Origin: Pseudomonas syringae CC1557
GTDB lineage: Bacteria; Pseudomonadota; Gammaproteobacteria; Pseudomonadales; Pseudomonadaceae
Length of the DNA stretch: 64,000 nt
Reading direction: 5' to 3'
Assembly (NCBI RefSeq): GCF_000452705.1
Contig: NZ_CP007014.1
Location: 4,403,501 to 4,467,500 of the forward strand
Shown here: positions 1 through 64,000 of the stretch, piece by piece
Numbering within the stretch: position 1 is the stretch's first letter
Layout: the number at the start of each line of letters is the position of its first letter
Made by a program: the position numbers and the translations under genes
Notes under the pieces: generated by a model
What the model was told of the DNA's origin: nothing
The model's database searches: none
Seen by the model: only the letters and a program-made list of their open reading frames with translations

Positions 1-370
1 CCTTGCCGTCGGCCGTGACATAAAGGGCAGGCAGGTCACCCAAATGGCCATCTGCGTAAGGGCCGAGGTGTTTGCCGGTCTTGGCTGGGTCGAAGTGCCC
101 GCCTGCGGCCAGCGCTGCAACCTTGACGCCGTCCTTGGTGCCCGCTTCGCAGCTGCCGTTTTCATGCACATGAAAACCATGGATGCCCGCAGGCAGACCG
201 GTCAGTTTCGGGGTAAACAGCAAACCGTATTCGGTTTCGCTGACAGTCACGCTGCCGATGGATTTGGGCGCGCCGTCGGCGCTGACCATATCGATAGGCA
301 CGTCCAGCGATGCCGCCTGCGCACTGATGGAAAAAGCGCCGAGCAGGCCCAGCCATAGATGAGTTTTCAT
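1..370 (-). CDS. sodC: Periplasmic Cu/Zn superoxide dismutase, 3' part cut by window edge
   Basis: The reverse strand from the ATG at 370 reads a signal peptide (MKTHLWLGLLGAFSISAQA, then ASLDV) followed by the Cu/Zn SOD core. The copper ligands are visible in GFHVHENGSCE, whose Cys is the usual disulfide partner, and in the zinc-loop stretch GGHFDPAKTGKHLGPYADGH. About 123 residues are present and the remaining C-terminal third lies beyond base 1. The family converts superoxide to hydrogen peroxide and oxygen in the periplasm. The assignment is safe; only the missing end is unseen. Confidence 0.93.
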   Translation of the reverse strand, partial: MKTHLWLGLLGAFSISAQAASLDVPIDMVSADGAPKSIGSVTVSETEYGLLFTPKLTGLPAGIHGFHVHENGSCEAGTKDGVKVAALAAGGHFDPAKTGKHLGPYADGHLGDLPALYVTADGK

Positions 371-542
371 AGGTTTCGATGCGTCCCTGTTCCGGTAATC
401 AGATTGAACGTCGCCTTGGCAGCGTAAATGGGCGCGCCGCACAACGTCCGCGATGTCACAGGGGATGTGACCACGGCCAGCCGGTTTTTGGTGCAAAAGA
501 ATGCGAGCGAATCGCGAGGGGAATTGATTCAAAACGTCACAA

Positions 543-574
543 CCGGGATGCCGACACAAGTGTCGACACCCCGG
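543..574. other. Imperfect 15-bp inverted repeat between sodC and the dehydrogenase gene
   Basis: Bases 543-557 and 560-574 form a stem with 13 of 15 matches and a 2-base spacer. It lies just downstream of the dehydrogenase stop codon at 601 on the minus strand and upstream of sodC. It has no long T-run, so it may be a weak terminator or an operator. The rest of the 371-600 gap shows nothing else I can name. Confidence 0.4.
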
Positions 575-600
575 CGAAACAGCGACTCAAGAAGCGGGAA

Positions 601-1611
601 TCAGATATCCAGGCAGATCTTGCCGAAGTGCTGATTGGTTTCCTGATACTTGAACGCGGCAACGATGTCGGTCATCGGGAACGAACGGTCCATGACCGGA
701 CGCATGCCGTTGGCGTCGATGGCGCGGATCATGTCCTGTTGCTGGGTGCGGCTGCCGACCAGCACGCCCTGCATGCGCAGTTGCTTGACCAGCGCCGGAA
801 CGAATTCCAGTTGACCGGCGACACCGCTCAGAATGCCGATGACCGAAATGTGGCCGGCCACTCGTGCAGCGTTCATGGAGTGCTGCAGGGTCGATGGGCC
901 GCCGACGTCGATAATATGGTCAACACCGCGCCCGCCGGTCAGCTTGCGGGCAGTCTCACCCCAGTTGCTGTCCTTGCGGTAGTTGATCAGATGGTCAGCA
1001 CCCATGGCCTGCAGACGCTCCAGTTTTTCATCACTGGATGAGGTGGCGATCACCGTAGCGCCTACCATCTTGGCGAACTGCAAGGCGAAGATCGATACGC
1101 CGCCGGTGCCTTGTACCAGCACGGTATCACCGGCTTTCAGCGAGTCATCGACCATCAGTGCGCGCCAGGCAGTAAGGCCCGCAGTGGTCAGGGTAGAGGC
1201 CTCGGCATGGCTGTAGCCCACAGGCGCACGGGTAAACGAAGTTGCGCGGGCAGTGACCTGCTCACGCGCATAGCCATCGACGCCATCCCCGGGCACCGTA
1301 ACAAAGCCTTCAACCAGCGGCTCACCGCTGATCCACTCAGGGAAGAACGTGCTGACCACGGAATCGCCAACCTTGAACTCGCTGACGCCCTCGCCTACGG
1401 CTGTGACAACACCTGCGCCATCGGCCATGGGAATGCGCTTTTCAGTCGGCGCCCACATGCCGGTGACAACGGCGAAGTCATGATAGTTGAGCGAGTTGGC
1501 ATGCAGACGCACGGTGATTTCACCGGCTTTTGGTGCCAGTACGTCGCTTTCGCCAACGCTGACCTGATCGTAGCCGCCGCCGGCCTGCACGTAGATGGTG
1601 GTATTGCTCAT
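601..1611 (-). CDS. Zinc-binding-dehydrogenase-family NAD(P)-dependent oxidoreductase
   Basis: This 336-residue protein has the medium-chain dehydrogenase/quinone oxidoreductase layout: an N-terminal GroES-like domain (about 1-130), then a Rossmann domain beginning near VLVQGTGGVSIFALQFAK, whose glycine-rich GTGGVS loop is the nucleotide-binding site. The clusters of Cys and His ligands of classical zinc alcohol dehydrogenases are absent, which favours a zinc-free quinone-oxidoreductase-like enzyme. The substrate cannot be told from sequence. It lies 57 bp downstream of an ArsR-type regulator gene on the same strand and is probably co-transcribed with it. Confidence 0.85.
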   Translation of the reverse strand: MSNTTIYVQAGGGYDQVSVGESDVLAPKAGEITVRLHANSLNYHDFAVVTGMWAPTEKRIPMADGAGVVTAVGEGVSEFKVGDSVVSTFFPEWISGEPLVEGFVTVPGDGVDGYAREQVTARATSFTRAPVGYSHAEASTLTTAGLTAWRALMVDDSLKAGDTVLVQGTGGVSIFALQFAKMVGATVIATSSSDEKLERLQAMGADHLINYRKDSNWGETARKLTGGRGVDHIIDVGGPSTLQHSMNAARVAGHISVIGILSGVAGQLEFVPALVKQLRMQGVLVGSRTQQQDMIRAIDANGMRPVMDRSFPMTDIVAAFKYQETNQHFGKICLDI

Positions 1612-1668
1612 GATCTATCTCCTATCAATTCAACATTACGCAAAATGACGAAATGTATAACTAAAACG

Positions 1669-1977
1669 TTAGAGCTCTTTCTTGAGCCGATCAGCAAACC
1701 GGTCGATGGCCAGTTCGTCACGACGGAAGTAAGTCCACTTGCCTATTCTGGTCGCCTGAACCAGCCCGGCGCGTTGCAGGATAGCCAGATGCGCAGACGC
1801 GGTGGACGCCGACAGGTTGGCCTTGGCCTGAATGTGCGACACGCACACGCCTATCGCCGGATCACCGTGGTCCTGGGGAGGGAAATGGGCTTGCGGGTCT
1901 TTCAGCCACTCCATGATCAACATGCGAGTGTCATTACCGACCGCTTTGATTTGCTCAAGAATCATGGGGATCAACAT
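1669..1977 (-). CDS. ArsR-family winged-helix transcriptional regulator
   Basis: This is a 102-residue protein, the usual size of ArsR/SmtB repressors. The winged helix covers about residues 40-95, with the recognition region LSASTASAHLAILQRAGLV followed by the wing (TRIGKWTYFRRDE). No Cys metal-binding motif (CXC in helix alpha3) is visible, so it probably belongs to the non-metal branch that senses a small molecule or redox state. It precedes the dehydrogenase gene in the same direction and most likely controls it. The start at 1977 has no strong ribosome site; an alternative ATG lies at 1965. Confidence 0.82.
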   Translation of the reverse strand: MLIPMILEQIKAVGNDTRMLIMEWLKDPQAHFPPQDHGDPAIGVCVSHIQAKANLSASTASAHLAILQRAGLVQATRIGKWTYFRRDELAIDRFADRLKKEL

Positions 1978-2121
1978 TACGCTTTTTTACGAAATGTTCA
2001 ACCCTTTATTTGAAAACTACAGCTGGCACAGCGCTTGATTGCCGCTTCACATCGGCATGCCAAATAACGCACTCTGTCGACACTTATAAAATCAAATGCA
2101 CAGTCGCGAGCACCCCGCCTC

Positions 2122-2910
2122 ATGATCAATCTGAAATACAGCGTAATGACCGCCCTGCTGCTGGGCATGACAGGCATGGCTCAGGCTCAGGAATCAACCT
2201 CGCATCTGGACAAGGTTTTGCAGACAGGCCAATTGGCGGTCTGTACCACGGGCGATTACAAACCCTATACGCTGCTGCGTGAAGACGGTGAATACGAGGG
2301 GATCGACATCACCCTCGCCCGCTCGCTGGCGAAGAGCCTGGGGGTAACCGTGCAGTGGGTGCCTACAACCTGGAAGAACCTGATGCCGGACATGGTGGCC
2401 GGGAAATGCGACATCGGCATGGGCGGTATCTCGGTCAGCCTGGAGCGGCAGAAGAAAGCCTTTTTCAGCAGCACGCTGGACATCGACGGCAAAATCCCGC
2501 TGGTGCGTTGCGAGGATCAAGCCCTGTATGAAACCGTCGAGCAGCTTAACCAGCCTTCCGTGCGCCTGATCGAGCCTGCCGGTGGCACTAATGAGGCGTT
2601 CGCCCGCGCCCATCTGCCGAAAGCATCCCTGGCCTTTCACGACAACAAGACCATCTTTCAGGAGTTGCTGGACAAGAAAGCTGACGTAATGATCACGGAT
2701 GCTTCCGAAGCGCTCTATCAACAGAAGCGCATGCCGGGCCTGTGTGCCGTTAACCCGACCCGCTACATGCAATACGGTGAAAAAGCCTATTTATTGCCAC
2801 GCGACGATGTCGCCTGGAAAGGTTATGTCGATCAGTGGCTGCACCTGAGCAAGGCCACCGGCGAGTATCAGCAGGCGCTGAGCGAGTGGCTGGCAGTACC
2901 CGCCGAATAA
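2122..2910 (+). CDS. pheC: Periplasmic cyclohexadienyl dehydratase-like protein (solute-binding fold)
   Basis: The 262-residue product starts with a signal peptide ending near MAQAQE and has the type-2 periplasmic binding fold of amino-acid-binding proteins. Several stretches (LAVCTTGDYKPYT, MGGISVSLERQKKAFFS, GGTNEAFARA, EKAYLLPRDD, YVDQWLH) match my memory of P. aeruginosa PheC, which turns prephenate or arogenate into phenylpyruvate or phenylalanine in the periplasm. An amino-acid-binding protein is the main alternative, but no ABC permease or ATPase lies nearby. A strong hairpin at 2927-2950 follows the gene. Confidence 0.75.
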   Translation: MINLKYSVMTALLLGMTGMAQAQESTSHLDKVLQTGQLAVCTTGDYKPYTLLREDGEYEGIDITLARSLAKSLGVTVQWVPTTWKNLMPDMVAGKCDIGMGGISVSLERQKKAFFSSTLDIDGKIPLVRCEDQALYETVEQLNQPSVRLIEPAGGTNEAFARAHLPKASLAFHDNKTIFQELLDKKADVMITDASEALYQQKRMPGLCAVNPTRYMQYGEKAYLLPRDDVAWKGYVDQWLHLSKATGEYQQALSEWLAVPAE

Positions 2911-2926
2911 GCTGTTCAAATGAACG

Positions 2927-2950
2927 ACGGGATCGGTAGGCCGATCCCGT
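2927..2950 (+). terminator. 10-bp perfect hairpin after pheC
   Basis: ACGGGATCGG at 2927-2936 and its exact complement at 2941-2950 flank a 4-base loop. There is no T-run, so termination may be weak. The hairpin lies inside the longest possible reading frame of the next gene, which argues for that gene's later ATG at 3025. Confidence 0.5.
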
Positions 2951-3024
2951 TGAGCAATGGTTGCAAGGCGTGTCCGGGTGAAATAGCGTGTTGCAGGATT
3001 ATTCCTGGAAGGCAGACAAAGAGC

Positions 3025-4017
3025 ATGAAGCCCAACAAGCCCATCACCCGCGCATTCTGCGTTGAATTGCAGCAAGAGCTGTCGATTGCCGCTGCCCGAC
3101 GCGAATACTTTTCCCAGGAGCCACCACGCACACGCTTCGAGTTTCTCTGCTCGAACGAGGCCTGTCGGACGCTGGGGGCCAAAGTGACGGGCGTGCGCTA
3201 CGACGTGAAGCCTCAGGACAACCCGACCTTCGTCGCCGCGCACTTCCGTGCCAATCCGCATTACGAGCACCATCCGGGCTGTGAATGGGTGGACGAGGAC
3301 GCAGACGAAAAAAGCCCGGACCCCATCGAAGAAACCGATATCCAGACGCGCCTGCGCAAGGCCAAGCGCAAACTGGATGATTACATCGACGTTTTCGACC
3401 CGACGCTCAAGGAGCCGACCAAGGAAAAGTCCGGCCCGGAAAAGGCAGGCACCCCGGAGCAACGTCCACCCGCTGCCAATCCGCCAATAGAACCTGCCAC
3501 GCCGAAGGTGCCCCGTTTCAGCGAGACCCGCACCAATAACCTGGAACGGTTGGTGGACAGCTATCGCCAGGCCAAAGCAGAACTGTCGCTAGAAGACTTC
3601 AAGCTGCTGAAACTGAAGATTCCCGGCCAGGGTGAAGTCTCCTTACGCTCGTATTTTCGCCATATCAAATACACGCAGCCGGGTGACAACGGCCGCGTCC
3701 TGTTCGGCGGCGGCCTGGTGGAGCAGCGTTACGGGCTGGGGTTCAAGTTCAAGTTCTTCGACCGACTGGAAGGCAAACTGGTGACGCTGTACGTATCACC
3801 CGCGCAAATGCAGGCTTATCGTTCAAGCCGTTACATCAGTGAACTGTTGAGCCATGCGCAAGCGGTGAGATTCTTTACGGTGTACGCGCTGGGTACGCTT
3901 ACTCAAAGCCCGTCGGGCAAGAGCTACAGCCTGGAAGTCGATGACTTGCGGCATCTGGCGATTGTGCTGGGGCCTGCGAAAGAGCCGGCGGAGGAAGAAA
4001 CAGTGCCTGCGCCCTGA
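3025..4017 (+). CDS. Unknown protein with an N-terminal Cys/His cluster
   Basis: I do not recognise the 330-residue product by name. Near residues 35-90 it has CSNEAC, then HFRANPHYEHHPGCEW, so the cysteines and histidines are spaced like a zinc-binding module. The pattern resembles the N-terminal part of CoiA-like proteins, but this is weak. A charged, proline-rich linker follows (about 100-170), then an alpha/beta C-terminal region (FGGGLVEQRYGLGFKFKFFD). It has no signal peptide or membrane segment. The ATG at 3025 is preferred because an upstream in-frame start at 2920 would include the pheC hairpin. Confidence 0.6.
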   Translation: MKPNKPITRAFCVELQQELSIAAARREYFSQEPPRTRFEFLCSNEACRTLGAKVTGVRYDVKPQDNPTFVAAHFRANPHYEHHPGCEWVDEDADEKSPDPIEETDIQTRLRKAKRKLDDYIDVFDPTLKEPTKEKSGPEKAGTPEQRPPAANPPIEPATPKVPRFSETRTNNLERLVDSYRQAKAELSLEDFKLLKLKIPGQGEVSLRSYFRHIKYTQPGDNGRVLFGGGLVEQRYGLGFKFKFFDRLEGKLVTLYVSPAQMQAYRSSRYISELLSHAQAVRFFTVYALGTLTQSPSGKSYSLEVDDLRHLAIVLGPAKEPAEEETVPAP

Positions 4018-4085
4018 AGGGGTGACGCAGAGCATCGGCACGAAGTTACATCTCGTGCCTCACGCTCTGCGCTGAGCCCGTCAGG

Positions 4086-5105
4086 TCAGACCTTGACGAT
4101 CCAGCCTGCTGGTGGCTCGATGTCACCGGCCTGAACGCCGGTCAGTTCCTTGTACAGACGCTGAGTCACCGGGCCGACTTCGGTCTGGCTGTAGAACACA
4201 TGCAGGTTGTCCTGGTAGGAAATTCCGCCGATCGGTGTGATTACCGCCGCAGTGCCGCAAGCGCCCGCTTCCTTGAAGGTATCGAGCTGGTCAATGAACA
4301 CATCGCCCTCTTCGACCGTCAGGCCCAGACGGGATTTAGCCAGTTCGATCAGAGACAGACGCGTGATGCCCGGCAGCACGGATGGCGACTTGGGCGTCAG
4401 GAACACATCGTCCCGAGTGATGGCAAAGAAGTTGGCCGAACCCACTTCCTCGATCTTCGAATGGGTTTGCGGATCAAGGTAGATGCAATCCGCGAAGCTG
4501 TGTTTCTTGGCCTCGGAGCCAGGCATCAGGCTGGCAGCGTAGTTGCCGCCGACCTTGGCAGCGCCGGTACCGTTTGGCGCAGCGCGGTCATAACCGGAAA
4601 TCACGAAGTTGTTCGGCTTCAGGCCGCCCTTGAAATAGGCACCAACCGGAATGCAGAAGATCGAGAAGATAAACTCGGGGGCCGTTCGCACGCCGATGTT
4701 GTCGCCGACACCGATCACAAACGGACGCAAGTACAACGCACCGCCGGAGCCATAAGGCGGGATGAAGCGTTCGTTGGCTTTGACGACCTGCTTGCAGGCC
4801 TCGATGAACACATCAGTTGGCACGTGCGGCATCAACAGCCGAGAACAGCTGCGCTGCATGCGCTCAGCGTTCTGATCAGGACGGAACAGGTTGATCGAAC
4901 CATCTTTGCAGCGATAGGCTTTCAGGCCCTCGAAACACTGCTGACCGTAGTGCAACGCGGTAGACCCCTCGCTGATGTGCAGCGTGTTGTCTTCGGTCAA
5001 CGAACCTTGATCCCAGGCACCGTCGCGCCAGTGAGAGAGGTAACGCTTGTCGGTCTTGATATAGTCGAAACCCAGAGTGTCCCAGTTGATGCTTTCTTGA
5101 CTCAT
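4086..5105 (-). CDS. ilvE: Branched-chain amino-acid aminotransferase
   Basis: The 339-residue fold-type IV PLP enzyme carries out the last step of Leu, Ile and Val synthesis and the first step of their breakdown, with 2-oxoglutarate/glutamate as partner. The PLP lysine sits in GTGAAKVGGNYAASL, and KIEEVGSANFF and the C-terminal ACGTAAVITPIGGISY are typical of the longer BCAT type. The start at 5105 has a GAGGG ribosome site just upstream. A nearer-upstream ATG at 5120 overlaps that site and is unlikely. The gene appears to be monocistronic. Confidence 0.95.
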   Translation of the reverse strand: MSQESINWDTLGFDYIKTDKRYLSHWRDGAWDQGSLTEDNTLHISEGSTALHYGQQCFEGLKAYRCKDGSINLFRPDQNAERMQRSCSRLLMPHVPTDVFIEACKQVVKANERFIPPYGSGGALYLRPFVIGVGDNIGVRTAPEFIFSIFCIPVGAYFKGGLKPNNFVISGYDRAAPNGTGAAKVGGNYAASLMPGSEAKKHSFADCIYLDPQTHSKIEEVGSANFFAITRDDVFLTPKSPSVLPGITRLSLIELAKSRLGLTVEEGDVFIDQLDTFKEAGACGTAAVITPIGGISYQDNLHVFYSQTEVGPVTQRLYKELTGVQAGDIEPPAGWIVKV

Positions 5106-5256
5106 AACGCCCTCTATCATTTTAGCGACTGCCTGGACGAGTCAGGCCAATGCCATATTCTGCCAGATCATTCGGAGCCTGAGGTTTGAAATAATTGCAA
5201 ACTGACATGGCGTTTCTGAAGCAGGCCCAAAGGCAGGCGCGGCATGAGCCCAGTGG

Positions 5257-5898
5257 TCACTGAGTCTGGAGCGGTGGCGATACATGACGCTGGCGGATGT
5301 AGTCAATAAACGCATCCATATCCGAACTGCACAATGTTCGTGCAACGGACTTGACCTCTTCGACGGGCCAGTCCCACCACGCCGCCTGAAGCAGCAACTG
5401 ACGAATATCCTCGTCGAACCGCCAGCGGATGAATTTGCAGGGATTGCCGCCCACCACTGAATAGGGGGCCACGTCCCGAACCACCATTGCACCGGCCGCG
5501 ACAATGGCTCCATGGCCGATGGTGACACCCGACACAATGGTTGCATTGGCACAAATCCAACAGTCGCTACCGATCACCACATCGCCCTTGCTGGGCGCGT
5601 AATCCAGAATATCCGCGACTTGCTCAACCATCGCCGGGAACGGATAAGTCGTAATCCAGTCAGTACGATGCTCACCACCCAGTAGAATTTTTACCCCCTC
5701 CGCGATGGAGGTGTAAGCACCGACCCTGAGCACCGAGTCGTCACCAAAGTCGACAATATCCGGAATACCATAAGTCCCCACGCCTACCTGTGCACGCGGG
5801 TATTTCAACCTGATTTTTTCAGCATGTCTGTCAAGCTTGTCCATTTTGCGCAATTGCTTGCGCACTTTCCTTGTTTTCAGAAGCTCTAAAAATTTCAT
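5257..5898 (-). CDS. CatB-like hexapeptide-repeat O-acetyltransferase
   Basis: The 213-residue protein has left-handed beta-helix hexapeptide repeats (VVIGSDCWICANATIVSGVTIGHGAIVAAGA is split here only in description) and the family ending PYSVVGGNPCKFIRWRF, which places it with xenobiotic/CatB-type acetyltransferases using acetyl-CoA. Its basic N-terminal 35 residues are not part of the helix. It lies 43 bp downstream of a glycosyltransferase gene on the same strand. Together they suggest building or decorating a surface glycan, not drug resistance, though the acceptor is unknown. Confidence 0.82.
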   Translation of the reverse strand: MKFLELLKTRKVRKQLRKMDKLDRHAEKIRLKYPRAQVGVGTYGIPDIVDFGDDSVLRVGAYTSIAEGVKILLGGEHRTDWITTYPFPAMVEQVADILDYAPSKGDVVIGSDCWICANATIVSGVTIGHGAIVAAGAMVVRDVAPYSVVGGNPCKFIRWRFDEDIRQLLLQAAWWDWPVEEVKSVARTLCSSDMDAFIDYIRQRHVSPPLQTQ

Positions 5899-5941
5899 GG
5901 TTACCTTGGATCAGATCAATTTCCGAACAGACTGGACGCGC

Positions 5942-6826
5942 TTACCGATAGCTCAGGAGCAGGCGTTTGCAGCGACGCAAGGTTGTCCGATCGACGTACT
6001 TGAACGGGATAGAGAGCAGCAGGTTCCAGGCGTATCGCTTGTCTGCAACTGCTGCGTATTTCAAAGCCTTGTTGATGAGCACAGTCCGCCCCCGCTGATA
6101 CTCGCGGTGATTGCGGTAAGGCTCGATGCTCTTCAGATCGGCCTCGAGCAGAATCTTGTACTTGCGTGAAAGGTTGTCCGGGTGCCGACGGTAGCGCGTC
6201 ACTACCTCGGGCAGAACATGAATCTCGTAGCCCAGGGAAGTAATTCTCAGCGTCGCCTGAAAATCCTGAACCTTTATTTCCGGATCATAACCATTGGCCT
6301 CTCGCATGGCTTGCATCCGGTAAAGAGCGACTGGCGCCCCGACAACGACTGCACCACGCAGCACATCGTCGAATGTCAGCCGTTCGATGTAGTCGCGCGA
6401 CTGGCATTTGGTCTGGTTACCGTCACAGTCCATGTAACTGACAAGCGCACCGACGCAACCCAATTCGGGATGCTGATCCAGGTACTCGGCACGAATACGC
6501 ACCGAAGAAGGCAGCATGATGTCATCAAGATCCGGAGTGGCGAGGTAGGTACCCTTCGCATAACGGAGCCCATGATTGAGGGCGGCGCTGACGCCTTGAT
6601 TGGCTTGGCGGTAGAGCTGAAAAGGATAGCGCTCCTGCAGCGACTCCAGCATCGCAATGCTGTTGTCAGTGGAGCCATCGTCGATAATGATGACCTCAAA
6701 ATTCTCGTAATCCTGAGCAAAGATGCTATGAATTGCCGCTTCGAGAAAGCGCTCAGCGTTGTAGCAAGGAGCCAGGATGGAAACCAGAGGCTTGGGCTTG
6801 AGAGCCTGACTTGCTGGAAAAGTCAT
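5942..6826 (-). CDS. Family 2 (GT-A) glycosyltransferase
   Basis: From the ATG at 6826 the protein has about 294 residues. It opens with the GT2 pattern LVSILAPCYNAERFLEAAI and EVIIIDDGSTDNS, the nucleotide-sugar site, and continues with NQGVSAALNHG and the metal-binding PDLDD motif. No membrane segments are evident, so it is probably a cytosolic enzyme transferring a sugar to a lipid or glycan acceptor. The frame stays open to 6949, where an ATG directly abuts a GGAGG sequence. That extension is unlike the family, so I chose 6826, which itself lacks a good ribosome site. Confidence 0.82.
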   Translation of the reverse strand: MTFPASQALKPKPLVSILAPCYNAERFLEAAIHSIFAQDYENFEVIIIDDGSTDNSIAMLESLQERYPFQLYRQANQGVSAALNHGLRYAKGTYLATPDLDDIMLPSSVRIRAEYLDQHPELGCVGALVSYMDCDGNQTKCQSRDYIERLTFDDVLRGAVVVGAPVALYRMQAMREANGYDPEIKVQDFQATLRITSLGYEIHVLPEVVTRYRRHPDNLSRKYKILLEADLKSIEPYRNHREYQRGRTVLINKALKYAAVADKRYAWNLLLSIPFKYVDRTTLRRCKRLLLSYR

Positions 6827-7019
6827 AGGTGACTGCCGTAATAAAGATCGGCCCTGAAGGGCGGGAACCAGATACTCACAAGAGATTGTGTAGACAACGG
6901 TACATGATGCTGCAACTGCACACATTTTTCCATGCACCGACTCTTTCATCCTCCAAAGAGGCGTGTATGCAGTATCCCGATAGCCTTCTGCCTCCTCGCT
7001 CGACAGGGTGAATACACAT

Positions 7020-7051
7020 AAAAAAACCCCATTCTTCGCAGAACGGGGTTT
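7020..7051 (-). terminator. Rho-independent terminator of the cyo operon
   Basis: On the minus strand an 11-bp stem (bases 50-40 and 35-25 of the 7000 block, one G-T type mismatch) is followed by a run of T residues at 7026-7020. It lies 23 bp after the cyoE stop codon. Confidence 0.9.
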
Positions 7052-7073
7052 GGGTATTGCGCATCAGGTTGAA

Positions 7074-7961
7074 TCAGAAGGCGTAAGTCACCAACAATTC
7101 TTTTGTCACCTGAAAGTCCACAGACATCATTACGCTCAGTGCGGTGATGGTGAAAATGGAGAACACGAACAGCTTGCGAGCCCAGACTGTATCGTCTACG
7201 GCCTTGTAACCTTTCCAGGCCATGTACAACCAGTACATGCCCATACCCGCCGCGACAGCGAGGTAGTTCAGACCCGCGTAACCGCCTACGGTCAACATCA
7301 GGGTCGCTACAAGGAACGCCAGAATGTAGAGCAGGATGTGACGCTTGGTGACCAGAATGCCGCGCTTGACCGGCAAAACCGGAATCTTCGCTGCACTGTA
7401 GTCGTTGAAACGGAAAATCGCGATCGCATACGAATGCGGCATTTGCCAAAGGCTGAACATCACCAGTAGCGTCAGGGCCGCGAAATCGAAGCTGTTGCTC
7501 ACTGCGCAGTAGCCAATGACCGGAGGCATGGCCCCCGACAGACTACCGACCAGCGTGCCGTGAACGGATCTGCGTTTCAGGTACAGGCTATAGAAACCGA
7601 CGTAGATCACAAACCCGATCACTGCGAATAATGCAGCCAGTGGATTGGCCTCGGTGTACAGCAGGGCAACCCCTGCAACACCCAGTATGGTCGCGTAGAG
7701 CAGGGCCAGCCTCAATGAAACCAGACCCTGCACCAGAACCCGGTTACGGGTCCTTTCCATTCGCTGATCGATATCACGATCGATGCAGTTATTGAACACA
7801 CAACCTGACGCAACGACCAGGGAAGTACCGATGATTGCGGCCAAAAACACGCCGAAGTCGATATTCCCCTTGGAAGCCAGAAAAAAGCCACCTGCCACCG
7901 AAAGCACGTTACCGAAAATGATCCCCGGCTTGGTGATTTGGATAAAGTGCTTCAGTGACAT
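7074..7961 (-). CDS. cyoE: Protohaem IX farnesyltransferase (haem O synthase)
   Basis: The 295-residue UbiA-family membrane prenyltransferase has the family motifs [18 protein letters not shown] (the first Asp-rich diphosphate site) and the later stretch around YSLYLKRRS. Several hydrophobic helices alternate along its length. It attaches a farnesyl group to haem b to give haem O, the cofactor of cytochrome bo3. It is the last gene of the cyoABCDE operon, 10 bp after cyoD, and a strong terminator follows. Confidence 0.96.
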
Positions 7962-7971
7962 CTGGTATTCC

Positions 7972-8304
7972 TCAATGCGCCATCATTTCGCGGTGGACGC
8001 TGAAAATAATCCACAACGACAAGCCGACCAGCAGAACGATAACCATCGTGGTAAAGGCGAAGGCCATCACGTTGTTGCGCTGCACACTCGTGAAATCCAG
8101 GTGCAGGAAGTAATGCAGATGCACCAGGATCTGGATGATCGCGAAGACCAGAACGATCGCAATCGTCATGTCCTTCGGCAACGAAGGCGACATCACCAGA
8201 GCAAACGGAATGGCAGTCAGAATGACCGACAGTACGAAGCCGATGATGTACGACTTGACAGAGCCGTGACTATTGTCTTCAGCGGAGTGATGTGAATTCG
8301 ACAT
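7972..8304 (-). CDS. cyoD: Cytochrome bo3 ubiquinol oxidase subunit IV
   Basis: The 110-residue protein has three predicted membrane helices (about 20-40, 48-68 and 83-103), matching CyoD in size and topology, and the [10 protein letters not shown] segment typical of subunit IV. The family is thought to help assemble the haem-copper core. Its ATG overlaps the cyoC stop codon (TAATG), indicating translational coupling. Confidence 0.94.
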
Positions 8305-8936
8305 TACAAAGCTCCCATCAGATAGACAACGGTGAACACGCCGATCCAGACAACGTCCAGGAAGTGCCAGAACAGACTCAAGCAGCTCAGACGGGTCTTG
8401 TTGGTGTTGGTCAGGCCCTTTTTCTGGACCTGGAACATCATGATCGTCATCCAGATCAGGCCGCTTGTCACGTGGACGCCGTGCAGGCCGACCAGTGCAA
8501 AGAACGCCGACAGGAAGCCGCTACGGTTAGGGCCGAAGCCCTCTTCGATCAGGTGATGGAACTCATAAACTTCCATGCCGATAAAGGCTGCACCGCACAG
8601 GAAGGTCAGAGCCAGCCAGCCCAGAACCTGGCTTTTCTTGCCCTTGTACAGCGCCAGCATGGCAAAGCCATAAGTAATACTACTGACCAGCAGGAACGCG
8701 GTTTCCACAGCCACGAATGGCAGCAGGAAAATGTCCTGGCCCGACGGGCCGCCCGCGACACTGTTGACCATCACGGCGTACACCGCGAAGAACGAGGCGA
8801 ACAACACGCAGTCGGTCATCAGGTACAGCCAGAAGCCGTAAACCGTCATGCCACCGCTGTCGTGGTGATCGTCATGCCCATGATCATGGTCGTGACCGTG
8901 ATCGTGGGCTCCGGAGTTGATAGCAATATTTGACAT
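8304..8936 (-). CDS. cyoC: Cytochrome bo3 ubiquinol oxidase subunit III
   Basis: The 210-residue protein has the five-helix layout of bo3-type subunit III, with [18 protein letters not shown] sequence (here [17 protein letters not shown]) and [15 protein letters not shown] helices. The first 28 residues are very rich in histidine and aspartate ([16 protein letters not shown]). This cytosolic tail could bind metal ions, but similar tails occur in other pseudomonads. The gene lies between cyoB and cyoD with almost no spacing. Confidence 0.94.
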
Positions 8937-8938
8937 AT

Positions 8939-10951
8939 TTAAACCTGTTCCAGCGAAGACTTGACAGGAGTGTATGCACCGTTGGCCGCCAGGACCTTGT
9001 GGTGCTCACCTTCAATGCGCGCTACTTCTTCGGCAGGCACCATGTAGCCCTGGTCGTCACGCACCGCGTGAGCAACGAAGACAGCGATGGTTGCAACCAG
9101 GCTCGCGCCCACCAGCCACCAGATGTGCCAGATGAATGCAAAGCCGAACACCGTCAACAGCATCCCCATGTACAGGCCAGTGGCCGTGTTGTTGGGCATG
9201 TGGATCGACGTGTAGCGAGCAGGGACCTGATAAGCGGTACCAGCACGTTTCGCGTCGGTGAACGGGTCTACGTCGTCCGCCTTTGGCAGTTCGGCAAAGT
9301 TGTAGAACGGTGGCGGCGAAGAAGTGGACCATTCCAGAGTATGGCCATTCCATGGGTCACCGGTCAGATCGCGGTTGCTGTCGCGGTCACGGATACTTAC
9401 GAACAGCTGGATCAGCTGCGACGCGATACCCATGGCAATCAGCACGGCACCGAACAGCGCGACGTCCAGATAGATGTTCCACTCTGGCATGTCGGTTGCG
9501 TTCAGGCGGCGGGTCATACCCAGGAAGCCCAGCGCGTAGAGCGGCATGAATGCGACGAAGAAACCGACGATCCAGAACCAGAACGCTGCCTTGCCCCACT
9601 TCTCGTTCAGGGTGAAACCGAACGCTTTAGGGAACCAGAACGCGAAGCCGGCGATGTAACCGAATACCGCACCGCCGATGATGACGTTGTGGAAGTGAGC
9701 GATTACGAACAGGCTGTTGTGCAGTACGAAGTCAGCACCTGGAATCGCCAACAGAACGCCGGTCATGCCGCCGATCGAGAAGGTGACCATGAAGCCCAGG
9801 GTCCAGAGTACCGGCGCGGTGAAGCGCAGACGGCCCTGGTACATGGTGAACAGCCAGTTGAACAGCTTCACACCCGTCGGGATCGCAATGAGCATCGTCG
9901 CCAGGCCGAAGAAGGCGTTGACGTTGGCACCCGCACCCATGGTGAAGAAGTGGTGCAGCCAGACCATGAAGCCCAGGATACAAATCGCGCCAGAGGCGAA
10001 GATCATCGACTTGTGGCCGAACAGACGCTTGCCCGAGAACGTCGAGATGACTTCCGAGAACACACCGAAAGCCGGCAGGATCAGGATGTACACCTCAGGG
10101 TGGCCCCACGCCCAGAACAGGTTCACGTACATCATGGGGTTACCGCCCATTTCGTTCGTGAAAATGTGGAAGTCCATGTAGCGGTCAAGGGTCAGCAGCG
10201 CGAGGGTGGCAGTCAGGATCGGGAACGAAGCCACGATCAGGATGTTTGCCCAGGTGCAGGTCCAGGTGAAGATCGGCATGTCCATCAGTTTCATGCCAGG
10301 GGTACGCATTTTCAGCACGGTCACGAGGAAGTTGACCCCCGTCAGCGTCGTACCTAATCCGGACAGCTGTAGCGCCCAGATGTAGTAGTCGACCCCCACG
10401 CCAGGACTGTATTGCAACCCGGAGAGAGGTGGGTACGCGACCCAGCCGGTCTTGGCGAACTCACCGACACCCAGAGACAGGTTGATCAGCAGCATGCCTG
10501 CAACCAACAGCCAGAAGCTCAGGGAGTTCAGGAACGGGAACGCCACGTCGCGAGCGCCGATCTGCAGAGGCAGAACGATGTTCATCAGACCCGTGAAGAA
10601 CGGCATCGCCATGAAGATGATCATGATCACACCGTGAGCGGTGAAGATCTGGTCATAGTGTTCCGGCGGGAGGAACCCTTCGGAACCGTTCTGGGCCATC
10701 GCCAGTTGGGTACGCATCATGATTGCGTCGGCAAAACCGCGCAGCAGCATGACCATGGCAACGACGATGTACATCACGCCGATTTTTTTGTGGTCGACAG
10801 AGGTCAGCCACTCAGACCACAAGTACGTCCACTTGCGGAAATAGGTGATCAACCCGACAACCGCAATGCCGCCGAGCGCGATCATGGCAAGTGTCACCAT
10901 GACTATCGGCTCGTGGAACGGCACCGCTTCCAGACTTAATTTGCCAAACAT
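8939..10951 (-). CDS. cyoB: Cytochrome bo3 ubiquinol oxidase subunit I
   Basis: The 670-residue haem-copper oxidase subunit reduces oxygen with electrons from ubiquinol and pumps protons across the inner membrane. Landmarks include [15 protein letters not shown] (Cu-B His and the cross-linked His-Tyr pair), [10 protein letters not shown] and HFHNVIIGG (haem ligands). The length and the extra terminal helices fit bo3 CyoB, not an aa3 subunit I. A 475-codon open frame on the opposite strand is a composition shadow. It follows cyoA by 3 bp. Confidence 0.97.
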
Positions 10952-10954
10952 CGT

Positions 10955-11896
10955 TTACTCCTCTGCCCCAGCAGCTGAATTTTTGCCTTTTTCCGCACCA
11001 GCGTTACCGGCCACTTCTTTCTCACCAGCGACGTGCTTCTTGCCTGGATTCATACCTTCATACTTGTCGATGACGATCTGGAACAGGTTCGGAGTGACCG
11101 AGGAAAAGAGTTCGACAGGGTTACGTTCGCTCGGCTTGATCAGCTCGGCGTACTCGGCGGTGCCAAGCTTTTTAGGCGAGCTCTTCACTTCGCTGACCCA
11201 GGCGTCGAAATCAGCCTGGCTGGTAGCGATAGCCTTGAACTTCATGCCGGTAAAACCTGCACCACTGTAGTTTGCCGAAATACCGTTGAATTCGTGATTC
11301 TCGTTGGCAATCAGGTGCAGTTTGGTGTGCATGCCCGCCATCGCGTAGATCTGACCACCCAGACCAGGGATGAAGAAGGAGTTCATCACACTGTCCGACG
11401 TGACCTGAAAATTGATCGGGGTCTTGGCCGGGAAGACGATCTTGTTAACCGTGGCGATGCCGTAATCCGGATAGACGAAGACCCACTTCCAGTCGACCGA
11501 GATCGCCTGAATGGTGACCGGCTTGACGTCGGAATCCAGAGGACGATAAGGGTCCAGGGAGTGCGTCGAGACATAGGTGATGTAGCCAAGGAAGACCAGC
11601 AGCAACATGGGGACGCCCCACACCGCGATCTCGATCTTGGTGGAGTGCGACCAGTCCGGAGTGTACTTGGCAGCCTTGTTCGAAGCGCGATATTTCCAGG
11701 CGAAGATCAGGGTCATCAAAATGACCGGGATCACCACGATCAGCATCAGCAATGTCGCAATGATGATCAGGTTACGCTGCTCTAAACCCACTTGCCCTTT
11801 AGGATCGAGCAGAGGCACGCCTTCGCATCCAGTGAGCAAAAGCATACAGAAAAGGGCCAAGAAGCCAAAAAACCTGGGGTACCTTTTTTTACTCAT
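10955..11896 (-). CDS. cyoA: Cytochrome bo3 ubiquinol oxidase subunit II, lipoprotein
   Basis: The 313-residue protein begins with a lipoprotein signal (lipobox LLTGC). Two membrane helices follow (about 42-65 and 84-106), then a cupredoxin domain containing [20 protein letters not shown]. The CuA-ligand pattern of cytochrome c oxidases is missing, as expected for a quinol oxidase. The start at 11896 has a GAGG ribosome site 8 bases upstream, whereas an open extension to 12010 has no signal sequence. It is the first gene of the cyo operon. Confidence 0.96.
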
Positions 11897-12312
11897 TTCA
11901 CGACCTCTAAAAGCAGCTTGCGCGGTGCAGTTGGGTTTCGACCGCCAACACTTCGCCCTGCCAGTGCCGGCTAATTTTTTGGAATTGAACAAGGGCCTGC
12001 CAGTACGCACAGCGGCATATCGACAAATCCGGGTTTAGCTATGGATTCTTGTTTTTTGAGTTGCTGGAACTGCCCGGAGTTCAGGACAGACACTTTCAGC
12101 GCGGCCATTATACGCCCTCGGAGGCAAGCGTTGCGCTGCCTGTTCAGAGTGCACAGGGGACGCTCCTAGCCTCAAAATGCTGATCGTTCAGACAAGCCGG
12201 ACGACAAGTGATGGGGATTGTAGATATGTAAATTTTTAATGACTATGCCTAATTTTGTAACAGTTAATCTCCCGGACTGCAACAATCACTCTCAAAACAG
12301 CTGATTCGGTCG
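11897..12312. other. Cyo operon leader and promoter region
   Basis: This 416-base stretch holds no gene. It should contain the cyo promoter, because cyoA is read leftward from 11896. The part around 12225-12270 is AT-rich. I looked for a clear ANR/FNR palindrome (TTGAT-N4-ATCAA) and did not find one. Confidence 0.5.
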
Positions 12313-12337
12313 AAAAAAAGCCCCGTAATCACGGGGC
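12313..12337 (-). terminator. Rho-independent terminator after dsbB
   Basis: On the minus strand the 7-bp GCCCCGT/ACGGGGC stem with a 4-base loop is followed by seven T residues (12319-12313). Confidence 0.9.
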
Positions 12338-12360
12338 CTGTTTTGCGAAAGCCCCTGTAT

Positions 12361-12870
12361 TTAGTAAGGTTTGCGACGATTGAGAATCACGCACAGCGGA
12401 ACCAGTATTGCCGTCAGGACAAACGCCACCAACGCCCATTGAGCAAGCGACAATCCAAGAAGTGGCGGATATGGCGTGGTGCAGAATCCGCTGACCTGGA
12501 AGCCCATAGGGAACAGTGTAGCCAATGGCAGGCCATCGACAATAGGTTGCAGGATATCGATACCGCAACTGTCGGAAGGGTGAGCGAGAATCCAGACATG
12601 GCGCCCGGCTGCTGCGATACCGGCCACGGCGCTAACGGTAACCAGCGCCTCGAACGCCGTGATACTGCGGCTCCCCGGCATTGCTGCGCCGAGGAAGGCG
12701 AAAATTGCGATGAACAGCAAGGCGTAGCGTTGCAGGATGCACAGCGGGCAAGGCGCCTCACCCAGCGCTATCTGCATGTACAGAGCACCGCCGATCAGGG
12801 ACAGACAGATGATCCCCAGCAGAACCAGAAAGCGCTTTTCGCGTCTTAGGTACAACATGTTGTCACTCAT
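12361..12870 (-). CDS. dsbB: DsbB-type disulfide bond formation protein
   Basis: The 169-residue inner-membrane protein has four hydrophobic helices and the two DsbB cysteine pairs. The quinone-linked pair is APCPLCILQRYAL, and the second periplasmic pair is Cys in SDSCGID with Cys in VSGFCTT. The family reoxidises DsbA and passes electrons to ubiquinone. It reads toward the cyo operon but has its own terminator. Pseudomonads often carry two dsbB genes, and I cannot say which paralogue this is. Confidence 0.92.
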   Translation of the reverse strand: MSDNMLYLRREKRFLVLLGIICLSLIGGALYMQIALGEAPCPLCILQRYALLFIAIFAFLGAAMPGSRSITAFEALVTVSAVAGIAAAGRHVWILAHPSDSCGIDILQPIVDGLPLATLFPMGFQVSGFCTTPYPPLLGLSLAQWALVAFVLTAILVPLCVILNRRKPY

Positions 12871-13516
12871 TTACGGGCCTTATCGAAATGGTCGAGGGAA
12901 TCGCCGACGTTACAGAACGGGCATACGGGGCTTGCGCCGCAGCACAGGCCCGGCGTAGCTCAAGCGTGCGGCATGATCATCTGCCCGCCCCGGCAACTCA
13001 AGCGCCTGGCAGCCATACGGGCACATTTGGCGGCCCGGTGGTCCTGCGATCGGCATCAAGCCTGCGCTACGGGGCCAGTCTCGCAGAAATGCCAAAGCAC
13101 AATCCTTCCTTATATATAGAAGGGTGCGTCAGTTTGCCGCAGCATCTCTTCTATATATAGCTGCGGTATTTTGTCGCAGCCGACGCTTTGGTCAATATTC
13201 GACGACAAAGCGTTGCGTACGCGCAGCAGACAAAGCGCCAGACTGCGACAATTAGCCGCACCGCTTTATCGCATTTCGAAGCGTTTGACGTCGACAAACC
13301 CAAAGTGCCACCATTCATCCCTATCGAGGCCCTTCGCCTGAGCGACAGGTGACGTATCAAACGATGCCCGCTGCGAACATCAGGGCGAGTATTTTGTGCA
13401 GCACGCACAGCTGTTGGTTAAAAATCCTCAAGCCTGTCCGCCGCAGGTCGATACCCTGTCATCGAAAGTTGTTTGCCGCCCACAGGCGACGAAACACCTA
13501 AAGCCAGAAGGTTAAT
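12871..13516. other. Long gene-free stretch between dsbB and cheV
   Basis: About 646 bases lie between two divergently read genes. The region 12871-13090 has no frame resembling a protein I can support. An AT-rich pair of interleaved inverted repeats lies at 13111-13166 and is listed separately. The rest (13182-13500) presumably holds the cheV promoter, but I could not place it. Confidence 0.5.
13111..13166. repeat. Interleaved inverted repeats, pseudoknot-like
   Basis: A perfect 12-bp inverted repeat (TATATATAGAAG at 13111-13122 and its complement at 13148-13159) surrounds a segment whose CCGCAGC (13137-13143) pairs with GCTGCGG (13160-13166), just outside the first stem. The two stems cross, which is the topology of an H-type pseudoknot. 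The following bases (13160-13181) can also form a GCTGCG/CGCAGC hairpin. The A/T-only core stands out in a GC-rich region. Confidence 0.6.
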
Positions 13517-14413
13517 ATGTCCAAGAACGCCCGAGCAGATTCACTTTCGCTGCTCCTCTTCACGTTGCGCAGCGGCAAGCTGATGGCGATCAACCTGTTG
13601 AAGGTCAGCGAGATCATTCCCTGCCCTCCCCTCACCCATTTGCCGGAATCGCACCCGCACGTCAAAGGGATCGCCACACTTCGCGGCTCTTCGCTGTCGG
13701 TCATTGACCTCAGCCGCGCCATTGGTGAGCGCCCACTGGCAGATCCGGATGGCGGTTGCCTGATCGTCACCGATGTCAGCCGTTCCAAACAGGGCCTGCA
13801 CGTGCAAGCGGTCAGCAAGATCGTGCACTGCCTGACCACAGACATTCGTCCGCCGCCCTACGGCTCCAGCAGCAAGTCGTTCATCACCGGGGTAACCCAG
13901 GTCGACGGCGTGCTGGTGCAGGTGCTGGACATTGAAAAAGTGATTCACGGTATTGCCCCGGCGAAGATCTCCGTGCAATCGACAGAACTGGCCAAAGAGG
14001 ATGCAGAGGTGCTGAGCAAGGCTCGCATTCTGGTCGTCGACGACAGTCAGGTCGCCCTGCAGCAGTCGATCATAACACTGCGCAATCTTGGCCTCGAATG
14101 CCACACCGCCCGCAGCGCCAAGGAAGCCATCGACGTACTGCTGGATCTGCAGGGCACGGCGAGGCAGATCAACGTGGTGGTTTCCGACATCGAGATGTCC
14201 GAAATGGACGGCTACGCACTGACCCGGACCCTTCGCGACACGCCTGACTTCCAGGACCTTTACATCCTGCTGCATACTTCGCTCGACAGCGCGATGAACA
14301 GTGAGAAATCCCAGATTGCCGGGGCCGACGCTGTGCTGACCAAGTTCTCCTCACCCGAGTTGACCAAATGCCTGATCGAGGCTGCACGCACCGTCATCGC
14401 CAAAGGGCTTTGA
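13517..14413 (+). CDS. cheV: Chemotaxis coupling protein CheV (CheW plus receiver domain)
   Basis: The 298-residue protein has a CheW-like domain (about 10-155) joined to a receiver domain (about 168-297). The receiver shows VVDDSQ, the phosphoacceptor Asp224 in VVSDIEMSEMDGY and the conserved Lys in VLTKFSSPEL. CheV couples chemoreceptors to CheA and tunes the response when phosphorylated. The gene is isolated, with no che cluster nearby, as is common in pseudomonads. Confidence 0.94.
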   Translation: MSKNARADSLSLLLFTLRSGKLMAINLLKVSEIIPCPPLTHLPESHPHVKGIATLRGSSLSVIDLSRAIGERPLADPDGGCLIVTDVSRSKQGLHVQAVSKIVHCLTTDIRPPPYGSSSKSFITGVTQVDGVLVQVLDIEKVIHGIAPAKISVQSTELAKEDAEVLSKARILVVDDSQVALQQSIITLRNLGLECHTARSAKEAIDVLLDLQGTARQINVVVSDIEMSEMDGYALTRTLRDTPDFQDLYILLHTSLDSAMNSEKSQIAGADAVLTKFSSPELTKCLIEAARTVIAKGL

Positions 14414-14468
14414 GAACACGGACTCTGCCCCGAGAGTCCGTTCCCGCGTGCAAGCTGCAACCCACGGA

Positions 14469-14498
14469 CGCATCAGCCGGACATTACTGGCTGATGCG
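14469..14498 (+). terminator. 10-bp perfect hairpin after cheV
   Basis: CGCATCAGCC (14469-14478) pairs with GGCTGATGCG (14489-14498) across a 10-base loop. No T-run follows. The apparent ATG of the next gene (14494) lies within the right arm, so the hairpin could restrict translation of that gene or show that its true start lies further on. Confidence 0.5.
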
Positions 14499-14955
14499 CC
14501 GGAACCTCGCCGACTCATTGCCGCAGATTCAATTGCAGAGTGATGTCATCGTTGCGCCATTCAGCCTTGAGCAGGCACCTGACGTTCACCGCTTGCTGAC
14601 ATCAGGCTATCTGGACGGCGCAGGCAGCGTGCCGGATTATCGCGACTGGCTAACGGCGTTTGAGTGCGATGCCGAATATGACCTGTCGCGGTGCTTCGTT
14701 GCACTGCTCGACGGGGCTGTCATCGGGGTCATCATCTGCTGGACCAGTGCATTCATCAAAGACCTGGTGGTGCATACCGATGCCCGTAACCGCGGGACAG
14801 GCTTCACCCTGCTCCATCACTTGTTCGCTCACCTGGCCCAGCGCAACGAATCAACAGTTGATCTGTACGTGATGGAAAACAACCTCGCGGCGCGACATCT
14901 CTATGAAAAATCAGGCATGTCTTACATAAAGCGCATCGCTATTCCCAAGTCCTGA
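14494..14955 (+). CDS. GNAT-family N-acetyltransferase
   Basis: The 153-residue protein has the GNAT core: a beta strand with KDLVVHTDARNRGTGFTLLHHLF (the acetyl-CoA loop V-x-x-x-x-R-x-x-G-x-G) and the C-terminal VMENNLAARHLYEKSGM that closes the fold. The substrate is unknown. The start is uncertain. The ATG at 14494 lies in a hairpin arm and has no clear ribosome site, in-frame TTG codons follow at 14518 and 14533, and an open extension to 14368 overlaps cheV. Confidence 0.78.
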   Translation: MRRNLADSLPQIQLQSDVIVAPFSLEQAPDVHRLLTSGYLDGAGSVPDYRDWLTAFECDAEYDLSRCFVALLDGAVIGVIICWTSAFIKDLVVHTDARNRGTGFTLLHHLFAHLAQRNESTVDLYVMENNLAARHLYEKSGMSYIKRIAIPKS

Positions 14956-15090
14956 AGCGGTCGTTGTGTTCAGCATGAACATGACTTCCGACCGCCCACT
15001 GGCGCACTACTTGCTTCAGGTCTCAGAGAAGCCGGGTGAATGACCAAATATTGTCACCCGTCGTGCACTTCTGATCGGGCTATCGACACA

Positions 15091-15843
15091 ATGAATATTC
15101 AGTTTTCCTGCGTAGGTTGCGGCGGTTGCTGTACCGATCACCATGTTCCTCTCACCCTGCTTGAAGCCCGGCAGTGGGCGGCGGACGGCGGCAATGTGAT
15201 TGTCCTGACCGAGGCTTTTCTAGGTAATGGCTACGGGGTTCCCGTTGAACAATTGACCCACGCCACACGGCGCTCGACGGAAGTGAGCAGTGGCAGTACG
15301 ACGGCTTACGTGGCGATAACCTTCGCGGCTTACAACGTCGGACGCTGCCGGAATCTTGGCGAGCAGAACCTTTGCCGTATCTACGAGCGCCGACCGTTGG
15401 TGTGCCGCATCTATCCGATGGAGATCAACCCGCACATCCCGCTGCGTCCGGAAAACAAAGGCTGCCCGCCGGAATCCTGGGAGCAGGGCCCCGAGATGAT
15501 TGTCAGCGACCGGCTGGTCGATACCCAGTTGCTAAGTCTGATAGAGCAGTCCCGGCAGGCCGACCGGGATGAGATCGTGACCAAACAATTGATCTGCCAG
15601 AAACTGGGCATGCGCACCACTGCCCTCAAGGGCAATGGCTTTGTAGCTTATTTGCCGGACATGAACGCGTTTGCGGCGGCCATCGAGCAGGTGACGATGG
15701 AAGATGACGTGTTCTTCGAAAGCGCAGGCTGGGAATTCCATGTCGCCGGGCAGTCAGCGTTGAGCACCTTGCGAGACGAAGGTGCCGAGGTGACCGACCG
15801 CCAGCCGGAATCCTATCTTTTCATTCCGCTACAGGCTGCCTGA
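15091..15843 (+). CDS. YkgJ-family cysteine-cluster protein
   Basis: The product (250 residues from the ATG at 15091) opens with FSCVGCGGCC, the signature of the YkgJ/CxxCxxCC family. Further cysteines lie at GRCRNL, LCRIYERRPLVCRIYP and KGCPPESW. Such patterns probably bind zinc or an iron-sulfur cluster, but the family's role is unknown. The frame is open to an earlier ATG at 15040, which has a weak ribosome site. I prefer 15091 because homologues usually start just before the cluster. Confidence 0.78.
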   Translation: MNIQFSCVGCGGCCTDHHVPLTLLEARQWAADGGNVIVLTEAFLGNGYGVPVEQLTHATRRSTEVSSGSTTAYVAITFAAYNVGRCRNLGEQNLCRIYERRPLVCRIYPMEINPHIPLRPENKGCPPESWEQGPEMIVSDRLVDTQLLSLIEQSRQADRDEIVTKQLICQKLGMRTTALKGNGFVAYLPDMNAFAAAIEQVTMEDDVFFESAGWEFHVAGQSALSTLRDEGAEVTDRQPESYLFIPLQAA

Positions 15844-15861
15844 ACAACAGGACATCCGCTG

Positions 15862-16086
15862 TCAGCGCTTGCCCATTGATCTGCGAGTGCCGGCCGGTGC
15901 TACACCGGGTGTCTTGTGATGGCCGTGCTTGTTGGCTTTCTGGTACCAGGCCTGATCCTTCTTCGCCTGGGCGAACTCTGCAGGCTTGAACGGGAAGCTG
16001 AACGGCGCGACGGCACCCTTCTTGTCGGAATCGGCTGCAGCCTCGGTTGCGGCGTCTTGAACAGGAGGTTGTTCAGGAGTGGTCAT
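15862..16086 (-). CDS. Small hypothetical protein
   Basis: The 74-residue product is unrecognised. It has an acidic, alanine-rich first third (TPEQPPVQDAATEAAAD), a middle with SFPFKPAEFAQAKKDQAWYQKANKHG, and a basic end (GTRRSMGKR). It has no signal peptide or membrane segment. The composition and the coding-like third-base pattern suggest a real small gene. The open frame extends to 16146, but the ATG at 16086 gives the more natural N-terminus. Confidence 0.55.
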   Translation of the reverse strand: MTTPEQPPVQDAATEAAADSDKKGAVAPFSFPFKPAEFAQAKKDQAWYQKANKHGHHKTPGVAPAGTRRSMGKR

Positions 16087-16179
16087 GGTGTCACCAGAAA
16101 GTCGAAATGGCCGGGCAGACGCCCGCGGTCGCGCAGCATACCTCAATCACCGGGCAACTGCCCAAGCCTCCTGTCGCCG

Positions 16180-17178
16180 TCATTTATAGAACAGATCGAC
16201 CATGATCTCGGCTTCGAAGGGCCCCGGCTTCGGCCGGGCGTTGTTCCAGACCAGTTCGGCGTTGAAGTCAGCGCGCGCCGCATGAGTCTCTCCCAGCAGG
16301 TCGGCCAGATGGAACGGTTCGTTGTACTGCAGCGGATTGCCAGTGATCCCGCTGATAATTCGGATGCCCACCGAGTCATTGTTCGAAGGCACTAGCAGTT
16401 CGCCAGATACGCTGCCTGTCACAGGCCGGAATCGGGCATCGATGCTGTATGGCGAATCACAGCTGCGGCTGGTCGAAAGCGAAAATGGCTGCGTGGCGAG
16501 CGCCTTGCCGACCATAACCTGCTGAATATCCACGTCGCCAAAATCCACGGTTTCAGGGATAACTTGCAGCTCCGCATCGCAAGCGACGAAACGCAGTCCG
16601 CCAAGGTTGTTGATGACATAACTCAGGCTACGACCCGGCAACCGGTCTGGCCCTGTCGAGCCGCCCAGTTGAAAGAAACGGTAATCGGTCAGATGACTTG
16701 CCACGCCAGATGGCGGCGTAGCGCCGGACTTCTGGATGAACACGGAGAGCCCCAGGTTAAAGCGTATTTTTGGGCACATTTCGAGACGGGCTTCACTTTC
16801 TCGACATACCGGTAAAAAGTGTCCGGTGCTTATTCTCCCGCTGCTTTGCAGATGATCGCCTGCGTCTAGCGTCAACCCGGAACGGATGCCCTGGCCGATC
16901 ACTTGGTTGTCAGGATTCAGGTAAAGGAACACCTCCTCCTCGCCCGACTGCTGGCTATCTCTGGCGCACTCCACCTGAATGTTAAGAGGTTCGGAACGCC
17001 ACACCACCTCGCCGTCGAGGAGCGAGGCAGGAATCGCCACCGTGCTGTTCAGGCTATCGTGAATCTCGGTCGCACCGGAATTCTGGGTGACACAGACCAG
17101 CGCAAAACCAGACGTCGGAGCGAGCATCAGCGGCAATAAAAAGAATGACAGCCAGCGGCTGGCAACTAGAGGGTTCAT
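16180..17178 (-). CDS. Chaperone-usher pilus tip/adhesin-type subunit
   Basis: The 332-residue protein has a signal peptide ending near PTSGFALVC. The N-terminal region carries its own cysteines (CVTQNSG, VECARD, PVCRES, EMCPKI) and the C-terminal pilin-like domain (about 195-332) starts with FVACDAELQVIPETVDFGDVD and has a later Cys in SRSCDSPYS. This two-domain form fits a pilus-tip adhesin. It ends the cluster and its gene starts 2 bp after the second chaperone gene. Confidence 0.78.
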   Translation of the reverse strand: MNPLVASRWLSFFLLPLMLAPTSGFALVCVTQNSGATEIHDSLNSTVAIPASLLDGEVVWRSEPLNIQVECARDSQQSGEEEVFLYLNPDNQVIGQGIRSGLTLDAGDHLQSSGRISTGHFLPVCRESEARLEMCPKIRFNLGLSVFIQKSGATPPSGVASHLTDYRFFQLGGSTGPDRLPGRSLSYVINNLGGLRFVACDAELQVIPETVDFGDVDIQQVMVGKALATQPFSLSTSRSCDSPYSIDARFRPVTGSVSGELLVPSNNDSVGIRIISGITGNPLQYNEPFHLADLLGETHAARADFNAELVWNNARPKPGPFEAEIMVDLFYK

Positions 17179-17179
17179 A

Positions 17180-17968
17180 TCAGCATTTGTCCTGAAGAGA
17201 GTTGTTCTCCAACAGATGGCCCTTGACGACCTCCTGTCCGTTTAATCGCGCGCAATATCCCCGCCGTCCGCCATAGTCAGTCAGTGCGCTGTACGAAAGC
17301 TGATGCTGCGTGAACGGCGAAATCTGTCTGGTTAGCACCAGTTCGAATTCATCACCCGGCGCCAGCAACCGGTCATTTCCAAGTTGAATACCATCCAGAA
17401 GCACGGCGCTCAGCGCGCTGTAATAAGGCGTGGGGTTGCTGATTTTCAGTTTGACGCCCTTCGGATCGCCGTGGACCAGCTGCCACAGCAACTGTCCGGC
17501 AGCTTCAGCCGGATCACCGTCGAGCCCTGCGGGCCGATAGAACACATTGATACGCTGACGCACGGCGATATTCAGTTGACGGTGACCCTTCTGGTGGCGA
17601 GGCACTTCCAGCACGTAAAGATGCAGCAATGACTCTTGTGCCTGCGGCATGCCGGAGCCGTGATAAAGAATGCGTAACGTTTGCCTGCCATTGACCGCCA
17701 GGCGTGCCAAAGGCGGCGTCACTACAAACGGTAGTGATCTGCGTTGATCAGGGGTCGTACTATCGCCATCGTGTGGATCGCTGAGCCAGGCCTGGAACAG
17801 CGTCTCAGTCTTGCCCGGGTTACGCACCTCGATGCTGACTTCGCGGTACTGGCCGTCAAAGATTAACCGCGTCCCGGTCAGGGCAATGGCCCCATTCACG
17901 CTCGCACTGCCGGTGAAAAGCAGCGACAGCACCATCACGCGCCAGCCAGTGACGACACTCATTGGCAC
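17180..17968 (-). CDS. Periplasmic pilus-assembly chaperone (second copy)
   Basis: The 262-residue protein has a signal peptide and the PapD fold. Its G1-type strand starts ALTGTRLIFDGQYREVSIEVRN, and the conserved LPFVVTPPLARLAVNGRQTLRILYHG and RQRINVFYRPAGL segments carry the subunit-binding Arg and Lys region. It shields pilins in the periplasm by donor-strand complementation and delivers them to the usher. Its start overlaps the usher gene end by about 10 bp. A second chaperone gene lies at 20634-21386. Confidence 0.92.
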   Translation of the reverse strand: MPMSVVTGWRVMVLSLLFTGSASVNGAIALTGTRLIFDGQYREVSIEVRNPGKTETLFQAWLSDPHDGDSTTPDQRRSLPFVVTPPLARLAVNGRQTLRILYHGSGMPQAQESLLHLYVLEVPRHQKGHRQLNIAVRQRINVFYRPAGLDGDPAEAAGQLLWQLVHGDPKGVKLKISNPTPYYSALSAVLLDGIQLGNDRLLAPGDEFELVLTRQISPFTQHQLSYSALTDYGGRRGYCARLNGQEVVKGHLLENNSLQDKC

Positions 17969-20505
17969 ACCACCCGAATGCGTTCGTAAGCCCGGGCCGG
18001 GTCCCTGGGTGGCAGCGAGTAGGCGGCCTGGCAGTGCTGGCCGGCCCAGCGCACGTGCAAGTGGCCGGCGTCCCGCTCGCTGAGCACCAGTGCCTGACTG
18101 GTCGGATCAACCACCGCCAACGCCCTGCCCTGCTCGTCTTCGACACTGGCACCCAGCGGTAATCTGCTGCCATCGCCGAGTACCAGTTCGAACTGCACAC
18201 GTCGGCCCACCGAGGCCTTGAAACGTACCACCGGCACAGCGCCACGGCGTGGCACGACCTGATTGATGGCGTTGCCGAGATCGACATCGGCACCCAGTTG
18301 TCGGGTGTCCAGGCTCACCCAGTTGGTGCGGTAGGCTTGTACGTAGGGCAGAACCGCGTAGCCATTGCCTACGGTCTCGACATTGCTGAAGGATCTCAAT
18401 CGGGCACCGCTGACCTCCGGGACCTGAACCAGCGCGAACGTTTCACCCAGCGTCTGCCCCAGATTCACACCTCCGGCATGGGCCACCAGCGATCCGGATG
18501 CTGCCAGGGTGAACGCATCGTAATCCTGGCCCTGGCTGAAGCCGGCTTCAAAACGGCCAAACCCGGTAGTAGTGTTGATCTTCCCTGCTCCAAAGCTCCC
18601 CGAACTGCTGTCGTGACCCGCTTGCAGAGAGTAAAACGTGCTGGCCTCGCCCAACACCTGGCCGTTGAGCCCGACCTGCGCGTTGTACTGGCCCGAGCTG
18701 TCACGCACCGCGTTGAACGACAGACGCGAAGAGGCGGAGCTGGCGCCCAGTGGCAAGGTCACACTCAAGGCAATCCGGTTGTCGGTACTCGCTTCGCCGC
18801 GCGCTCCGAAATCCTCGTTGCGCTCGATGGACAAGCTGTAATTCAGCGTGCGCCAGGCCGCGTTCCACGACAGATAAAGCTGGCGGGTTTTGCCTGGCAG
18901 GTTCCAGTAACGCTGCTCGGAAGCCGTCAGGCTCACCGAGGCCGCATAGACCGGCACTATCTGAGTGACACTGAGTTCGAGTCGGTCCCGGGCCCGGCCG
19001 GCGCGGCGCATGCCGGTCTGCGGATTTGTCTCGCTGACGTGCTGGTCGAGGGTCCGATAGTCCTCGGTCGAATATCGATAGCCCGCCACTGCCAGCGTGG
19101 TATTGGTCACGTCCAGGGTATTGGCATAACGCAGGCGCAGGCTTTGCCCACCGCGTGATGACTGATTATCCGCTTGGCTCACGGATCGGGTGATGTCCAG
19201 AGACACCGCCCCCACTCCGGTGTTGAGTCCGGCACCCGCGTTCGCAGCCTGATAACCCTCGGAGAGTTGCAGACCACCGAAACCGGTGACCCGTTCGGAG
19301 AGTCCGTAGATCAGCGCCACACTGCCGAAACCCGGCGACGCCTGAGGTCCATCGTTGTTGTCGACCTGCCCTGCCGCCAGGCTGTAACGAAATGACCCGG
19401 CAGGCACCATGATCGGCAGCGACGCATAGGCCTGGGTGAATGACCGCACACGTCCGTCCGCTTCGATGACGGTGACGGACAGATCGCCATTGGAGCCGCT
19501 GGGGTAGATATCAGTGATTTCAAAAGGTCCGGGCGAAACGCTGCCGCTGTATAGGAGGAAACCGTTCTGACGGACCTCCACGGTGGCATTGGTCTCGGCA
19601 ATCCCGCGAATCACTGGTGCATAGGTGCGCTCACTGTCAGACAACATGCCCTCGTCAGACACCAGCGCAGCGCCCTTAAACCGGACACTGTCGAACACCT
19701 GCGCGTCGGTGAACGTCTCACCGACCGTAAGCTGGCTTTTGAGCAGCGTGATGTCGCGCTGCGCGAACGTGCGATTGCTGCGATAGCGCCAGGGCTGATC
19801 ATTGCCCTGAACCAATGACGATTCATTGCGCAAACGCCAGGCCCCGATATTCAGCCCATTACGCAGCCCGACATAATACTGGTCGATTTCGACGCCTTTG
19901 TTGCGCCGCTTGCTGCCGTTGAAGGTGTAATTGATAAAACCCGCAGTTTCGCCCTGATCCCACAATTCGGGGGCCACATAGCCGCGGTTACCGTGCACCA
20001 TGACCGCCTGTGGAATGCTGATACTGAGTCGCAGCGCTGCAGGCTGATAGTCGACCCGGGCAAACTCGACACGCGCAGGCAGATCGAAGCATGCCTCACC
20101 GGGTCTGGTATCCGCAGGCAAGCGATTGGGGTCCAGGCCGAAACCTTTCAACATGTCCAGTGACAGACAGGGTTCGATCAGACCTGACAGCGGGTTTTTC
20201 GAGAACGTGATATCGCGCCTGCCGCTCAGCGTGCGATTGACGTAGATATCCACCCGGTAAGTGCCGGGCAACACACTGTTGCTGCGCAAAAACTCCTGAA
20301 GATCAGGCGGCTGGTCACTGCCCTGGATAAAAGCCGTATTGAATCTGACCGGTACGCTGTCATCGGCAACTTCTGACTGAGCAGCCCAGGCACTGAGCGA
20401 AACGGACAGCGTCAGCGCAACACCGATGCATGGCGAATAGCGTCGGGGACAAGAGAGCACGAGGTATGCAACGACGCCACTGCTGTATTTTTTATGCCAT
20501 TCCAT
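17959..20505 (-). CDS. Outer-membrane pilus usher
   Basis: The 848-residue FimD/PapC-family protein has a signal peptide (about 1-40), an N-terminal domain with VRFNTAFIQGSDQPPDLQEF, the beta-barrel, and C-terminal domains ending with the Cys pair in GQHCQAAYSLP and RIRVVCQ. The usher threads folded subunits across the outer membrane. The gene ends overlapping the second chaperone gene and is preceded, after 128 bp, by the first chaperone gene, so the operon runs leftward through four genes. Confidence 0.95.
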   Translation of the reverse strand: MEWHKKYSSGVVAYLVLSCPRRYSPCIGVALTLSVSLSAWAAQSEVADDSVPVRFNTAFIQGSDQPPDLQEFLRSNSVLPGTYRVDIYVNRTLSGRRDITFSKNPLSGLIEPCLSLDMLKGFGLDPNRLPADTRPGEACFDLPARVEFARVDYQPAALRLSISIPQAVMVHGNRGYVAPELWDQGETAGFINYTFNGSKRRNKGVEIDQYYVGLRNGLNIGAWRLRNESSLVQGNDQPWRYRSNRTFAQRDITLLKSQLTVGETFTDAQVFDSVRFKGAALVSDEGMLSDSERTYAPVIRGIAETNATVEVRQNGFLLYSGSVSPGPFEITDIYPSGSNGDLSVTVIEADGRVRSFTQAYASLPIMVPAGSFRYSLAAGQVDNNDGPQASPGFGSVALIYGLSERVTGFGGLQLSEGYQAANAGAGLNTGVGAVSLDITRSVSQADNQSSRGGQSLRLRYANTLDVTNTTLAVAGYRYSTEDYRTLDQHVSETNPQTGMRRAGRARDRLELSVTQIVPVYAASVSLTASEQRYWNLPGKTRQLYLSWNAAWRTLNYSLSIERNEDFGARGEASTDNRIALSVTLPLGASSASSRLSFNAVRDSSGQYNAQVGLNGQVLGEASTFYSLQAGHDSSSGSFGAGKINTTTGFGRFEAGFSQGQDYDAFTLAASGSLVAHAGGVNLGQTLGETFALVQVPEVSGARLRSFSNVETVGNGYAVLPYVQAYRTNWVSLDTRQLGADVDLGNAINQVVPRRGAVPVVRFKASVGRRVQFELVLGDGSRLPLGASVEDEQGRALAVVDPTSQALVLSERDAGHLHVRWAGQHCQAAYSLPPRDPARAYERIRVVCQ

Positions 20506-20633
20506 TAGCTGACTTCACTCTACTTCGGCTATCTCTCGCGCAGCGCAGTCCTTTACACCGACGCAGGTCCAGCGGGACGACAGATTGTCGAGCCCGAACG
20601 TTTAATATTGAAAGCGGGTGTCCATGCTTCAAT

Positions 20634-21386
20634 TCATCGAGGCACGGCCTTGCTGGCATGACCCGGCTGTTTGTCGATAAGCGTTGTTTGATAAAGCACT
20701 TGCCCACCGTAATCGTTGATACTGACAAAGCTCAGCGTCAGTGGCGCGGCACTGGACTTGTTAACTAACGGAATACGCAGACTCTGCGTCGGCGCCAGCA
20801 TCTGACTCTCGACAGTGGCCAGTTCAAGGTCGTGCTGACGTATCGAAATCTTGAGCATGGACACGTGATAAGGCCCTGGATTATCGACCTTTAAAATATC
20901 GTGATCCTGTAATTGCCATTGCAACTTTTCGGGCGATTCAAGTGGGTCGCCTGATAATCCGTTCGGCCGGAAAAACACTTTGATGCGCTGACGTATCGCG
21001 ATCTGCAATGTATTTTCTGCGGCGGTTTGAGGTATTTCCTGAACATTGAGCCACAGTACCGATTCACGGTCTTTGGGCATGCCTGTGCCGGAATAAATGA
21101 TGCGCAACAATTGCTTGCCGCCCCCGGCCATACGGGCCAAGGCAGGCGTCACGATAAAGGGCAGGTTCTTGGCTGCCTCCTCGTGACCGGCGGCGGACAC
21201 CGGAGGCTCAAGCCAGGACTGCAAGAGAATTTCCCGAGCGCCACTGTTGTGGACGCCCAGGCTGGCTTCTTTTTCATCGCCCTGATAAATGACCCGTGTT
21301 GTATTCAACACGATGCCCGCTTGAGCACTGGCCGTGCAGCACAGCACAGCCATTAACGCTGCGCAGCGAAAAAACTCAGAAAACAT
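20634..21386 (-). CDS. Periplasmic pilus-assembly chaperone (first copy)
   Basis: The protein (250 residues from the ATG at 21386) has a signal peptide (ending ASAQAG), the strand GIVLNTTRVIYQGDEKEAS and the conserved LPFIVTPALARMAGGGKQLL and RQRIKVFFRPNGL segments of PapD-type chaperones. It is similar in layout to, but not a close copy of, the second chaperone. It lies between the major pilin gene and the usher gene. The start at 21386 gives a standard signal peptide; the longer frame to 21449 does not. Confidence 0.92.
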   Translation of the reverse strand: MFSEFFRCAALMAVLCCTASAQAGIVLNTTRVIYQGDEKEASLGVHNSGAREILLQSWLEPPVSAAGHEEAAKNLPFIVTPALARMAGGGKQLLRIIYSGTGMPKDRESVLWLNVQEIPQTAAENTLQIAIRQRIKVFFRPNGLSGDPLESPEKLQWQLQDHDILKVDNPGPYHVSMLKISIRQHDLELATVESQMLAPTQSLRIPLVNKSSAAPLTLSFVSINDYGGQVLYQTTLIDKQPGHASKAVPR

Positions 21387-21451
21387 ACTGACGGACGCCT
21401 TGAATTCAATAGATGACAGGGCAAGCCATATACCCACCCTGTCCGGCACTG

Positions 21452-22030
21452 TTACTCGTAATCCATCACAAAGGGCAGGAAGCCGTCGGCGTTGCCTGGA
21501 TTGACGGGCGTTCCATTAAGGACGTACACCGCGCCAAAGTTGATTTCCGCAGTAGCACCATCAGTGCCGTCCTTGACGAGGGCGGTGTCGATCGTCTTTG
21601 TCCCACTGAGATCCATCAGCGCGCTAGACGCATCCAGCAAGCCGATACCTACGCCATCGGCAGCACCGGTGGTGCGCAGAAGTTTGGGGTCGTTATTGTC
21701 CAGGCCGCTGCCGTTACGGGCGATAAGGCGCATCTTGACCGTATTGTATTGATCAGCGCCTGCGCTGCAGTTGACCAGTAACTGAATAGGCGTTGCCGTT
21801 TCAAAACGGCTTTCGGTGGAAATGCCTATATCGGAAAAGGATACGTTCCCCAGGTCCACATTGATTTCGCCCGGATTGGTGCCTGCACTGACGCCCGAGC
21901 CCGGACCTACATCGCAGGAGATATTGGTCAGCGTCCCGTTAAAGACCAGCTTGCCGTTGTTCGCCGCAGTCGCTGTACTTGCCATGCCCATCGCGCCCAG
22001 CACTGCCAATGTAAGAGAAATCTTTTTCAT
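21452..22030 (-). CDS. Type 1-like major pilin subunit
   Basis: The 192-residue protein starts with a signal peptide (ending STATAANN), then shows pilin features: GKLVFNGTLTNISCDV with the first Cys, LLVNCSAGAD with the second, and the C-terminal beta-zipper FLPFVMDYE. This is the polymerising subunit of a chaperone-usher pilus. A strong GGGAAGG-like ribosome site lies upstream. The first chaperone gene begins 66 bp after its stop. Confidence 0.88.
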   Translation of the reverse strand: MKKISLTLAVLGAMGMASTATAANNGKLVFNGTLTNISCDVGPGSGVSAGTNPGEINVDLGNVSFSDIGISTESRFETATPIQLLVNCSAGADQYNTVKMRLIARNGSGLDNNDPKLLRTTGAADGVGIGLLDASSALMDLSGTKTIDTALVKDGTDGATAEINFGAVYVLNGTPVNPGNADGFLPFVMDYE

Positions 22031-22385
22031 GCCTACTACCTTCCCTGTGTTATTTCGTGTGTGCCCACTATCGGACGGCGAGCACTATAGAGCCGCCGTC
22101 ATTCAAGCGCTGTCAGGCCAATAACTTTGAATCCGCAGATAACACGACATAACACGCAGGATTGATCTGTAGGAATAACCACTGATACGGGACAGGCGAC
22201 AGCAATAAGGAGTGTCACGCAATGACCAAGCAGAACGATCAGACAAATGTCTGAATTCAAGGTCTTTCAATAATGGATCGGCCAACAATAGATTGGCGGG
22301 TGTTTTGAGGGGCGTTGTGTCGGACAATCAACTGCCACGTTAGAACACGTGACAGTTTCCGGAAAAAAACCTTACAGAAGGGTTA
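22031..22385. other. Gap between two pilin genes with a hairpin
   Basis: This 355-base stretch has no gene. An 11-bp stem (22330-22340 with 22347-22357, one mismatch) lies downstream of the minor pilin gene at 22386. It may end or slow transcription from that gene, so the major pilin gene probably has its own promoter here. I did not find a convincing -35/-10 pair. Confidence 0.45.
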
Positions 22386-22766
22386 TTACTGATAGCTCAG
22401 GGTCACCAGTGCAGCACTGGCCTGATTTGAATCACCGTCAATCCGCGTCGTGACGGGCATTGCCTGATACGTCGTGGCGAAGGGCATGACTTGGTTACCA
22501 CATACATTATGTTCGGTACTTACCTGCAGGAGGATACCCGGGGCAACCTGGAGACTACGGAATTGGGCACTTGATGCACTGCCGGTAAACCCGGTAACCC
22601 CGCAGCTGCTATTGACAATGCTACCGTGCAGGCTGAATCCACCGTCTTTTGCCAAGGCTACGTGCGGGGCAATCAGTAACGAAACCATCAGTGTCGCGAC
22701 CTTCGCTCCTCGATGAATGGACAGGGCGTTCAGAACTCCTTTCCAGCGTGACATTCCGTTTCTCAT
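22386..22766 (-). CDS. Small pilin-like subunit
   Basis: The 126-residue protein has a signal peptide (ending HVALAKD) and a shortened pilin domain. It shows GFSLHGSIVNSSCGV with the first Cys, EHNVCGNQ with the second and the C-terminal ASAALVTLSYQ, which matches the alternating pattern of pilin C-termini. The start at 22766 has a GGAGAG ribosome site five bases upstream; a GTG at 22778 overlaps it. It is shorter than normal pilins and may be a minor or capping subunit. Confidence 0.7.
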   Translation of the reverse strand: MRNGMSRWKGVLNALSIHRGAKVATLMVSLLIAPHVALAKDGGFSLHGSIVNSSCGVTGFTGSASSAQFRSLQVAPGILLQVSTEHNVCGNQVMPFATTYQAMPVTTRIDGDSNQASAALVTLSYQ

Positions 22767-23055
22767 TGCACTCTCCACTCATGGATTCAGTTAGTGACTC
22801 GACTTGCCGATAGAACAATTTGTCAGAAGCCGACGAAGGGAGCTGTAGGAATTACCCTGAGACTCGATAAACATCTGGACAAATTGCCCTTCAACCTAAA
22901 TATCGCCCGACCCTGACTTTTCTTGACTGGGCGTCTTGTCCAGTGGAGGCTTTCTGTCAAAACTGACAGCTGATAGTCATTCTGCTGACCGGGTTTGCAG
23001 GCTATAAAGAAGCGGCAAAACATTAATTCCAGACGAATTCGGCGTTTCCCTCCCT

Positions 23056-24222
23056 ATGCGCAAACAAACCCTGACCGTCATTGCCGTTATTCTGCTGGCA
23101 GCCTGCGCTGTACTGGCCGGCTGGACACTGCTGCGTCCCGCCTCAATCCCGAAATCCGCCGCTACTGCAGTGCCGGTCAAAGTGATCACAGTCAGCGTCG
23201 AGGATGTGCCACGTTTCGTGACCGGGATCGGTTCTGTGCTGTCGCTGCAAAGCGTCGTCATTCGCCCGCAGGTGGATGGCGTGCTGATGCGTGTGCTGGT
23301 CAAGGAGGGTCAACAGGTCAAGGCCGGCGAGCTGCTGGCGACACTTGATGATCGCTCGATCCGCGCATCGCTCGAACAAGCCAAGGCCCAGCTTGCGCAG
23401 AGCAAGGCGCAACTCGACGTCGCGCAACTGGATCTCAAGCGCTACCGCCAGCTCACCGAAGACAACGGCATTTCGCGGCAGACATTCGATCAGCAACAGG
23501 CACTGGTCAAACAGCTGAGCGCCACGGCGCAAGGTAACGAGGCCAGTATCAACTCGGCTCAGGTACAGCTTTCCTACACGCAGATTCGCTCACCGGTTAC
23601 CGGACGAGTCGGTATCCGCAACGTCGACGAAGGCAACTTCCTGCGTGTCAGCGATGCTCAAGGGCTGTTTTCGGTGACTCAGATCGACCCGATCGCCGTG
23701 GAGTTTTCCCTGCCGCAGCAAATGCTGCCGACCCTGCAAGGGCTGGTCGCTGAGCACACCTCGGCGGCGGTCAAGGCTTATCAGGGCGACGGTTCCGCCA
23801 ACGGCTTGCTGCTGGGCGAGGGTACCTTGTCGCTGATAGACAATCAGGTGTCGGCCACCACCGGTACGATCCGCGCCAAGGCACAATTCAACAACCCCGG
23901 CGAACAGCTCTGGCCGGGGCAACTGGTCACGGTGAAGATCCAGATCGGCATCGAGCGCAACTCGTTGAAAGTGCCGCCTCAGGTGGTACAGCGGGGCGTT
24001 GATCAGCACTTCGTCTACCGGGTGCAGGCCGACAACAAAGTAGAGATGGTGCCGGTCAAAGTGCTTTATCAGGACAGCGAACAGGCGTTGATCAGCGGAC
24101 CTCAGGCAGGCGATGTGTTAGTCAGTGATGGACAGTCGCGGCTCAGGCCTGGCGCCACGGTCGAGGTGGTCAGTGCGCCGACTCCGGATGTCGCGACGGC
24201 CGATGTGGAGCGCGCACGATGA
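23056..24222 (+). CDS. RND efflux periplasmic adaptor
   Basis: The 388-residue membrane-fusion protein has an N-terminal anchor (about 5-28), a lipoyl-like part (VVIRPQVDGVLMRVLVKEGQ), an alpha-hairpin (about 95-165), a beta-barrel and membrane-proximal domain. MdtA/AcrA-like sequence such as YTQIRSPVTGRVG and FNNPGEQLWPGQLV supports this. It links an inner-membrane pump to an outer-membrane channel. The gene overlaps the pump gene by four bases (ATGA). No channel gene is next to it. Confidence 0.93.
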   Translation: MRKQTLTVIAVILLAACAVLAGWTLLRPASIPKSAATAVPVKVITVSVEDVPRFVTGIGSVLSLQSVVIRPQVDGVLMRVLVKEGQQVKAGELLATLDDRSIRASLEQAKAQLAQSKAQLDVAQLDLKRYRQLTEDNGISRQTFDQQQALVKQLSATAQGNEASINSAQVQLSYTQIRSPVTGRVGIRNVDEGNFLRVSDAQGLFSVTQIDPIAVEFSLPQQMLPTLQGLVAEHTSAAVKAYQGDGSANGLLLGEGTLSLIDNQVSATTGTIRAKAQFNNPGEQLWPGQLVTVKIQIGIERNSLKVPPQVVQRGVDQHFVYRVQADNKVEMVPVKVLYQDSEQALISGPQAGDVLVSDGQSRLRPGATVEVVSAPTPDVATADVERAR

Positions 24223-27200
24223 GCAACAGCCGGGGCTCGGTATCGGCGTGGTGCATCGAGCACCCGGTCGCCACTCTGTTGCTGACCTTCGCGATGGTGC
24301 TGCTGGGTGTCATTGCCTTTCCGCGCCTGCCGATTGCGCCCCTGCCGGAAGCAGAATTCCCGACTATTCAGGTCACCGCACAGCTCCCCGGCGCCAGCCC
24401 GGAAACCATGGCGTCATCGGTGGCAACGCCACTGGAAGTGCAGTTCAGCGCAATACCCGGCATGACCCAAATGACCTCCAGCAGTGCACTGGGTTCGACC
24501 AACCTGACGCTGCAATTCACCCTCAATAAAAGCATCGACACTGCTGCTCAGGAGGTCCAGGCCGCTATCAATACCGCGTCCGCACGGCTGCCTGCCGACA
24601 TGCCCAGCCTGCCGACCTGGCGCAAGGTCAACCCGGCGGACAGCCCGGTGCTGATTCTGAGTGTCAGCTCCAGCCTGATGCCCGGCACCGAACTGAGCGA
24701 TGTCACTGAAACCATTCTGGCGCGTCAGCTCAGTCAGATCGAAGGTGTTGGTCAGGTGTACATCACCGGCCAGCAACGTCCAGCGATTCGCGTGCAGGCC
24801 GCTCCGGAAAAACTGGCCGCGCTGGGCCTGACCCTCGCGGACATCCGGCTGGCGGTGCAACAGACCAGCCTGAACCTGGCCAAAGGCGCCTTGTATGGCA
24901 AGGACAGCATTTCCACCCTGTCGGCCAACGACCAGCTGTTCAAGCCGCAGGACTACGCGCAACTTATTGTTTCCTACAAGAATGGCGCTCCCGTTCAACT
25001 CAAAGACGTGGCACGAGTCGTCGCTGGTTCGGAAAACGCCTACGTCAAGGCGTGGTCCGGCGACCAGCAAGGCGTCAATATCGCGATCTTCCGCCAGCCT
25101 GGCGCCAACATTGTCGAGACGGTGGACCGTATTCAGAGTGAGCTGCCGCGCTTGCAGGAAATGCTCCCGGCCGCCGTCGACGTCTCCGTGCTCAACGACC
25201 GCACGCGGACCATTCGGGCGTCACTGCATGAAGTGGAGATGACCCTGCTGATTGCAGTGTTGCTGGTGGTTGCGGTAATGGCGCTGTTTCTGCGGCAGCT
25301 GTCGGCCACGCTGATTGTCAGCGCCGTACTCGGCGTGTCGCTGATCGCCAGCTTCGCGATGATGTACCTGTTTGGCTTCAGCCTGAACAACCTGACGCTG
25401 GTGGCCATCGTGGTGGCGGTCGGTTTCGTGGTGGACGACGCCATCGTTGTGGTGGAAAACATCCACCGCCATCTCGAAGCCGGTGAAGGTATGCGCGAGG
25501 CAGCGATCAAGGGTTCCGGGGAAATAGGCTTCACTGTGGTGTCGATCAGTTTCTCGCTGGTGGCCGCGTTTATTCCTCTGTTGTTCATGGGTGGCGTGGT
25601 AGGACGCCTGTTCAAAGAGTTCGCGCTCACCGCGACGGCGACTATTCTGATTTCGGTGGTGGTCTCGCTGACCCTCGCACCGACGCTGGCAGCCCTGTTC
25701 ATGCGTGCGCCCACGCACGATCAGCATCGGAAACCGGGGTTCGGCGAGCGTTTGCTGGCCTCTTACGAGCGTGGTTTGCGCAGGGCTCTGGCACACCAGC
25801 GCCTGATGCTCGGCATATTCGGCCTGACCCTCGCGCTTGCGGTAGTGGGCTACATCCTCATTCCGAAGGGCTTCTTTCCGGTTCAGGACACTTCGTTCGC
25901 GCAAGGCACGACCGAGGCAGCTGCCGACATTTCCTACTCGGACATGGTCGAAAAGCACCTGCAACTGGCGAAGATCGTCGGTGCCGACCCTGCGGTGTTG
26001 GCGTTCTCGCATTCAGTGGGCGTATCCGGCAGCAACCAGACCATCGCCAACGGCCGCTTCTGGATCTCGCTCAAGCCACGCGCGGAGCGCGATGTGTCGG
26101 TCAGTGAATTCATCGACCGCCTGCGCCCCAAACTGGCAAAAGTCCCCGGTATCGTTCTGTACTTGCGTGCCGGCCAGGACATCAACCTCAGCTCCGGCCC
26201 CAGCCGCGCCCAGTATCAGTACGTGCTGAAAAGTAATGATGGGCCGCTGCTCAACACCTGGACGCAACGACTGACCGAAAAACTGCGCGGCAACCCGGCG
26301 TTCCGCGATCTGTCCAACGATCTGCAACTGGGCGGCAGCGTCACGCACATCGATATTGATCGCAGCGCGGCCGCCCGCTTCGGCCTGACCACCGCCGACG
26401 TCGATCAGGCGCTGTACGACGCGTTCGGCCAGCGGCAGATCAGCGAGTACCAGACCGAGGTCAACCAGTACAAGGTGATCCTCGAACTGGATGCCCAACA
26501 ACGCGGCAAGGCGGAAAGCCTGGCCTACTTCTACCTGCGCTCACCGCTGACCAACGAAATGGTGCCGTTGTCGGCGCTGGCCAAGGTCGGCGCGCCACGC
26601 ATGGGCCCGCTATCGATCAGCCACGACGGTATGTTTCCGGCCGCCAATCTTTCGTTCAACCTGGCTTCGGGGGTGGCGCTGGGCGATGCAGTACGCATGC
26701 TCGATCAGGCCAAGAACGAAATCGGCATGCCGGCCGCGATCATCGGCAGTTTTCAGGGCGCTGCGCAGGCGTTCCAGAGTTCGCTGGCCAACCAGCCATG
26801 GCTGATCCTGGCCGCGCTGGTGGCGGTGTACATCATTCTGGGTGTGCTTTACGAAAGCTTCGTGCACCCGCTGACCATCATTTCCACCCTGCCCTCGGCG
26901 GGCATCGGGGCGTTGTTGCTGCTGTGGATGATGGGCCAGGACTTCTCGATCATGGCTTTGATTGGCGTGGTGCTGCTGATCGGAATCGTCAAGAAAAACG
27001 GTATTCTGCTGGTGGACTTTGCCTTGCAGGCGCAGCGAGAACGGGGCCTGACGCCGCAGGAGGCGATTTACGAGGCCTGCGTGACGCGCTTCCGGCCGAT
27101 CATGATGACCACTATTGCCGCCCTGCTCGGTGCGCTGCCACTGATGCTTGGCTTCGGGGTCGGGTCCGAGCTGCGCCAACCACTGGGTATCGCCGTGGTT

Positions 27201-27326
27201 GGCGGGCTTCTGGTGAGCCAGATGCTGACCCTGTTCACCACGCCGATCATTTACCTGCAACTGGAACGGCTGTTTCAGCGCCGCCAGCCAATGTCCGACA
27301 AGCCAGCGCTGGCTGTTCATGAGTGA
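24219..27326 (+). CDS. HAE-1-type RND multidrug efflux permease
   Basis: This 1,035-residue, 12-helix proton antiporter has two large periplasmic loops. The helix 4 motif VDDAIVVVENI, with the two Asp residues of proton relay, is of the hydrophobe/amphiphile (HAE-1) class and not the heavy-metal class. It begins with SAWCIEHPVATLLLTFAM and has an MdtB/MdtC-like outline. The regulatory genes follow after 9 bp in the same direction, so the four genes look like one operon. The substrate cannot be told from sequence. Confidence 0.93.
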   Translation: MSNSRGSVSAWCIEHPVATLLLTFAMVLLGVIAFPRLPIAPLPEAEFPTIQVTAQLPGASPETMASSVATPLEVQFSAIPGMTQMTSSSALGSTNLTLQFTLNKSIDTAAQEVQAAINTASARLPADMPSLPTWRKVNPADSPVLILSVSSSLMPGTELSDVTETILARQLSQIEGVGQVYITGQQRPAIRVQAAPEKLAALGLTLADIRLAVQQTSLNLAKGALYGKDSISTLSANDQLFKPQDYAQLIVSYKNGAPVQLKDVARVVAGSENAYVKAWSGDQQGVNIAIFRQPGANIVETVDRIQSELPRLQEMLPAAVDVSVLNDRTRTIRASLHEVEMTLLIAVLLVVAVMALFLRQLSATLIVSAVLGVSLIASFAMMYLFGFSLNNLTLVAIVVAVGFVVDDAIVVVENIHRHLEAGEGMREAAIKGSGEIGFTVVSISFSLVAAFIPLLFMGGVVGRLFKEFALTATATILISVVVSLTLAPTLAALFMRAPTHDQHRKPGFGERLLASYERGLRRALAHQRLMLGIFGLTLALAVVGYILIPKGFFPVQDTSFAQGTTEAAADISYSDMVEKHLQLAKIVGADPAVLAFSHSVGVSGSNQTIANGRFWISLKPRAERDVSVSEFIDRLRPKLAKVPGIVLYLRAGQDINLSSGPSRAQYQYVLKSNDGPLLNTWTQRLTEKLRGNPAFRDLSNDLQLGGSVTHIDIDRSAAARFGLTTADVDQALYDAFGQRQISEYQTEVNQYKVILELDAQQRGKAESLAYFYLRSPLTNEMVPLSALAKVGAPRMGPLSISHDGMFPAANLSFNLASGVALGDAVRMLDQAKNEIGMPAAIIGSFQGAAQAFQSSLANQPWLILAALVAVYIILGVLYESFVHPLTIISTLPSAGIGALLLLWMMGQDFSIMALIGVVLLIGIVKKNGILLVDFALQAQRERGLTPQEAIYEACVTRFRPIMMTTIAALLGALPLMLGFGVGSELRQPLGIAVVGGLLVSQMLTLFTTPIIYLQLERLFQRRQPMSDKPALAVHE

Positions 27327-27335
27327 GATAGCCTG

Positions 27336-28013
27336 ATGCGTGTGCTGATTATCGAAGACGAAGAGAAAACCGCCGACTATTTGCGCCGTGGCCTGACCGA
27401 GCAGGGCTACGCGGTGGACGTGGCCCGCGACGGCATCGAAGGGCTGCACCTGGCGCTGGAAAACGACTACGCGGTGATCATCCTCGACGTGATGTTACCC
27501 GGCCTGGATGGTTTCGGCGTGCTGCGTGCGTTGCGCGCGCGCAAGCAAACGCCGGTGATCATGCTGACGGCTCGTGAACAGGTCGACGACCGTATTCGCG
27601 GGTTGCGTGAAGGCGCAGACGACTACCTCGGCAAACCGTTTTCCTTTCTCGAACTGGTGGCCCGCCTACAAGCGCTGACCCGCCGCAGCGGCGGTCACGA
27701 GCCGGTGCAGATCACTATCGCAGACCTGTGGATCGATCTGATAAGCCGCAAGGCCACCCGGGGCGGGACCCGCCTGGACCTAACAGCCAAGGAGTTTTCA
27801 TTGCTCAGCGTACTGGCCCGGCGTCAGGGTGACATCCTGTCCAAGACATCGATTGCCGAGATGGTCTGGGACATCAATTTCGACAGCGATGCCAATGTCG
27901 TCGAAGTCGCCATCAAGCGCCTGCGTGCCAAGCTCGACGGCCCGCATGAACATAAACTGCTGCATACCATTCGCGGCATGGGTTATGTGCTGGAAAACCG
28001 CAATGCGGGTTGA
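27336..28013 (+). CDS. OmpR-family response regulator
   Basis: The 225-residue protein has a receiver domain (IIEDEEKT, the phosphoacceptor Asp in VIILDVMLPGLDGF and the Lys in YLGKPFSF) and a C-terminal winged helix (LTAKEFSLLSVLARRQGDI). Its sequence follows the heavy-metal CusR/CopR/IrlR pattern, with DFDSDANVVEVAIKRLR-like residues. It probably regulates the RND operon it lies in. The next gene, its kinase, overlaps by 11 bases. Confidence 0.93.
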   Translation: MRVLIIEDEEKTADYLRRGLTEQGYAVDVARDGIEGLHLALENDYAVIILDVMLPGLDGFGVLRALRARKQTPVIMLTAREQVDDRIRGLREGADDYLGKPFSFLELVARLQALTRRSGGHEPVQITIADLWIDLISRKATRGGTRLDLTAKEFSLLSVLARRQGDILSKTSIAEMVWDINFDSDANVVEVAIKRLRAKLDGPHEHKLLHTIRGMGYVLENRNAG

Positions 28014-29367
28014 TTCGATTGCTGTGCGCCTGAGCGGGATGTTTGCACTGGTTGCACTCGCGGTTTTCCTGCTGATCGGCTGGGCTCTGTATCTGCAGGT
28101 CGACAAGAGCATGGACCTGCTGCCGCGTGCCGAAGTCGATGCGCGCTACAGCGTGCTGGAATCTGCGGTCGGGCGTTTCGGCAATCCGGAGCATTGGGAA
28201 AAGACCAAGGCAAAACTGAGGCTGCTCAGCGAAGAAGACAAACGCCTGCGGTTCTGGGTGACCAGTGACAATCCGCTGTACGAATTTGGTAACCCGGACG
28301 CAGACATTCGCAGGTTTGCGCAGGGCCCGCTGGGCATGCACGACCTGAAACTGGCAGATCACCCTTTCCCCTTCAAGGTGCTGGTCAGCGAATTTCCGGC
28401 CAAGGAGCAGCGTCCGGCGCTGCGCTTTCTGACCGCCATCGACACTGAGACGTTCTGGCATGCACAGCATTCGTTACTGGTAGCGCTGATCAGCCTCGCC
28501 GCAGTGGGTATTCTGCTGGCTTCGGCACTCGGTTACTGGGTGGCGCGCATCGGTCTGCGTCCACTGGCAAGCCTGTCGCAAGAAGTCCAGAAACTGGCCC
28601 CGCCAAGGCTGTCCGGACGCTTGCAACTGACGCCGTTACCGCCCGAACTCGAACAGTTTGTCGCGTCGTTCAACTCGACTCTGGAGCGCGTCGAACTGGC
28701 CTACTCGCGACTGGAATCATTCAACGCCGACGTAGCTCACGAACTGCGCTCGCCATTGACCAACCTGATTGGCCAGACACAAGTGGCGCTGACACGAGGA
28801 CGTTCTGCCGAGCATTATTTCGAAGTGCTGCAATCGAATCTCGAAGAGCTGGAGCGGCTACGTTCGATTATCAACGACATGCTGTTCCTGGCCAGCGCCG
28901 ATCAGGGCACGAAGGTTCAGACACTGACCTGCGCCTCTCTGGCGGAAGAAGTCGCGACGACACTCGATTACCTGGATTTCATTCTTGAAGATGCGCAGGT
29001 TCAGGTAAGCGTCGATGGCGATGCCCGCGTACCGATAGAAAAGGCCCATCTGCGCCGTGCCCTGATCAATCTGCTGCATAACGCCGTGCAGCACACCAAA
29101 GCCGGACAAGAGATTTGTGTGCGCATCGAGTCACAGGCCGAGCATGTCAGCGTCGCGGTGATCAACCCGGGTGTACCGATAGCGGAAGAGCATCTGCCCA
29201 GACTGTTCGAACGCTTCTATCGGGTCGACGCCTCGCGCAGCAACAGCGGTGCCAATCATGGTCTGGGGCTGGCGATTGTCAAAGCCATTGCGCTGATGCA
29301 TGGCGGTACTGTGTTTGTGAAAAGTGGTCAGGGAACCAACACGTTTGGTATCCAACTTCCTCGCTGA
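28003..29367 (+). CDS. Membrane sensor histidine kinase (heavy-metal-type)
   Basis: The protein has 454 residues from the ATG at 28003. It has two membrane helices (about 10-32 and 158-180) flanking a periplasmic sensor domain of the CusS/IrlS type, a HAMP region, the His box FNADVAHELRSPLTNLIG, and the catalytic domain with HLPRLFERFYRVD and NHGLGLAIVKAI. It phosphorylates the regulator encoded just upstream. The stimulus is unknown; the CusS-like architecture contrasts with a pump of the drug-efflux class. Confidence 0.92.
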   Translation: MRVDSIAVRLSGMFALVALAVFLLIGWALYLQVDKSMDLLPRAEVDARYSVLESAVGRFGNPEHWEKTKAKLRLLSEEDKRLRFWVTSDNPLYEFGNPDADIRRFAQGPLGMHDLKLADHPFPFKVLVSEFPAKEQRPALRFLTAIDTETFWHAQHSLLVALISLAAVGILLASALGYWVARIGLRPLASLSQEVQKLAPPRLSGRLQLTPLPPELEQFVASFNSTLERVELAYSRLESFNADVAHELRSPLTNLIGQTQVALTRGRSAEHYFEVLQSNLEELERLRSIINDMLFLASADQGTKVQTLTCASLAEEVATTLDYLDFILEDAQVQVSVDGDARVPIEKAHLRRALINLLHNAVQHTKAGQEICVRIESQAEHVSVAVINPGVPIAEEHLPRLFERFYRVDASRSNSGANHGLGLAIVKAIALMHGGTVFVKSGQGTNTFGIQLPR

Positions 29368-29566
29368 TACCTGCCCCTCACCGTGATCAAGCTGTCTTTT
29401 TGCTGTTGAAGGCAGGGGTAGTCCGCCATCCACTTGATAAAGCCGGTTTATTCACATTCCCGTCATATCAGGATATAAGAGGCGTGATATACCCTGCCAT
29501 AAATTCATAAAATAAAGTTAACCGCCCTCATCACTTTCAACATCATTTTTGCAGGTAGAACACCCC

Positions 29567-31099
29567 ATGACGTTGTTTGCGTCCGCTCGGCCAGCGCAGC
29601 TCAAATGGCCCCGTCCCGAGTTCATGCTGATCCTTGGCAGCTTGCTGTCGGTGTCCGCCATTCTGGCCATCGTGGCGTCACTGCTGCTTCGGGAGCGCGA
29701 CGATGCTGCTCAGACAGCGGCGCGTGCAGCGGCCAACATTGTTCGTCTGATCGACGCTGACGTCATGCACAATGCAGAACTGTATGACTCTTCGCTGCAA
29801 GGCATGATCAGTAGCTGGCAACGGGATGACCTGAAAGATCTTTCCCCTGAACTGCGACAACTTGTCCTGTTTGATCGCTCGACGGCGGCCTCTTACAAAG
29901 GTGACCTGGTATTACTCGATAACAAGGGTGAACTGCTGGCTGATTCGCTGTCAGTGACGCCACGGGACGATAACTTTTCTGATCGTTCCTATTTTCAGAT
30001 ACATAGGGTCGATCCGTCCCTTGGCCTGCATGTCAGCACGCCTTATAAAAGTCGTTGGGGGTTCAAGGACTGGTGCATCAGTTTCAGCAGACGAATGTCA
30101 GGCCCTGATGGTAAGTTTCTGGGAGTCGCAAGCGCAGCCATGCGTCTGGTGTATTTCAAGAATCTGTTCATGAGTCAGAACCTGGGCACTGGGGCCAGCA
30201 TTAACCTGATTAATGCCAACGGTATCCTGATCGTCCGCTACCCCGATCTGGAAGGTCAGGATCTGACCGGTAAGGACTACAGCTACGGCGCCAACTTTCA
30301 ACGCATTCTCAAGGAAGGCGATGGCAGCTTCAGTGCCCTTTCGACTCAGTTGAATACGCAACGCCTGTATACGTTTTCGCGTGTCGGCAATCTTCCACTG
30401 ATTGTGGTGATAGGCCAGTCCGAGGAAGAGGTGTATGCAGTCTGGAAGCGCAATGCGTGGCTGGTCACCACTGCCACCGGCGTTCTCTGCCTCGGTATTC
30501 TTTGGCTGGCCTGGTTGCTAAGCCGCGAGCTGCGCCGTCGCCGCCGGGCAGAAGACGCACTGGCCAGCCTTGCTGCGACTGACGGTTTGACCGGCCTGGA
30601 TAACCGCCGCCAGCTTGACGAAGCCATGGATACCGAATGGGCACGCGCACAGCGTTCTGGCAAATGCCTTTCTTTGCTGATGATCGACGTCGACCATTTC
30701 AAGGCGTTCAACGAGCGCCATGGACATCAGGGCGGCGACGAAGCACTAAGGCTGATTGCACAAACCATTGCCTACAATATCCGTCGACCAGGCGATCGGC
30801 TGGCGCGCTATGGCGGTGAGGAATTTGTGGTAGTGCTGCCGGAAACCGATCTGAAAGGGGCCATGATGATCGCCGAGAATATACGTCGCTCGGTCGAATC
30901 ACTGCCGCTGTTCACAGATGCGCAACATCCTTTGACTGTCAGTATTGGCGTGGCTTCAGAGGTTGTTCGTCAAGGGGACAAGCTGGAAACGTTCTTCGGC
31001 ATTGCCGACAAGGCGCTTTATCAGGCCAAGAACAATGGCCGTAATCGTGTCGAACAGCGGGCTGCTGTTTCGGCTTCAGAGTTGATAAATCAGGCGTGA
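29567..31099 (+). CDS. Membrane diguanylate cyclase with CACHE-type sensor
   Basis: The 510-residue protein has two membrane helices (about 17-40 and 288-310) flanking a periplasmic domain of dCACHE type (SDRSYFQIHR, VSTPYKSRWGFKDW). A GGDEF domain with an intact GGEEF active site and a feedback I-site (RPGD, five residues before it) follows. It should make c-di-GMP and be inhibited by product. The ATG at 29567 is favoured over an in-frame TTG at 29549 that would overlap the AGG ribosome site. It is separate from the efflux operon. Confidence 0.92.
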   Translation: MTLFASARPAQLKWPRPEFMLILGSLLSVSAILAIVASLLLRERDDAAQTAARAAANIVRLIDADVMHNAELYDSSLQGMISSWQRDDLKDLSPELRQLVLFDRSTAASYKGDLVLLDNKGELLADSLSVTPRDDNFSDRSYFQIHRVDPSLGLHVSTPYKSRWGFKDWCISFSRRMSGPDGKFLGVASAAMRLVYFKNLFMSQNLGTGASINLINANGILIVRYPDLEGQDLTGKDYSYGANFQRILKEGDGSFSALSTQLNTQRLYTFSRVGNLPLIVVIGQSEEEVYAVWKRNAWLVTTATGVLCLGILWLAWLLSRELRRRRRAEDALASLAATDGLTGLDNRRQLDEAMDTEWARAQRSGKCLSLLMIDVDHFKAFNERHGHQGGDEALRLIAQTIAYNIRRPGDRLARYGGEEFVVVLPETDLKGAMMIAENIRRSVESLPLFTDAQHPLTVSIGVASEVVRQGDKLETFFGIADKALYQAKNNGRNRVEQRAAVSASELINQA

Positions 31100-31117
31100 T
31101 AGCCTGTTGATCGACAT

Positions 31118-31147
31118 AAAAAAACGCCAGACAGGCTGGCGTTTTTT
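31118..31147. terminator. Bidirectional terminator
   Basis: AACGCCAG and CTGGCGTT form a perfect stem with an A-run on the left and a T-run on the right, so it can end transcription from both the diguanylate cyclase gene and the converging DUF2383 gene. Confidence 0.93.
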
Positions 31148-31167
31148 GTTACAGCTGGGGCAGCGTA

Positions 31168-31647
31168 TTACGATGCAGCATGTGCCGCACGGGCCGCGTC
31201 ACGCAGTGCTTTCACTTTGTCGTGGTTGGCCAGGACACCCGCTTGCTGCTTTTCGATCAACGCAATTACGTTGGCTGGAACGTTGTGATTGCGAGCTTTT
31301 TCCAACGCTTCGCGATAAGCCTTCTTGGCGACGTCTTCGCCTTTTTCCACTTCTTCAAGCACGGCCTTGTCGTCGTCCGAAGTCACCATGGATTTCAGGT
31401 TGACCCAAGCGCGGTGCAGGGCACCCGATACGCTCGAAGAATCTTCAGGCTTGCCGCCAAGCGCAACCACTTCAGCCTGAAGCTCGCGCACAGAGGCAGC
31501 TACTTCAGTCGAACGGTTAGCCAGGAAAGATTTTACCTGGGCGCTTTTTGCGTGTTCTGCACTGGTGCGGAAGCCTTCTTCACCGTCTTTGCTGGTTTCG
31601 ATCAGGTCATTCAGGATGGAGATGGCTTCTTTATTGATATCAGTCAT
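31168..31647 (-). CDS. PA2169-family four-helix-bundle protein (DUF2383)
   Basis: The 159-residue product has the ferritin-like four-helix outline and family sequence (ISILNDLIETSKDGEEGF, SFLANRSTEVAASVREL, ALHRAWVNLKSMVTSDDDK). Homologues are often stress-linked and of unknown biochemical function. It has few metal-ligand residues that I can place. Its promoter lies in the AT-rich gap 31648-31866, shared with the diverging DUF3820 gene. Confidence 0.88.
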   Translation of the reverse strand: MTDINKEAISILNDLIETSKDGEEGFRTSAEHAKSAQVKSFLANRSTEVAASVRELQAEVVALGGKPEDSSSVSGALHRAWVNLKSMVTSDDDKAVLEEVEKGEDVAKKAYREALEKARNHNVPANVIALIEKQQAGVLANHDKVKALRDAARAAHAAS

Positions 31648-31866
31648 TTGATAATTTCCTAATGGCAGGTTGATACGAAAGTGTTCGATAGATAGATAAT
31701 TGCAGACAGCGTGCCAGTTTTAAAAGTGAAATATTTTATTAATAATCAATGAGTTACGAAATTTTCACATTTGCCTGATCGTGACTTCTGCATGAACTGT
31801 CGTTTGGCCTGCATGCAGAATGCACGTATTGTGCTCGCCGAAAGGCAATGACAGGACCCCTCATCG

Positions 31867-32106
31867 ATGAATCCGGAAAAACTCAAGCTGCTCGTGACTC
31901 AGGAAATGCCGTTCGGCAAATACAAGGGTCGACTGATAGCCGATCTACCGGGGCATTATCTGAACTGGTTCGCGCGGGAAGGATTTCCCAAGGGAGAACT
32001 GGGTGGCTTGCTGGCGCTTATGCAGGAAATCGATCACAACGGCCTGAGCGCGCTATTGGACCCGCTGCGCACGCGTCCGCGTCAATCGTTCAAAGACAGG
32101 GGGTAA
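31867..32106 (+). CDS. DUF3820-family small protein
   Basis: The 79-residue product contains MPFGKYKGRLIADLPGHYLNWFAREGFP, which is split here only in description: the characteristic parts are MPFGKYKGR and PGHYLNWF. These mark the DUF3820 family, which some databases label a putative quorum-sensing-regulated virulence factor without firm functional proof. It has no signal peptide. The divergent neighbour is the DUF2383 gene. Confidence 0.8.
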   Translation: MNPEKLKLLVTQEMPFGKYKGRLIADLPGHYLNWFAREGFPKGELGGLLALMQEIDHNGLSALLDPLRTRPRQSFKDRG

Positions 32107-32130
32107 GCGAAAGGAGATACGGTCCAGAAT

Positions 32131-32160
32131 AAAAAATGGTGCTCCGGACCAGGGAGCACC
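32131..32160 (-). terminator. Rho-independent terminator after eda
   Basis: On the minus strand the perfect 8-bp stem GGTGCTCC/GGAGCACC is followed by a T-rich run (32137-32131). It ends the zwf-pgl-eda transcript. Confidence 0.9.
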
Positions 32161-32246
32161 GAAAAGCCATACAACCAACAACAACTTCCTGGTCAGCATC
32201 AACCAGCCGCGACCGGCTGACGCCGAGATGCTTTCAATCAGAAAAA

Positions 32247-32921
32247 TCAGTCAAACAGGGCCAACGCCTGAGCAGTCGCTTCCTGAATACGACCCCAATC
32301 GCCATTTTTGACCCACGCATTGTCGATCATCCACGTCCCGCCGACGCACATGACGTTAGGCAAGGCCATGTAGCTCTTGAGATTCTGCTCGTTGACGCCA
32401 CCGGTCGGGCAGAAGCGCACTTCGTTAAACGGCGCGCCCAAGGCCTTGATCGCCGCCACGCCGCCACTGATTTCGGCGGGGAACAGCTTGAAACGGCGGT
32501 AGCCCAGGGCGTAACCGATCATGATCTCAGACGCACTGCTGATGCCAGGCAACAAGGGCAGCGGGCTGTCGAGTGCCGCCTGTAACAGTTCCTGCGTGCT
32601 GCCGGGAGTGACGATGAACTGCGAGCCCGCGGCTTCAGCGTCGGCCAGCATCTTGCGGTCCAGAATGGTCCCGGCACCGGTACACAGCTCTGGACGCTGC
32701 TCGCGCAAGATGCGGATAGCGCCCAGACCAAACTCCGAACGCAGGGTGATTTCCAGTGCCGTCATGCCACCTGCGGCCAATGCGTCTGCCAGCGGCAGTA
32801 CGTCCTGTTCGCGGGCGATGGTGATGACCGGCAGAATCTTTGCCTTGGCGCAGAGCTCGTCGATCTGGGCAATTTTGTTCGCCATGCTGTTGAGCGGCTG
32901 ATTATTTTCGTTCTGTGTCAT
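32247..32921 (-). CDS. eda: 2-keto-3-deoxy-6-phosphogluconate aldolase
   Basis: The 224-residue protein splits 2-keto-3-deoxy-6-phosphogluconate into pyruvate and glyceraldehyde-3-phosphate. It has LPVITIAREQDVLPLADAL, the Schiff-base Lys in RRFKLFPAEISGG, and CPTGGVNEQNL. The start at 32921 has an AGGAA site nine bases upstream. It is the last gene of zwf-pgl-eda, with 17 bp between pgl and eda. Regulation by HexR is likely. Confidence 0.96.
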   Translation of the reverse strand: MTQNENNQPLNSMANKIAQIDELCAKAKILPVITIAREQDVLPLADALAAGGMTALEITLRSEFGLGAIRILREQRPELCTGAGTILDRKMLADAEAAGSQFIVTPGSTQELLQAALDSPLPLLPGISSASEIMIGYALGYRRFKLFPAEISGGVAAIKALGAPFNEVRFCPTGGVNEQNLKSYMALPNVMCVGGTWMIDNAWVKNGDWGRIQEATAQALALFD

Positions 32922-32938
32922 GGCGACGGTTCCTTTGC

Positions 32939-33652
32939 TTATGGGCACCAGTAAATCTCGAGAGACGGGTTGAGGAAGGCACGCACCGGCATTTCGGCGA
33001 GGTCGTCGCCCGCCAGCGCAGCGCGCAGGGTGTCGAGCTTGGCCTGGCCGGATACCGACAGAATCGGCAAGCGGGCCGAGGCCAACAGGCGACGGGTCAG
33101 GGTCAGACGCTGATGCGGCACGCTCGGTGCGAGCATAGGCAGGCAGCGACGCTCGCCATTAAGGTCCAGCGCCTCGTTTAAATTAGGGCTGTTCGGGAAC
33201 AGCGACGCGGTATGCCCGTCGTCGCCCATGCCCAGAATCAGTACGTCGATGGGCGGCAGCTCAGCCAGTGCCTGATCAGCAACCAGTGCTGCCTCCTCGA
33301 CGCTGGCAGCCACGTTGTAGAGACCGAGAAACTTCGCCTTCGCCGCAGGCCCCTGAAGCAGGTGACGTTGCAGCAGGCCGGCATTGCTGTCGGCATGTTC
33401 GGTGGGCACAAAGCGCTCATCGGCGAGGCTGACCACCACTTTCGACCAGTCCAGCGGCTGTCCGGCCAGGCTCTGGAAAAACGCAACCGGGCTGCGTCCA
33501 CCGGACACCACCAGCGTTGCCAGGCCGTTTTCACCGATTGCCTGTTTCAGACGCTCGGCCACATTGGCAGCCAGCGCATCGGCCAGTTGCTGCGGTGTGT
33601 CGAAGTCACGTGCCACCAGCCCTGCTGGCAGCTCAAGATCACATATCGCCAT
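32939..33652 (-). CDS. pgl: 6-phosphogluconolactonase
   Basis: The 237-residue protein hydrolyses 6-phosphogluconolactone to 6-phosphogluconate. It matches the SugE/NagB-fold lactonase family, with [14 protein letters not shown], the strand [19 protein letters not shown] and [14 protein letters not shown]. Its start overlaps the end of zwf by 14 bp, so the two genes are translationally coupled. Confidence 0.95.
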
Positions 33653-35108
33653 ACCAGGATCTCCCGTCGCGAGTAATCAAAGCAATGGAGCTCATAGGCC
33701 CCCAGGTACCCGCCGGATAAGGCTTAGGCGCATCGCCCGCCTTCTTCCAGCCAGCGATCAACTGATCGCACCATTGCCAGGCGTACTCGATTTCATCTTT
33801 GCGGACAAACAGGTTCTGATTGCCACGCATGACTTCCAGCAACAACCGCTCATAAGCGTCGGGGACCCGAGCGCTGCGGTAGGTGTCGGAAAAATTCAGT
33901 TGCAAGGGGCCGCTGCGCAGCTGCATGCCTTTGTCCAGGCCCTGGTCCTTGGTCATCACCTGCAAGGAAATGCCTTCGTCAGGCTGCAAGCGAATGATCA
34001 GGCGGTTGCTGATCTGCAAACGCTGCTCAGGAGCAAAGATGTAGTGCGGCGGCTCTTTGAAGTGGATCACGATCTGCGACAGCTTCTGCGGCATGCGCTT
34101 GCCGGTACGCAGATAGAACGGTGTGCCCGACCAGCGCCAGTTGCGGATGTCGGCACGCAGCGCGACGAAGGTTTCAGTATCGCTCTGGGTGTTGGAGTTC
34201 TCCTCCTCCAGATAACCCGGCACGGCCTTGCCTTCGCTGTAACCGGAGGTGTACTGACCACGCACCACTTGTGTAGCCAGACGCTCCGGCGTGAACGGCG
34301 CCAGCGCTTTGAGCACCTTGACCTTCTCGTCACGAATACTGTCGGCAGACAGGTCGCTGGGCGGGTCCATGGCGATCAGGCAAAGCAGCTGCAGCAAGTG
34401 ATTCTGAATCATGTCGCGCAGCTGGCCGGCCTGATCGAAGTAGCCCCAGCGCCCCTCGATGCCGACTTTTTCAGCCACCGTGATTTCCACGTGGGAAATA
34501 TGGTTCTGATTCCACTGGGTCTCGAACAGGCTGTTGGCAAAACGCAGCGCGATGAGGTTCTGTACCGTGTCCTTGCCCAGATAATGGTCGATGCGATAGA
34601 CGCGGTTTTCCGGGAAGAACTGCGCCACGGCGTCGTTGACCCGCCGCGAAGAAGCCAGGTCGTGGCCGATGGGCTTTTCCAGCACCGCGCGTGTGCGCTC
34701 GGCCAGGTTCACCGACGCGAGGTTCTCGCAGATCGCACCGTAGACCGAGGCCGGGGTCGCGAAGTAGGCAATCAGGGTTTCGGCATCGCCAACGCGCTCG
34801 GCCAGCGCCACATAATCCTCGGCCTTGAGGAAGTCGACGTGCAGATAGCTGAGCCGCGCCAGAAAGCGTTGGGCATTCTCTGCTTCGAGTTCCGCTTCGG
34901 GAATGAAGCGACGCATGGATTTTTCGATGTACGCCAGATGCGACTGCTCGTCGCCTGGTTCACGCGCCAGGGCAAGAATTCGAGTGTCTTCATGCAGCAG
35001 TCCAGCGCGATCAAGCTGATAAAGAGCCGGGAACAGCTTGCGTACCGCCAGGTCCCCCAGGGCACCAAACAGGGCAAATGTGCACGGTTCAACCGTAATC
35101 AAGGGCAT
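33639..35108 (-). CDS. zwf: Glucose-6-phosphate 1-dehydrogenase
   Basis: The 489-residue enzyme oxidises glucose-6-phosphate to 6-phosphogluconolactone with NADP+ or NAD+. The nucleotide loop [19 protein letters not shown] is near the N-terminus, and the substrate Lys and His are in [13 protein letters not shown]. The gene is divergent from hexR, whose product represses it until KDPG is made. A HexR-like box is present at 35176-35190 in the shared gap. The large frame antisense to this gene is a composition shadow. Confidence 0.97.
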
Positions 35109-35175
35109 AATGTTGGTTCTTTTATCAAGTTGGGCTACAAATACCTTTTTTAAAGGCGTTACTCAAGGCCATATG

Positions 35176-35190
35176 TAGTAATAACCACAA
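35176..35190. promoter_or_regulatory. HexR-type operator (one mismatch)
   Basis: TAGT-N7-ACAA differs from the HexR consensus TTGT-N7/8-ACAA at one base. It lies in the zwf-hexR divergent gap, where HexR would repress both genes. Positions are 68 bases from the zwf start and 138 from the hexR start. Confidence 0.6.
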
Positions 35191-35327
35191 CATTCTGCCT
35201 GAAAGCATATTCCAGTGGTGATCAACACAGGCCCTCAGTACGATAGGCCACCTTTGCTACAGGCTAAAGGGCTAATAAAAGCCCGCGTCAAAAACCGTTG
35301 CTAAATCAGCCGCGACAAGGACTTTGA

Positions 35328-36194
35328 ATGGACCGCGTAAGAAACCTCCTGGAGCAAATCCAGGGCCGACTCGATGAGTTGAACAAGGCCGAGCGCAAGG
35401 TGGCCGAAGTGATTCTGCTCAATCCGCAGATGGCGACTCGCCTGAGCATTGCCGCGCTTGCTCAGGCTGCCAAGGTCAGCGAACCGACGGTCAACCGTTT
35501 CTGCCGCTCGTTCAACGTCAGCGGTTATCCGGAGCTCAAGCTGCAACTGGCGCAGAGCCTGGCCAGCGGCGCAGCCTATGTCAGCCGCGCAGTGGAAGCA
35601 GACGACAACCCTGAAGCCTACACCCAGAAGATTTTCGGCAGCGCCATTGCGTCGCTGGACAGCGCCTGTCAGCAACTGGACCCGGCACTGGTCAGCAAGT
35701 CGGTGGACATGCTGATCCAGGCGCGGCAGATCCACTTTTTCGGGCTGGGCGCTTCGGCGCCGGTGGCACTCGATGCGCAGCACAAATTCTTCCGCTTCAA
35801 CCTGGCGGTCACGGCACATGCTGACGTCTTGATGCAGCGGATGATTGCCTCGGTAGCGCACACGGGTGAATTGTTCGTGATCATTTCCTACACCGGCCGC
35901 ACCCGCGAGCTGGTGGAAGTGGCACGGATAGCACGGGCCAACGGCGCTTCGGTGCTGGGCCTGACGGCCGCAGGTTCACCGCTGGCTCAGGCGAGCACCG
36001 TGAGCCTGAATATTCCGCTGCCGGAAGACACCGATATCTATATGCCGATGACCTCGCGGATCATTCAACTGACGGTTCTGGACGTACTGGCCACCGGTAT
36101 GACCCTGCGCCGCGGCGTCGACTTCCAGCCGCACCTGCGCAAAATCAAGGAAAGCCTGAACGACAGCCGGTATCCGATCGAGGATCAGGGCTGA
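35328..36194 (+). CDS. hexR: HexR transcriptional repressor (RpiR family)
   Basis: The 288-residue protein has an N-terminal RpiR helix-turn-helix (about 1-77, [20 protein letters not shown]) and a C-terminal SIS sugar-isomerase-fold domain (about 125-265, [18 protein letters not shown] and [15 protein letters not shown]). HexR senses KDPG and represses zwf, edd and gap-type genes. The gene is divergent from zwf, as in other pseudomonads, and matching operators occur both here and between edd and gapA. Confidence 0.96.
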
Positions 36195-36204
36195 AACAGG
36201 TTCA

Positions 36205-36276
36205 AGATCGGACGCAGAGCGTCCGGAAAGGCATGCCGACGCGGAGCGTCGCACGATAGTCAGGAACGAGAGGCAT
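36205..36276. repeat. Dispersed REP-like repeat, copy A
   Basis: The gap after hexR contains two near-palindromic motifs (GGACGCAGAGCGTCC and GACGCGGAGCGTC) and a segment GGAACGAGAGGCATCT. Related text occurs inverted at about 49500-49620, where a 23-base stretch matches with about two differences, and in variant form at 55712-55800. Confidence 0.65.
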
Positions 36277-36281
36277 CTGAG

Positions 36282-37154
36282 TCACGCCAGGCTCGCCTGC
36301 AATTTCAGTTGCACCTGCTCGCCCGGTCGCAGGCTGAAGGCGTCGCCGGAGCCTGAGGCGGCTTCCACTCTGACAAAACCTGCGGCTTCGCTGCCGCCCA
36401 CTCCGAGCAGGGGCCGGCTGCCGGGGTGCCAGACGACGGTGTTGGCGCTGTCGCCGGTGTCGATGTTCAGTCTGCGCTGCCAGGTGGGGTCTTGCAGTTG
36501 CAAGGCGCCAGCGTGTTCGAAGACTCTCTGACAGCCGCCTGCCACGCGCAGTTCGCCTTGTTGCTGGCAGGCCTGACGACTGAGCTCGTCGTAGCCCTGA
36601 GCGCCGTCCAGACCGTCCAGCGCGACCTGCTCCACATCACTGATCAACCAGTAGGCAAGCAGCGCATGACTGAAATGACAAGGCTCGCTGTCTTCATGAG
36701 AGGTGCTCAGGCGCAGCTCCATGCCCTGCCCCAGCTCGGCGTGCAGGTTGACCTGCCAGTCCCATAGCTGCAAGCGCCAGTGCAGGCTGACGCCCTGTTC
36801 GCTTTCACTGCTGTCGATCAACTTCCAGTCCAGCAATCGCCCCCAGCCATGCGCTGGCCAGCCACTCTCACCGGGATGTCGGCCATACCACGGCCAGCAG
36901 ACCGGCACACCACCGCGAATCGCCCCCACTTGCGGCCACTGCGCTGCGCACCACAGCCAGGGCTTTTGACCTTGGGGCTGAAAGTGCAGCAACTGCGCAC
37001 CCTGGCGGCTGAACACCGCCTGGCACTGCGGATGATTGATCACCAGTACGTCGCGCAGCTGATGGCGCTCCCACTCGAAAGTCGGTCTCGCACGCAGGGA
37101 TCGGAAGAAACGTTGCAGAGGATGTTCAGGCAGTTGCGCGTCGTGAATGGTCAT
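36282..37154 (-). CDS. D-hexose-6-phosphate mutarotase (YeaD-type)
   Basis: The 290-residue protein has the galactose-mutarotase (aldose-1-epimerase) fold. It contains GVPVCWPWYGRH, AHGWGRLLDWKL and a Glu/Asp site in RPGEQVQLKLQ. The family interconverts the alpha and beta anomers of hexose 6-phosphates, which fits its place among glucose-6-phosphate genes. It converges with hexR and lies before oprB on the same strand. Confidence 0.9.
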   Translation of the reverse strand: MTIHDAQLPEHPLQRFFRSLRARPTFEWERHQLRDVLVINHPQCQAVFSRQGAQLLHFQPQGQKPWLWCAAQWPQVGAIRGGVPVCWPWYGRHPGESGWPAHGWGRLLDWKLIDSSESEQGVSLHWRLQLWDWQVNLHAELGQGMELRLSTSHEDSEPCHFSHALLAYWLISDVEQVALDGLDGAQGYDELSRQACQQQGELRVAGGCQRVFEHAGALQLQDPTWQRRLNIDTGDSANTVVWHPGSRPLLGVGGSEAAGFVRVEAASGSGDAFSLRPGEQVQLKLQASLA

Positions 37155-37193
37155 CGCCAATCGCGTCCCTGAAAATAAAAGAATTCAAACCAT

Positions 37194-37219
37194 AAAAAAA
37201 CGGGCAGCCAGGCTGCCCG
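37194..37219 (-). terminator. Rho-independent terminator after oprB
   Basis: On the minus strand the perfect 9-bp stem CGGGCAGCC/GGCTGCCCG is followed by seven T residues (37200-37194). Confidence 0.9.
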
Positions 37220-37263
37220 CAAAGCACACACGACCCTTGATCGCGTTACGCGTCAATCAATAC

Positions 37264-38625
37264 TCAGAACTTCGATTGAATCTTGATGCCCGCCACAATC
37301 GCATCATCAACCTGATCCACGCCGCCAGGGTGCTTGATGTACTGCAGGTTAGGGCGCACGGTCAGCCAGTTGGTAACGTGGAAGCCGTAGTAGATTTCAG
37401 AGTTGTATTCAGTGCTCTGGACCGGCAGATAGCCAGGGTTGTCGTAGTCGTTGATACCGCTGATCTGGTTGGCCAGACGCACGCGATCCTGCACATCGTC
37501 GTTGACGTGGATACGGGCAATACCGATACCGATGTCATCTTTCGGACGCGAGTTGAACGGACCTTTGTAGGTCAGACCGATCTGCTGGTAGTTGTCGACG
37601 AAGTTGGTTGCCTTGTCATGCACGGTGGCGTTGGCAAAGATGTTAAGACCGCGTGAGGCGTCGCCATCATGAGTGGTCAGTTGCTGCTGAGCAACGACCC
37701 ACCAGCCATGTTTGCTGTCATGCGACTTGAACGCAGCACCAGTGGCCGCTTGCGGCTGACCGTTGACGTCTTTATAGACATCATCGGCATTTGGCGTGCT
37801 TTTGTAGTAACCAATACGGTACTCGCCGGGCAACGAGTTGATGGTGGGTGTCCAGACCAGTTCGACCGGCAGGATCATGCCTTTGGTGCCGCTACCGCTG
37901 AGTTTGAAGCCGTTACCGGTTTCCAGGTTGGACGGGTTCTGCTCATACACACCGACCTGCGCGTACACTTCTGGAGTGATGTTGTACTTGACGCGAAGAG
38001 CGGTCTGGCTGATTGGCCAGTTGTACCAGGTGTTTACATAGTTACCGACCTGCGAGCCACAGAACGACAGGTTCTGGAAGTCACAAGGGAAACTGTTGAA
38101 ATCCTCACCCGGCCCGAAGCGACCAAACTTGACGTCCAGCGCACCGTCGAAATACTTTTGCTTGACCCACAATTGGGTCAGACGCCAGGTCTGGCCACGC
38201 CCCCAGACTTCCTGCGAGGAACTGAGCGTACCGGCACGAGGATCGCCGATCCGGTCATTGGAGATGTTGCGTCCGCTACGCTCGGTAATCGCCAACTTGA
38301 ATTCCGCGTCCTGCCAGCCAAACGCCTTCTGCAGATCGATTTTCATGCCCAGCGCGAACTGGTCGCTGTAACGGCCGGTGGTGTCGTCGTTGTAGCCGCC
38401 TTTGAGGTTGCTGGCCATCTCGGAAACGTATTCCAGCGAGAAGTCATAACCCTTGTCGAGCAGCTCGGTGCGCTTGCCGCCCCAGTCGCCGGTCATCCAC
38501 GGTGAATCGGCAGCAAATGGCTCGGCAGCATGAACGCTGGAGGCCAAGCCCATGGCACCCAGTGCAGACAGTTTGCAGACCAGTTGAAGCCGGGAAAGCG
38601 TTTTACCTTTGGTGATCTTCTTCAT
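37264..38625 (-). CDS. oprB: Carbohydrate-selective outer-membrane porin
   Basis: The 453-residue protein has a signal peptide (ending HAAEPFA) and OprB-family sequence: SPWMTGDWGGKRTELLDKGYDF near the mature N-terminus, YVNTWYNWPISQTALRVKYN and a final aromatic residue (KIQSKF) that marks a barrel end. It lets glucose cross the outer membrane. The start at 38625 gives a proper signal peptide. It follows gtsD and an A-rich motif precedes its ribosome site. Confidence 0.95.
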   Translation of the reverse strand: MKKITKGKTLSRLQLVCKLSALGAMGLASSVHAAEPFAADSPWMTGDWGGKRTELLDKGYDFSLEYVSEMASNLKGGYNDDTTGRYSDQFALGMKIDLQKAFGWQDAEFKLAITERSGRNISNDRIGDPRAGTLSSSQEVWGRGQTWRLTQLWVKQKYFDGALDVKFGRFGPGEDFNSFPCDFQNLSFCGSQVGNYVNTWYNWPISQTALRVKYNITPEVYAQVGVYEQNPSNLETGNGFKLSGSGTKGMILPVELVWTPTINSLPGEYRIGYYKSTPNADDVYKDVNGQPQAATGAAFKSHDSKHGWWVVAQQQLTTHDGDASRGLNIFANATVHDKATNFVDNYQQIGLTYKGPFNSRPKDDIGIGIARIHVNDDVQDRVRLANQISGINDYDNPGYLPVQSTEYNSEIYYGFHVTNWLTVRPNLQYIKHPGGVDQVDDAIVAGIKIQSKF

Positions 38626-38639
38626 CCCATCAATCCTCG

Positions 38640-38652
38640 TTTTATTGTTATT
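38640..38652 (-). promoter_or_regulatory. A-rich Crc/Hfq-type motif upstream of oprB
   Basis: The minus strand reads AATAACAATAAAA, 15 to 27 bases before the ATG and close to the ribosome site. It matches the AAnAAnAA pattern bound by Hfq with Crc. Confidence 0.5.
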
Positions 38653-38754
38653 AGCTTCGGTACACGTCTTGCGCGATTTACTGCTTGTGTTCACGACAGG
38701 CCGCCTTGTTGTAGCAAACCGAAGGCCAGCCCGCAGAACCCGGTGTTAAATCTA

Positions 38755-39915
38755 TCACTTGCGGCTCAACTGAGACACGTTGTTTACCCGCTCGGCAGAC
38801 GCTTGCTGTGCCAGCACCCCCAGACGTTCACCGCTCTGCGCATCAAAAATCAGGACCTTGGAGGGGTCGAACTGCAGTGTCAGGCTCTCGCCCACCTGCG
38901 GTGCGACATCCGGGGCCAGACGGCAGCAGACCTTGCTCTGGTTGAGAGTCACGAACACCAGCGTATCCGGACCGGTAGGCTCGGTCACCTGAACCTCGGC
39001 GCGAATGGTTGGCAGACCACTCGGTTCGTCGGACGCCAGCATAATCTGTTCCGGGCGAATGCCAAGAATGATTTCTCGATCTTCAAGCCCTGCGTCAGAA
39101 ACGCCAACCGGCAACTCACAACGCGCCTGACCACTGTCGAGCAGCGCGAACAACTGGCCATCCTGGCGTTGCAGGCGCAACGGGATGAAGTTCATAGGCG
39201 GCGAACCGATGAAACTGGCCACAAACAGGTTGGCCGGGTCGTTGTAGATCTGCTTGGGCGTACCGAACTGCTGAACGATACCGTCCTTCATGACCGCCAC
39301 TTTATCGCCCAGCGTCATGGCCTCGATCTGATCGTGAGTCACGTAGACCGTGGTGGTCTTCAGACGCTGATGCATCAGCTTCATTTCAGTACGCATCTCG
39401 ACCCGCAGCTTGGCGTCGAGGTTGGACAGCGGCTCATCGAACAGATAAATCTTCGGTCGACGTGCCAGCGCACGGCCCATCGCCACACGTTGCTGCTGAC
39501 CACCGGACATCTGGCCCGGCTTGCGATTGAGCAAGTGCTCGATCTGCAACAGCTTGGCAACGCGAGCCACTTCAGCATCGATGTCGGCTTGCGGCATCTT
39601 GCGGATCTTCAACCCGAAGGCGATGTTTTCACGCACGCTCATGGTCGGATACAGGGCGTAGGACTGAAAAACCATCGCGATGTCGCGGTCCTTGGGGCTG
39701 GTGCCGCTGACGTCCTGGCCGTCGATCAGAATCCCCCCGCCACTGATGCTTTCCAGACCGGCAATGCAGTTCATCAGGGTGGATTTACCGCAGCCTGATG
39801 GACCGACCAGAATCAGAAACTCGCCATCCTGGATCGACAGGTCGATGTTCTTGAGTGTGTCAGGCAGGTTGCTGCCGTAGGTCTTGTTGACGTTGCGTAA
39901 TTCGAGAGTCGCCAT
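38755..39915 (-). CDS. gtsD: Glucose ABC transporter ATP-binding protein
   Basis: The 386-residue ATPase has the nucleotide-binding domain and the C-terminal regulatory (MalK/UgpC) domain. Walker A is GPSGCGKST, the signature is MSGGQQQRVAMGRAL, and Walker B is KIYLFDEPLSNLDA. It powers import of glucose across the inner membrane. It is the fourth gene of gtsABCD and starts 2 bp after gtsC. Confidence 0.95.
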   Translation of the reverse strand: MATLELRNVNKTYGSNLPDTLKNIDLSIQDGEFLILVGPSGCGKSTLMNCIAGLESISGGGILIDGQDVSGTSPKDRDIAMVFQSYALYPTMSVRENIAFGLKIRKMPQADIDAEVARVAKLLQIEHLLNRKPGQMSGGQQQRVAMGRALARRPKIYLFDEPLSNLDAKLRVEMRTEMKLMHQRLKTTTVYVTHDQIEAMTLGDKVAVMKDGIVQQFGTPKQIYNDPANLFVASFIGSPPMNFIPLRLQRQDGQLFALLDSGQARCELPVGVSDAGLEDREIILGIRPEQIMLASDEPSGLPTIRAEVQVTEPTGPDTLVFVTLNQSKVCCRLAPDVAPQVGESLTLQFDPSKVLIFDAQSGERLGVLAQQASAERVNNVSQLSRK

Positions 39916-39917
39916 GA

Positions 39918-40763
39918 TTACCCCTTGACCGCGCCGGCCGTGAGCCCACGCAGGAAATACTTGCCAGCCAGTACGTAGACCAGCAGTGTCGGCAGGCCGG
40001 CAATCATCGCCGCCGCCATGTCAACGTTGTATTCCTTGGCGCCTGTGCTGGTGTTGACCAGGTTGTTCAGGGCCACTGTGATCGGCTGAGAATCGCCGCT
40101 GGAGAACACAACGCCGAACAGGAAATCGTTCCAGATCTGGGTGAACTGCCAGATCAGGCAGACCATCACGATGGGCGTGGACATCGGCAGAATGATGCGC
40201 CCGAAGATGGTGAAGAAACCGGCACCGTCCAGCCGCGCAGCCTTGACCAGCGCGTCGGGAATGCTGACGTAGTAGTTACGGAAAAATAGCGTGGTAAATG
40301 CCAGCCCGTAGACCACGTGAACAAACACAAGCCCGGTGGTCGTGTTGGCGAGGCCCATCTTGCCCAATGTGAAGGATGCCGGCAGCAGGACGGTCTGAAA
40401 CGGCAGAAAGCAACCGAACAGCAACAGGCCGAAGAACAGCTGCGAACCCTTGAAGCGCCACATCGACAACACATAGCCATTGAGCGCGCCGATTGCGGTG
40501 GAAATGATCACCGCCGGAACAGTGATTTTTATCGAGTTCCAGAAATAACCATCGACCAGATCCCAGGCCTTTATCCAGCCGATTGCAGTCACTACGCTCG
40601 GCCAGCTCAACAGGTTGCCGGTGCCGATGTCATCGGGGGTCTTGAAGCTGGTGAACAGCATCACCACCAGCGGCACCAGATAAATCAGACAGGCCAGCAT
40701 CAGTACGGCGTAAATCAGAACACGACTGAAGCTGATGCCCGGTTTGCCAACATGACTAGTCAT
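39918..40763 (-). CDS. gtsC: Glucose ABC transporter permease
   Basis: The 281-residue MalG-type inner-membrane permease has six helices and a coupling motif AARLDGAGFFTIFGRIILP, the EAA loop that contacts the ATPase. It overlaps the gtsB gene by 8 bp and is followed at once by gtsD. Confidence 0.95.
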   Translation of the reverse strand: MTSHVGKPGISFSRVLIYAVLMLACLIYLVPLVVMLFTSFKTPDDIGTGNLLSWPSVVTAIGWIKAWDLVDGYFWNSIKITVPAVIISTAIGALNGYVLSMWRFKGSQLFFGLLLFGCFLPFQTVLLPASFTLGKMGLANTTTGLVFVHVVYGLAFTTLFFRNYYVSIPDALVKAARLDGAGFFTIFGRIILPMSTPIVMVCLIWQFTQIWNDFLFGVVFSSGDSQPITVALNNLVNTSTGAKEYNVDMAAAMIAGLPTLLVYVLAGKYFLRGLTAGAVKG

Positions 40764-41664
40764 GGCGTTTGGTCCTCAGCTCGGAATACAGATATGGCAC
40801 CAGAATCGCCAGGATCGCGCCGAGCATCAGAATGGCACTAGCAGAACCCATGCCCATCTGGCCGCGGCTAAAGGTGAACGAATACATGAACATCGCCGGC
40901 AGGTCGGACGAGTAACCGGGGCCACCGGCGGTCATCGCGGCTACCAGGTCGAAACTCTTGATCGCAATGTGCGCGAGAATCATCACGGCACTGAAGAACA
41001 CCGGACGCAGGCTTGGCAGCACGACGCGCCAGTAGATCATCGGCAAACTCGCGCCATCCATCTGGGCTGCGCGAATGATCGACTGATCGACGCCACGTAG
41101 CCCAGCCAGAAACAATGCCATGACGAAGCCGGAAGACTGCCACACCGCCGCGATAACCAGGCAATACACAACGCGATCCTGGTCAACCAGCCAATCGAAA
41201 CGGAAACCTTCCCAACCCCAGTCGCGCAACATCTTGTCCAGGCCCAGGCCCGGGTTGAGCAGCCATTTCCAGGCAGTACCGGTGACAATCATCGACAGCG
41301 CCATCGGATACAGGTAGATGGTGCGAATCATGCCTTCGCGACGAATCCGCTGATCCAGCAAGACGGCCAGCAGGACCCCGATCACCAGGCTGATTGCAAT
41401 GAACATCCCGCCAAAGACCGCAAGGTTCTTGCTTGCCACCCACCAGCGATCGTTGTCCATGAGACGCGCGTATTGCGCCAGACCGACCCATTTATAGGAA
41501 GGCAAAAACGTCGAGTTGGTGAACGACAGTGCGAATGTCCAGAGGATGTAGCCATAGAATCCCACCAGCACGATGAACATGCTGGGGGCCAGCACCAGTT
41601 TTGGTAGCCAGCGTTGCAGCGCATCCATTGGCGAGGCTTTGCTGTTCGCAGCGACAGAGCTCAT
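40756..41664 (-). CDS. gtsB: Glucose ABC transporter permease
   Basis: The 302-residue MalF-type permease has six helices, a periplasmic loop and the EAA-type motif RAAQMDGASLPMIYWRVVLP. It lies between gtsA and gtsC. The coupling to gtsC (8-bp overlap) suggests translation as a pair. Confidence 0.95.
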   Translation of the reverse strand: MSSVAANSKASPMDALQRWLPKLVLAPSMFIVLVGFYGYILWTFALSFTNSTFLPSYKWVGLAQYARLMDNDRWWVASKNLAVFGGMFIAISLVIGVLLAVLLDQRIRREGMIRTIYLYPMALSMIVTGTAWKWLLNPGLGLDKMLRDWGWEGFRFDWLVDQDRVVYCLVIAAVWQSSGFVMALFLAGLRGVDQSIIRAAQMDGASLPMIYWRVVLPSLRPVFFSAVMILAHIAIKSFDLVAAMTAGGPGYSSDLPAMFMYSFTFSRGQMGMGSASAILMLGAILAILVPYLYSELRTKRHD

Positions 41665-41768
41665 CGGGAATATCCCATCCGGTGTATCGAATTCAGGCCG
41701 CAGCCGCAGGTGAAATCAGCCAGGGATTTCAACACTGCGGACGACGGTTAGAGGCGGTTCAGAACGAA

Positions 41769-43055
41769 TTACTTGGCAGATTTGATCGCAGCGGCCAGCT
41801 TTTTGGCTGTTTCGGCCGGATCAGCTTTCGGGTCATTGATGTAGTTGGTCACCACATCGAAGAACGCGCCCTGCACTGCCAGCGTGGTTGCCATGTTGTG
41901 CGCCATGCTTGGCTGCAGACCACCGGTCTTCGAATCAGCCAGGAAGTCCTTCGCAGCGGTTTGCGCACACGAGTCGAAGCCGTACTTGCTCATGTCGGAC
42001 AGCATGTCCTCACGAACCGGGATCGATCCCTTGTTGATGCTGAAGACCTTCTGGAAGTCCTCACCCATGGCGACCTTGGCCAGATCCTGCTGAGCGGCAG
42101 TGGTGCCCTTGTCTTTCTGCTTGAACACGGCCAGCGAGTCGATGTTGTAAGTAAACGCCTTGTCGGTGCCCGGGAAGGCTACACACTGGTAATCCTTGCC
42201 GGCGACCTTCTTGGCGGCGGTCCATTCACTCTTGGCCCAGTCACCCATGATCTGCATGCCGGCCTTGCCATTGATGACCTTGGCCGCTTCCAGGTTCCAG
42301 TCCTGGCCCTTGCCGTCGGGATCCATGTAAGTGGCGACTTTCTTCAGCTCGGTGAGCGACTTGACCATGCCTTCGCCGGTCAGCGCACCTGTGTCCAGAT
42401 CAACGAGGGCTTTCTTGTAACCGTCAGCGCCCATGACCGAGAGCACAACGGCTTCGAATACAGTGCTGTCCTGCCAAGGCTGACCGCCATGCGCCAGCGG
42501 AATGAAACCGGCTTTTTTCAGCTTGTCGCCCGCTGCGTAGAATTCTTCGAGAGTGGTGGGTGCCTTGTCGATACCGGCTTTCTTGAAGACTTCAGGGTTG
42601 ATCCACAGCCAGTTGACGCGGTGAATGTTCACCGGCACGGCTACGTAATCGCCTTCGTACTTCACGGTATCGGAGACTTTCTTGTCCAGCAGGGAGTCCC
42701 ACTTCTCGGCCTTGGCAACGTCTTTCAAAGCGTCGGTATCAAGCAGGCCGGTAGACGCCCATTCCTGGATATCCGGGCCTTTGATCTGGGCAACGCCTGG
42801 TGGGTTGCCTGAAACGGCACGGCTCTTGAGCACGGTCATGGCCGTTGAACCGCCACCACCTGCGACTGCGCCGTCTTTCCAGACGAAGCCGTCTTTTTCA
42901 ACCTGGGCTTTCAGAACATCGACCGCAGCTTTTTCGCCACCCGACGTCCACCAATGCACCACTTCAACAGTGCCTTTGGATTCAGCGGCGTTAGCGCTCA
43001 GAGGGAACAACGAAGCGAGAGAGATGACAACAGCGAGACGTGACATGGAATTCAT
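41769..43055 (-). CDS. gtsA: Glucose ABC transporter substrate-binding protein
   Basis: The 428-residue periplasmic sugar-binding protein has a signal peptide (ending [10 protein letters not shown]) and the family sequence [19 protein letters not shown]. It binds glucose in the periplasm and delivers it to GtsBCD. Upstream is an A-rich motif (43067-43078) at the ribosome site and a perfect palindrome (43158-43181), which together suggest strong regulation of this first gene of the operon. Confidence 0.94.
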
Positions 43056-43066
43056 CGAATTTGACC

Positions 43067-43078
43067 TTTCTTGTTGTT
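43067..43078 (-). promoter_or_regulatory. A-rich Crc/Hfq-type motif upstream of gtsA
   Basis: The minus strand reads AACAACAAGAAA immediately followed by GG, 12 to 24 bases before the ATG. It overlaps the ribosome site. It matches the AAnAAnAA pattern that Hfq/Crc bind to block translation during catabolite repression. Confidence 0.6.
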
Positions 43079-43157
43079 ATGCCTGAGCAAGTCTGGTGCT
43101 TGCGCTTCGTGGGAGTCTAACCAAGACCCGCGCCGCGACAGTAACGAAGGGATGCGA

Positions 43158-43181
43158 AAATGTCACAGATTGGTGACATTT
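43158..43181. promoter_or_regulatory. Perfect 9-bp inverted repeat upstream of gtsA
   Basis: AAATGTCAC (43158-43166) and GTGACATTT (43173-43181) form a perfect palindrome with a 6-base centre. It lies between gtrS and gtsA, where the gtsA promoter should be. It is probably an operator, though I cannot name the protein. It lacks a T-run, so it is not a terminator. Confidence 0.55.
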
Positions 43182-43226
43182 GGAAATCTCTGCACAACCT
43201 GGACATGAAGGCCACTATTCGGGAGA

Positions 43227-44633
43227 TCACTCCGCCGTTCGCGGCAGATACAATGTCACCCGCAGCCCGCCACCGCGCAGGTTCTGCAAGCTGACTTCGC
43301 CGCCGTGGCTGTGCGCGATGTTGCGCGCGATTCCCAGACCAAGGCCATAACCCTGCTGCTGATTGCCCGCCAGGCGGAAATGTGGCTCGAACACATGCTC
43401 CAGACGCTGTTCAGGAACGCCGGGGCCCTCATCATCGACATGTAAGACGAACGCCTGCGCATCGTCCTCAACCTTCAGGTGAGCCCGGTTCCCATATTTG
43501 AGGGCGTTGTCGATCAGATTGCCGATGCAGCGCTTGAGCGCCAGCGGTTTACCGGAATACGCAGCCTGTGCCGCGCCCTGCTGCGTGACCCGCCCGCTAC
43601 CATCAGAGAGCAGCCAGGGTTCGACCAGGCAGTCCAGTAGCGCATTCAGGTCCACCGGCTCGATGTTTTCGTGAATATCGGTGTCCTTGACGCATTGCAG
43701 CGCGCCCTTGACCAACAGTTCGAGCTCATCCAGGTCGCGGCTGAACTTACGTTGCAGTTGCTCGTCCTCCAGCAACTCGACCCGCAGCCGCAGGCGGGTA
43801 ATAGGCGTGCGCAAATCGTGCGAGATGGCACTGAACAACTGACCCCTTTCGGTCAGGTAGCGGCTGATCCGGGTGCGCATGGCGTAGAACGCCCGGCTGA
43901 CCTCCACCACCTCGCTGCCGCCACCTTCGACCACTGGCACGACATCAGCGCCCAGCGACATGTCTCGCGCAGCCCGCGCCAGACGCTTGAGTGGGCGACT
44001 CTGCCAATGCACCAGCAAGCCAATGAACAGCAACAGGAACACACTGGTCAGGACAATGAACGAGACCTGCTGGAGCGGCAGTTCCTGCTCTTCGAGTGAC
44101 GTGTAGGGCTCAGGCAGCAGCGAGGCAATGTAGAACCATTCTCCGGGGGCCATTTCGATCTGCGTCACCAGCACCGGCGGGTTCACCGGTTCGAGCGTCA
44201 GCGCGTAATGCGCCCAGGAACGCGGCAACTCGTCGAGCTTCAGGCCGCTATTGAAGATCCGCAGTTCTTCCGGGCGAGCAAACCATACCGAGATGGCCGG
44301 GTCGTTGCCCAGACGCTGACGCAATACGTTGCCGACCACGTCCAGCACCGCCTGCTTGCGCGGCGTGGGTTGCATGATCGGCATGTCCAGCGGGTGATCA
44401 TTGAGCGAGACCACGAAACGTGTGCCGCCCATGCTGCGCAACTGATCCAGGACCATCGGCCGGTAGACCAGCGGCAATGAGCGAAAGTAACTGACACTGG
44501 CCGACATCGAATACGCCAGGCTGCGCGCGCTGGTGACCAGCCCCTCCATCTGTGTGGCACGCAGCTGCGACAGCCAGATAACACTGGACAGCGCCTGAGC
44601 CATTAGCACCGCCAGCAACGTCAGCAACAGCAT
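43227..44633 (-). CDS. gtrS: Sensor histidine kinase of the glucose-responsive GltR pair
   Basis: The protein (468 residues from the first ATG) has two membrane helices, a periplasmic sensor with SYFRSLPLVYRPMVLDQLR, HAMP, the His box AISHDLRTPITRLRLR and the catalytic domain (GYGLGLGIARNIAHSHGGEV). It pairs with the response regulator just upstream and controls glucose transport genes. The frame stays open beyond 44633 (ALPRSLLGRM) and meets the end of gltR, but I found no ATG, GTG or TTG there, so the true start is uncertain. Confidence 0.88.
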   Translation of the reverse strand: MLLLTLLAVLMAQALSSVIWLSQLRATQMEGLVTSARSLAYSMSASVSYFRSLPLVYRPMVLDQLRSMGGTRFVVSLNDHPLDMPIMQPTPRKQAVLDVVGNVLRQRLGNDPAISVWFARPEELRIFNSGLKLDELPRSWAHYALTLEPVNPPVLVTQIEMAPGEWFYIASLLPEPYTSLEEQELPLQQVSFIVLTSVFLLLFIGLLVHWQSRPLKRLARAARDMSLGADVVPVVEGGGSEVVEVSRAFYAMRTRISRYLTERGQLFSAISHDLRTPITRLRLRVELLEDEQLQRKFSRDLDELELLVKGALQCVKDTDIHENIEPVDLNALLDCLVEPWLLSDGSGRVTQQGAAQAAYSGKPLALKRCIGNLIDNALKYGNRAHLKVEDDAQAFVLHVDDEGPGVPEQRLEHVFEPHFRLAGNQQQGYGLGLGIARNIAHSHGGEVSLQNLRGGGLRVTLYLPRTAE

Positions 44634-44694
44634 ACGCCCCAGCAGCGAGCGCGGCAGTGCCAGGCCGGGTCCTTTCCGGCCGGCAGCAGACGGC

Positions 44695-45432
44695 TTAATA
44701 ATTGCCGCCGGCTTGCGTATTAACGTTCGCCGCCAGCAGGTAACCGCTGCCGCGAATGGTCCGGATCAGACGCGGCGATTTGCCGGTATCCCGTAGACGC
44801 TGGCGCAGGCGGCTGACCGCCATGTCGACGATTCGCTCCAGCGGCATCAGCTCGCGCCCGCGGGTGGCGTTGCCGATGGTGTCGCGGTCGAGAATCTGCT
44901 GCGGGTTGTCGAGAAACAGTTTGAGCAACGCAAAGTCGGCACCGGACAGAATCACTTCTTCACCATCGTTGTGAAACAGTCGATGGCTGACCATGTCCAG
45001 CCGCCATTCGTCGAACACAATCACATCGCCGCCCGTACGTTCCTGACCGAACTGGGCACGGCGCAGCAGCGCCTTGATCCTGGCCTGAAGTTCGCGCGGG
45101 CTGAAGGGCTTGCCGAGGTAATCGTCGGCGCCCAGCTCCAGACCGATGACACGGTCGGCTTCGTCGGAACTGGCAGTGAGCATGATGATCGGCACATGCG
45201 GCTGGCGCGGATGCTGGCGCACCCACTTGCACAGGCTGAAACCGTCTTCGTCGGGCAACATGACATCAAGGATCAACAAATCACTTGGCGCCTCATTGAA
45301 CGCCTGACGAAAGCCGGAGCCATCGCCCACGGTACGTACCTGAAAACCGGCGCGGCTCAGGTAGGTGTCCAGCAATTCGCGAATCTCCTGATCGTCATCC
45401 ACCAGCAGGATCGATTTACTGACTGCACTCAA
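44695..45432 (-). CDS. gltR: OmpR-family response regulator of glucose transport
   Basis: The 245-residue protein has a receiver (LLVDDDQEIREL, Asp in LLILDVMLPDEDGF and Lys in YLGKPFSPREL) and an OmpR-type winged helix (VILSGADFALLKLFLDNP). The open frame begins with TTG at 45432 with an AGGA site upstream, a plausible alternative start. GltR homologues control the gts/oprB genes. An AACAACAA motif lies about 30 bases before the start. The kinase gene follows. Confidence 0.92.
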   Translation of the reverse strand: MSAVSKSILLVDDDQEIRELLDTYLSRAGFQVRTVGDGSGFRQAFNEAPSDLLILDVMLPDEDGFSLCKWVRQHPRQPHVPIIMLTASSDEADRVIGLELGADDYLGKPFSPRELQARIKALLRRAQFGQERTGGDVIVFDEWRLDMVSHRLFHNDGEEVILSGADFALLKLFLDNPQQILDRDTIGNATRGRELMPLERIVDMAVSRLRQRLRDTGKSPRLIRTIRGSGYLLAANVNTQAGGNY

Positions 45433-45462
45433 ATTTAAGCGTCCTTAGGTTGGCTGCGAAGC

Positions 45463-45473
45463 TTTGTTGTTAT
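45463..45473 (-). promoter_or_regulatory. A-rich Crc/Hfq-type motif upstream of gltR
   Basis: The minus strand reads ATAACAACAAA about 31 to 41 bases before the gltR start. It is too far for direct overlap with the ribosome site, so it is a weaker candidate than the gtsA one. Confidence 0.4.
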
Positions 45474-45483
45474 GGGATGTTGC

Positions 45484-46449
45484 TCAGATCTCCGAACCGA
45501 AAGCCTGTTGCAAAGCCACGCCTGAACCCATCAGGCCAGGGTATTCAGCAGTGACCAGCCAAACTGGCAAGCCTTTGAAATAGTCACTCATCACGCCCTT
45601 TTCAGCCATGGCACGCTTGAAGCCGCTGTTGATGAAGAAGTCGATGAACCTCGGGACCACGCCACCGACGATGTAGACACCGCCCAGGCCGCCCTGAATG
45701 AGCACGTTATTGCCCACCACGCGGCCCAGAAATACACAGAATTGTTCCAGCACCGCTGCCGCCACCGGATCGCCCGCCAGTGCCGCCGAGGTGATCGCGG
45801 AAGGCGACTTTAACACCGGCTCGACGTTGTCCAGCGCGCAACTGACTTGATACAGCAGCAACAGACCAGCACCGCTGAGCACCACTTCGGCACTCACATG
45901 CTCGCGTTCCGCCATCAGCCGCGCCCACAGCAACGCTTCGCGTGCGCTGCCAATCGGCAGGTCGGCATGCCCACCTTCCCCCGGCAAGGCCATCCAGCGA
46001 CTGCCTTCCAGCTTGATCAGCGTACCGACCCCCAACCCGGTGCCCGGCCCCACCACCACACGCGGACGATCCGGTTTGCCCTGGCCGTGGCAAACGGTCA
46101 GGTATTCGTCGTCCTTGAGCCGGGTCATGCCCAGCGCCATGGCGGTAAAGTCGTTGATCAGCAACAGGTGATCGACTTTCAGGTCGGCGCAGAACGCCTC
46201 GCGACTGAGCTGCCAGTGGCTGTTGGTGAACTGAAACAGATCACCGTCGACCGGCCCGGCGACCGCCAGGCACACATAACCGATATCACCACGCTGCAAC
46301 TCAAGGTCCTGTAAATAGACTTCGATGGCCTTTTCCGGGCCCGCGTAGTCAATGGTCGGGAATACCCGGACAGAATGCAGCGTGTCGTCTTCCCAAATGG
46401 CAAAACGTGCATTGGTACCGCCTATATCACCGACCAGGGCCAACTTCAC
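45484..46449 (-). CDS. glk: Glucokinase
   Basis: The 321-residue kinase makes glucose-6-phosphate from glucose. It opens with the ATP-binding [17 protein letters not shown], and later shows [13 protein letters not shown] and EGGHADLP. The start overlaps the edd stop by 4 bp (ATGA), so glk is translationally coupled to edd. gltR-gtrS lies 51 bp downstream on the same strand, which may extend the operon. Confidence 0.96.
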
Positions 46450-48272
46450 TTGAGCTTCTCCAGACTAGAGGTAAAGGCGCTGGCGCCCTGCTCTGCGGAG
46501 CTGAAGGCCATGCGCATGAATCCAAACAGCTCGCGACCGCAGCCGACACTGTTGTCGAGCTGATTGACGGCCGGTTCGCGGGCGGCCAATTCTGACGCTT
46601 CGACCAGCACTTGTAACGTGCCTTTTACGCCATCCACGCGGATGACATCACCTTCACGCACACGCGCCAACGGGCCACCATCAAACGCTTCAGGGCAGAC
46701 ATGAATGGCCGCCGGGATCTTGCCTGAGGCACCTGACATCCGTCCATCAGTCACCAGCGCCACTTTGAAACCACGGTCCTGCAGAACGCCCAGAAACGGT
46801 GTCATCTTGTGCAGTTCGGGCATGCCGTTGGAGCGCGGCCCCTGGAAACGCATCACGGCGACGAAATCACATTCCAGCTCACCGGCCTTGAACGCATCAG
46901 CCAGGTCCTGCTGATCTTCGAAGACCTTGGCGGGCGCTTCGACAATCTGATGCTCTGGAGCGACAGCAGAAACTTTCATCACGCCACGGCCCAGATTGCC
47001 TTCCATGACCCGCAAGCCACCTTCCGGCGAAAACGGACGAGACACCGGGCGCAGGATATTTTCGTCCAGGCTTTCCAGAGGGCCTTCACGCCAGACCAGT
47101 TTGCCGTCTTCCAGGAACGGTTCTTTGGTGTAGCGGCTTAGGCCATAACCGGCCACGGTGTTGACGTTCTCGTGCAGCAGACCGGCGGCCAGCAGCTCGC
47201 GAATCAGGAACGACATGCCACCGGCGGCCTGGAAGTGGTTGATGTCAGCCTTGCCGTTCGGATAAACGTGGCTGAGGGTCGGCACCACTTCCGACAGATC
47301 GGCCATGTCCTGCCAGGTCAACTGGATACCGGCAGCCTGAGCAATGGCCGGCATGTGCAGCGTGTGATTGGTCGAACCGCCGGTGGCGTGCAGCGCGACG
47401 ATGGAATTGACCAGCGAGCGTTCGTCAACAATTTCGCCGATCGGCATGAAATTGCCGCTCTGCATCGTCAGGCGGGTGACCTGCTGCGCCGCCTCGACGG
47501 TCAGTGCATCGCGCAACGGCGTGTAGGGATTGACGAACGAGGCGCCGGGAAGGTGCATGCCCATGACTTCCATCAGCAACTGATTAGTGTTGGCTGTGCC
47601 GTAGAAGGTGCAGGTGCCGGGGCCATGATAGGACTTCATTTCAGAGTCCAGCAGCTCTTCGCGGGTGGCCTTGCCTTCCGCGTAACGCTGCCGCACGTCG
47701 GCTTTTTCCTTGTTGGAGATGCCCGACACCATTGGCCCGCCCGGCACGAAAAGGGTCGGAAGATGGCCAAAACGCAGCGCGCCCATCATCAAGCCGGGGA
47801 CGATCTTGTCGCAGATGCCCAGCATCAGCGCGGCATCGAACATGTTGTGCGACAGAGCGATGGCAGTGGACATGGCGATCACTTCGCGGCTGGCGATCGC
47901 CAGCTCCATGCCCGGCTCGCCCTGAGTCACGCCATCGCACATGGCGGGTACGCCACCGGCAAACTGACCGACCGATCCAATGTCACGTAAAGCCTGTTTG
48001 ATCTGGGTGGGGAAGTGTTCGTAAGGCTGATGCGCAGAGAGCATCTCGTTGTAGGAAGACACGATCGCCACGTTGGCGGCGTTCATCAGACGCAGGTTTT
48101 GCTTGTCTTCCGGGCCGCAGGCAGCGACCCCGTGAGCAAAGTTGGCACATTGCAGTTTGCCGCGCATCGGGCCTTCGCTCGCTGCACCGCGAATCAATTC
48201 AAGATAACGCTGACGGGTTTCACGGCTGCGAGCGATGAGCCGCTCGGTTACCTCAAGAATGCGGGGATGCAT
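46446..48272 (-). CDS. edd: 6-phosphogluconate dehydratase
   Basis: The 608-residue enzyme dehydrates 6-phosphogluconate to KDPG. It shows the IlvD/Edd-family motifs [16 protein letters not shown] and [13 protein letters not shown] with cysteines that can hold an iron-sulfur cluster, and [20 protein letters not shown] ribosome site precedes the ATG at 48272. Its promoter region holds a HexR-type box (48394-48408). It is the first gene of edd-glk(-gltR-gtrS). Confidence 0.97.
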
Positions 48273-48393
48273 GTGGTGAACTCCAGGCTAACGTCTAAGG
48301 TCACCCGTAAAGACAGTTCCGGTTATCGAGCTGCGACGGCCAGGAAGCTGAACCCTGATCTCGATCAACCCGGAGGGCCTTTCAGGCTTGTAG

Positions 48394-48408
48394 TTGTAGA
48401 TAAAACAA
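48394..48408. promoter_or_regulatory. HexR-type operator on the edd side
   Basis: TTGT-AGATAAA-ACAA matches the HexR consensus (TTGT-N7-ACAA) exactly. It lies 122 bases upstream of the edd ATG. Confidence 0.75.
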
Positions 48409-48455
48409 AATATTGCCACTAAAAAGGCTTGTTTTCTATTTCTATGAGAATAATC

Positions 48456-48470
48456 TTGTAATTCCAACAA
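48456..48470. promoter_or_regulatory. HexR-type operator on the gapA side
   Basis: TTGT-AATTCCA-ACAA is an exact match to TTGT-N7-ACAA, 22 bases upstream of the gapA ATG. An AACAACAAA stretch (48466-48474) overlaps its right end and lies just before the ribosome site, so this leader may serve both HexR and Crc/Hfq control. Confidence 0.75.
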
Positions 48471-48491
48471 CAAATTCAGAAGGACGGCTGT

Positions 48492-49493
48492 ATGACTCTT
48501 CGTATCGCAATCAACGGTTTTGGCCGAATCGGCCGCAACGTCCTACGCGCACTGTATACCCAAGGCTACCGTCAGGACCTGCAGGTCGTCGCCATCAACG
48601 ATCTGGGCGACAGCGAAATGAACGCACACCTGCTGCGTTTCGACACCGTACACGGCCCTTTCAGCGGCACGGTCGAGTGCGACAAGGAAAGCCTGACGGT
48701 CAACGGTGACCGTATTTCGGTCAGCGCGATTCGCAACCCTGCCGAACTGCCGTGGAAAGCGCAGAATATCGACGTGGTGTTCGAATGCACCGGTCTGTTC
48801 ACCAGCCGCGACAAGGCCGCCGCACACCTGACTGCCGGTGCCCGCAAGGTGATTATCTCAGCCCCGGCCAGCGGCGCCGATGCCACCATCGTCTATGGTG
48901 TCAACCATGACACGCTGCGTCAGTCGCACCAGATCATCTCCAGCGCTTCCTGCACCACCAACTGCCTGGCACCGGTCGCTCAGGTGCTGCATCGTGAGCT
49001 GGGCATCGAAACCGGTCTGATGACCACCATTCATGCCTACACCAACGACCAGAACCTGATCGACGTCTACCACACCGACCCCTACCGCGCCCGTTCGGCT
49101 ACGCAGTCGATGATTCCGAGCAAGACCGGCGCTGCCGAAGCCGTTGGCCTGGTACTCCCGGAACTGGCAGGCAAGCTGACCGGCATGGCCGTGCGCGTGC
49201 CGGTGATCAATGTGTCGCTCGTCGACCTGACCGTAACCCTGAAGCGTGAAACCACCGCTGAAGAAGTTAACGCATTGATGAAAGAAGCCAGTCAGCATTC
49301 AAAAGTGCTGGGTTACAACACCCTGCCGCTGGTCTCCCACGACTTCAACCACAACCCGCTATCGTCGATTTTCGACGCCAATCACACCAAAGTCAGCGGA
49401 AAGTTGCTCAAGGTCCTGTCCTGGTACGACAATGAGTGGGCGTTCTCCAATCGCATGCTCGACAACTGCCTGGCGCTGCATAACGCGCAGTAA
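48492..49493 (+). CDS. gapA: Type I glyceraldehyde-3-phosphate dehydrogenase
   Basis: The 333-residue NAD-dependent enzyme oxidises and phosphorylates glyceraldehyde-3-phosphate. It has [15 protein letters not shown], the Asp-containing AINDLGD nucleotide site and catalytic Cys154 in [11 protein letters not shown]. The GAAGGA ribosome site is seven bases from the ATG at 48492. It is divergent from edd across a gap with two HexR-type boxes, consistent with repression when glucose is absent. Confidence 0.97.
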
Positions 49494-49499
49494 CAGTTT

Positions 49500-49620
49500 C
49501 ATGAGCGCCGTAACAAGCGTTCCGATGCTGCGGAACGAGAGGTATCTCCTGGATTCACTCTCGTTCCTGCGCCCCAGCGTGGTAACGCCGTTCTGGACGC
49601 CCTGCGTCCGACCTTGAGCG
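49500..49620. repeat. Dispersed REP-like repeat, copy B
   Basis: The gap after gapA contains ACAAGCGTTCCGATGCTGCGGAACGAGAGGTATCTC and then a stretch whose reverse complement matches copy A (TCAAGGTCGGACGCAGGGCG compared with TCAAGATCGGACGCAGAGCG). The text is split here only for description; the related parts are at both ends. Confidence 0.6.
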
Positions 49621-49722
49621 AGCCGTGCGAAGCAGATTAATGTGCACGATGTCACAACAGGTAATCCATACCGGAACGTAAGAAACAAGACACTTCCGGG
49701 ATAAACATTTACAGATCTGCGC

Positions 49723-49752
49723 TTGACCCGACAGGAAAATGAGAAGCATTAT
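49723..49752 (+). promoter_or_regulatory. Promoter of the ECF sigma gene
   Basis: TTGACC (49723-49728) is followed after 18 bases by CATTAT (49747-49752), a plausible sigma-70 promoter. Transcription would start near 49759, so an ATG at 49739 cannot be used by this transcript. Confidence 0.6.
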
Positions 49753-49753
49753 C
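49735..49753. promoter_or_regulatory. Fur box
   Basis: GAAAATGAGAAGCATTATC matches the 19-base Fur consensus at 16 positions. It covers the -10 region of the ECF sigma promoter, a standard repressor position, so the haem cluster should turn on under iron shortage. Confidence 0.75.
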
Positions 49754-49783
49754 ATTTGCCTGAATCTTCGGTCGGGCTCACAT

Positions 49784-50302
49784 GTGTCGCAGTCTCATTT
49801 CAATAATGTCTTTATGGCCCAACGTGCCGTGCTGTTGCGCACCTTGCAGCGCATGGTCGGCAGCCACAGCGCCGCCGAGGACCTGCTTCAGGAAACCTGG
49901 TTGCGTGTCAGTCGTGCGCTGACCGAACACTCCGTCGACCATCTCGAACCCTTCGTCTTTCAGACCGCCCGCAATCTGGCTCTGGATCATCTGCGTGCGC
50001 GGCGCATTCATGGCCGCACCATGATCGAAGATGTCTCGCCAGCCCGACTGGAAGCTGTCGTTGCACAGCTCGGCGCACCCGAGGATGCCGCTCATGCCAA
50101 GCGCCTGCTCGAAGGCCTGAGCGCCAGCCTGAGCACACTGAGCCAGCGTCAGCAAAAGATCTTCACCCTCAGCCGCCTCAATGGTTGCAGTTACCTGGAG
50201 ATCGCCGAGCAGTTACAGGTCTCGGCCAGCACTGTGCAAAAGGAACTGAAGCTGATCATGGCGATCTGCGTGGGCGTGATTTCAAGGCTTGACCCGCCCT
50301 GA
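49784..50302 (+). CDS. ECF sigma factor of the FecI type
   Basis: The protein (172 residues from the GTG at 49784) has sigma region 2 (VLLRTLQRMVGSHSAAEDLLQETWLRV) and region 4 (FTLSRLNGCSYLEIAEQLQ, a helix-turn-helix), quoted here in parts. It lacks region 3, as ECF factors do. It probably reads the haem receptor promoter when signalled through FecR. A longer frame from 49739 begins inside a Fur box and before the predicted transcription start, so I chose the GTG. Confidence 0.9.
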   Translation: MSQSHFNNVFMAQRAVLLRTLQRMVGSHSAAEDLLQETWLRVSRALTEHSVDHLEPFVFQTARNLALDHLRARRIHGRTMIEDVSPARLEAVVAQLGAPEDAAHAKRLLEGLSASLSTLSQRQQKIFTLSRLNGCSYLEIAEQLQVSASTVQKELKLIMAICVGVISRLDPP

Positions 50303-50359
50303 ATGCTATCGCAGGCTCCAGACTCTTATCGATAAAGTTTCAGGACTCAGAGGAACACC

Positions 50360-51325
50360 GTGCCCCCGAAAACAGAGCATCCTCAAGCAATTGCGCAGGA
50401 CGTATTGAGCGATTGTGCAATGGATCAGGCGCTGACCTGGCTGATCGAGCTGGAAGATGCCGATGCGGACCGGCTGGCCCGTTTTCAGGAATGGCTGAAT
50501 GCCGATCCAGAACATGCGCGCGCGTTCGACAAGGCGCGGGCGATCTGGCAGTCACCAACGGTTCAACTCGCTGCTGAACATATTGCGCAACCGCGCAAGC
50601 GTTCGACGTGGCAACGTGTCCGCCCGCACTGGAAATCTCTGGCGACCGCTGCGGTTCTGCTGCTGGGGCTGTTCAGCTTCAGTCACCTGCCCTTACGCTT
50701 GCAAGCCGACCACCTGACAGTGGTCGGCGAGCGTCAGCGTCTCGAACTGGCCGATGGCTCCAGGGTTTTGCTCAACACCAACTCTGCGCTCTCCAGCCGC
50801 ATCGATGACCAGCAGCGCTCTGCCCGACTGCTTCAAGGCGAAGCATTTTTCGAGGTGGCGTCCAGACCGGGTCTGCCATTGCAAATCGACGCAGGTCCAG
50901 TACGCATGAGCGCCAGCAGCACCGAGTTTTCGGTGCGTTATCTGGATGGCGTCGCGCAAGTGGACGTGCAGCGCGGCGCTGTCGAGGTGCGTGCGTTACA
51001 GGGCAACTCCAGCCTCAGCCTTGCGGCGGGGGAACGCATTCGCGTCGGGCCTGGCGGTTTCGGGCACAGGGAAAAGCTTGATCCGGCCCGTGACCTGGCC
51101 TGGGTGCAGGGCCGACTGATCTTCGACAACAGCCCGCTGAGCGAGGTGCTGGCTGAACTGCGCCGCTACTATCCCGGCTGGATCATCAACACCAATGCGC
51201 AACTGGACCGTGTCGCAGTTACCGGAAACTACCGTCTGGACAACCCGCTGGACGTGGTGCGTTCGCTGGCGCAGATCACCTCGGCAAGCTTGCATGAAAT
51301 GCCCGCGCTGGTGATCCTCAACTGA
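50360..51325 (+). CDS. FecR-family transmembrane sigma regulator
   Basis: The 321-residue protein has an N-terminal cytosolic region (about 1-85, ALTWLIELEDADADRLARF), one membrane helix (about 95-112) and a periplasmic FecR domain (GERQRLELADGSRVLLNTNS, QGEAFFEVA). It holds the ECF sigma and, on signal from the receptor, releases or activates it. The GTG start at 50360 has an AGAGGAA ribosome site. It follows the sigma gene by 57 bp. Confidence 0.93.
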   Translation: MPPKTEHPQAIAQDVLSDCAMDQALTWLIELEDADADRLARFQEWLNADPEHARAFDKARAIWQSPTVQLAAEHIAQPRKRSTWQRVRPHWKSLATAAVLLLGLFSFSHLPLRLQADHLTVVGERQRLELADGSRVLLNTNSALSSRIDDQQRSARLLQGEAFFEVASRPGLPLQIDAGPVRMSASSTEFSVRYLDGVAQVDVQRGAVEVRALQGNSSLSLAAGERIRVGPGGFGHREKLDPARDLAWVQGRLIFDNSPLSEVLAELRRYYPGWIINTNAQLDRVAVTGNYRLDNPLDVVRSLAQITSASLHEMPALVILN

Positions 51326-51446
51326 GGCAGGATTTTTTTACTCGATAGCCACTGGCCGTTCGTCTAGTTATAGCAGATGCAACTGATTCTCATCCCGAAA
51401 CAGTTTGTAAACACTATAACGAGCCACACCCCAGGGAGCGCTACCG

Positions 51447-54020
51447 ATGTCATCCACGTTCACGCCTGTCGCCCGAGACCGCGCACGGCTTACACTTTCG
51501 CTACTGACCATCGCGATCCTCGGCTCAGGCCTGCAAGCACTGCCTGCCCACGCGTCCAGCGAAAATGCACCGTCGGCACGCCCGGCAGGCACCTACCGTT
51601 TCTCCATCAGCCAGCAACCGCTAGTATCAGCCCTGAATGAATTCAGCCGCATTACCGGCTGGCAAGTCGGTGTGTCATCAGAGCTGGCGCAAAACGTAAC
51701 GTCACAGGGCGCAAACGGTAATCTGAGCGCGGCAGCCGCTCTGGACAACTTGCTGGCGGGCAGCGCGCTGAGCTATCGCAACCTGGGCAACAACAATGTG
51801 GTGCTGGAAAAACGCATCGCTGGCGTCATGGCGCTTGATCAGATCACGGTGAGCGCTACGCGTCAGGCACAGGAAGTGGCCACCGTACCGAGCACTGTCA
51901 GTGTTCATTCGCGCAAACAGCTGGACCGTCAGAACGTCAATTCCATTCGCGACCTGGTGCGCTATGAGCCAGGTGTTTCAGTGGGCGGCGCAGGCCAGCG
52001 TGCCGGCACAACCGGTTACAACATTCGCGGGATCGACGGCAACCGCATCCTGACCCAGGTCGATGGTGTTGAAGTGCCCGACAGTTTCTTCACCGGCCCT
52101 TATGCGCAGACCCACCGCAACTATGTCGATCCCGAAATCGTCAAGCGCGTGGAAATCCTTCGCGGCCCAGCCTCAGCCCTGTATGGCAGCAGCGCCATCG
52201 GCGGCGTGGTCAGTTATTACACGCTGGACCCGGATGACATCATCAAACCCGGCCAGGACGTCGGCGCGCGTTTGAAAACCGGCTACAGCTCGGCAGACGA
52301 GAGCTGGCTGAACTCTGCCACGCTGGCCGGGCGGCAGGGCGAGTTCGACGCGCTGCTGCACTTGAGCCAGCGCAACGGTCACGAAACCGAATCCTATGGC
52401 GAGACGGGCGGCACTGGCCTGAGCCGCACCGAAGCCAACCCTCAGGACGCCCGCAGCACCAACGTGCTGGGCAAACTGGGCTGGAATTATAGCGATGGCG
52501 CGCGTCTGGCGCTGGCCTATGAAAAGTACAAGGATGATCGCGACAGCAACCTGAAAAACGCGGTGGGAGGACCGTTCGCCAATGGCAGCGGGCTGGGTAT
52601 GTATCGGTCGCGCGAAGGCAGCGACACCATTACCCGCGAACGCTTCGGTGTCGAGAACACGTTCAGTCTCGACAGCCTGCTGGTGGATAACCTCAAGTGG
52701 AGCCTGAACTACCAGACCGCCAGGACCGACCAGAGCACTAACGAACGTTATTTCCCGTTCTCCCGCGATGTGTATCGCCAACGCGAGACGGAGTATCAGG
52801 AAAAACAGTGGATCTTCGACGCCCAGCTGGACAAGGCATTTTCCATCGCCAGCACTGACCATGTGCTGACCTACGGCACCACCATCAAGCAACAGAAAGT
52901 CACCGGGCTGCGCAGCGGCAGCGGGACCTGTGCCCGGGTGTTCGGCTCCTGCCGTGTGGTCGGCGCCGACAGCCCGAGCGACCGACTGATCGCCACCAGC
53001 GACTTCCCGGACCCGACCATCACCAGTTATGCCCTGTTCGCGCAGGATCAGATCAGTTGGAACGACTGGACCTTCATGCCCGGCGTGCGCTACGACCACA
53101 CGCGACTCGAACCGAAGTTCACTCAGGCGTTTCTCAACTCGGTCGACCTCGCAGACCCGAGCGAGGCCAACGATGAAACGAAGACCTGGCATCGCCTGTC
53201 ACCCAAGTTTGGCGTGACTTACGCGCTGACTGACCAATACACAGGGTATGGCCAGTATGCCGAAGGGTTCCGCACGCCCTCGGCAAAATCACTTTATGGT
53301 CGCTTCGAAAACCCGAGGGCCGGCTACACAGTCGAGCCGAATCCGAACCTGAAGCCGGAAACCAGCAACAGTTATGAAACGGGGCTGCGCGGCCGCTTCG
53401 AATCCGGCTCGTTCGACATCGCCGTGTTCTATAACACGTACCGCGACTTCATCAACGAGGACGCGATCAAACCCGGCTATGACGAACTGACCTTCCAGTC
53501 GAACAATATCAAGCACGCCACCATGAAAGGCGCCGAGTTCAAGGGGCGTCTGAATCTCGACAGCCTGGGCGCGCCGAGCGGCCTGTACAGCCAGGCATCC
53601 ATTGCTTACGTCCACGGCCGCAACGATGACACGGGCGAGCCGATCAACAGCGTCAACCCGCTGACCGGAGTCATCGGCCTGGGGTATGAACAGAACACTT
53701 ACGGCAGCCTGCTGAGCTGGACGCTGGTCAAGCGCAAGACCCGCGTGGACGACAGCAACTTTCATACGCCGGATGGCACCTCCAGCCAGTTCAAGACACC
53801 GGGCTTCGGCATTCTGGACCTGACCGGCTATTACAAGGTCAGCAACGACGTGACCGTGAATGCCGGCCTGTACAACCTGACCGACAAGAAATACTGGCGC
53901 TGGGACGACGTACGCGGCTACGACGGCGTGGGTGAGGCCGGCGTGACTGCGCCTGCCAATCTTGATCGCCTGACCCAGCCGGGACGCAACTTCGGCGTCA
54001 ACGTGGTGTGGGACATCTGA
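51447..54020 (+). CDS. TonB-dependent haem receptor with a signalling domain
   Basis: The 857-residue outer-membrane protein has a signal peptide, an STN domain (about residues 50-120) that talks to FecR, a TonB-box-like DQITVSATR, a plug (YNIRGIDGNRILTQVDGVEV, LYGSSAIGGVVSYYTL) and a 22-strand barrel. FRTPSAKSLYGRFENPRAG and VEPNPNLKPETSNSYETGL match the FRAP/NPNL pattern of haem receptors, quoted here in parts. It imports haem or a haem-protein. It is followed by a terminator before the haem oxygenase gene. Confidence 0.92.
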   Translation: MSSTFTPVARDRARLTLSLLTIAILGSGLQALPAHASSENAPSARPAGTYRFSISQQPLVSALNEFSRITGWQVGVSSELAQNVTSQGANGNLSAAAALDNLLAGSALSYRNLGNNNVVLEKRIAGVMALDQITVSATRQAQEVATVPSTVSVHSRKQLDRQNVNSIRDLVRYEPGVSVGGAGQRAGTTGYNIRGIDGNRILTQVDGVEVPDSFFTGPYAQTHRNYVDPEIVKRVEILRGPASALYGSSAIGGVVSYYTLDPDDIIKPGQDVGARLKTGYSSADESWLNSATLAGRQGEFDALLHLSQRNGHETESYGETGGTGLSRTEANPQDARSTNVLGKLGWNYSDGARLALAYEKYKDDRDSNLKNAVGGPFANGSGLGMYRSREGSDTITRERFGVENTFSLDSLLVDNLKWSLNYQTARTDQSTNERYFPFSRDVYRQRETEYQEKQWIFDAQLDKAFSIASTDHVLTYGTTIKQQKVTGLRSGSGTCARVFGSCRVVGADSPSDRLIATSDFPDPTITSYALFAQDQISWNDWTFMPGVRYDHTRLEPKFTQAFLNSVDLADPSEANDETKTWHRLSPKFGVTYALTDQYTGYGQYAEGFRTPSAKSLYGRFENPRAGYTVEPNPNLKPETSNSYETGLRGRFESGSFDIAVFYNTYRDFINEDAIKPGYDELTFQSNNIKHATMKGAEFKGRLNLDSLGAPSGLYSQASIAYVHGRNDDTGEPINSVNPLTGVIGLGYEQNTYGSLLSWTLVKRKTRVDDSNFHTPDGTSSQFKTPGFGILDLTGYYKVSNDVTVNAGLYNLTDKKYWRWDDVRGYDGVGEAGVTAPANLDRLTQPGRNFGVNVVWDI

Positions 54021-54033
54021 ACCCGACGTGACT

Positions 54034-54069
54034 GAAAGCCCGCCGTCCAACAGTGACGGCAGGCTTTTT
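54034..54069 (+). terminator. Rho-independent terminator after the haem receptor
   Basis: GAAAGCCCGCCGTC and GACGGCAGGCTTTTTC form a long stem with one bulged base, ending in five T residues (54065-54069). It lies before hemO, so read-through or a separate promoter would be needed to express hemO. Confidence 0.9.
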
Positions 54070-54132
54070 CACGCTCTCGGAGCTGGCTGTTCGTCTATTC
54101 AACCCTCCCCTTTTTCAGCAAGGAAGACTTCG

Positions 54133-54747
54133 ATGCCCCTCGACCCGATCCCGACGACCCTGCGTTCGCAACGCCTCAATCAGATTACTCACGCGCCGCA
54201 TGAACAGCTCGACAAGGCGGTCAAGGCCTATGCACCGTTTGCAACACTGGTCAGCTATGCACGCTTTGTGGTCGCCCAGTACCTGTTCCAGAGCGAACTG
54301 CAAAGCCTGTACAACGACCCGGCGCTCCAGGCGATCATCCACGACCTGCCCGCGCGCTGCCGGGCGGCACAGGCCAAGGCAGACCTTGCCGACCTGAATA
54401 TGGACATTCCGCTGCCCGTGCCCGGCGCAGTACACGGTACACACAATGCCGAGGCGCTCGGCTGGCTGTTCGTTTCCGAAGGTTCCAAGCTGGGCGCGGC
54501 GTTCCTGATCAAACGCGCCGAAGCGTTGAACCTGAGTGACCGTTTCGGTGCCAGACACCTGGGCGAGCCCGAAGGTGGCCGCGCCGCTGGCTGGAAGACC
54601 TTTGTCAGAACGCTTGACGACCTGCCGCTGACTGCCGGGCAGGAAGCGCAACTAGATCAAGGTGCCATTGCCGCTTTCGAGCGTTTCAATGTGCTGCTGC
54701 AACACGCCTATATCGATGCACCTGTCGCCGAAGCAGCGCAGGCATGA
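54133..54747 (+). CDS. hemO: Haem oxygenase (PigA/HemO type)
   Basis: The 204-residue enzyme opens the haem ring to give biliverdin, CO and iron. It has the family layout LRSQRLNQITHAPHEQLDKAV with the likely proximal His23, and the distal helix GWLFVSEGSKLGAAFLIKRA with the Gly pair, quoted in part. ARHLGEPEGGRAAGWKTFV also matches PigA from memory. It starts with AGGAAG eight bases upstream. It completes the haem iron-use cluster. Confidence 0.93.
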   Translation: MPLDPIPTTLRSQRLNQITHAPHEQLDKAVKAYAPFATLVSYARFVVAQYLFQSELQSLYNDPALQAIIHDLPARCRAAQAKADLADLNMDIPLPVPGAVHGTHNAEALGWLFVSEGSKLGAAFLIKRAEALNLSDRFGARHLGEPEGGRAAGWKTFVRTLDDLPLTAGQEAQLDQGAIAAFERFNVLLQHAYIDAPVAEAAQA

Positions 54748-54748
54748 A

Positions 54749-54783
54749 AAAGCGCCCGGTGCTGTTAAGCTGGCCGGGCTTTC
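54749..54783 (+). terminator. Terminator after hemO
   Basis: GCCCGG (54754-54759) pairs with CCGGGC (54774-54779), extended by flanking AAA/TTT. It overlaps the first part of the longest open frame of the next gene, which favours that gene's start at 54804. Confidence 0.55.
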
Positions 54784-54803
54784 TGAACCAGCCTGTAGAG
54801 ACC

Positions 54804-55202
54804 ATGACGTACAAACCACCCGGCTCACGAATTTCACGCCTTTTATATGGCATCCTCGCCTATACCGCGCTCGGCATAGGCATCGTTGCGATCTTTGTTC
54901 CTGGCCTGCCGACCACTGAATTCATTCTGCTGGCTGCCTGGGCAGCAACACGCAGTTCGCCGCGACTGAATGCCTGGCTGGAAAACCATCGCGTATTCGG
55001 GCCAATCCTGTACAACTGGCGTAATGGCAGACTGGTTGCCCGCAAGGCCAAGATCAGCGCAACCATCAGCATGCTGGTGTGTGCAGTGGTCATGCTGAGC
55101 CTGATCGGTCACGCCTGGTGGCTGTATCTGGCCCTGAGCGGGATGGCGCTGGGCAATATATGGATATGGTCGAGACCGGAACCGGCCAAAGCGGACCGCT
55201 GA
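54804..55202 (+). CDS. YbaN-type (DUF454) inner-membrane protein
   Basis: The protein (132 residues from the ATG at 54804) is small and membrane-bound, with helices at about 15-36 and 87-125. It has the family sequence FVPGLPTTEFILLAAWAATR, SSPRLNAWLENHRVFGP and RRAKISATISM-like text. Its function is unknown; in several bacteria it lies beside iron or haem genes, as here. An earlier ATG at 54744 overlaps the hemO stop and the terminator stem, so I preferred 54804. Confidence 0.82.
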   Translation: MTYKPPGSRISRLLYGILAYTALGIGIVAIFVPGLPTTEFILLAAWAATRSSPRLNAWLENHRVFGPILYNWRNGRLVARKAKISATISMLVCAVVMLSLIGHAWWLYLALSGMALGNIWIWSRPEPAKADR

Positions 55203-55304
55203 GCGAGAAAGTCCAGCAAGAGCGGCACACCGCGCATAAGGCTGAACCGCTCCGGCGCGATCAGTGTCTGACTGAGCATACTTATCATTTGATGGAGTAA
55301 CTTC

Positions 55305-55661
55305 ATGTACGAGCCAGGCCATCTACATCTCACCCACGTAGCGCTGCAACCGTCGGATATCAGCTATGACATCCACCTGCGCTACGACGTGAACGAAGAC
55401 CCCAGAGAAGGCACCTCCATGCATTTCACCATGCAAGGTGAAATCGGTGGCAAACCGTTTGAAGAGCAATTCCAGCTGACCCGCGACCTGGCATTCAACT
55501 TCGCCCACGACGCCAGCCGCATCGCCATCAGACATGGCCTGCCCAATTCCGCCGCACTGCCAATTGCCAGTCACAAAGACTACGACCAGATGTTCGAAGA
55601 CATTCGCAACAAACTGAACATCAAATCCGGCGAGCCTGTGAAGCCGGAGCATCTGGAGTAG
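55305..55661 (+). CDS. DUF5064-type hypothetical protein
   Basis: The 118-residue cytosolic protein starts MYEPGHLHLTHVALQPSDIS and contains HFTMQGEIGGKPFEEQFQLTRD and FNFAHDASRIAIRHGLP, which match my memory of DUF5064, a family mostly confined to pseudomonads and of unknown role. It is not clearly linked to either neighbour. Confidence 0.7.
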   Translation: MYEPGHLHLTHVALQPSDISYDIHLRYDVNEDPREGTSMHFTMQGEIGGKPFEEQFQLTRDLAFNFAHDASRIAIRHGLPNSAALPIASHKDYDQMFEDIRNKLNIKSGEPVKPEHLE

Positions 55662-55711
55662 GGCTACAAGCTACAAGTCGGGATCATCATGCCAGCGCTC
55701 TGCGTCCAGCC

Positions 55712-55800
55712 TTTAAGGTGTGACGCTGAGCGTCACGAAGCGCATTCCCATGCTGGAGCGTGCGGAGCGAGAGGCGTCCGAAAGAACACCTCTCGCTCCA
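55712..55800. repeat. Dispersed REP-like repeat, copy C
   Basis: The gap before the TyrR-like regulator contains TGTGACGCTGAGCGTCACG, a near-palindrome, then a GCGTGCGGAGCGAGAGGCGTCCG-like run and its partial complement (CACCTCTCGCTCC). It is a divergent relative of copies A and B. Confidence 0.55.
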
Positions 55801-55958
55801 ATGCGTTGGCATGCAGTTATGGGCGCTCCACGTACAGCCTTGAACGTGCACCAGGCATTGGCAGAGTGTAATCGCCCGCACGCTCACCACCGGATTTCAC
55901 TAAACCCGACGCCACAAGGCATACTTGCCGCCCCTCCGCAGCGAACCGTTAACGCCTC

Positions 55959-57467
55959 ATGCGCATTCACGTCAGCTTCATCGATCGCGTCGGCATCACC
56001 CAGGAAGTGCTGGCCATTCTGGGTGGGCGCAATCTGAATCTGGACGCAGTGGAAATGGTGCCGCCCAACGTCTACATCGATGCGCCAACCCTCAGCCATC
56101 AGATGCTCGAAGAACTCAAGGATGCGCTGTTCAGGGTCAGGGGCGTCGAAGCGATCACAGTCGTGGATATCCTCCCCGGACAGCGACGCCACCTGCAACT
56201 GGACGCGCTGCTCGCCGCGATGACCGACCCGGTGCTCGCGCTGGACAGTGCGGGGCATGTGTTGCTGGCCAATCCCGCGCTCATCGCCCTCATTGGTCGT
56301 GAGCCGGCAGGTGAATCCATCGACGAACTGCTGGCAGCACCCGGTCTGCAGACAACATTGTTGGAAAACGGCTTTCGGCTGCCGTTGCGCGAGATCACCC
56401 TGGACGGTGAAGCGTTGTTGCTCGATGCGACACCGATCACCGAAGCAGGCGCGCTGATCACGCTCTACCTGCCCAGCCGGATCGGCGAACGTCTGTCGGC
56501 CTTGCACCATGATCACGCCGAAGGTTTCGATGCCTTGCTGGGCGACTCAGCGGCTATCCGCACGCTCAAGGCCCGTGCACAACGCGTTGCGACGCTGGAC
56601 GCCCCCTTGCTGATTCAGGGTGAGACCGGCACCGGCAAGGAACTTGTGGCCCGAGCCTGCCATGCCAGCAGTGCACGCCATGGCGAGCCGTTCCTAGCGT
56701 TGAATTGTGCGGCGCTCCCGGAAAATCTGGCTGAAAGCGAGCTGTTTGGCTACGCCCCCGGTGCGTTTACCGGTGCCGCGCGCGGCGGCAAGCCGGGACT
56801 CATGGAACTGGCCAACCAAGGCACCGTCTTCCTTGACGAGATCGGCGAAATGTCGCCTTACCTGCAAGCCAAACTGCTGCGTTTTCTTAACGACGGCAGC
56901 TTTCGGCGCGTTGGCGGGGATAGAGAAATCAGGGTCAATGTACGGATATTGAGCGCAACCCATCGCGACCTGGAAAAAATGGTCAGCGAAGGCACATTCC
57001 GCGAAGACCTGTTTTATCGACTTAACGTCCTCAACCTGCACGTACCGCCGTTGCGTGAGCGTGGTCAGGACATTCTGTTGCTGGCCCGCTACTTCATGGA
57101 ACAGGCCTGCGCACAGATCCAGCGCCCGGTCTGCAGACTGACGCACGCCACCTACCCTGCCCTGCTGGGCAACCGCTGGCCGGGCAATGTGCGGCAATTA
57201 CAAAACGTGATATTTCGTGCGGCTGCCATCTGCGAAGCCACTCATGTGGATATAGGCGACCTGGACATTGCAGGCACCGCAGTGGCCCGTCAGAACGACG
57301 CCCCTATTGACAGCCTAGAGAACGCTGTAGCGGCATTTGAAAAGGAATTGCTGGAAAAGCTTTACACAGATTATCCCTCCACACGCCAACTTGCGGCCCG
57401 CCTGCAAACCTCCCATACCGCCATCGCACAGCGCCTGCGAAAGTACGGAATATCTGCCAGGCCATAG
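55959..57467 (+). CDS. gcsR: TyrR/GcsR-like sigma-54-dependent activator
   Basis: The 502-residue protein has an N-terminal ACT domain (about 1-75), a PAS-like domain (about 78-175), a sigma-54 AAA+ domain (about 192-415) and a TyrR-type helix-turn-helix (about 455-502). Walker A is GETGTGKE (221-228), the sigma-54 contact loop is GAFTGA (268-273) and Walker B is GTVFLDEI (288-295). All are intact. GcsR of P. aeruginosa activates gcvH2/P2 operons for glycine use. The gcvHP genes here lie about 5 kb away. Confidence 0.88.
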   Translation: MRIHVSFIDRVGITQEVLAILGGRNLNLDAVEMVPPNVYIDAPTLSHQMLEELKDALFRVRGVEAITVVDILPGQRRHLQLDALLAAMTDPVLALDSAGHVLLANPALIALIGREPAGESIDELLAAPGLQTTLLENGFRLPLREITLDGEALLLDATPITEAGALITLYLPSRIGERLSALHHDHAEGFDALLGDSAAIRTLKARAQRVATLDAPLLIQGETGTGKELVARACHASSARHGEPFLALNCAALPENLAESELFGYAPGAFTGAARGGKPGLMELANQGTVFLDEIGEMSPYLQAKLLRFLNDGSFRRVGGDREIRVNVRILSATHRDLEKMVSEGTFREDLFYRLNVLNLHVPPLRERGQDILLLARYFMEQACAQIQRPVCRLTHATYPALLGNRWPGNVRQLQNVIFRAAAICEATHVDIGDLDIAGTAVARQNDAPIDSLENAVAAFEKELLEKLYTDYPSTRQLAARLQTSHTAIAQRLRKYGISARP

Positions 57468-57641
57468 CATGGCGCCAGAGTTCGTGTAAAAAATATTCAG
57501 AAAAACTTCATTAAATAAACAAACTGCCGATAACGTTCTGGTATGTTCGATAAACCTCTTAACATCCATTTGAATGGGTGTCCGTAAGTTTGCATTACGG
57601 CCGTCATGGCAGACAGGGTCACGTAGCAACGGGAAAGAATC

Positions 57642-59372
57642 ATGCAAACCCCGCCAGTAGACCTCCAGGCCGCCGAGCCGCAGTCTCGTGCCGAAACGAT
57701 CGTCGAGTCCAGACGGCAGAAAATCCTGCTGAAAACCGGTGCACTTCAGGATGCCATTTTCAACAGTGCCTATTTCTCCAGCATCGCCACCGATGAACAT
57801 GGCGTTATCCAGATTTTCAACGTCGGCGCCGAACGCATGCTCGGTTATCACTCCGAAGACGTGGTCGACAAAATCACCCCGGCGGATATTTCCGACCCTG
57901 CCGAGCTGATCATCCGTGCCGCAGCGCTGAGCCATGAGCTGAACACACCTATCACGCCGGGCTTTGAGGCGCTGGTGTTCAAGGCCTCGCGTGGCATCGA
58001 AGACATCTACGAGCTGACCTACATCCGCAAGGATGGCAGTCGCCTGTCGGCGATGGTGTCGGTGACATCATTGCGCGACAACACCGAAACCATCATTGGC
58101 TACCTGCTCATTGGCACCGATAACACGGCGCGCAAACAGGAGGAAGAAGCCCAGGCATTGCTCGATCAGCGTCTTCGGGACCAGCAGTTCTACACCCGCT
58201 CGCTGATCGAATCGAACATTGATGCGCTGATGATGACCGACCCGCAGGGCATCATTTCCGACGTCAACAAACAGATGATGGCCCTGACCGGGCGCACCCG
58301 TGACGAGTTGATCGGCGCTCCCTGCAAGAACTTTTTTACAGACCCGGCAAGCGCCGATGCGGCGATCAAACGCGTGATCAGCGAGCACAAGGTCAGCGAT
58401 TACGAGCTGACCGTGCGCGCCTACGACGGCACCGAAACAGTCGTGTCGTACAACGCCGCGACCTTTCATGATCGTGATCGCAAGCTCAAGGGTGTGTTTG
58501 CCGCTGCTCGCGACGTGACCGAGCGCAAGCGTTTCGAACGCACGCTGGAAGAGAAAAACATCGAGCTGGAGCATGCCAGCCACATGAAGTCCGAGTTTCT
58601 GGCAACGATGTCCCATGAATTGCGCACCCCATTGAACGCAATCATCGGCTTTTCGGAAGCCCTGAAGGACGGAATGGTCGGCGACATGAGTGACGCCCAG
58701 CGTGGCTATATCGGCGACATTTTCAACAGTGGCCAGCATTTGCTCTCGCTGATCAACGACATTCTTGACCTGTCCAAGGTTGAGGCCGGCATGATGAGCC
58801 TGGAGCTGGAGCAGGTCGATCTGGACGAACTGTTGAGCAACAGCCTGCTGATCGTCCGCGAACAGGCAGCGCTGCAGCGCATTCAATTGAAGTTGGAAAC
58901 CGAAGCCGACTTCGGCCTGCTGGAGCTCGACCGACGCAAGACCAAGCAGATCGTCTACAACCTGCTGGCCAACGCGGTCAAGTTCAGCGCTCCGGGTGAC
59001 TGGGTAACACTGTCGGTGCGACAGGTGCCGAGCGCACAGGCTGGCGTGCTTGATGGCGACTGGCCGACGCACGTATTTCCGCTGCCACCCGGTGACTACG
59101 AGCAGTTTCTGGAACTGAGCGTCAGTGACACCGGTATAGGCATCGCCCAGAGCGACATGAACAAGCTGTTCAAGGCGTTCAGTCAGATCGACAGTGGCCT
59201 GGCGCGTAAATTCGAAGGCACGGGGCTCGGTCTGGCGATGGTCAAGCAACTGGCCGAACTGCATGGCGGTAGCGTTGCGGTGGCCAGTGTCAAAGACTTG
59301 GGCGCGCGCTTCGTGGTCTGGCTGCCGATTCGCAAACCCGCTCCCAGGGAGGCGCAGTGGCTCACATCATGA
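57642..59372 (+). CDS. Soluble PAS-PAS sensor histidine kinase
   Basis: The 576-residue protein has two PAS domains (about 35-165 and 185-300), the His box with His325 (ATMSHELRTPLNAIIG) and a catalytic domain (DTGIGIAQSDMNKLFKAF, GTGLGLAMVKQLAELHGG). It has no membrane helix, so it senses a cytosolic signal. Its stop overlaps the start of the next receiver gene by 16 bases, so the pair is coupled. With the following GGDEF-EAL gene it forms a signalling cassette. Confidence 0.93.
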   Translation: MQTPPVDLQAAEPQSRAETIVESRRQKILLKTGALQDAIFNSAYFSSIATDEHGVIQIFNVGAERMLGYHSEDVVDKITPADISDPAELIIRAAALSHELNTPITPGFEALVFKASRGIEDIYELTYIRKDGSRLSAMVSVTSLRDNTETIIGYLLIGTDNTARKQEEEAQALLDQRLRDQQFYTRSLIESNIDALMMTDPQGIISDVNKQMMALTGRTRDELIGAPCKNFFTDPASADAAIKRVISEHKVSDYELTVRAYDGTETVVSYNAATFHDRDRKLKGVFAAARDVTERKRFERTLEEKNIELEHASHMKSEFLATMSHELRTPLNAIIGFSEALKDGMVGDMSDAQRGYIGDIFNSGQHLLSLINDILDLSKVEAGMMSLELEQVDLDELLSNSLLIVREQAALQRIQLKLETEADFGLLELDRRKTKQIVYNLLANAVKFSAPGDWVTLSVRQVPSAQAGVLDGDWPTHVFPLPPGDYEQFLELSVSDTGIGIAQSDMNKLFKAFSQIDSGLARKFEGTGLGLAMVKQLAELHGGSVAVASVKDLGARFVVWLPIRKPAPREAQWLTS

Positions 59373-59746
59373 TCGTCGAAGATAACGCAGCCAACATGCG
59401 TCTGGCCCAGTTGCTGCTGACTAGCGCCGGGCATGTCGTGCTGTGTGCAACGGACGCCGAGACCGGCCTGAAACTGGCTCGCGAGCATCAGCCTGATCTG
59501 ATCCTGATGGACATTCAGTTGCCGGAAATGGACGGCCTGAAAGCCACCTCATTATTGAAGAACGACGCCAGCACCGCAGCAATACCTGTGGTCGCACTGA
59601 CTGCGATGGCGATGAAGGAAGACGAAGAGAAAATCCGCCTGGCAGGCTGCAACGCCTACATCATCAAGCCCCTGCGCTATCAGGAGTTGTACCGGGTTAT
59701 CGATGCCCTCCTCGACAAAAGCCCGGCCCAACAGCCAACTACCTGA
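59357..59746 (+). CDS. Single-domain response regulator (receiver only)
   Basis: The 129-residue protein is a receiver domain only, with HIMIVEDNAANMRLA, the phosphoacceptor Asp52 in LILMDIQLPEMDG and the Lys in YIIKPLRYQE. It resembles DivK-type connectors, which carry phosphate between proteins and do not bind DNA. The start is within the kinase gene end. It probably links the kinase to the following REC-GGDEF-EAL protein. Confidence 0.93.
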   Translation: MAHIMIVEDNAANMRLAQLLLTSAGHVVLCATDAETGLKLAREHQPDLILMDIQLPEMDGLKATSLLKNDASTAAIPVVALTAMAMKEDEEKIRLAGCNAYIIKPLRYQELYRVIDALLDKSPAQQPTT

Positions 59747-59755
59747 GCAGACGCC

Positions 59756-61873
59756 ATGACCGAGAGCGCCGCAACGATCCTGATTGTCGATGACGATGTG
59801 CATGTACGGGACCTGCTGGAAGTTCTGCTGAAGAACCAGGGCTACCGCACGCTGACTGCAGAGTCGGGGCTAGTGGCGCTGGAGATGGTCGACCTTCATG
59901 CACCGGACCTGATCCTGCTGGACATCATGATGCCCGGCATGGACGGCTATGAGGTCGCCGAGCAACTGAAGGCCGGAAAAAACACGGCCAATATCCCGAT
60001 CATCATGCTCTCGGCACTCGACGAGCAAAGCGCGCGTCTGTCCGGGCTTGAAGCAGGTGCCGAGGAATATCTCAACAAACCCGTGGACAGTGCCGAACTG
60101 TGGTTACGGGTGCGCAACCTGCTGAGACTCAAATCGTTTGGCGATTACCTGAAAAGCCACAGCCTGATTCTCGAAGAGCAATTGCAACAGCGCACCATCG
60201 ATCTGGAACGCTTTCGTACGGTAATGGACGCTTCGGAAGATGCGATCTTCCTGATCAATCGCAACACCATGAGCCTGATCGAATTCAACCGCAGGGCCTG
60301 TCAGTTGCTGGGCTATACCGCCGAGGAACTGGCGCACAAGACGCCTGCAGAGCTGGGCGAAACCTCCATGGAGAACCTGGAGGTGGTGTACGACAAGATC
60401 ATTGCCGGTAAAGGCCCCAGCGAACCGCTGGAAACCCAGATTCGGGACAAAAGCGGTCGCGATGTTGAAGTGGAAATTCACCGCCAGGCGTATCGCACTG
60501 GTGAAGACTGGGTGATCGTCGGCATCGTCCGTGATATCACCCGACGCAAGGAAAGCGATCAACGCCTGCTGACCATGGCCCACTACGACACGCTGACCGG
60601 CCTGCCGAACCGTGACCTGTTTTTCACCAGCCTGCAGATGGGCCTTACCCAGGCCGCCATAAGTCGCTGGAAGCTCGCGGTGCTGACCGTCAACCTGGAC
60701 GGTTTCAAGAACATCAATGAAACCTGGGGCCACGTGCTGGGCGATCAGGTATTGCTGGAAGTCAGCCATCGCCTGTCGGAGTGCCTGAATGCCAGCGACA
60801 CGCTCGGACGCGTGGACGGTGATCAGTTTGCGTTGATTCTGATGATCCGCGTCGGCCAGGCCGATACCCGCCAGACACTTGAGCGCATTCGTAAAGCATT
60901 GCGAGTGCCTTTTCTGGTCGAGGGTCAAAGCATCGTAATGACCGCCAGTATCGGCATCGCGCTTTATCCGGAAGACGGCGAAGACGCACACGAGCTGGTC
61001 AGACACGCGTACACCGCGATGAACAGTGCGAAGAAGATCGGCCCGGACACCTACCGGTTTTATACCGCGCAGATGAACGCAGACGTCTCGGCGCGCCTGG
61101 ACCTTGAAGCCGCCTTGCGCGATGCCTTGGAAAAACACGCGTTCGAGATTGTCTACCAACCCAAGCTTAACCTCGTCACCGGCCAGATATGCGGGCTGGA
61201 AGCCTTGCTGCGCTGGCCGCGCCCAGGCCAGCAAGGCGTATCGCCGGCGGTTTTCGTTCCGGTACTGGAAAGCCTCGGGCTGATCGGTGAGGTCGGCAAC
61301 TGGGTAGTCGATCGTGTCTGCGCCCAGATTGCGCAGTGGCAACGCTCGGGGCTGGGGCTGTTCCAGGTGGCAGTCAATATCTCCGGCCAGCAGATTTCCA
61401 ACAGCAGCCTGGTCGCCGATATCCGTCAGGCGCTGATACGTCATCGGGTCGAACCGCAGTGGCTGGAAGTGGAACTGACAGAAAGCTCGCTGATGGAAAA
61501 TACCTCTCACACCATTGCGACCCTGGAAACCCTGAGGGCCAGCGGGGTCAGTATTTCCATCGACGATTTCGGTACCGGCTATTCAAGTCTGGCGTACCTG
61601 CGCCGATTCCCTATCGACAAGCTTAAAATCGACATTGCTTTCATTCGCGAAGTGACCAGCAACCCACAGGACGCGGCGATTGCCCGAGCAATCATCGAAC
61701 TGGCACACAGCCTGGGTCTGAAGGTCATTGCCGAAGGCGTGGAAACGCCTGAGCAACTGGCATTTCTGCGGAAAAATCAGTGCGATCAGATTCAGGGTTA
61801 CCTGATCAGCAAGCCGCTGCCGCTAGCAGAGCTTGAAACGTTTTTAAGTACACCGAAAAAGCAGTTCGGGTAG
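59756..61873 (+). CDS. REC-PAS-GGDEF-EAL response regulator
   Basis: The 705-residue protein has a receiver domain (about 8-125, Asp56), a PAS domain (about 150-265), a GGDEF domain and an EAL domain (about 440-695). The GGDEF motif is DGDQF (354-358), so it probably cannot make c-di-GMP. The EAL catalytic core is intact (EAL 482-484 and DDFGTGYSSLAYL), so it is likely a c-di-GMP phosphodiesterase. It starts 10 bp after the receiver gene and probably receives phosphate from the kinase or receiver. Confidence 0.92.
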   Translation: MTESAATILIVDDDVHVRDLLEVLLKNQGYRTLTAESGLVALEMVDLHAPDLILLDIMMPGMDGYEVAEQLKAGKNTANIPIIMLSALDEQSARLSGLEAGAEEYLNKPVDSAELWLRVRNLLRLKSFGDYLKSHSLILEEQLQQRTIDLERFRTVMDASEDAIFLINRNTMSLIEFNRRACQLLGYTAEELAHKTPAELGETSMENLEVVYDKIIAGKGPSEPLETQIRDKSGRDVEVEIHRQAYRTGEDWVIVGIVRDITRRKESDQRLLTMAHYDTLTGLPNRDLFFTSLQMGLTQAAISRWKLAVLTVNLDGFKNINETWGHVLGDQVLLEVSHRLSECLNASDTLGRVDGDQFALILMIRVGQADTRQTLERIRKALRVPFLVEGQSIVMTASIGIALYPEDGEDAHELVRHAYTAMNSAKKIGPDTYRFYTAQMNADVSARLDLEAALRDALEKHAFEIVYQPKLNLVTGQICGLEALLRWPRPGQQGVSPAVFVPVLESLGLIGEVGNWVVDRVCAQIAQWQRSGLGLFQVAVNISGQQISNSSLVADIRQALIRHRVEPQWLEVELTESSLMENTSHTIATLETLRASGVSISIDDFGTGYSSLAYLRRFPIDKLKIDIAFIREVTSNPQDAAIARAIIELAHSLGLKVIAEGVETPEQLAFLRKNQCDQIQGYLISKPLPLAELETFLSTPKKQFG

Positions 61874-62164
61874 CACCGCACCCGCCAGCGAACTGTCAGG
61901 ACGTATCGTTCCTGGCAACGGCTAGGCGAGCTGGATTTGATTCAGGGCGAACTGAACACCCTGCAGGCCGACTTGCGTCGAGACCTGGCGTACGCAGACC
62001 TGCGTAACGCCTACGGTCAGATTTTCGCCAGTGCAGGTCTGGATCCGCTGCCGTCAGAGCTGCCGTCCACCAAGGTGCAGTCGATTGCAACCGCGCTGAA
62101 TGCGCGGGAGTCACAATGGGAAGCAGGCAATATTTCCGTCGTCGCTGCCGTACCCAAGCCGTAG
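61874..62164 (+). pseudogene. Truncated TolC-family outer-membrane factor (C-terminal remnant)
   Basis: Frame +2-like reading from the stop of the GGDEF-EAL gene is open and ends at 62164. From about 61910 it reads SWQRLGELDLIQGEL and then DLRRDLAYADLRNAYGQIFA, which resembles the helical C-terminal part of TolC/OMF channels. No start codon with a ribosome site precedes it (only a TTG at 61937), and the first two-thirds of an OMF is missing. It directly abuts the signalling cassette, so the junction looks like a deletion or insertion edge. Confidence 0.65.
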
Positions 62165-62261
62165 GCTTCTGCGAGATTTGGTATCCCTTCAGTGCCCATG
62201 CGCTTCTGGGTGTAACGCCCTCTGCTCTCCTCAGCGCACCCTCACCGCGCGTCTTCTGAAA

Positions 62262-62288
62262 CGAAATCATTACAGCGTAATGATTTCG
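62262..62288. other. Perfect 12-bp inverted repeat with a 3-base loop
   Basis: CGAAATCATTAC (62262-62273) and GTAATGATTTCG (62277-62288) are exact complements across a 3-base loop. No T-run follows on the plus strand. It lies between the truncated TolC fragment and the gcvH control region and may be a terminator, or a site for a regulator. Confidence 0.6.
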
Positions 62289-62356
62289 CTCCAGACCACT
62301 GCAACCCCTTGGTATCAAGGCGTTGATCAGAAAGGCATTTTCCACTGGCACTGATC

Positions 62357-62374
62357 TGTAGCGATTCCGCTACA
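62357..62374. promoter_or_regulatory. Palindromic GcsR/TyrR-type activator site
   Basis: TGTAGCG-ATTC-CGCTACA is a perfect 18-bp inverted repeat with a 4-base centre. It matches the form TGTAACG-N4-CGTTCCG known for GcsR. It lies about 65 bases upstream of the sigma-54 promoter, an enhancer-type spacing. Confidence 0.7.
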
Positions 62375-62406
62375 GACATCAATCGCCCACCTCTCTCGTA
62401 AAACTT

Positions 62407-62419
62407 CAACCATTTGATT
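62407..62419 (-). promoter_or_regulatory. IHF-type bend site
   Basis: The minus strand reads AATCAAATGGTTG, a full match to the IHF consensus WATCAANNNNTTR. It lies between the activator site and the sigma-54 promoter, which is where IHF normally bends DNA to bring the activator to the polymerase. Confidence 0.65.
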
Positions 62420-62438
62420 TAAAAGGAAAAATCAAATA

Positions 62439-62454
62439 TGGCCGCGAAATTGCT
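62439..62454 (+). promoter_or_regulatory. Sigma-54 promoter of gcvHP
   Basis: TGGCCG-N5-TTGCT matches the sigma-54 consensus TGGCAC-N5-TTGCW. The GG (62440-62441) and GC (62452-62453) are 12 bases apart, as required. The predicted start is near 62465, leaving a leader of about 48 bases before the gcvH ATG. Confidence 0.75.
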
Positions 62455-62512
62455 AAGTCAAAGCCATTATGTTTTGCGCCAAGCGCGCCGCCTTATCATC
62501 CGAGGAGTCTGT

Positions 62513-62896
62513 ATGAGCGAGTTGCGATTTACCGTTGATCACGAGTGGCTGCGTGCCGAAACCGATGGCAGCGTGACGGTTGGCATCACGCCGTACGCCC
62601 AAGAGTCGCTTGGCGATGTGGTTTTCGTACAGCTTCCGGAATTGCAGACCTACACTCAACACGCCGAAGTGTCGGTGGTGGAGTCGGTAAAAGCTGCCAG
62701 CAGCATCAACATGCCACTTGACGGTGAAGTGGTCGACGTCAATTCGGCGCTCGACGCTACGCCAGAGCTGGTCAACGAAGACGCGCTTGGCGCAGGCTGG
62801 TTCTTTCGCTTCATCCCGCAAGATGCCACGGCCATCAACGGCCTGCTGGATCAGGACGCCTACGACCGCCTGATCAAAGCCAACGCCGAAGCCTGA
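62513..62896 (+). CDS. gcvH: Glycine cleavage system H protein
   Basis: The 127-residue lipoyl carrier moves the aminomethyl group between the P, T and L proteins. Lys60 in [13 protein letters not shown] is the lipoylation site. A GAGGAG ribosome site lies six bases before the ATG at 62513. An earlier in-frame ATG at 62438 lies inside the sigma-54 promoter, upstream of the predicted transcript start, so it is not used. gcvP follows after 10 bp. Confidence 0.95.
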
Positions 62897-62906
62897 GGAG
62901 CACGCC

Positions 62907-64000
62907 ATGACTGACCCTATTCAACTGACCACTGCCAACGAATTCATCGCCCGCCACATTGGCCCACGCGCTGACGACGAACAGGCGATGCTGCAAACGC
63001 TCGGTTTTGACTCCATCGAAGCGCTCAGCGATAGCGTGATTCCGGAAAGCATCAAGGGCACCAGCGTGCTCAACCTGCCTGCCGGACAGAGCGAAGCTGA
63101 TGCGCTGGCGTCCATCAAAGCCATCGCCAGCAAGAACCAGCTGTTCAAGACCTACATTGGCCAGGGTTACTACAACACCCACACACCGGCCCCGATCCTG
63201 CGCAACCTGCTGGAAAACCCGGCCTGGTACACCGCATACACGCCCTACCAGCCAGAGATTTCGCAAGGCCGTCTTGAGTCGCTGCTCAATTTCCAGACCC
63301 TGATCAGCGACCTGACCGGCCTGCCGATTGCCAACGCCTCGTTGCTCGACGAAGCCACTGCAGCGGCGGAAGCGATGACGTTCTGCAAGCGCCTGAGCAA
63401 AAACAAGGGCAGCCAGCAGTTCTTCGCCTCCAGCCACTGCCACCCGCAGACCCTCGATGTATTGCGCACCCGCGCCGAGCCGCTGGGTATCACGGTTGTT
63501 GTCGCAGATGAGGCAGACCTGGGCGATGTCAGCGATTATTTCGGTGCGCTGCTGCAATACCCGGCCAGCAATGGCGACGTGTTCGATTACCGCGAGCTTA
63601 TCGAACGTTTCCACAGTGCCAACGCGCTGGTAGCGGTCGCGGCGGACCTGCTGGCCCTGACCCTGCTGACCCCTCCAGGCGAGTTTGGCGCAGACGTGGC
63701 CATCGGCAGCGCGCAACGCTTTGGCGTACCGCTGGGCTTCGGCGGCCCGCATGCGGCCTATTTCTCGACGCGCGACGCATTCAAGCGTGATATGCCAGGC
63801 CGTCTGGTCGGTGTGTCGGTGGATCGCCACGGCAAGCAGGCCCTGCGCCTCGCAATGCAGACCCGCGAACAGCATATTCGTCGCGAGAAGGCCACCAGCA
63901 ACATCTGCACCGCGCAAGTTTTGCTGGCCAACATCGCCAGCATGTACGCGGTGTATCACGGCCCGCGCGGCCTGACGCAGATCGCCAAGCGCGTTCATCA
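62907..64000 (+). CDS. gcvP: Glycine dehydrogenase (decarboxylating) P protein, N-terminal part
   Basis: The frame is open from the ATG at 62907 to the window end (about 364 codons of roughly 950). It shows P-protein sequence such as [29 protein letters not shown] and [20 protein letters not shown], given in parts. The PLP Lys and C-terminal half lie beyond the window. The enzyme releases CO2 from glycine and passes the aminomethyl group to GcvH. It is co-transcribed with gcvH from the sigma-54 promoter. Confidence 0.95.

Follow-up and report, generated by a model that had tools for sequence, protein, structure and literature searches.

The window analysed here, a stretch of 64 kb from Pseudomonas syringae CC1557, carries in its last part the beginning of a glycine cleavage operon together with a regulatory gene of the TyrR class (Table 1). 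The gene gcvH is the first gene of this operon, with gcsR nearby, and a gcvT-like ORF follows gcvP in the genome (ORFs in locus L228; gcvT was named by reading). Because the window end truncates gcvP, its score falls short of the cut-off of 859.2 set for the whole protein. No glycine riboswitch or other RNA element was detected between positions 54000 and 64000 at E values up to 1.

The gcsR-like gene lies 5 kb upstream of the gcv promoter on the same strand. Its product combines a TyrR/PhhR-type HTH (TIGR04381, 85.5 bits) with a sigma-54-interaction AAA+ domain (PF00158, E 2.3e-67) containing GAFTGA, and this combination is that of a GcsR protein. Its best whole-length model is TyrR (NF008085, 455 bits, under the model's cut-off of 576). 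The gene product shares 76-95% identity with the proteins at the named Pseudomonas loci L001-L018. The published criterion for a GcsR orthologue is an identity above 80% with the P. aeruginosa protein, and all orthologues of that 2016 paper are adjacent to gcs genes (PMC4894688). Moreover, both rpoN and ihfA were found in the window's genome.

The kinase, response regulator and GGDEF/EAL genes between gcsR and the promoter (57642..61873) are surroundings, outside the switch. This module of about 4.2 kb stands between gcsR and the enhancer in the window as well as in L001, L229, L230 and L231 (L001 and L231 probably come from the same genome); the distance from the end of gcsR to gcvH is 303-438 bp in L090, L091 and L094. 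All three GcsR-type sites described below stay with the operon despite the module. Compared with L229-L231, about 300 bp are extra between the EAL gene and gcvH (61874-62200); this piece is degraded, resembles by eye the end of an outer-membrane efflux gene and has no second copy in the genome, and a peptide typed from it by eye gave no Pfam match. In addition, three genomes of the window's clade (G115, G026 and G050; loci L232-L234 and L280-L285) keep three sites at gcvH, and no close gcsR was found around their gcvH, over about 27 kb on the upstream and 15 kb on the downstream side.

Table 1. Features of the gcsR-gcvHP region (positions within the window; offsets are from the -24 box).
Feature	Position	Strand	Basis or remark
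gcsR-like gene, 502 aa TyrR-class enhancer-binding protein	55959..57467	+	profile matches
Histidine kinase	57642..59372	+	between gcsR and gcv promoter
Response regulator	59357..59746	+	between gcsR and gcv promoter
RR-PAS-GGDEF-EAL protein	59756..61873	+	between gcsR and gcv promoter
GcsR site A (predicted), TGAAACGAAATCATTACA	62257..62274	+	-182; 17.7 bits, rank 3/63,983
GcsR site B (predicted), CGTAATGATTTCGCTCCA	62276..62293	+	-163; 22.8 bits, rank 1/63,983
Second IHF-like site (predicted)	62313..62328	-	minus-strand one-mismatch 62316-62328; plus-strand exact 62313-62325
T-tract (minus-strand A-tract)	62338..62341	.	9 bases from second IHF-like site
GcsR site C (predicted), palindrome TGTAGCGATTCCGCTACA	62357..62374	+	-82; 21.7 bits, rank 2/63,983
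Promoter-proximal IHF site (predicted)	62407..62419	-	-32
Sigma-54 promoter -24/-12, TGGCCGCGAAATTGCT	62439..62454	+	TGGC-N7-TTGC core throughout genus set
Ribosome-binding site GAGGAG	62502..62507	+	sequence
gcvH, 127 aa	62513..62896	+	TIGR00527 128.6 bits, cut-off 115.85
gcvP, cut by window end	62907..64000	+	TIGR00461 561.8 bits over 364 residues; PF02347 E 4.2e-167

Three GcsR-type sites upstream of gcvH

Ahead of gcvH, the initial annotation had recognized a perfect palindrome (TGTAGCG-N4-CGCTACA), an IHF consensus on the minus strand, a sigma-54 -24/-12 match and a ribosome site, and all of them are placed correctly. A script check returned TGTAGCGATTCCGCTACA as a perfect 7-4-7 palindrome (hereafter site C), AATCAAATGGTTG as an exact minus-strand match to the IHF consensus and TGGCCGCGAAATTGCT as GG-N10-GC, while GAGGAG is present in the sequence before the gcvH ATG; an exact IHF consensus on the plus strand at 62313-62325 had been overlooked. 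The IHF consensus is WATCAA-N4-TTR with a flanking A-tract, and exact matches on both strands of the whole window number only three (31744, 62313 and 62407), two of them in the gcvH promoter. Perfect 7-4-7 palindromes are not rare by themselves, with nine in the window; the one at site C is significant because it matches the GcsR site model and sits at a fixed place.

For P. aeruginosa, binding of GcsR to three sites of this kind has been shown, and glycine induction requires both GcsR and RpoN (PMC4894688). The promoter in the window has three 18-bp GcsR-type sites upstream of an RpoN box, with 19 bp from A to B and 81 bp from B to C. With the window's clade excluded, a weight matrix built from the remaining 133 genomes placed these sites as the top three of 63,983 scored positions, and the next-best score was 11.2 bits. 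The training sites were chosen with a consensus built partly from published sites and the window palindrome, so the rank of site C is not fully independent. The earlier reading of a single obvious site, against several in P. aeruginosa, is refuted by these three sites, which have the modal layout of the genus.

It is exceedingly improbable that the promoter is a reduced variant with a single GcsR site. Only site C is a perfect palindrome, whereas sites A and B have two and three mismatches, respectively, to TGTARCG-N4-CGYTACA, and each misses one of the published invariants, namely CG at positions 6-7 and CG or GG at 12-13 (PMC4894688), with CA at 12-13 in A and TG at 6-7 in B. However, A and B rank third and first by a model from other clades and stand at offsets conserved in the genus. 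Here only site C shows the invariants in full, and sites of other genomes depart from them in the same way as A and B.

When the window's genome (G000) was searched for TGTARCG-N4-CGYTACA with up to two mismatches, 40 places were found, among which site C is the only perfect one and site A, exactly 100 bp upstream of the palindrome, is one of the two-mismatch places. A tandem-pair pattern with three mismatches gave no match in this genome, and overall the reversed control produced about as many matches as the pattern itself; the pattern missed the window pair because the mismatches of A and B together exceed those allowed, and is hence no test of the window.

Conservation of the promoter layout across the genus

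A GcvH match was present in all 149 genus genomes searched, and 143 of them had a close match. One upstream region was taken from each of the latter (n=143, the window's genome included), and G013, G027, G028, G054, G118 and G148, with distant GcvH only (best E 1e-31 to 5e-34), were left out. Exactly three sites exceed the weight-matrix threshold in 142 of the 143 promoters; L152 has two and was excluded from the spacing tables (n=142). The offsets found in the window, -182/-163/-82 from the sigma-54 box, are the commonest layout of the genus (86/143 promoters). GcsR-like matches with up to four mismatches occur at these offsets in 88, 90 and 96 of 143 promoters, respectively, with shoulders one base off, and elsewhere average 0.17 per offset, with a maximum of 7 at -19. 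The A-B spacing is 19 bp in 141/142 promoters and 20 bp in one, and the B-C spacing is 81 bp in 114/142 and 80-82 bp in 130/142.

The sigma-54 box is likewise fixed, with the genus consensus TTGGCCGC...TTGCT. Its TGGC-N7-TTGC core lies within 260 bp of the ATG in all 143 promoters, versus 2/143 in shuffled sequence and 21/143 in the next 260 bp upstream, while GG-N10-GC alone is a weak test, with a mean of 1.5 per 260 bp. In the window, the -24/-12 box with GG-N10-GC at this fixed place ahead of the gene is that of a sigma-54 promoter. The promoter-proximal IHF site, which matches WATCAA-N4-TTR exactly in the window, is exact at -32 on the same strand in 88/143 promoters, versus 14 exact matches summed over the remaining offsets. 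The comparison with related upstream regions, which the initial annotation had proposed, shows conservation across 143 genomes; together with the P. aeruginosa work, this strongly supports its sigma-54/IHF/GcsR reading, except for the single site.

A strict pattern of site C plus sigma-54 box matched 102 places in 95/149 genomes and nothing in the control, and 100 of the 102 adjoin a gcvH match (compared by eye). It has no match in the window's genome because the core of the window's site C differs from that of the pattern. Two of the places are not beside a listed gcvH match (G015:C1:1995401 and G089:C73:56694). The adjacency to gcvH also bears on whether the sites might serve the sister regulator PhhR/TyrR instead of GcsR. 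The TyrR site TGTAAA-N6-TTTACA is similar (PMC4894688), and TyrR is the best full-length family model for the regulator; the GcsR-like CG arms, which C has and A and B each have on one side, the position of gcsR upstream on the same strand and the 100 places beside gcvH nevertheless make a PhhR/TyrR promoter very unlikely.

Natural variants of the B-C spacing measure 42, 55, 70, 71, 91 and 134 bp, with the IHF-like element between B and C present or absent. A whole-turn rule for such changes was rejected, since 91, 70, 71 and 134 bp fit it, but 55 (two genomes), 77 and 79 bp do not. The 134-bp interval, in L142, contains a long GC-rich inverted repeat, perhaps a REP-like element inserted inside the enhancer. 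Both 55-bp intervals belong to distant genomes (L092 and L166), which are without the inner IHF-like element.

Beyond the genus set, 41 family genomes gave a match, and 28 new loci were read. Five of these belong to the genus (L235-L238 and L244, with L237 a repeat of G136), and the other 23 come from the 31 genomes matched outside the genus. Three sites with a B-C spacing of 81-83 bp were found at 18 of the 23 outside loci. In genus g6 the layout is compact at all five loci: the sites over threshold stand at -130/-111/-69 in four of them and at -130/-69 in the fifth. The compact enhancers of L257-L259 and L261 have a B-C spacing of just 42 bp, with C at -69.

In the window's genome, no three-site promoter was found at the two glyA copies, sdaA or three permease loci; at one of the latter (L271) a single site scores a weak 7.2 bits, and a lone site of 16.6 bits (G000:C1:2891640) has no sigma-54-like core within 500 bp. 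Elsewhere, G086 (L263 1208-2677) and G051 (L264 1191-2663) carry three-site GcsR-type sigma-54 promoters before a separate glyA-like gene, with C at about -70 and A-B 19 bp (gene names from ORF reading), and G025 (L265 3029-4741) carries one before a CycA-like amino acid permease gene (again named by ORF reading), beside a further gcsR/gcv copy. The G025 promoter suggests that glycine uptake joined the GcsR regulon; with all three of these promoters considered, the regulon may be wider in some species.

The IHF-like element between sites B and C

In addition to the proximal site, the promoter has a second IHF-like element inside the enhancer, which matches the consensus exactly on the plus strand and with one mismatch on the minus strand and is accompanied by a T-tract. 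Column conservation in 80 non-redundant promoters of modal layout gives the element as tgCAAGGCTTTGATCC followed by the T-tract, whose four T columns have frequencies of 0.87-0.98 in 60 non-redundant promoters with both IHF-like sites. The minus-strand core with one mismatch stands precisely 40 bp beyond the first base of B in 97/142 promoters, and the element is at or near this place in 101/142 three-site promoters. An IHF match with no more than one mismatch is present in 103/142 B-C intervals, versus 3/142 intervals of equal length upstream of A.

The element is absent from 41/142 genus promoters, and no B-C IHF match with at most one mismatch was found at the 23 family loci read outside the genus. 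It is therefore not needed by GcsR promoters generally, and it arose or was kept within the genus. On a quick gcvH tree it comes and goes, with 16 changes. A spacing of 80-82 bp is found in 101/101 promoters with the element versus 29/41 without it (raw Fisher p 9e-8). Once kinship is considered, the link is not significant, either in five supported independent pairs split by spacing (median p 0.5) or in ten split by the element (median p 1), and an association between element and spacing is thus not claimed. Tests of association for the proximal IHF site and for the place of C were likewise not significant with kinship.

The N4 spacer of the element carries 1.1-1.9 bits per column, versus 0.35-0.6 in the proximal IHF site, and this conservation exceeds what IHF alone demands. 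The element might accordingly be the site of another gcv regulator, or of IHF plus another protein, rather than an IHF site. In favour of such a regulator, CAAGGCTTTGATCC is conserved including the four bases that IHF leaves free, and the motif with its T-tract is nearly unique per genome: with at most one mismatch it was found in 12/38 relatives, at the gcvH promoter in 12/12 (by eye), once in 11 of the genomes and with one further place in the window's genome, and no control sequence matched. On the other hand, the element contains a one-mismatch IHF core with a T/A-tract at a distance, and in the window an exact IHF match on the other strand. Moreover, it lies near the loop midpoint like the proximal site; by arithmetic, neither IHF place is more than about 7 bp from the centre of its loop (62325 for B-C and 62406 for C-promoter). 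With these points together, a site for another regulator, or for IHF plus another protein, appears rather unlikely.

Proposed mechanism and relation to known systems

Taken together, it is very probable that the window holds a GcsR- and sigma-54-dependent promoter of gcvH-gcvP-gcvT, at which three GcsR dimers would be joined into a hexamer with the help of two IHF bends. GcsR would sense glycine and bind the three 18-bp sites as dimers, with the distal A+B as a rigid tandem pair and the proximal C as a single site 81 bp on. IHF at 62313-62341 would bend the DNA between B and C, bringing the distal pair to C and joining the three dimers in one hexamer, while a second IHF at the proximal site would bend the DNA between C and the promoter, allowing the hexamer to reach RNA polymerase-sigma-54. 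ATP hydrolysis would then open the promoter, with transcription predicted to start near 62465.

Whether this holds as a two-hinge enhancer in most sampled members of the genus, with the dimers split 2+1, a near-unique inner IHF element (or IHF with a co-bound factor reading the conserved spacer) folding the enhancer and the second IHF bend delivering the hexamer to polymerase, is an evenly balanced proposition. If the two-hinge reading is true, IHF would control the assembly of the activator and not only its contact with the promoter. The geometry itself, three sites with steps of 19, 81 and 82 bp and two predicted bend sites, has hardly changed across a large genus. This constancy together with natural variants makes the question of how separated activator dimers form a sigma-54 hexamer testable with natural promoters. 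The corrected count of sites also matters in practice, as a one-site reading would misdirect a bench test.

The core of the system is already known, since control in P. aeruginosa is proven and GcsR and RpoN sites at the gcs cluster of P. syringae DC3000, with the orthologue PSPTO_1280, were predicted in 2016 (PMC4894688). The initial annotation had rightly cited GcsR of P. aeruginosa but left out these predictions. GcsR 3D-seq gave a single apparent peak, in minimally processed data, at the gcvH2 promoter, and further sites were weakly supported and possibly false positives according to the authors (PMC9159945). A later P. fluorescens paper also describes GcsR as an RpoN activator that responds to glycine (PMC10482368). 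The window promoter fits the published GcsR/RpoN control, apart from the invariants in A and B. IHF is unmentioned in the 3D-seq paper (PMC9159945), and where a sigma-54 review speaks of GcsR and of IHF, it places IHF at other promoters only (PMC8657755). Searches of the open-access literature, a scope outside which most subscription papers fall, found IHF at the gcvH promoter in none of the titles and abstracts listed, and open literature searches found no published description of the second element between B and C.

One of the closest counterparts is the gcs cluster of P. syringae pv. tomato DC3000, from the same species group, with PSPTO_1280, predicted sites and an RpoN box; the accessible text and legend of Fig. 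10 give no spacing, site count or IHF for it (PMC4894688). Similarly, at the gcvH2 promoter of P. aeruginosa PAO1 an RpoN site is preceded by three 18-bp sites for a TyrR-like activator, and gcvH is the first gene of the operon (PMC4894688). IHF is unmentioned in the main text of that paper, in contrast to the two IHF-like sites predicted here. The B-C element further sets the window apart from the 23 outside-genus family loci, which are without it, although no locus compared is known to be PAO1. Unlike in PAO1, the window's operon gcvH-gcvP-gcvT is without glyA and sdaA between gcvP and gcvT.

IHF-assisted sigma-54 promoters, such as Pu, nifH and pspA, have an IHF site between enhancer and promoter, and the proximal IHF site of the window has the same position. 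In contrast to these promoters generally, the window's second IHF-like site lies inside the enhancer itself, between the two groups of activator sites.
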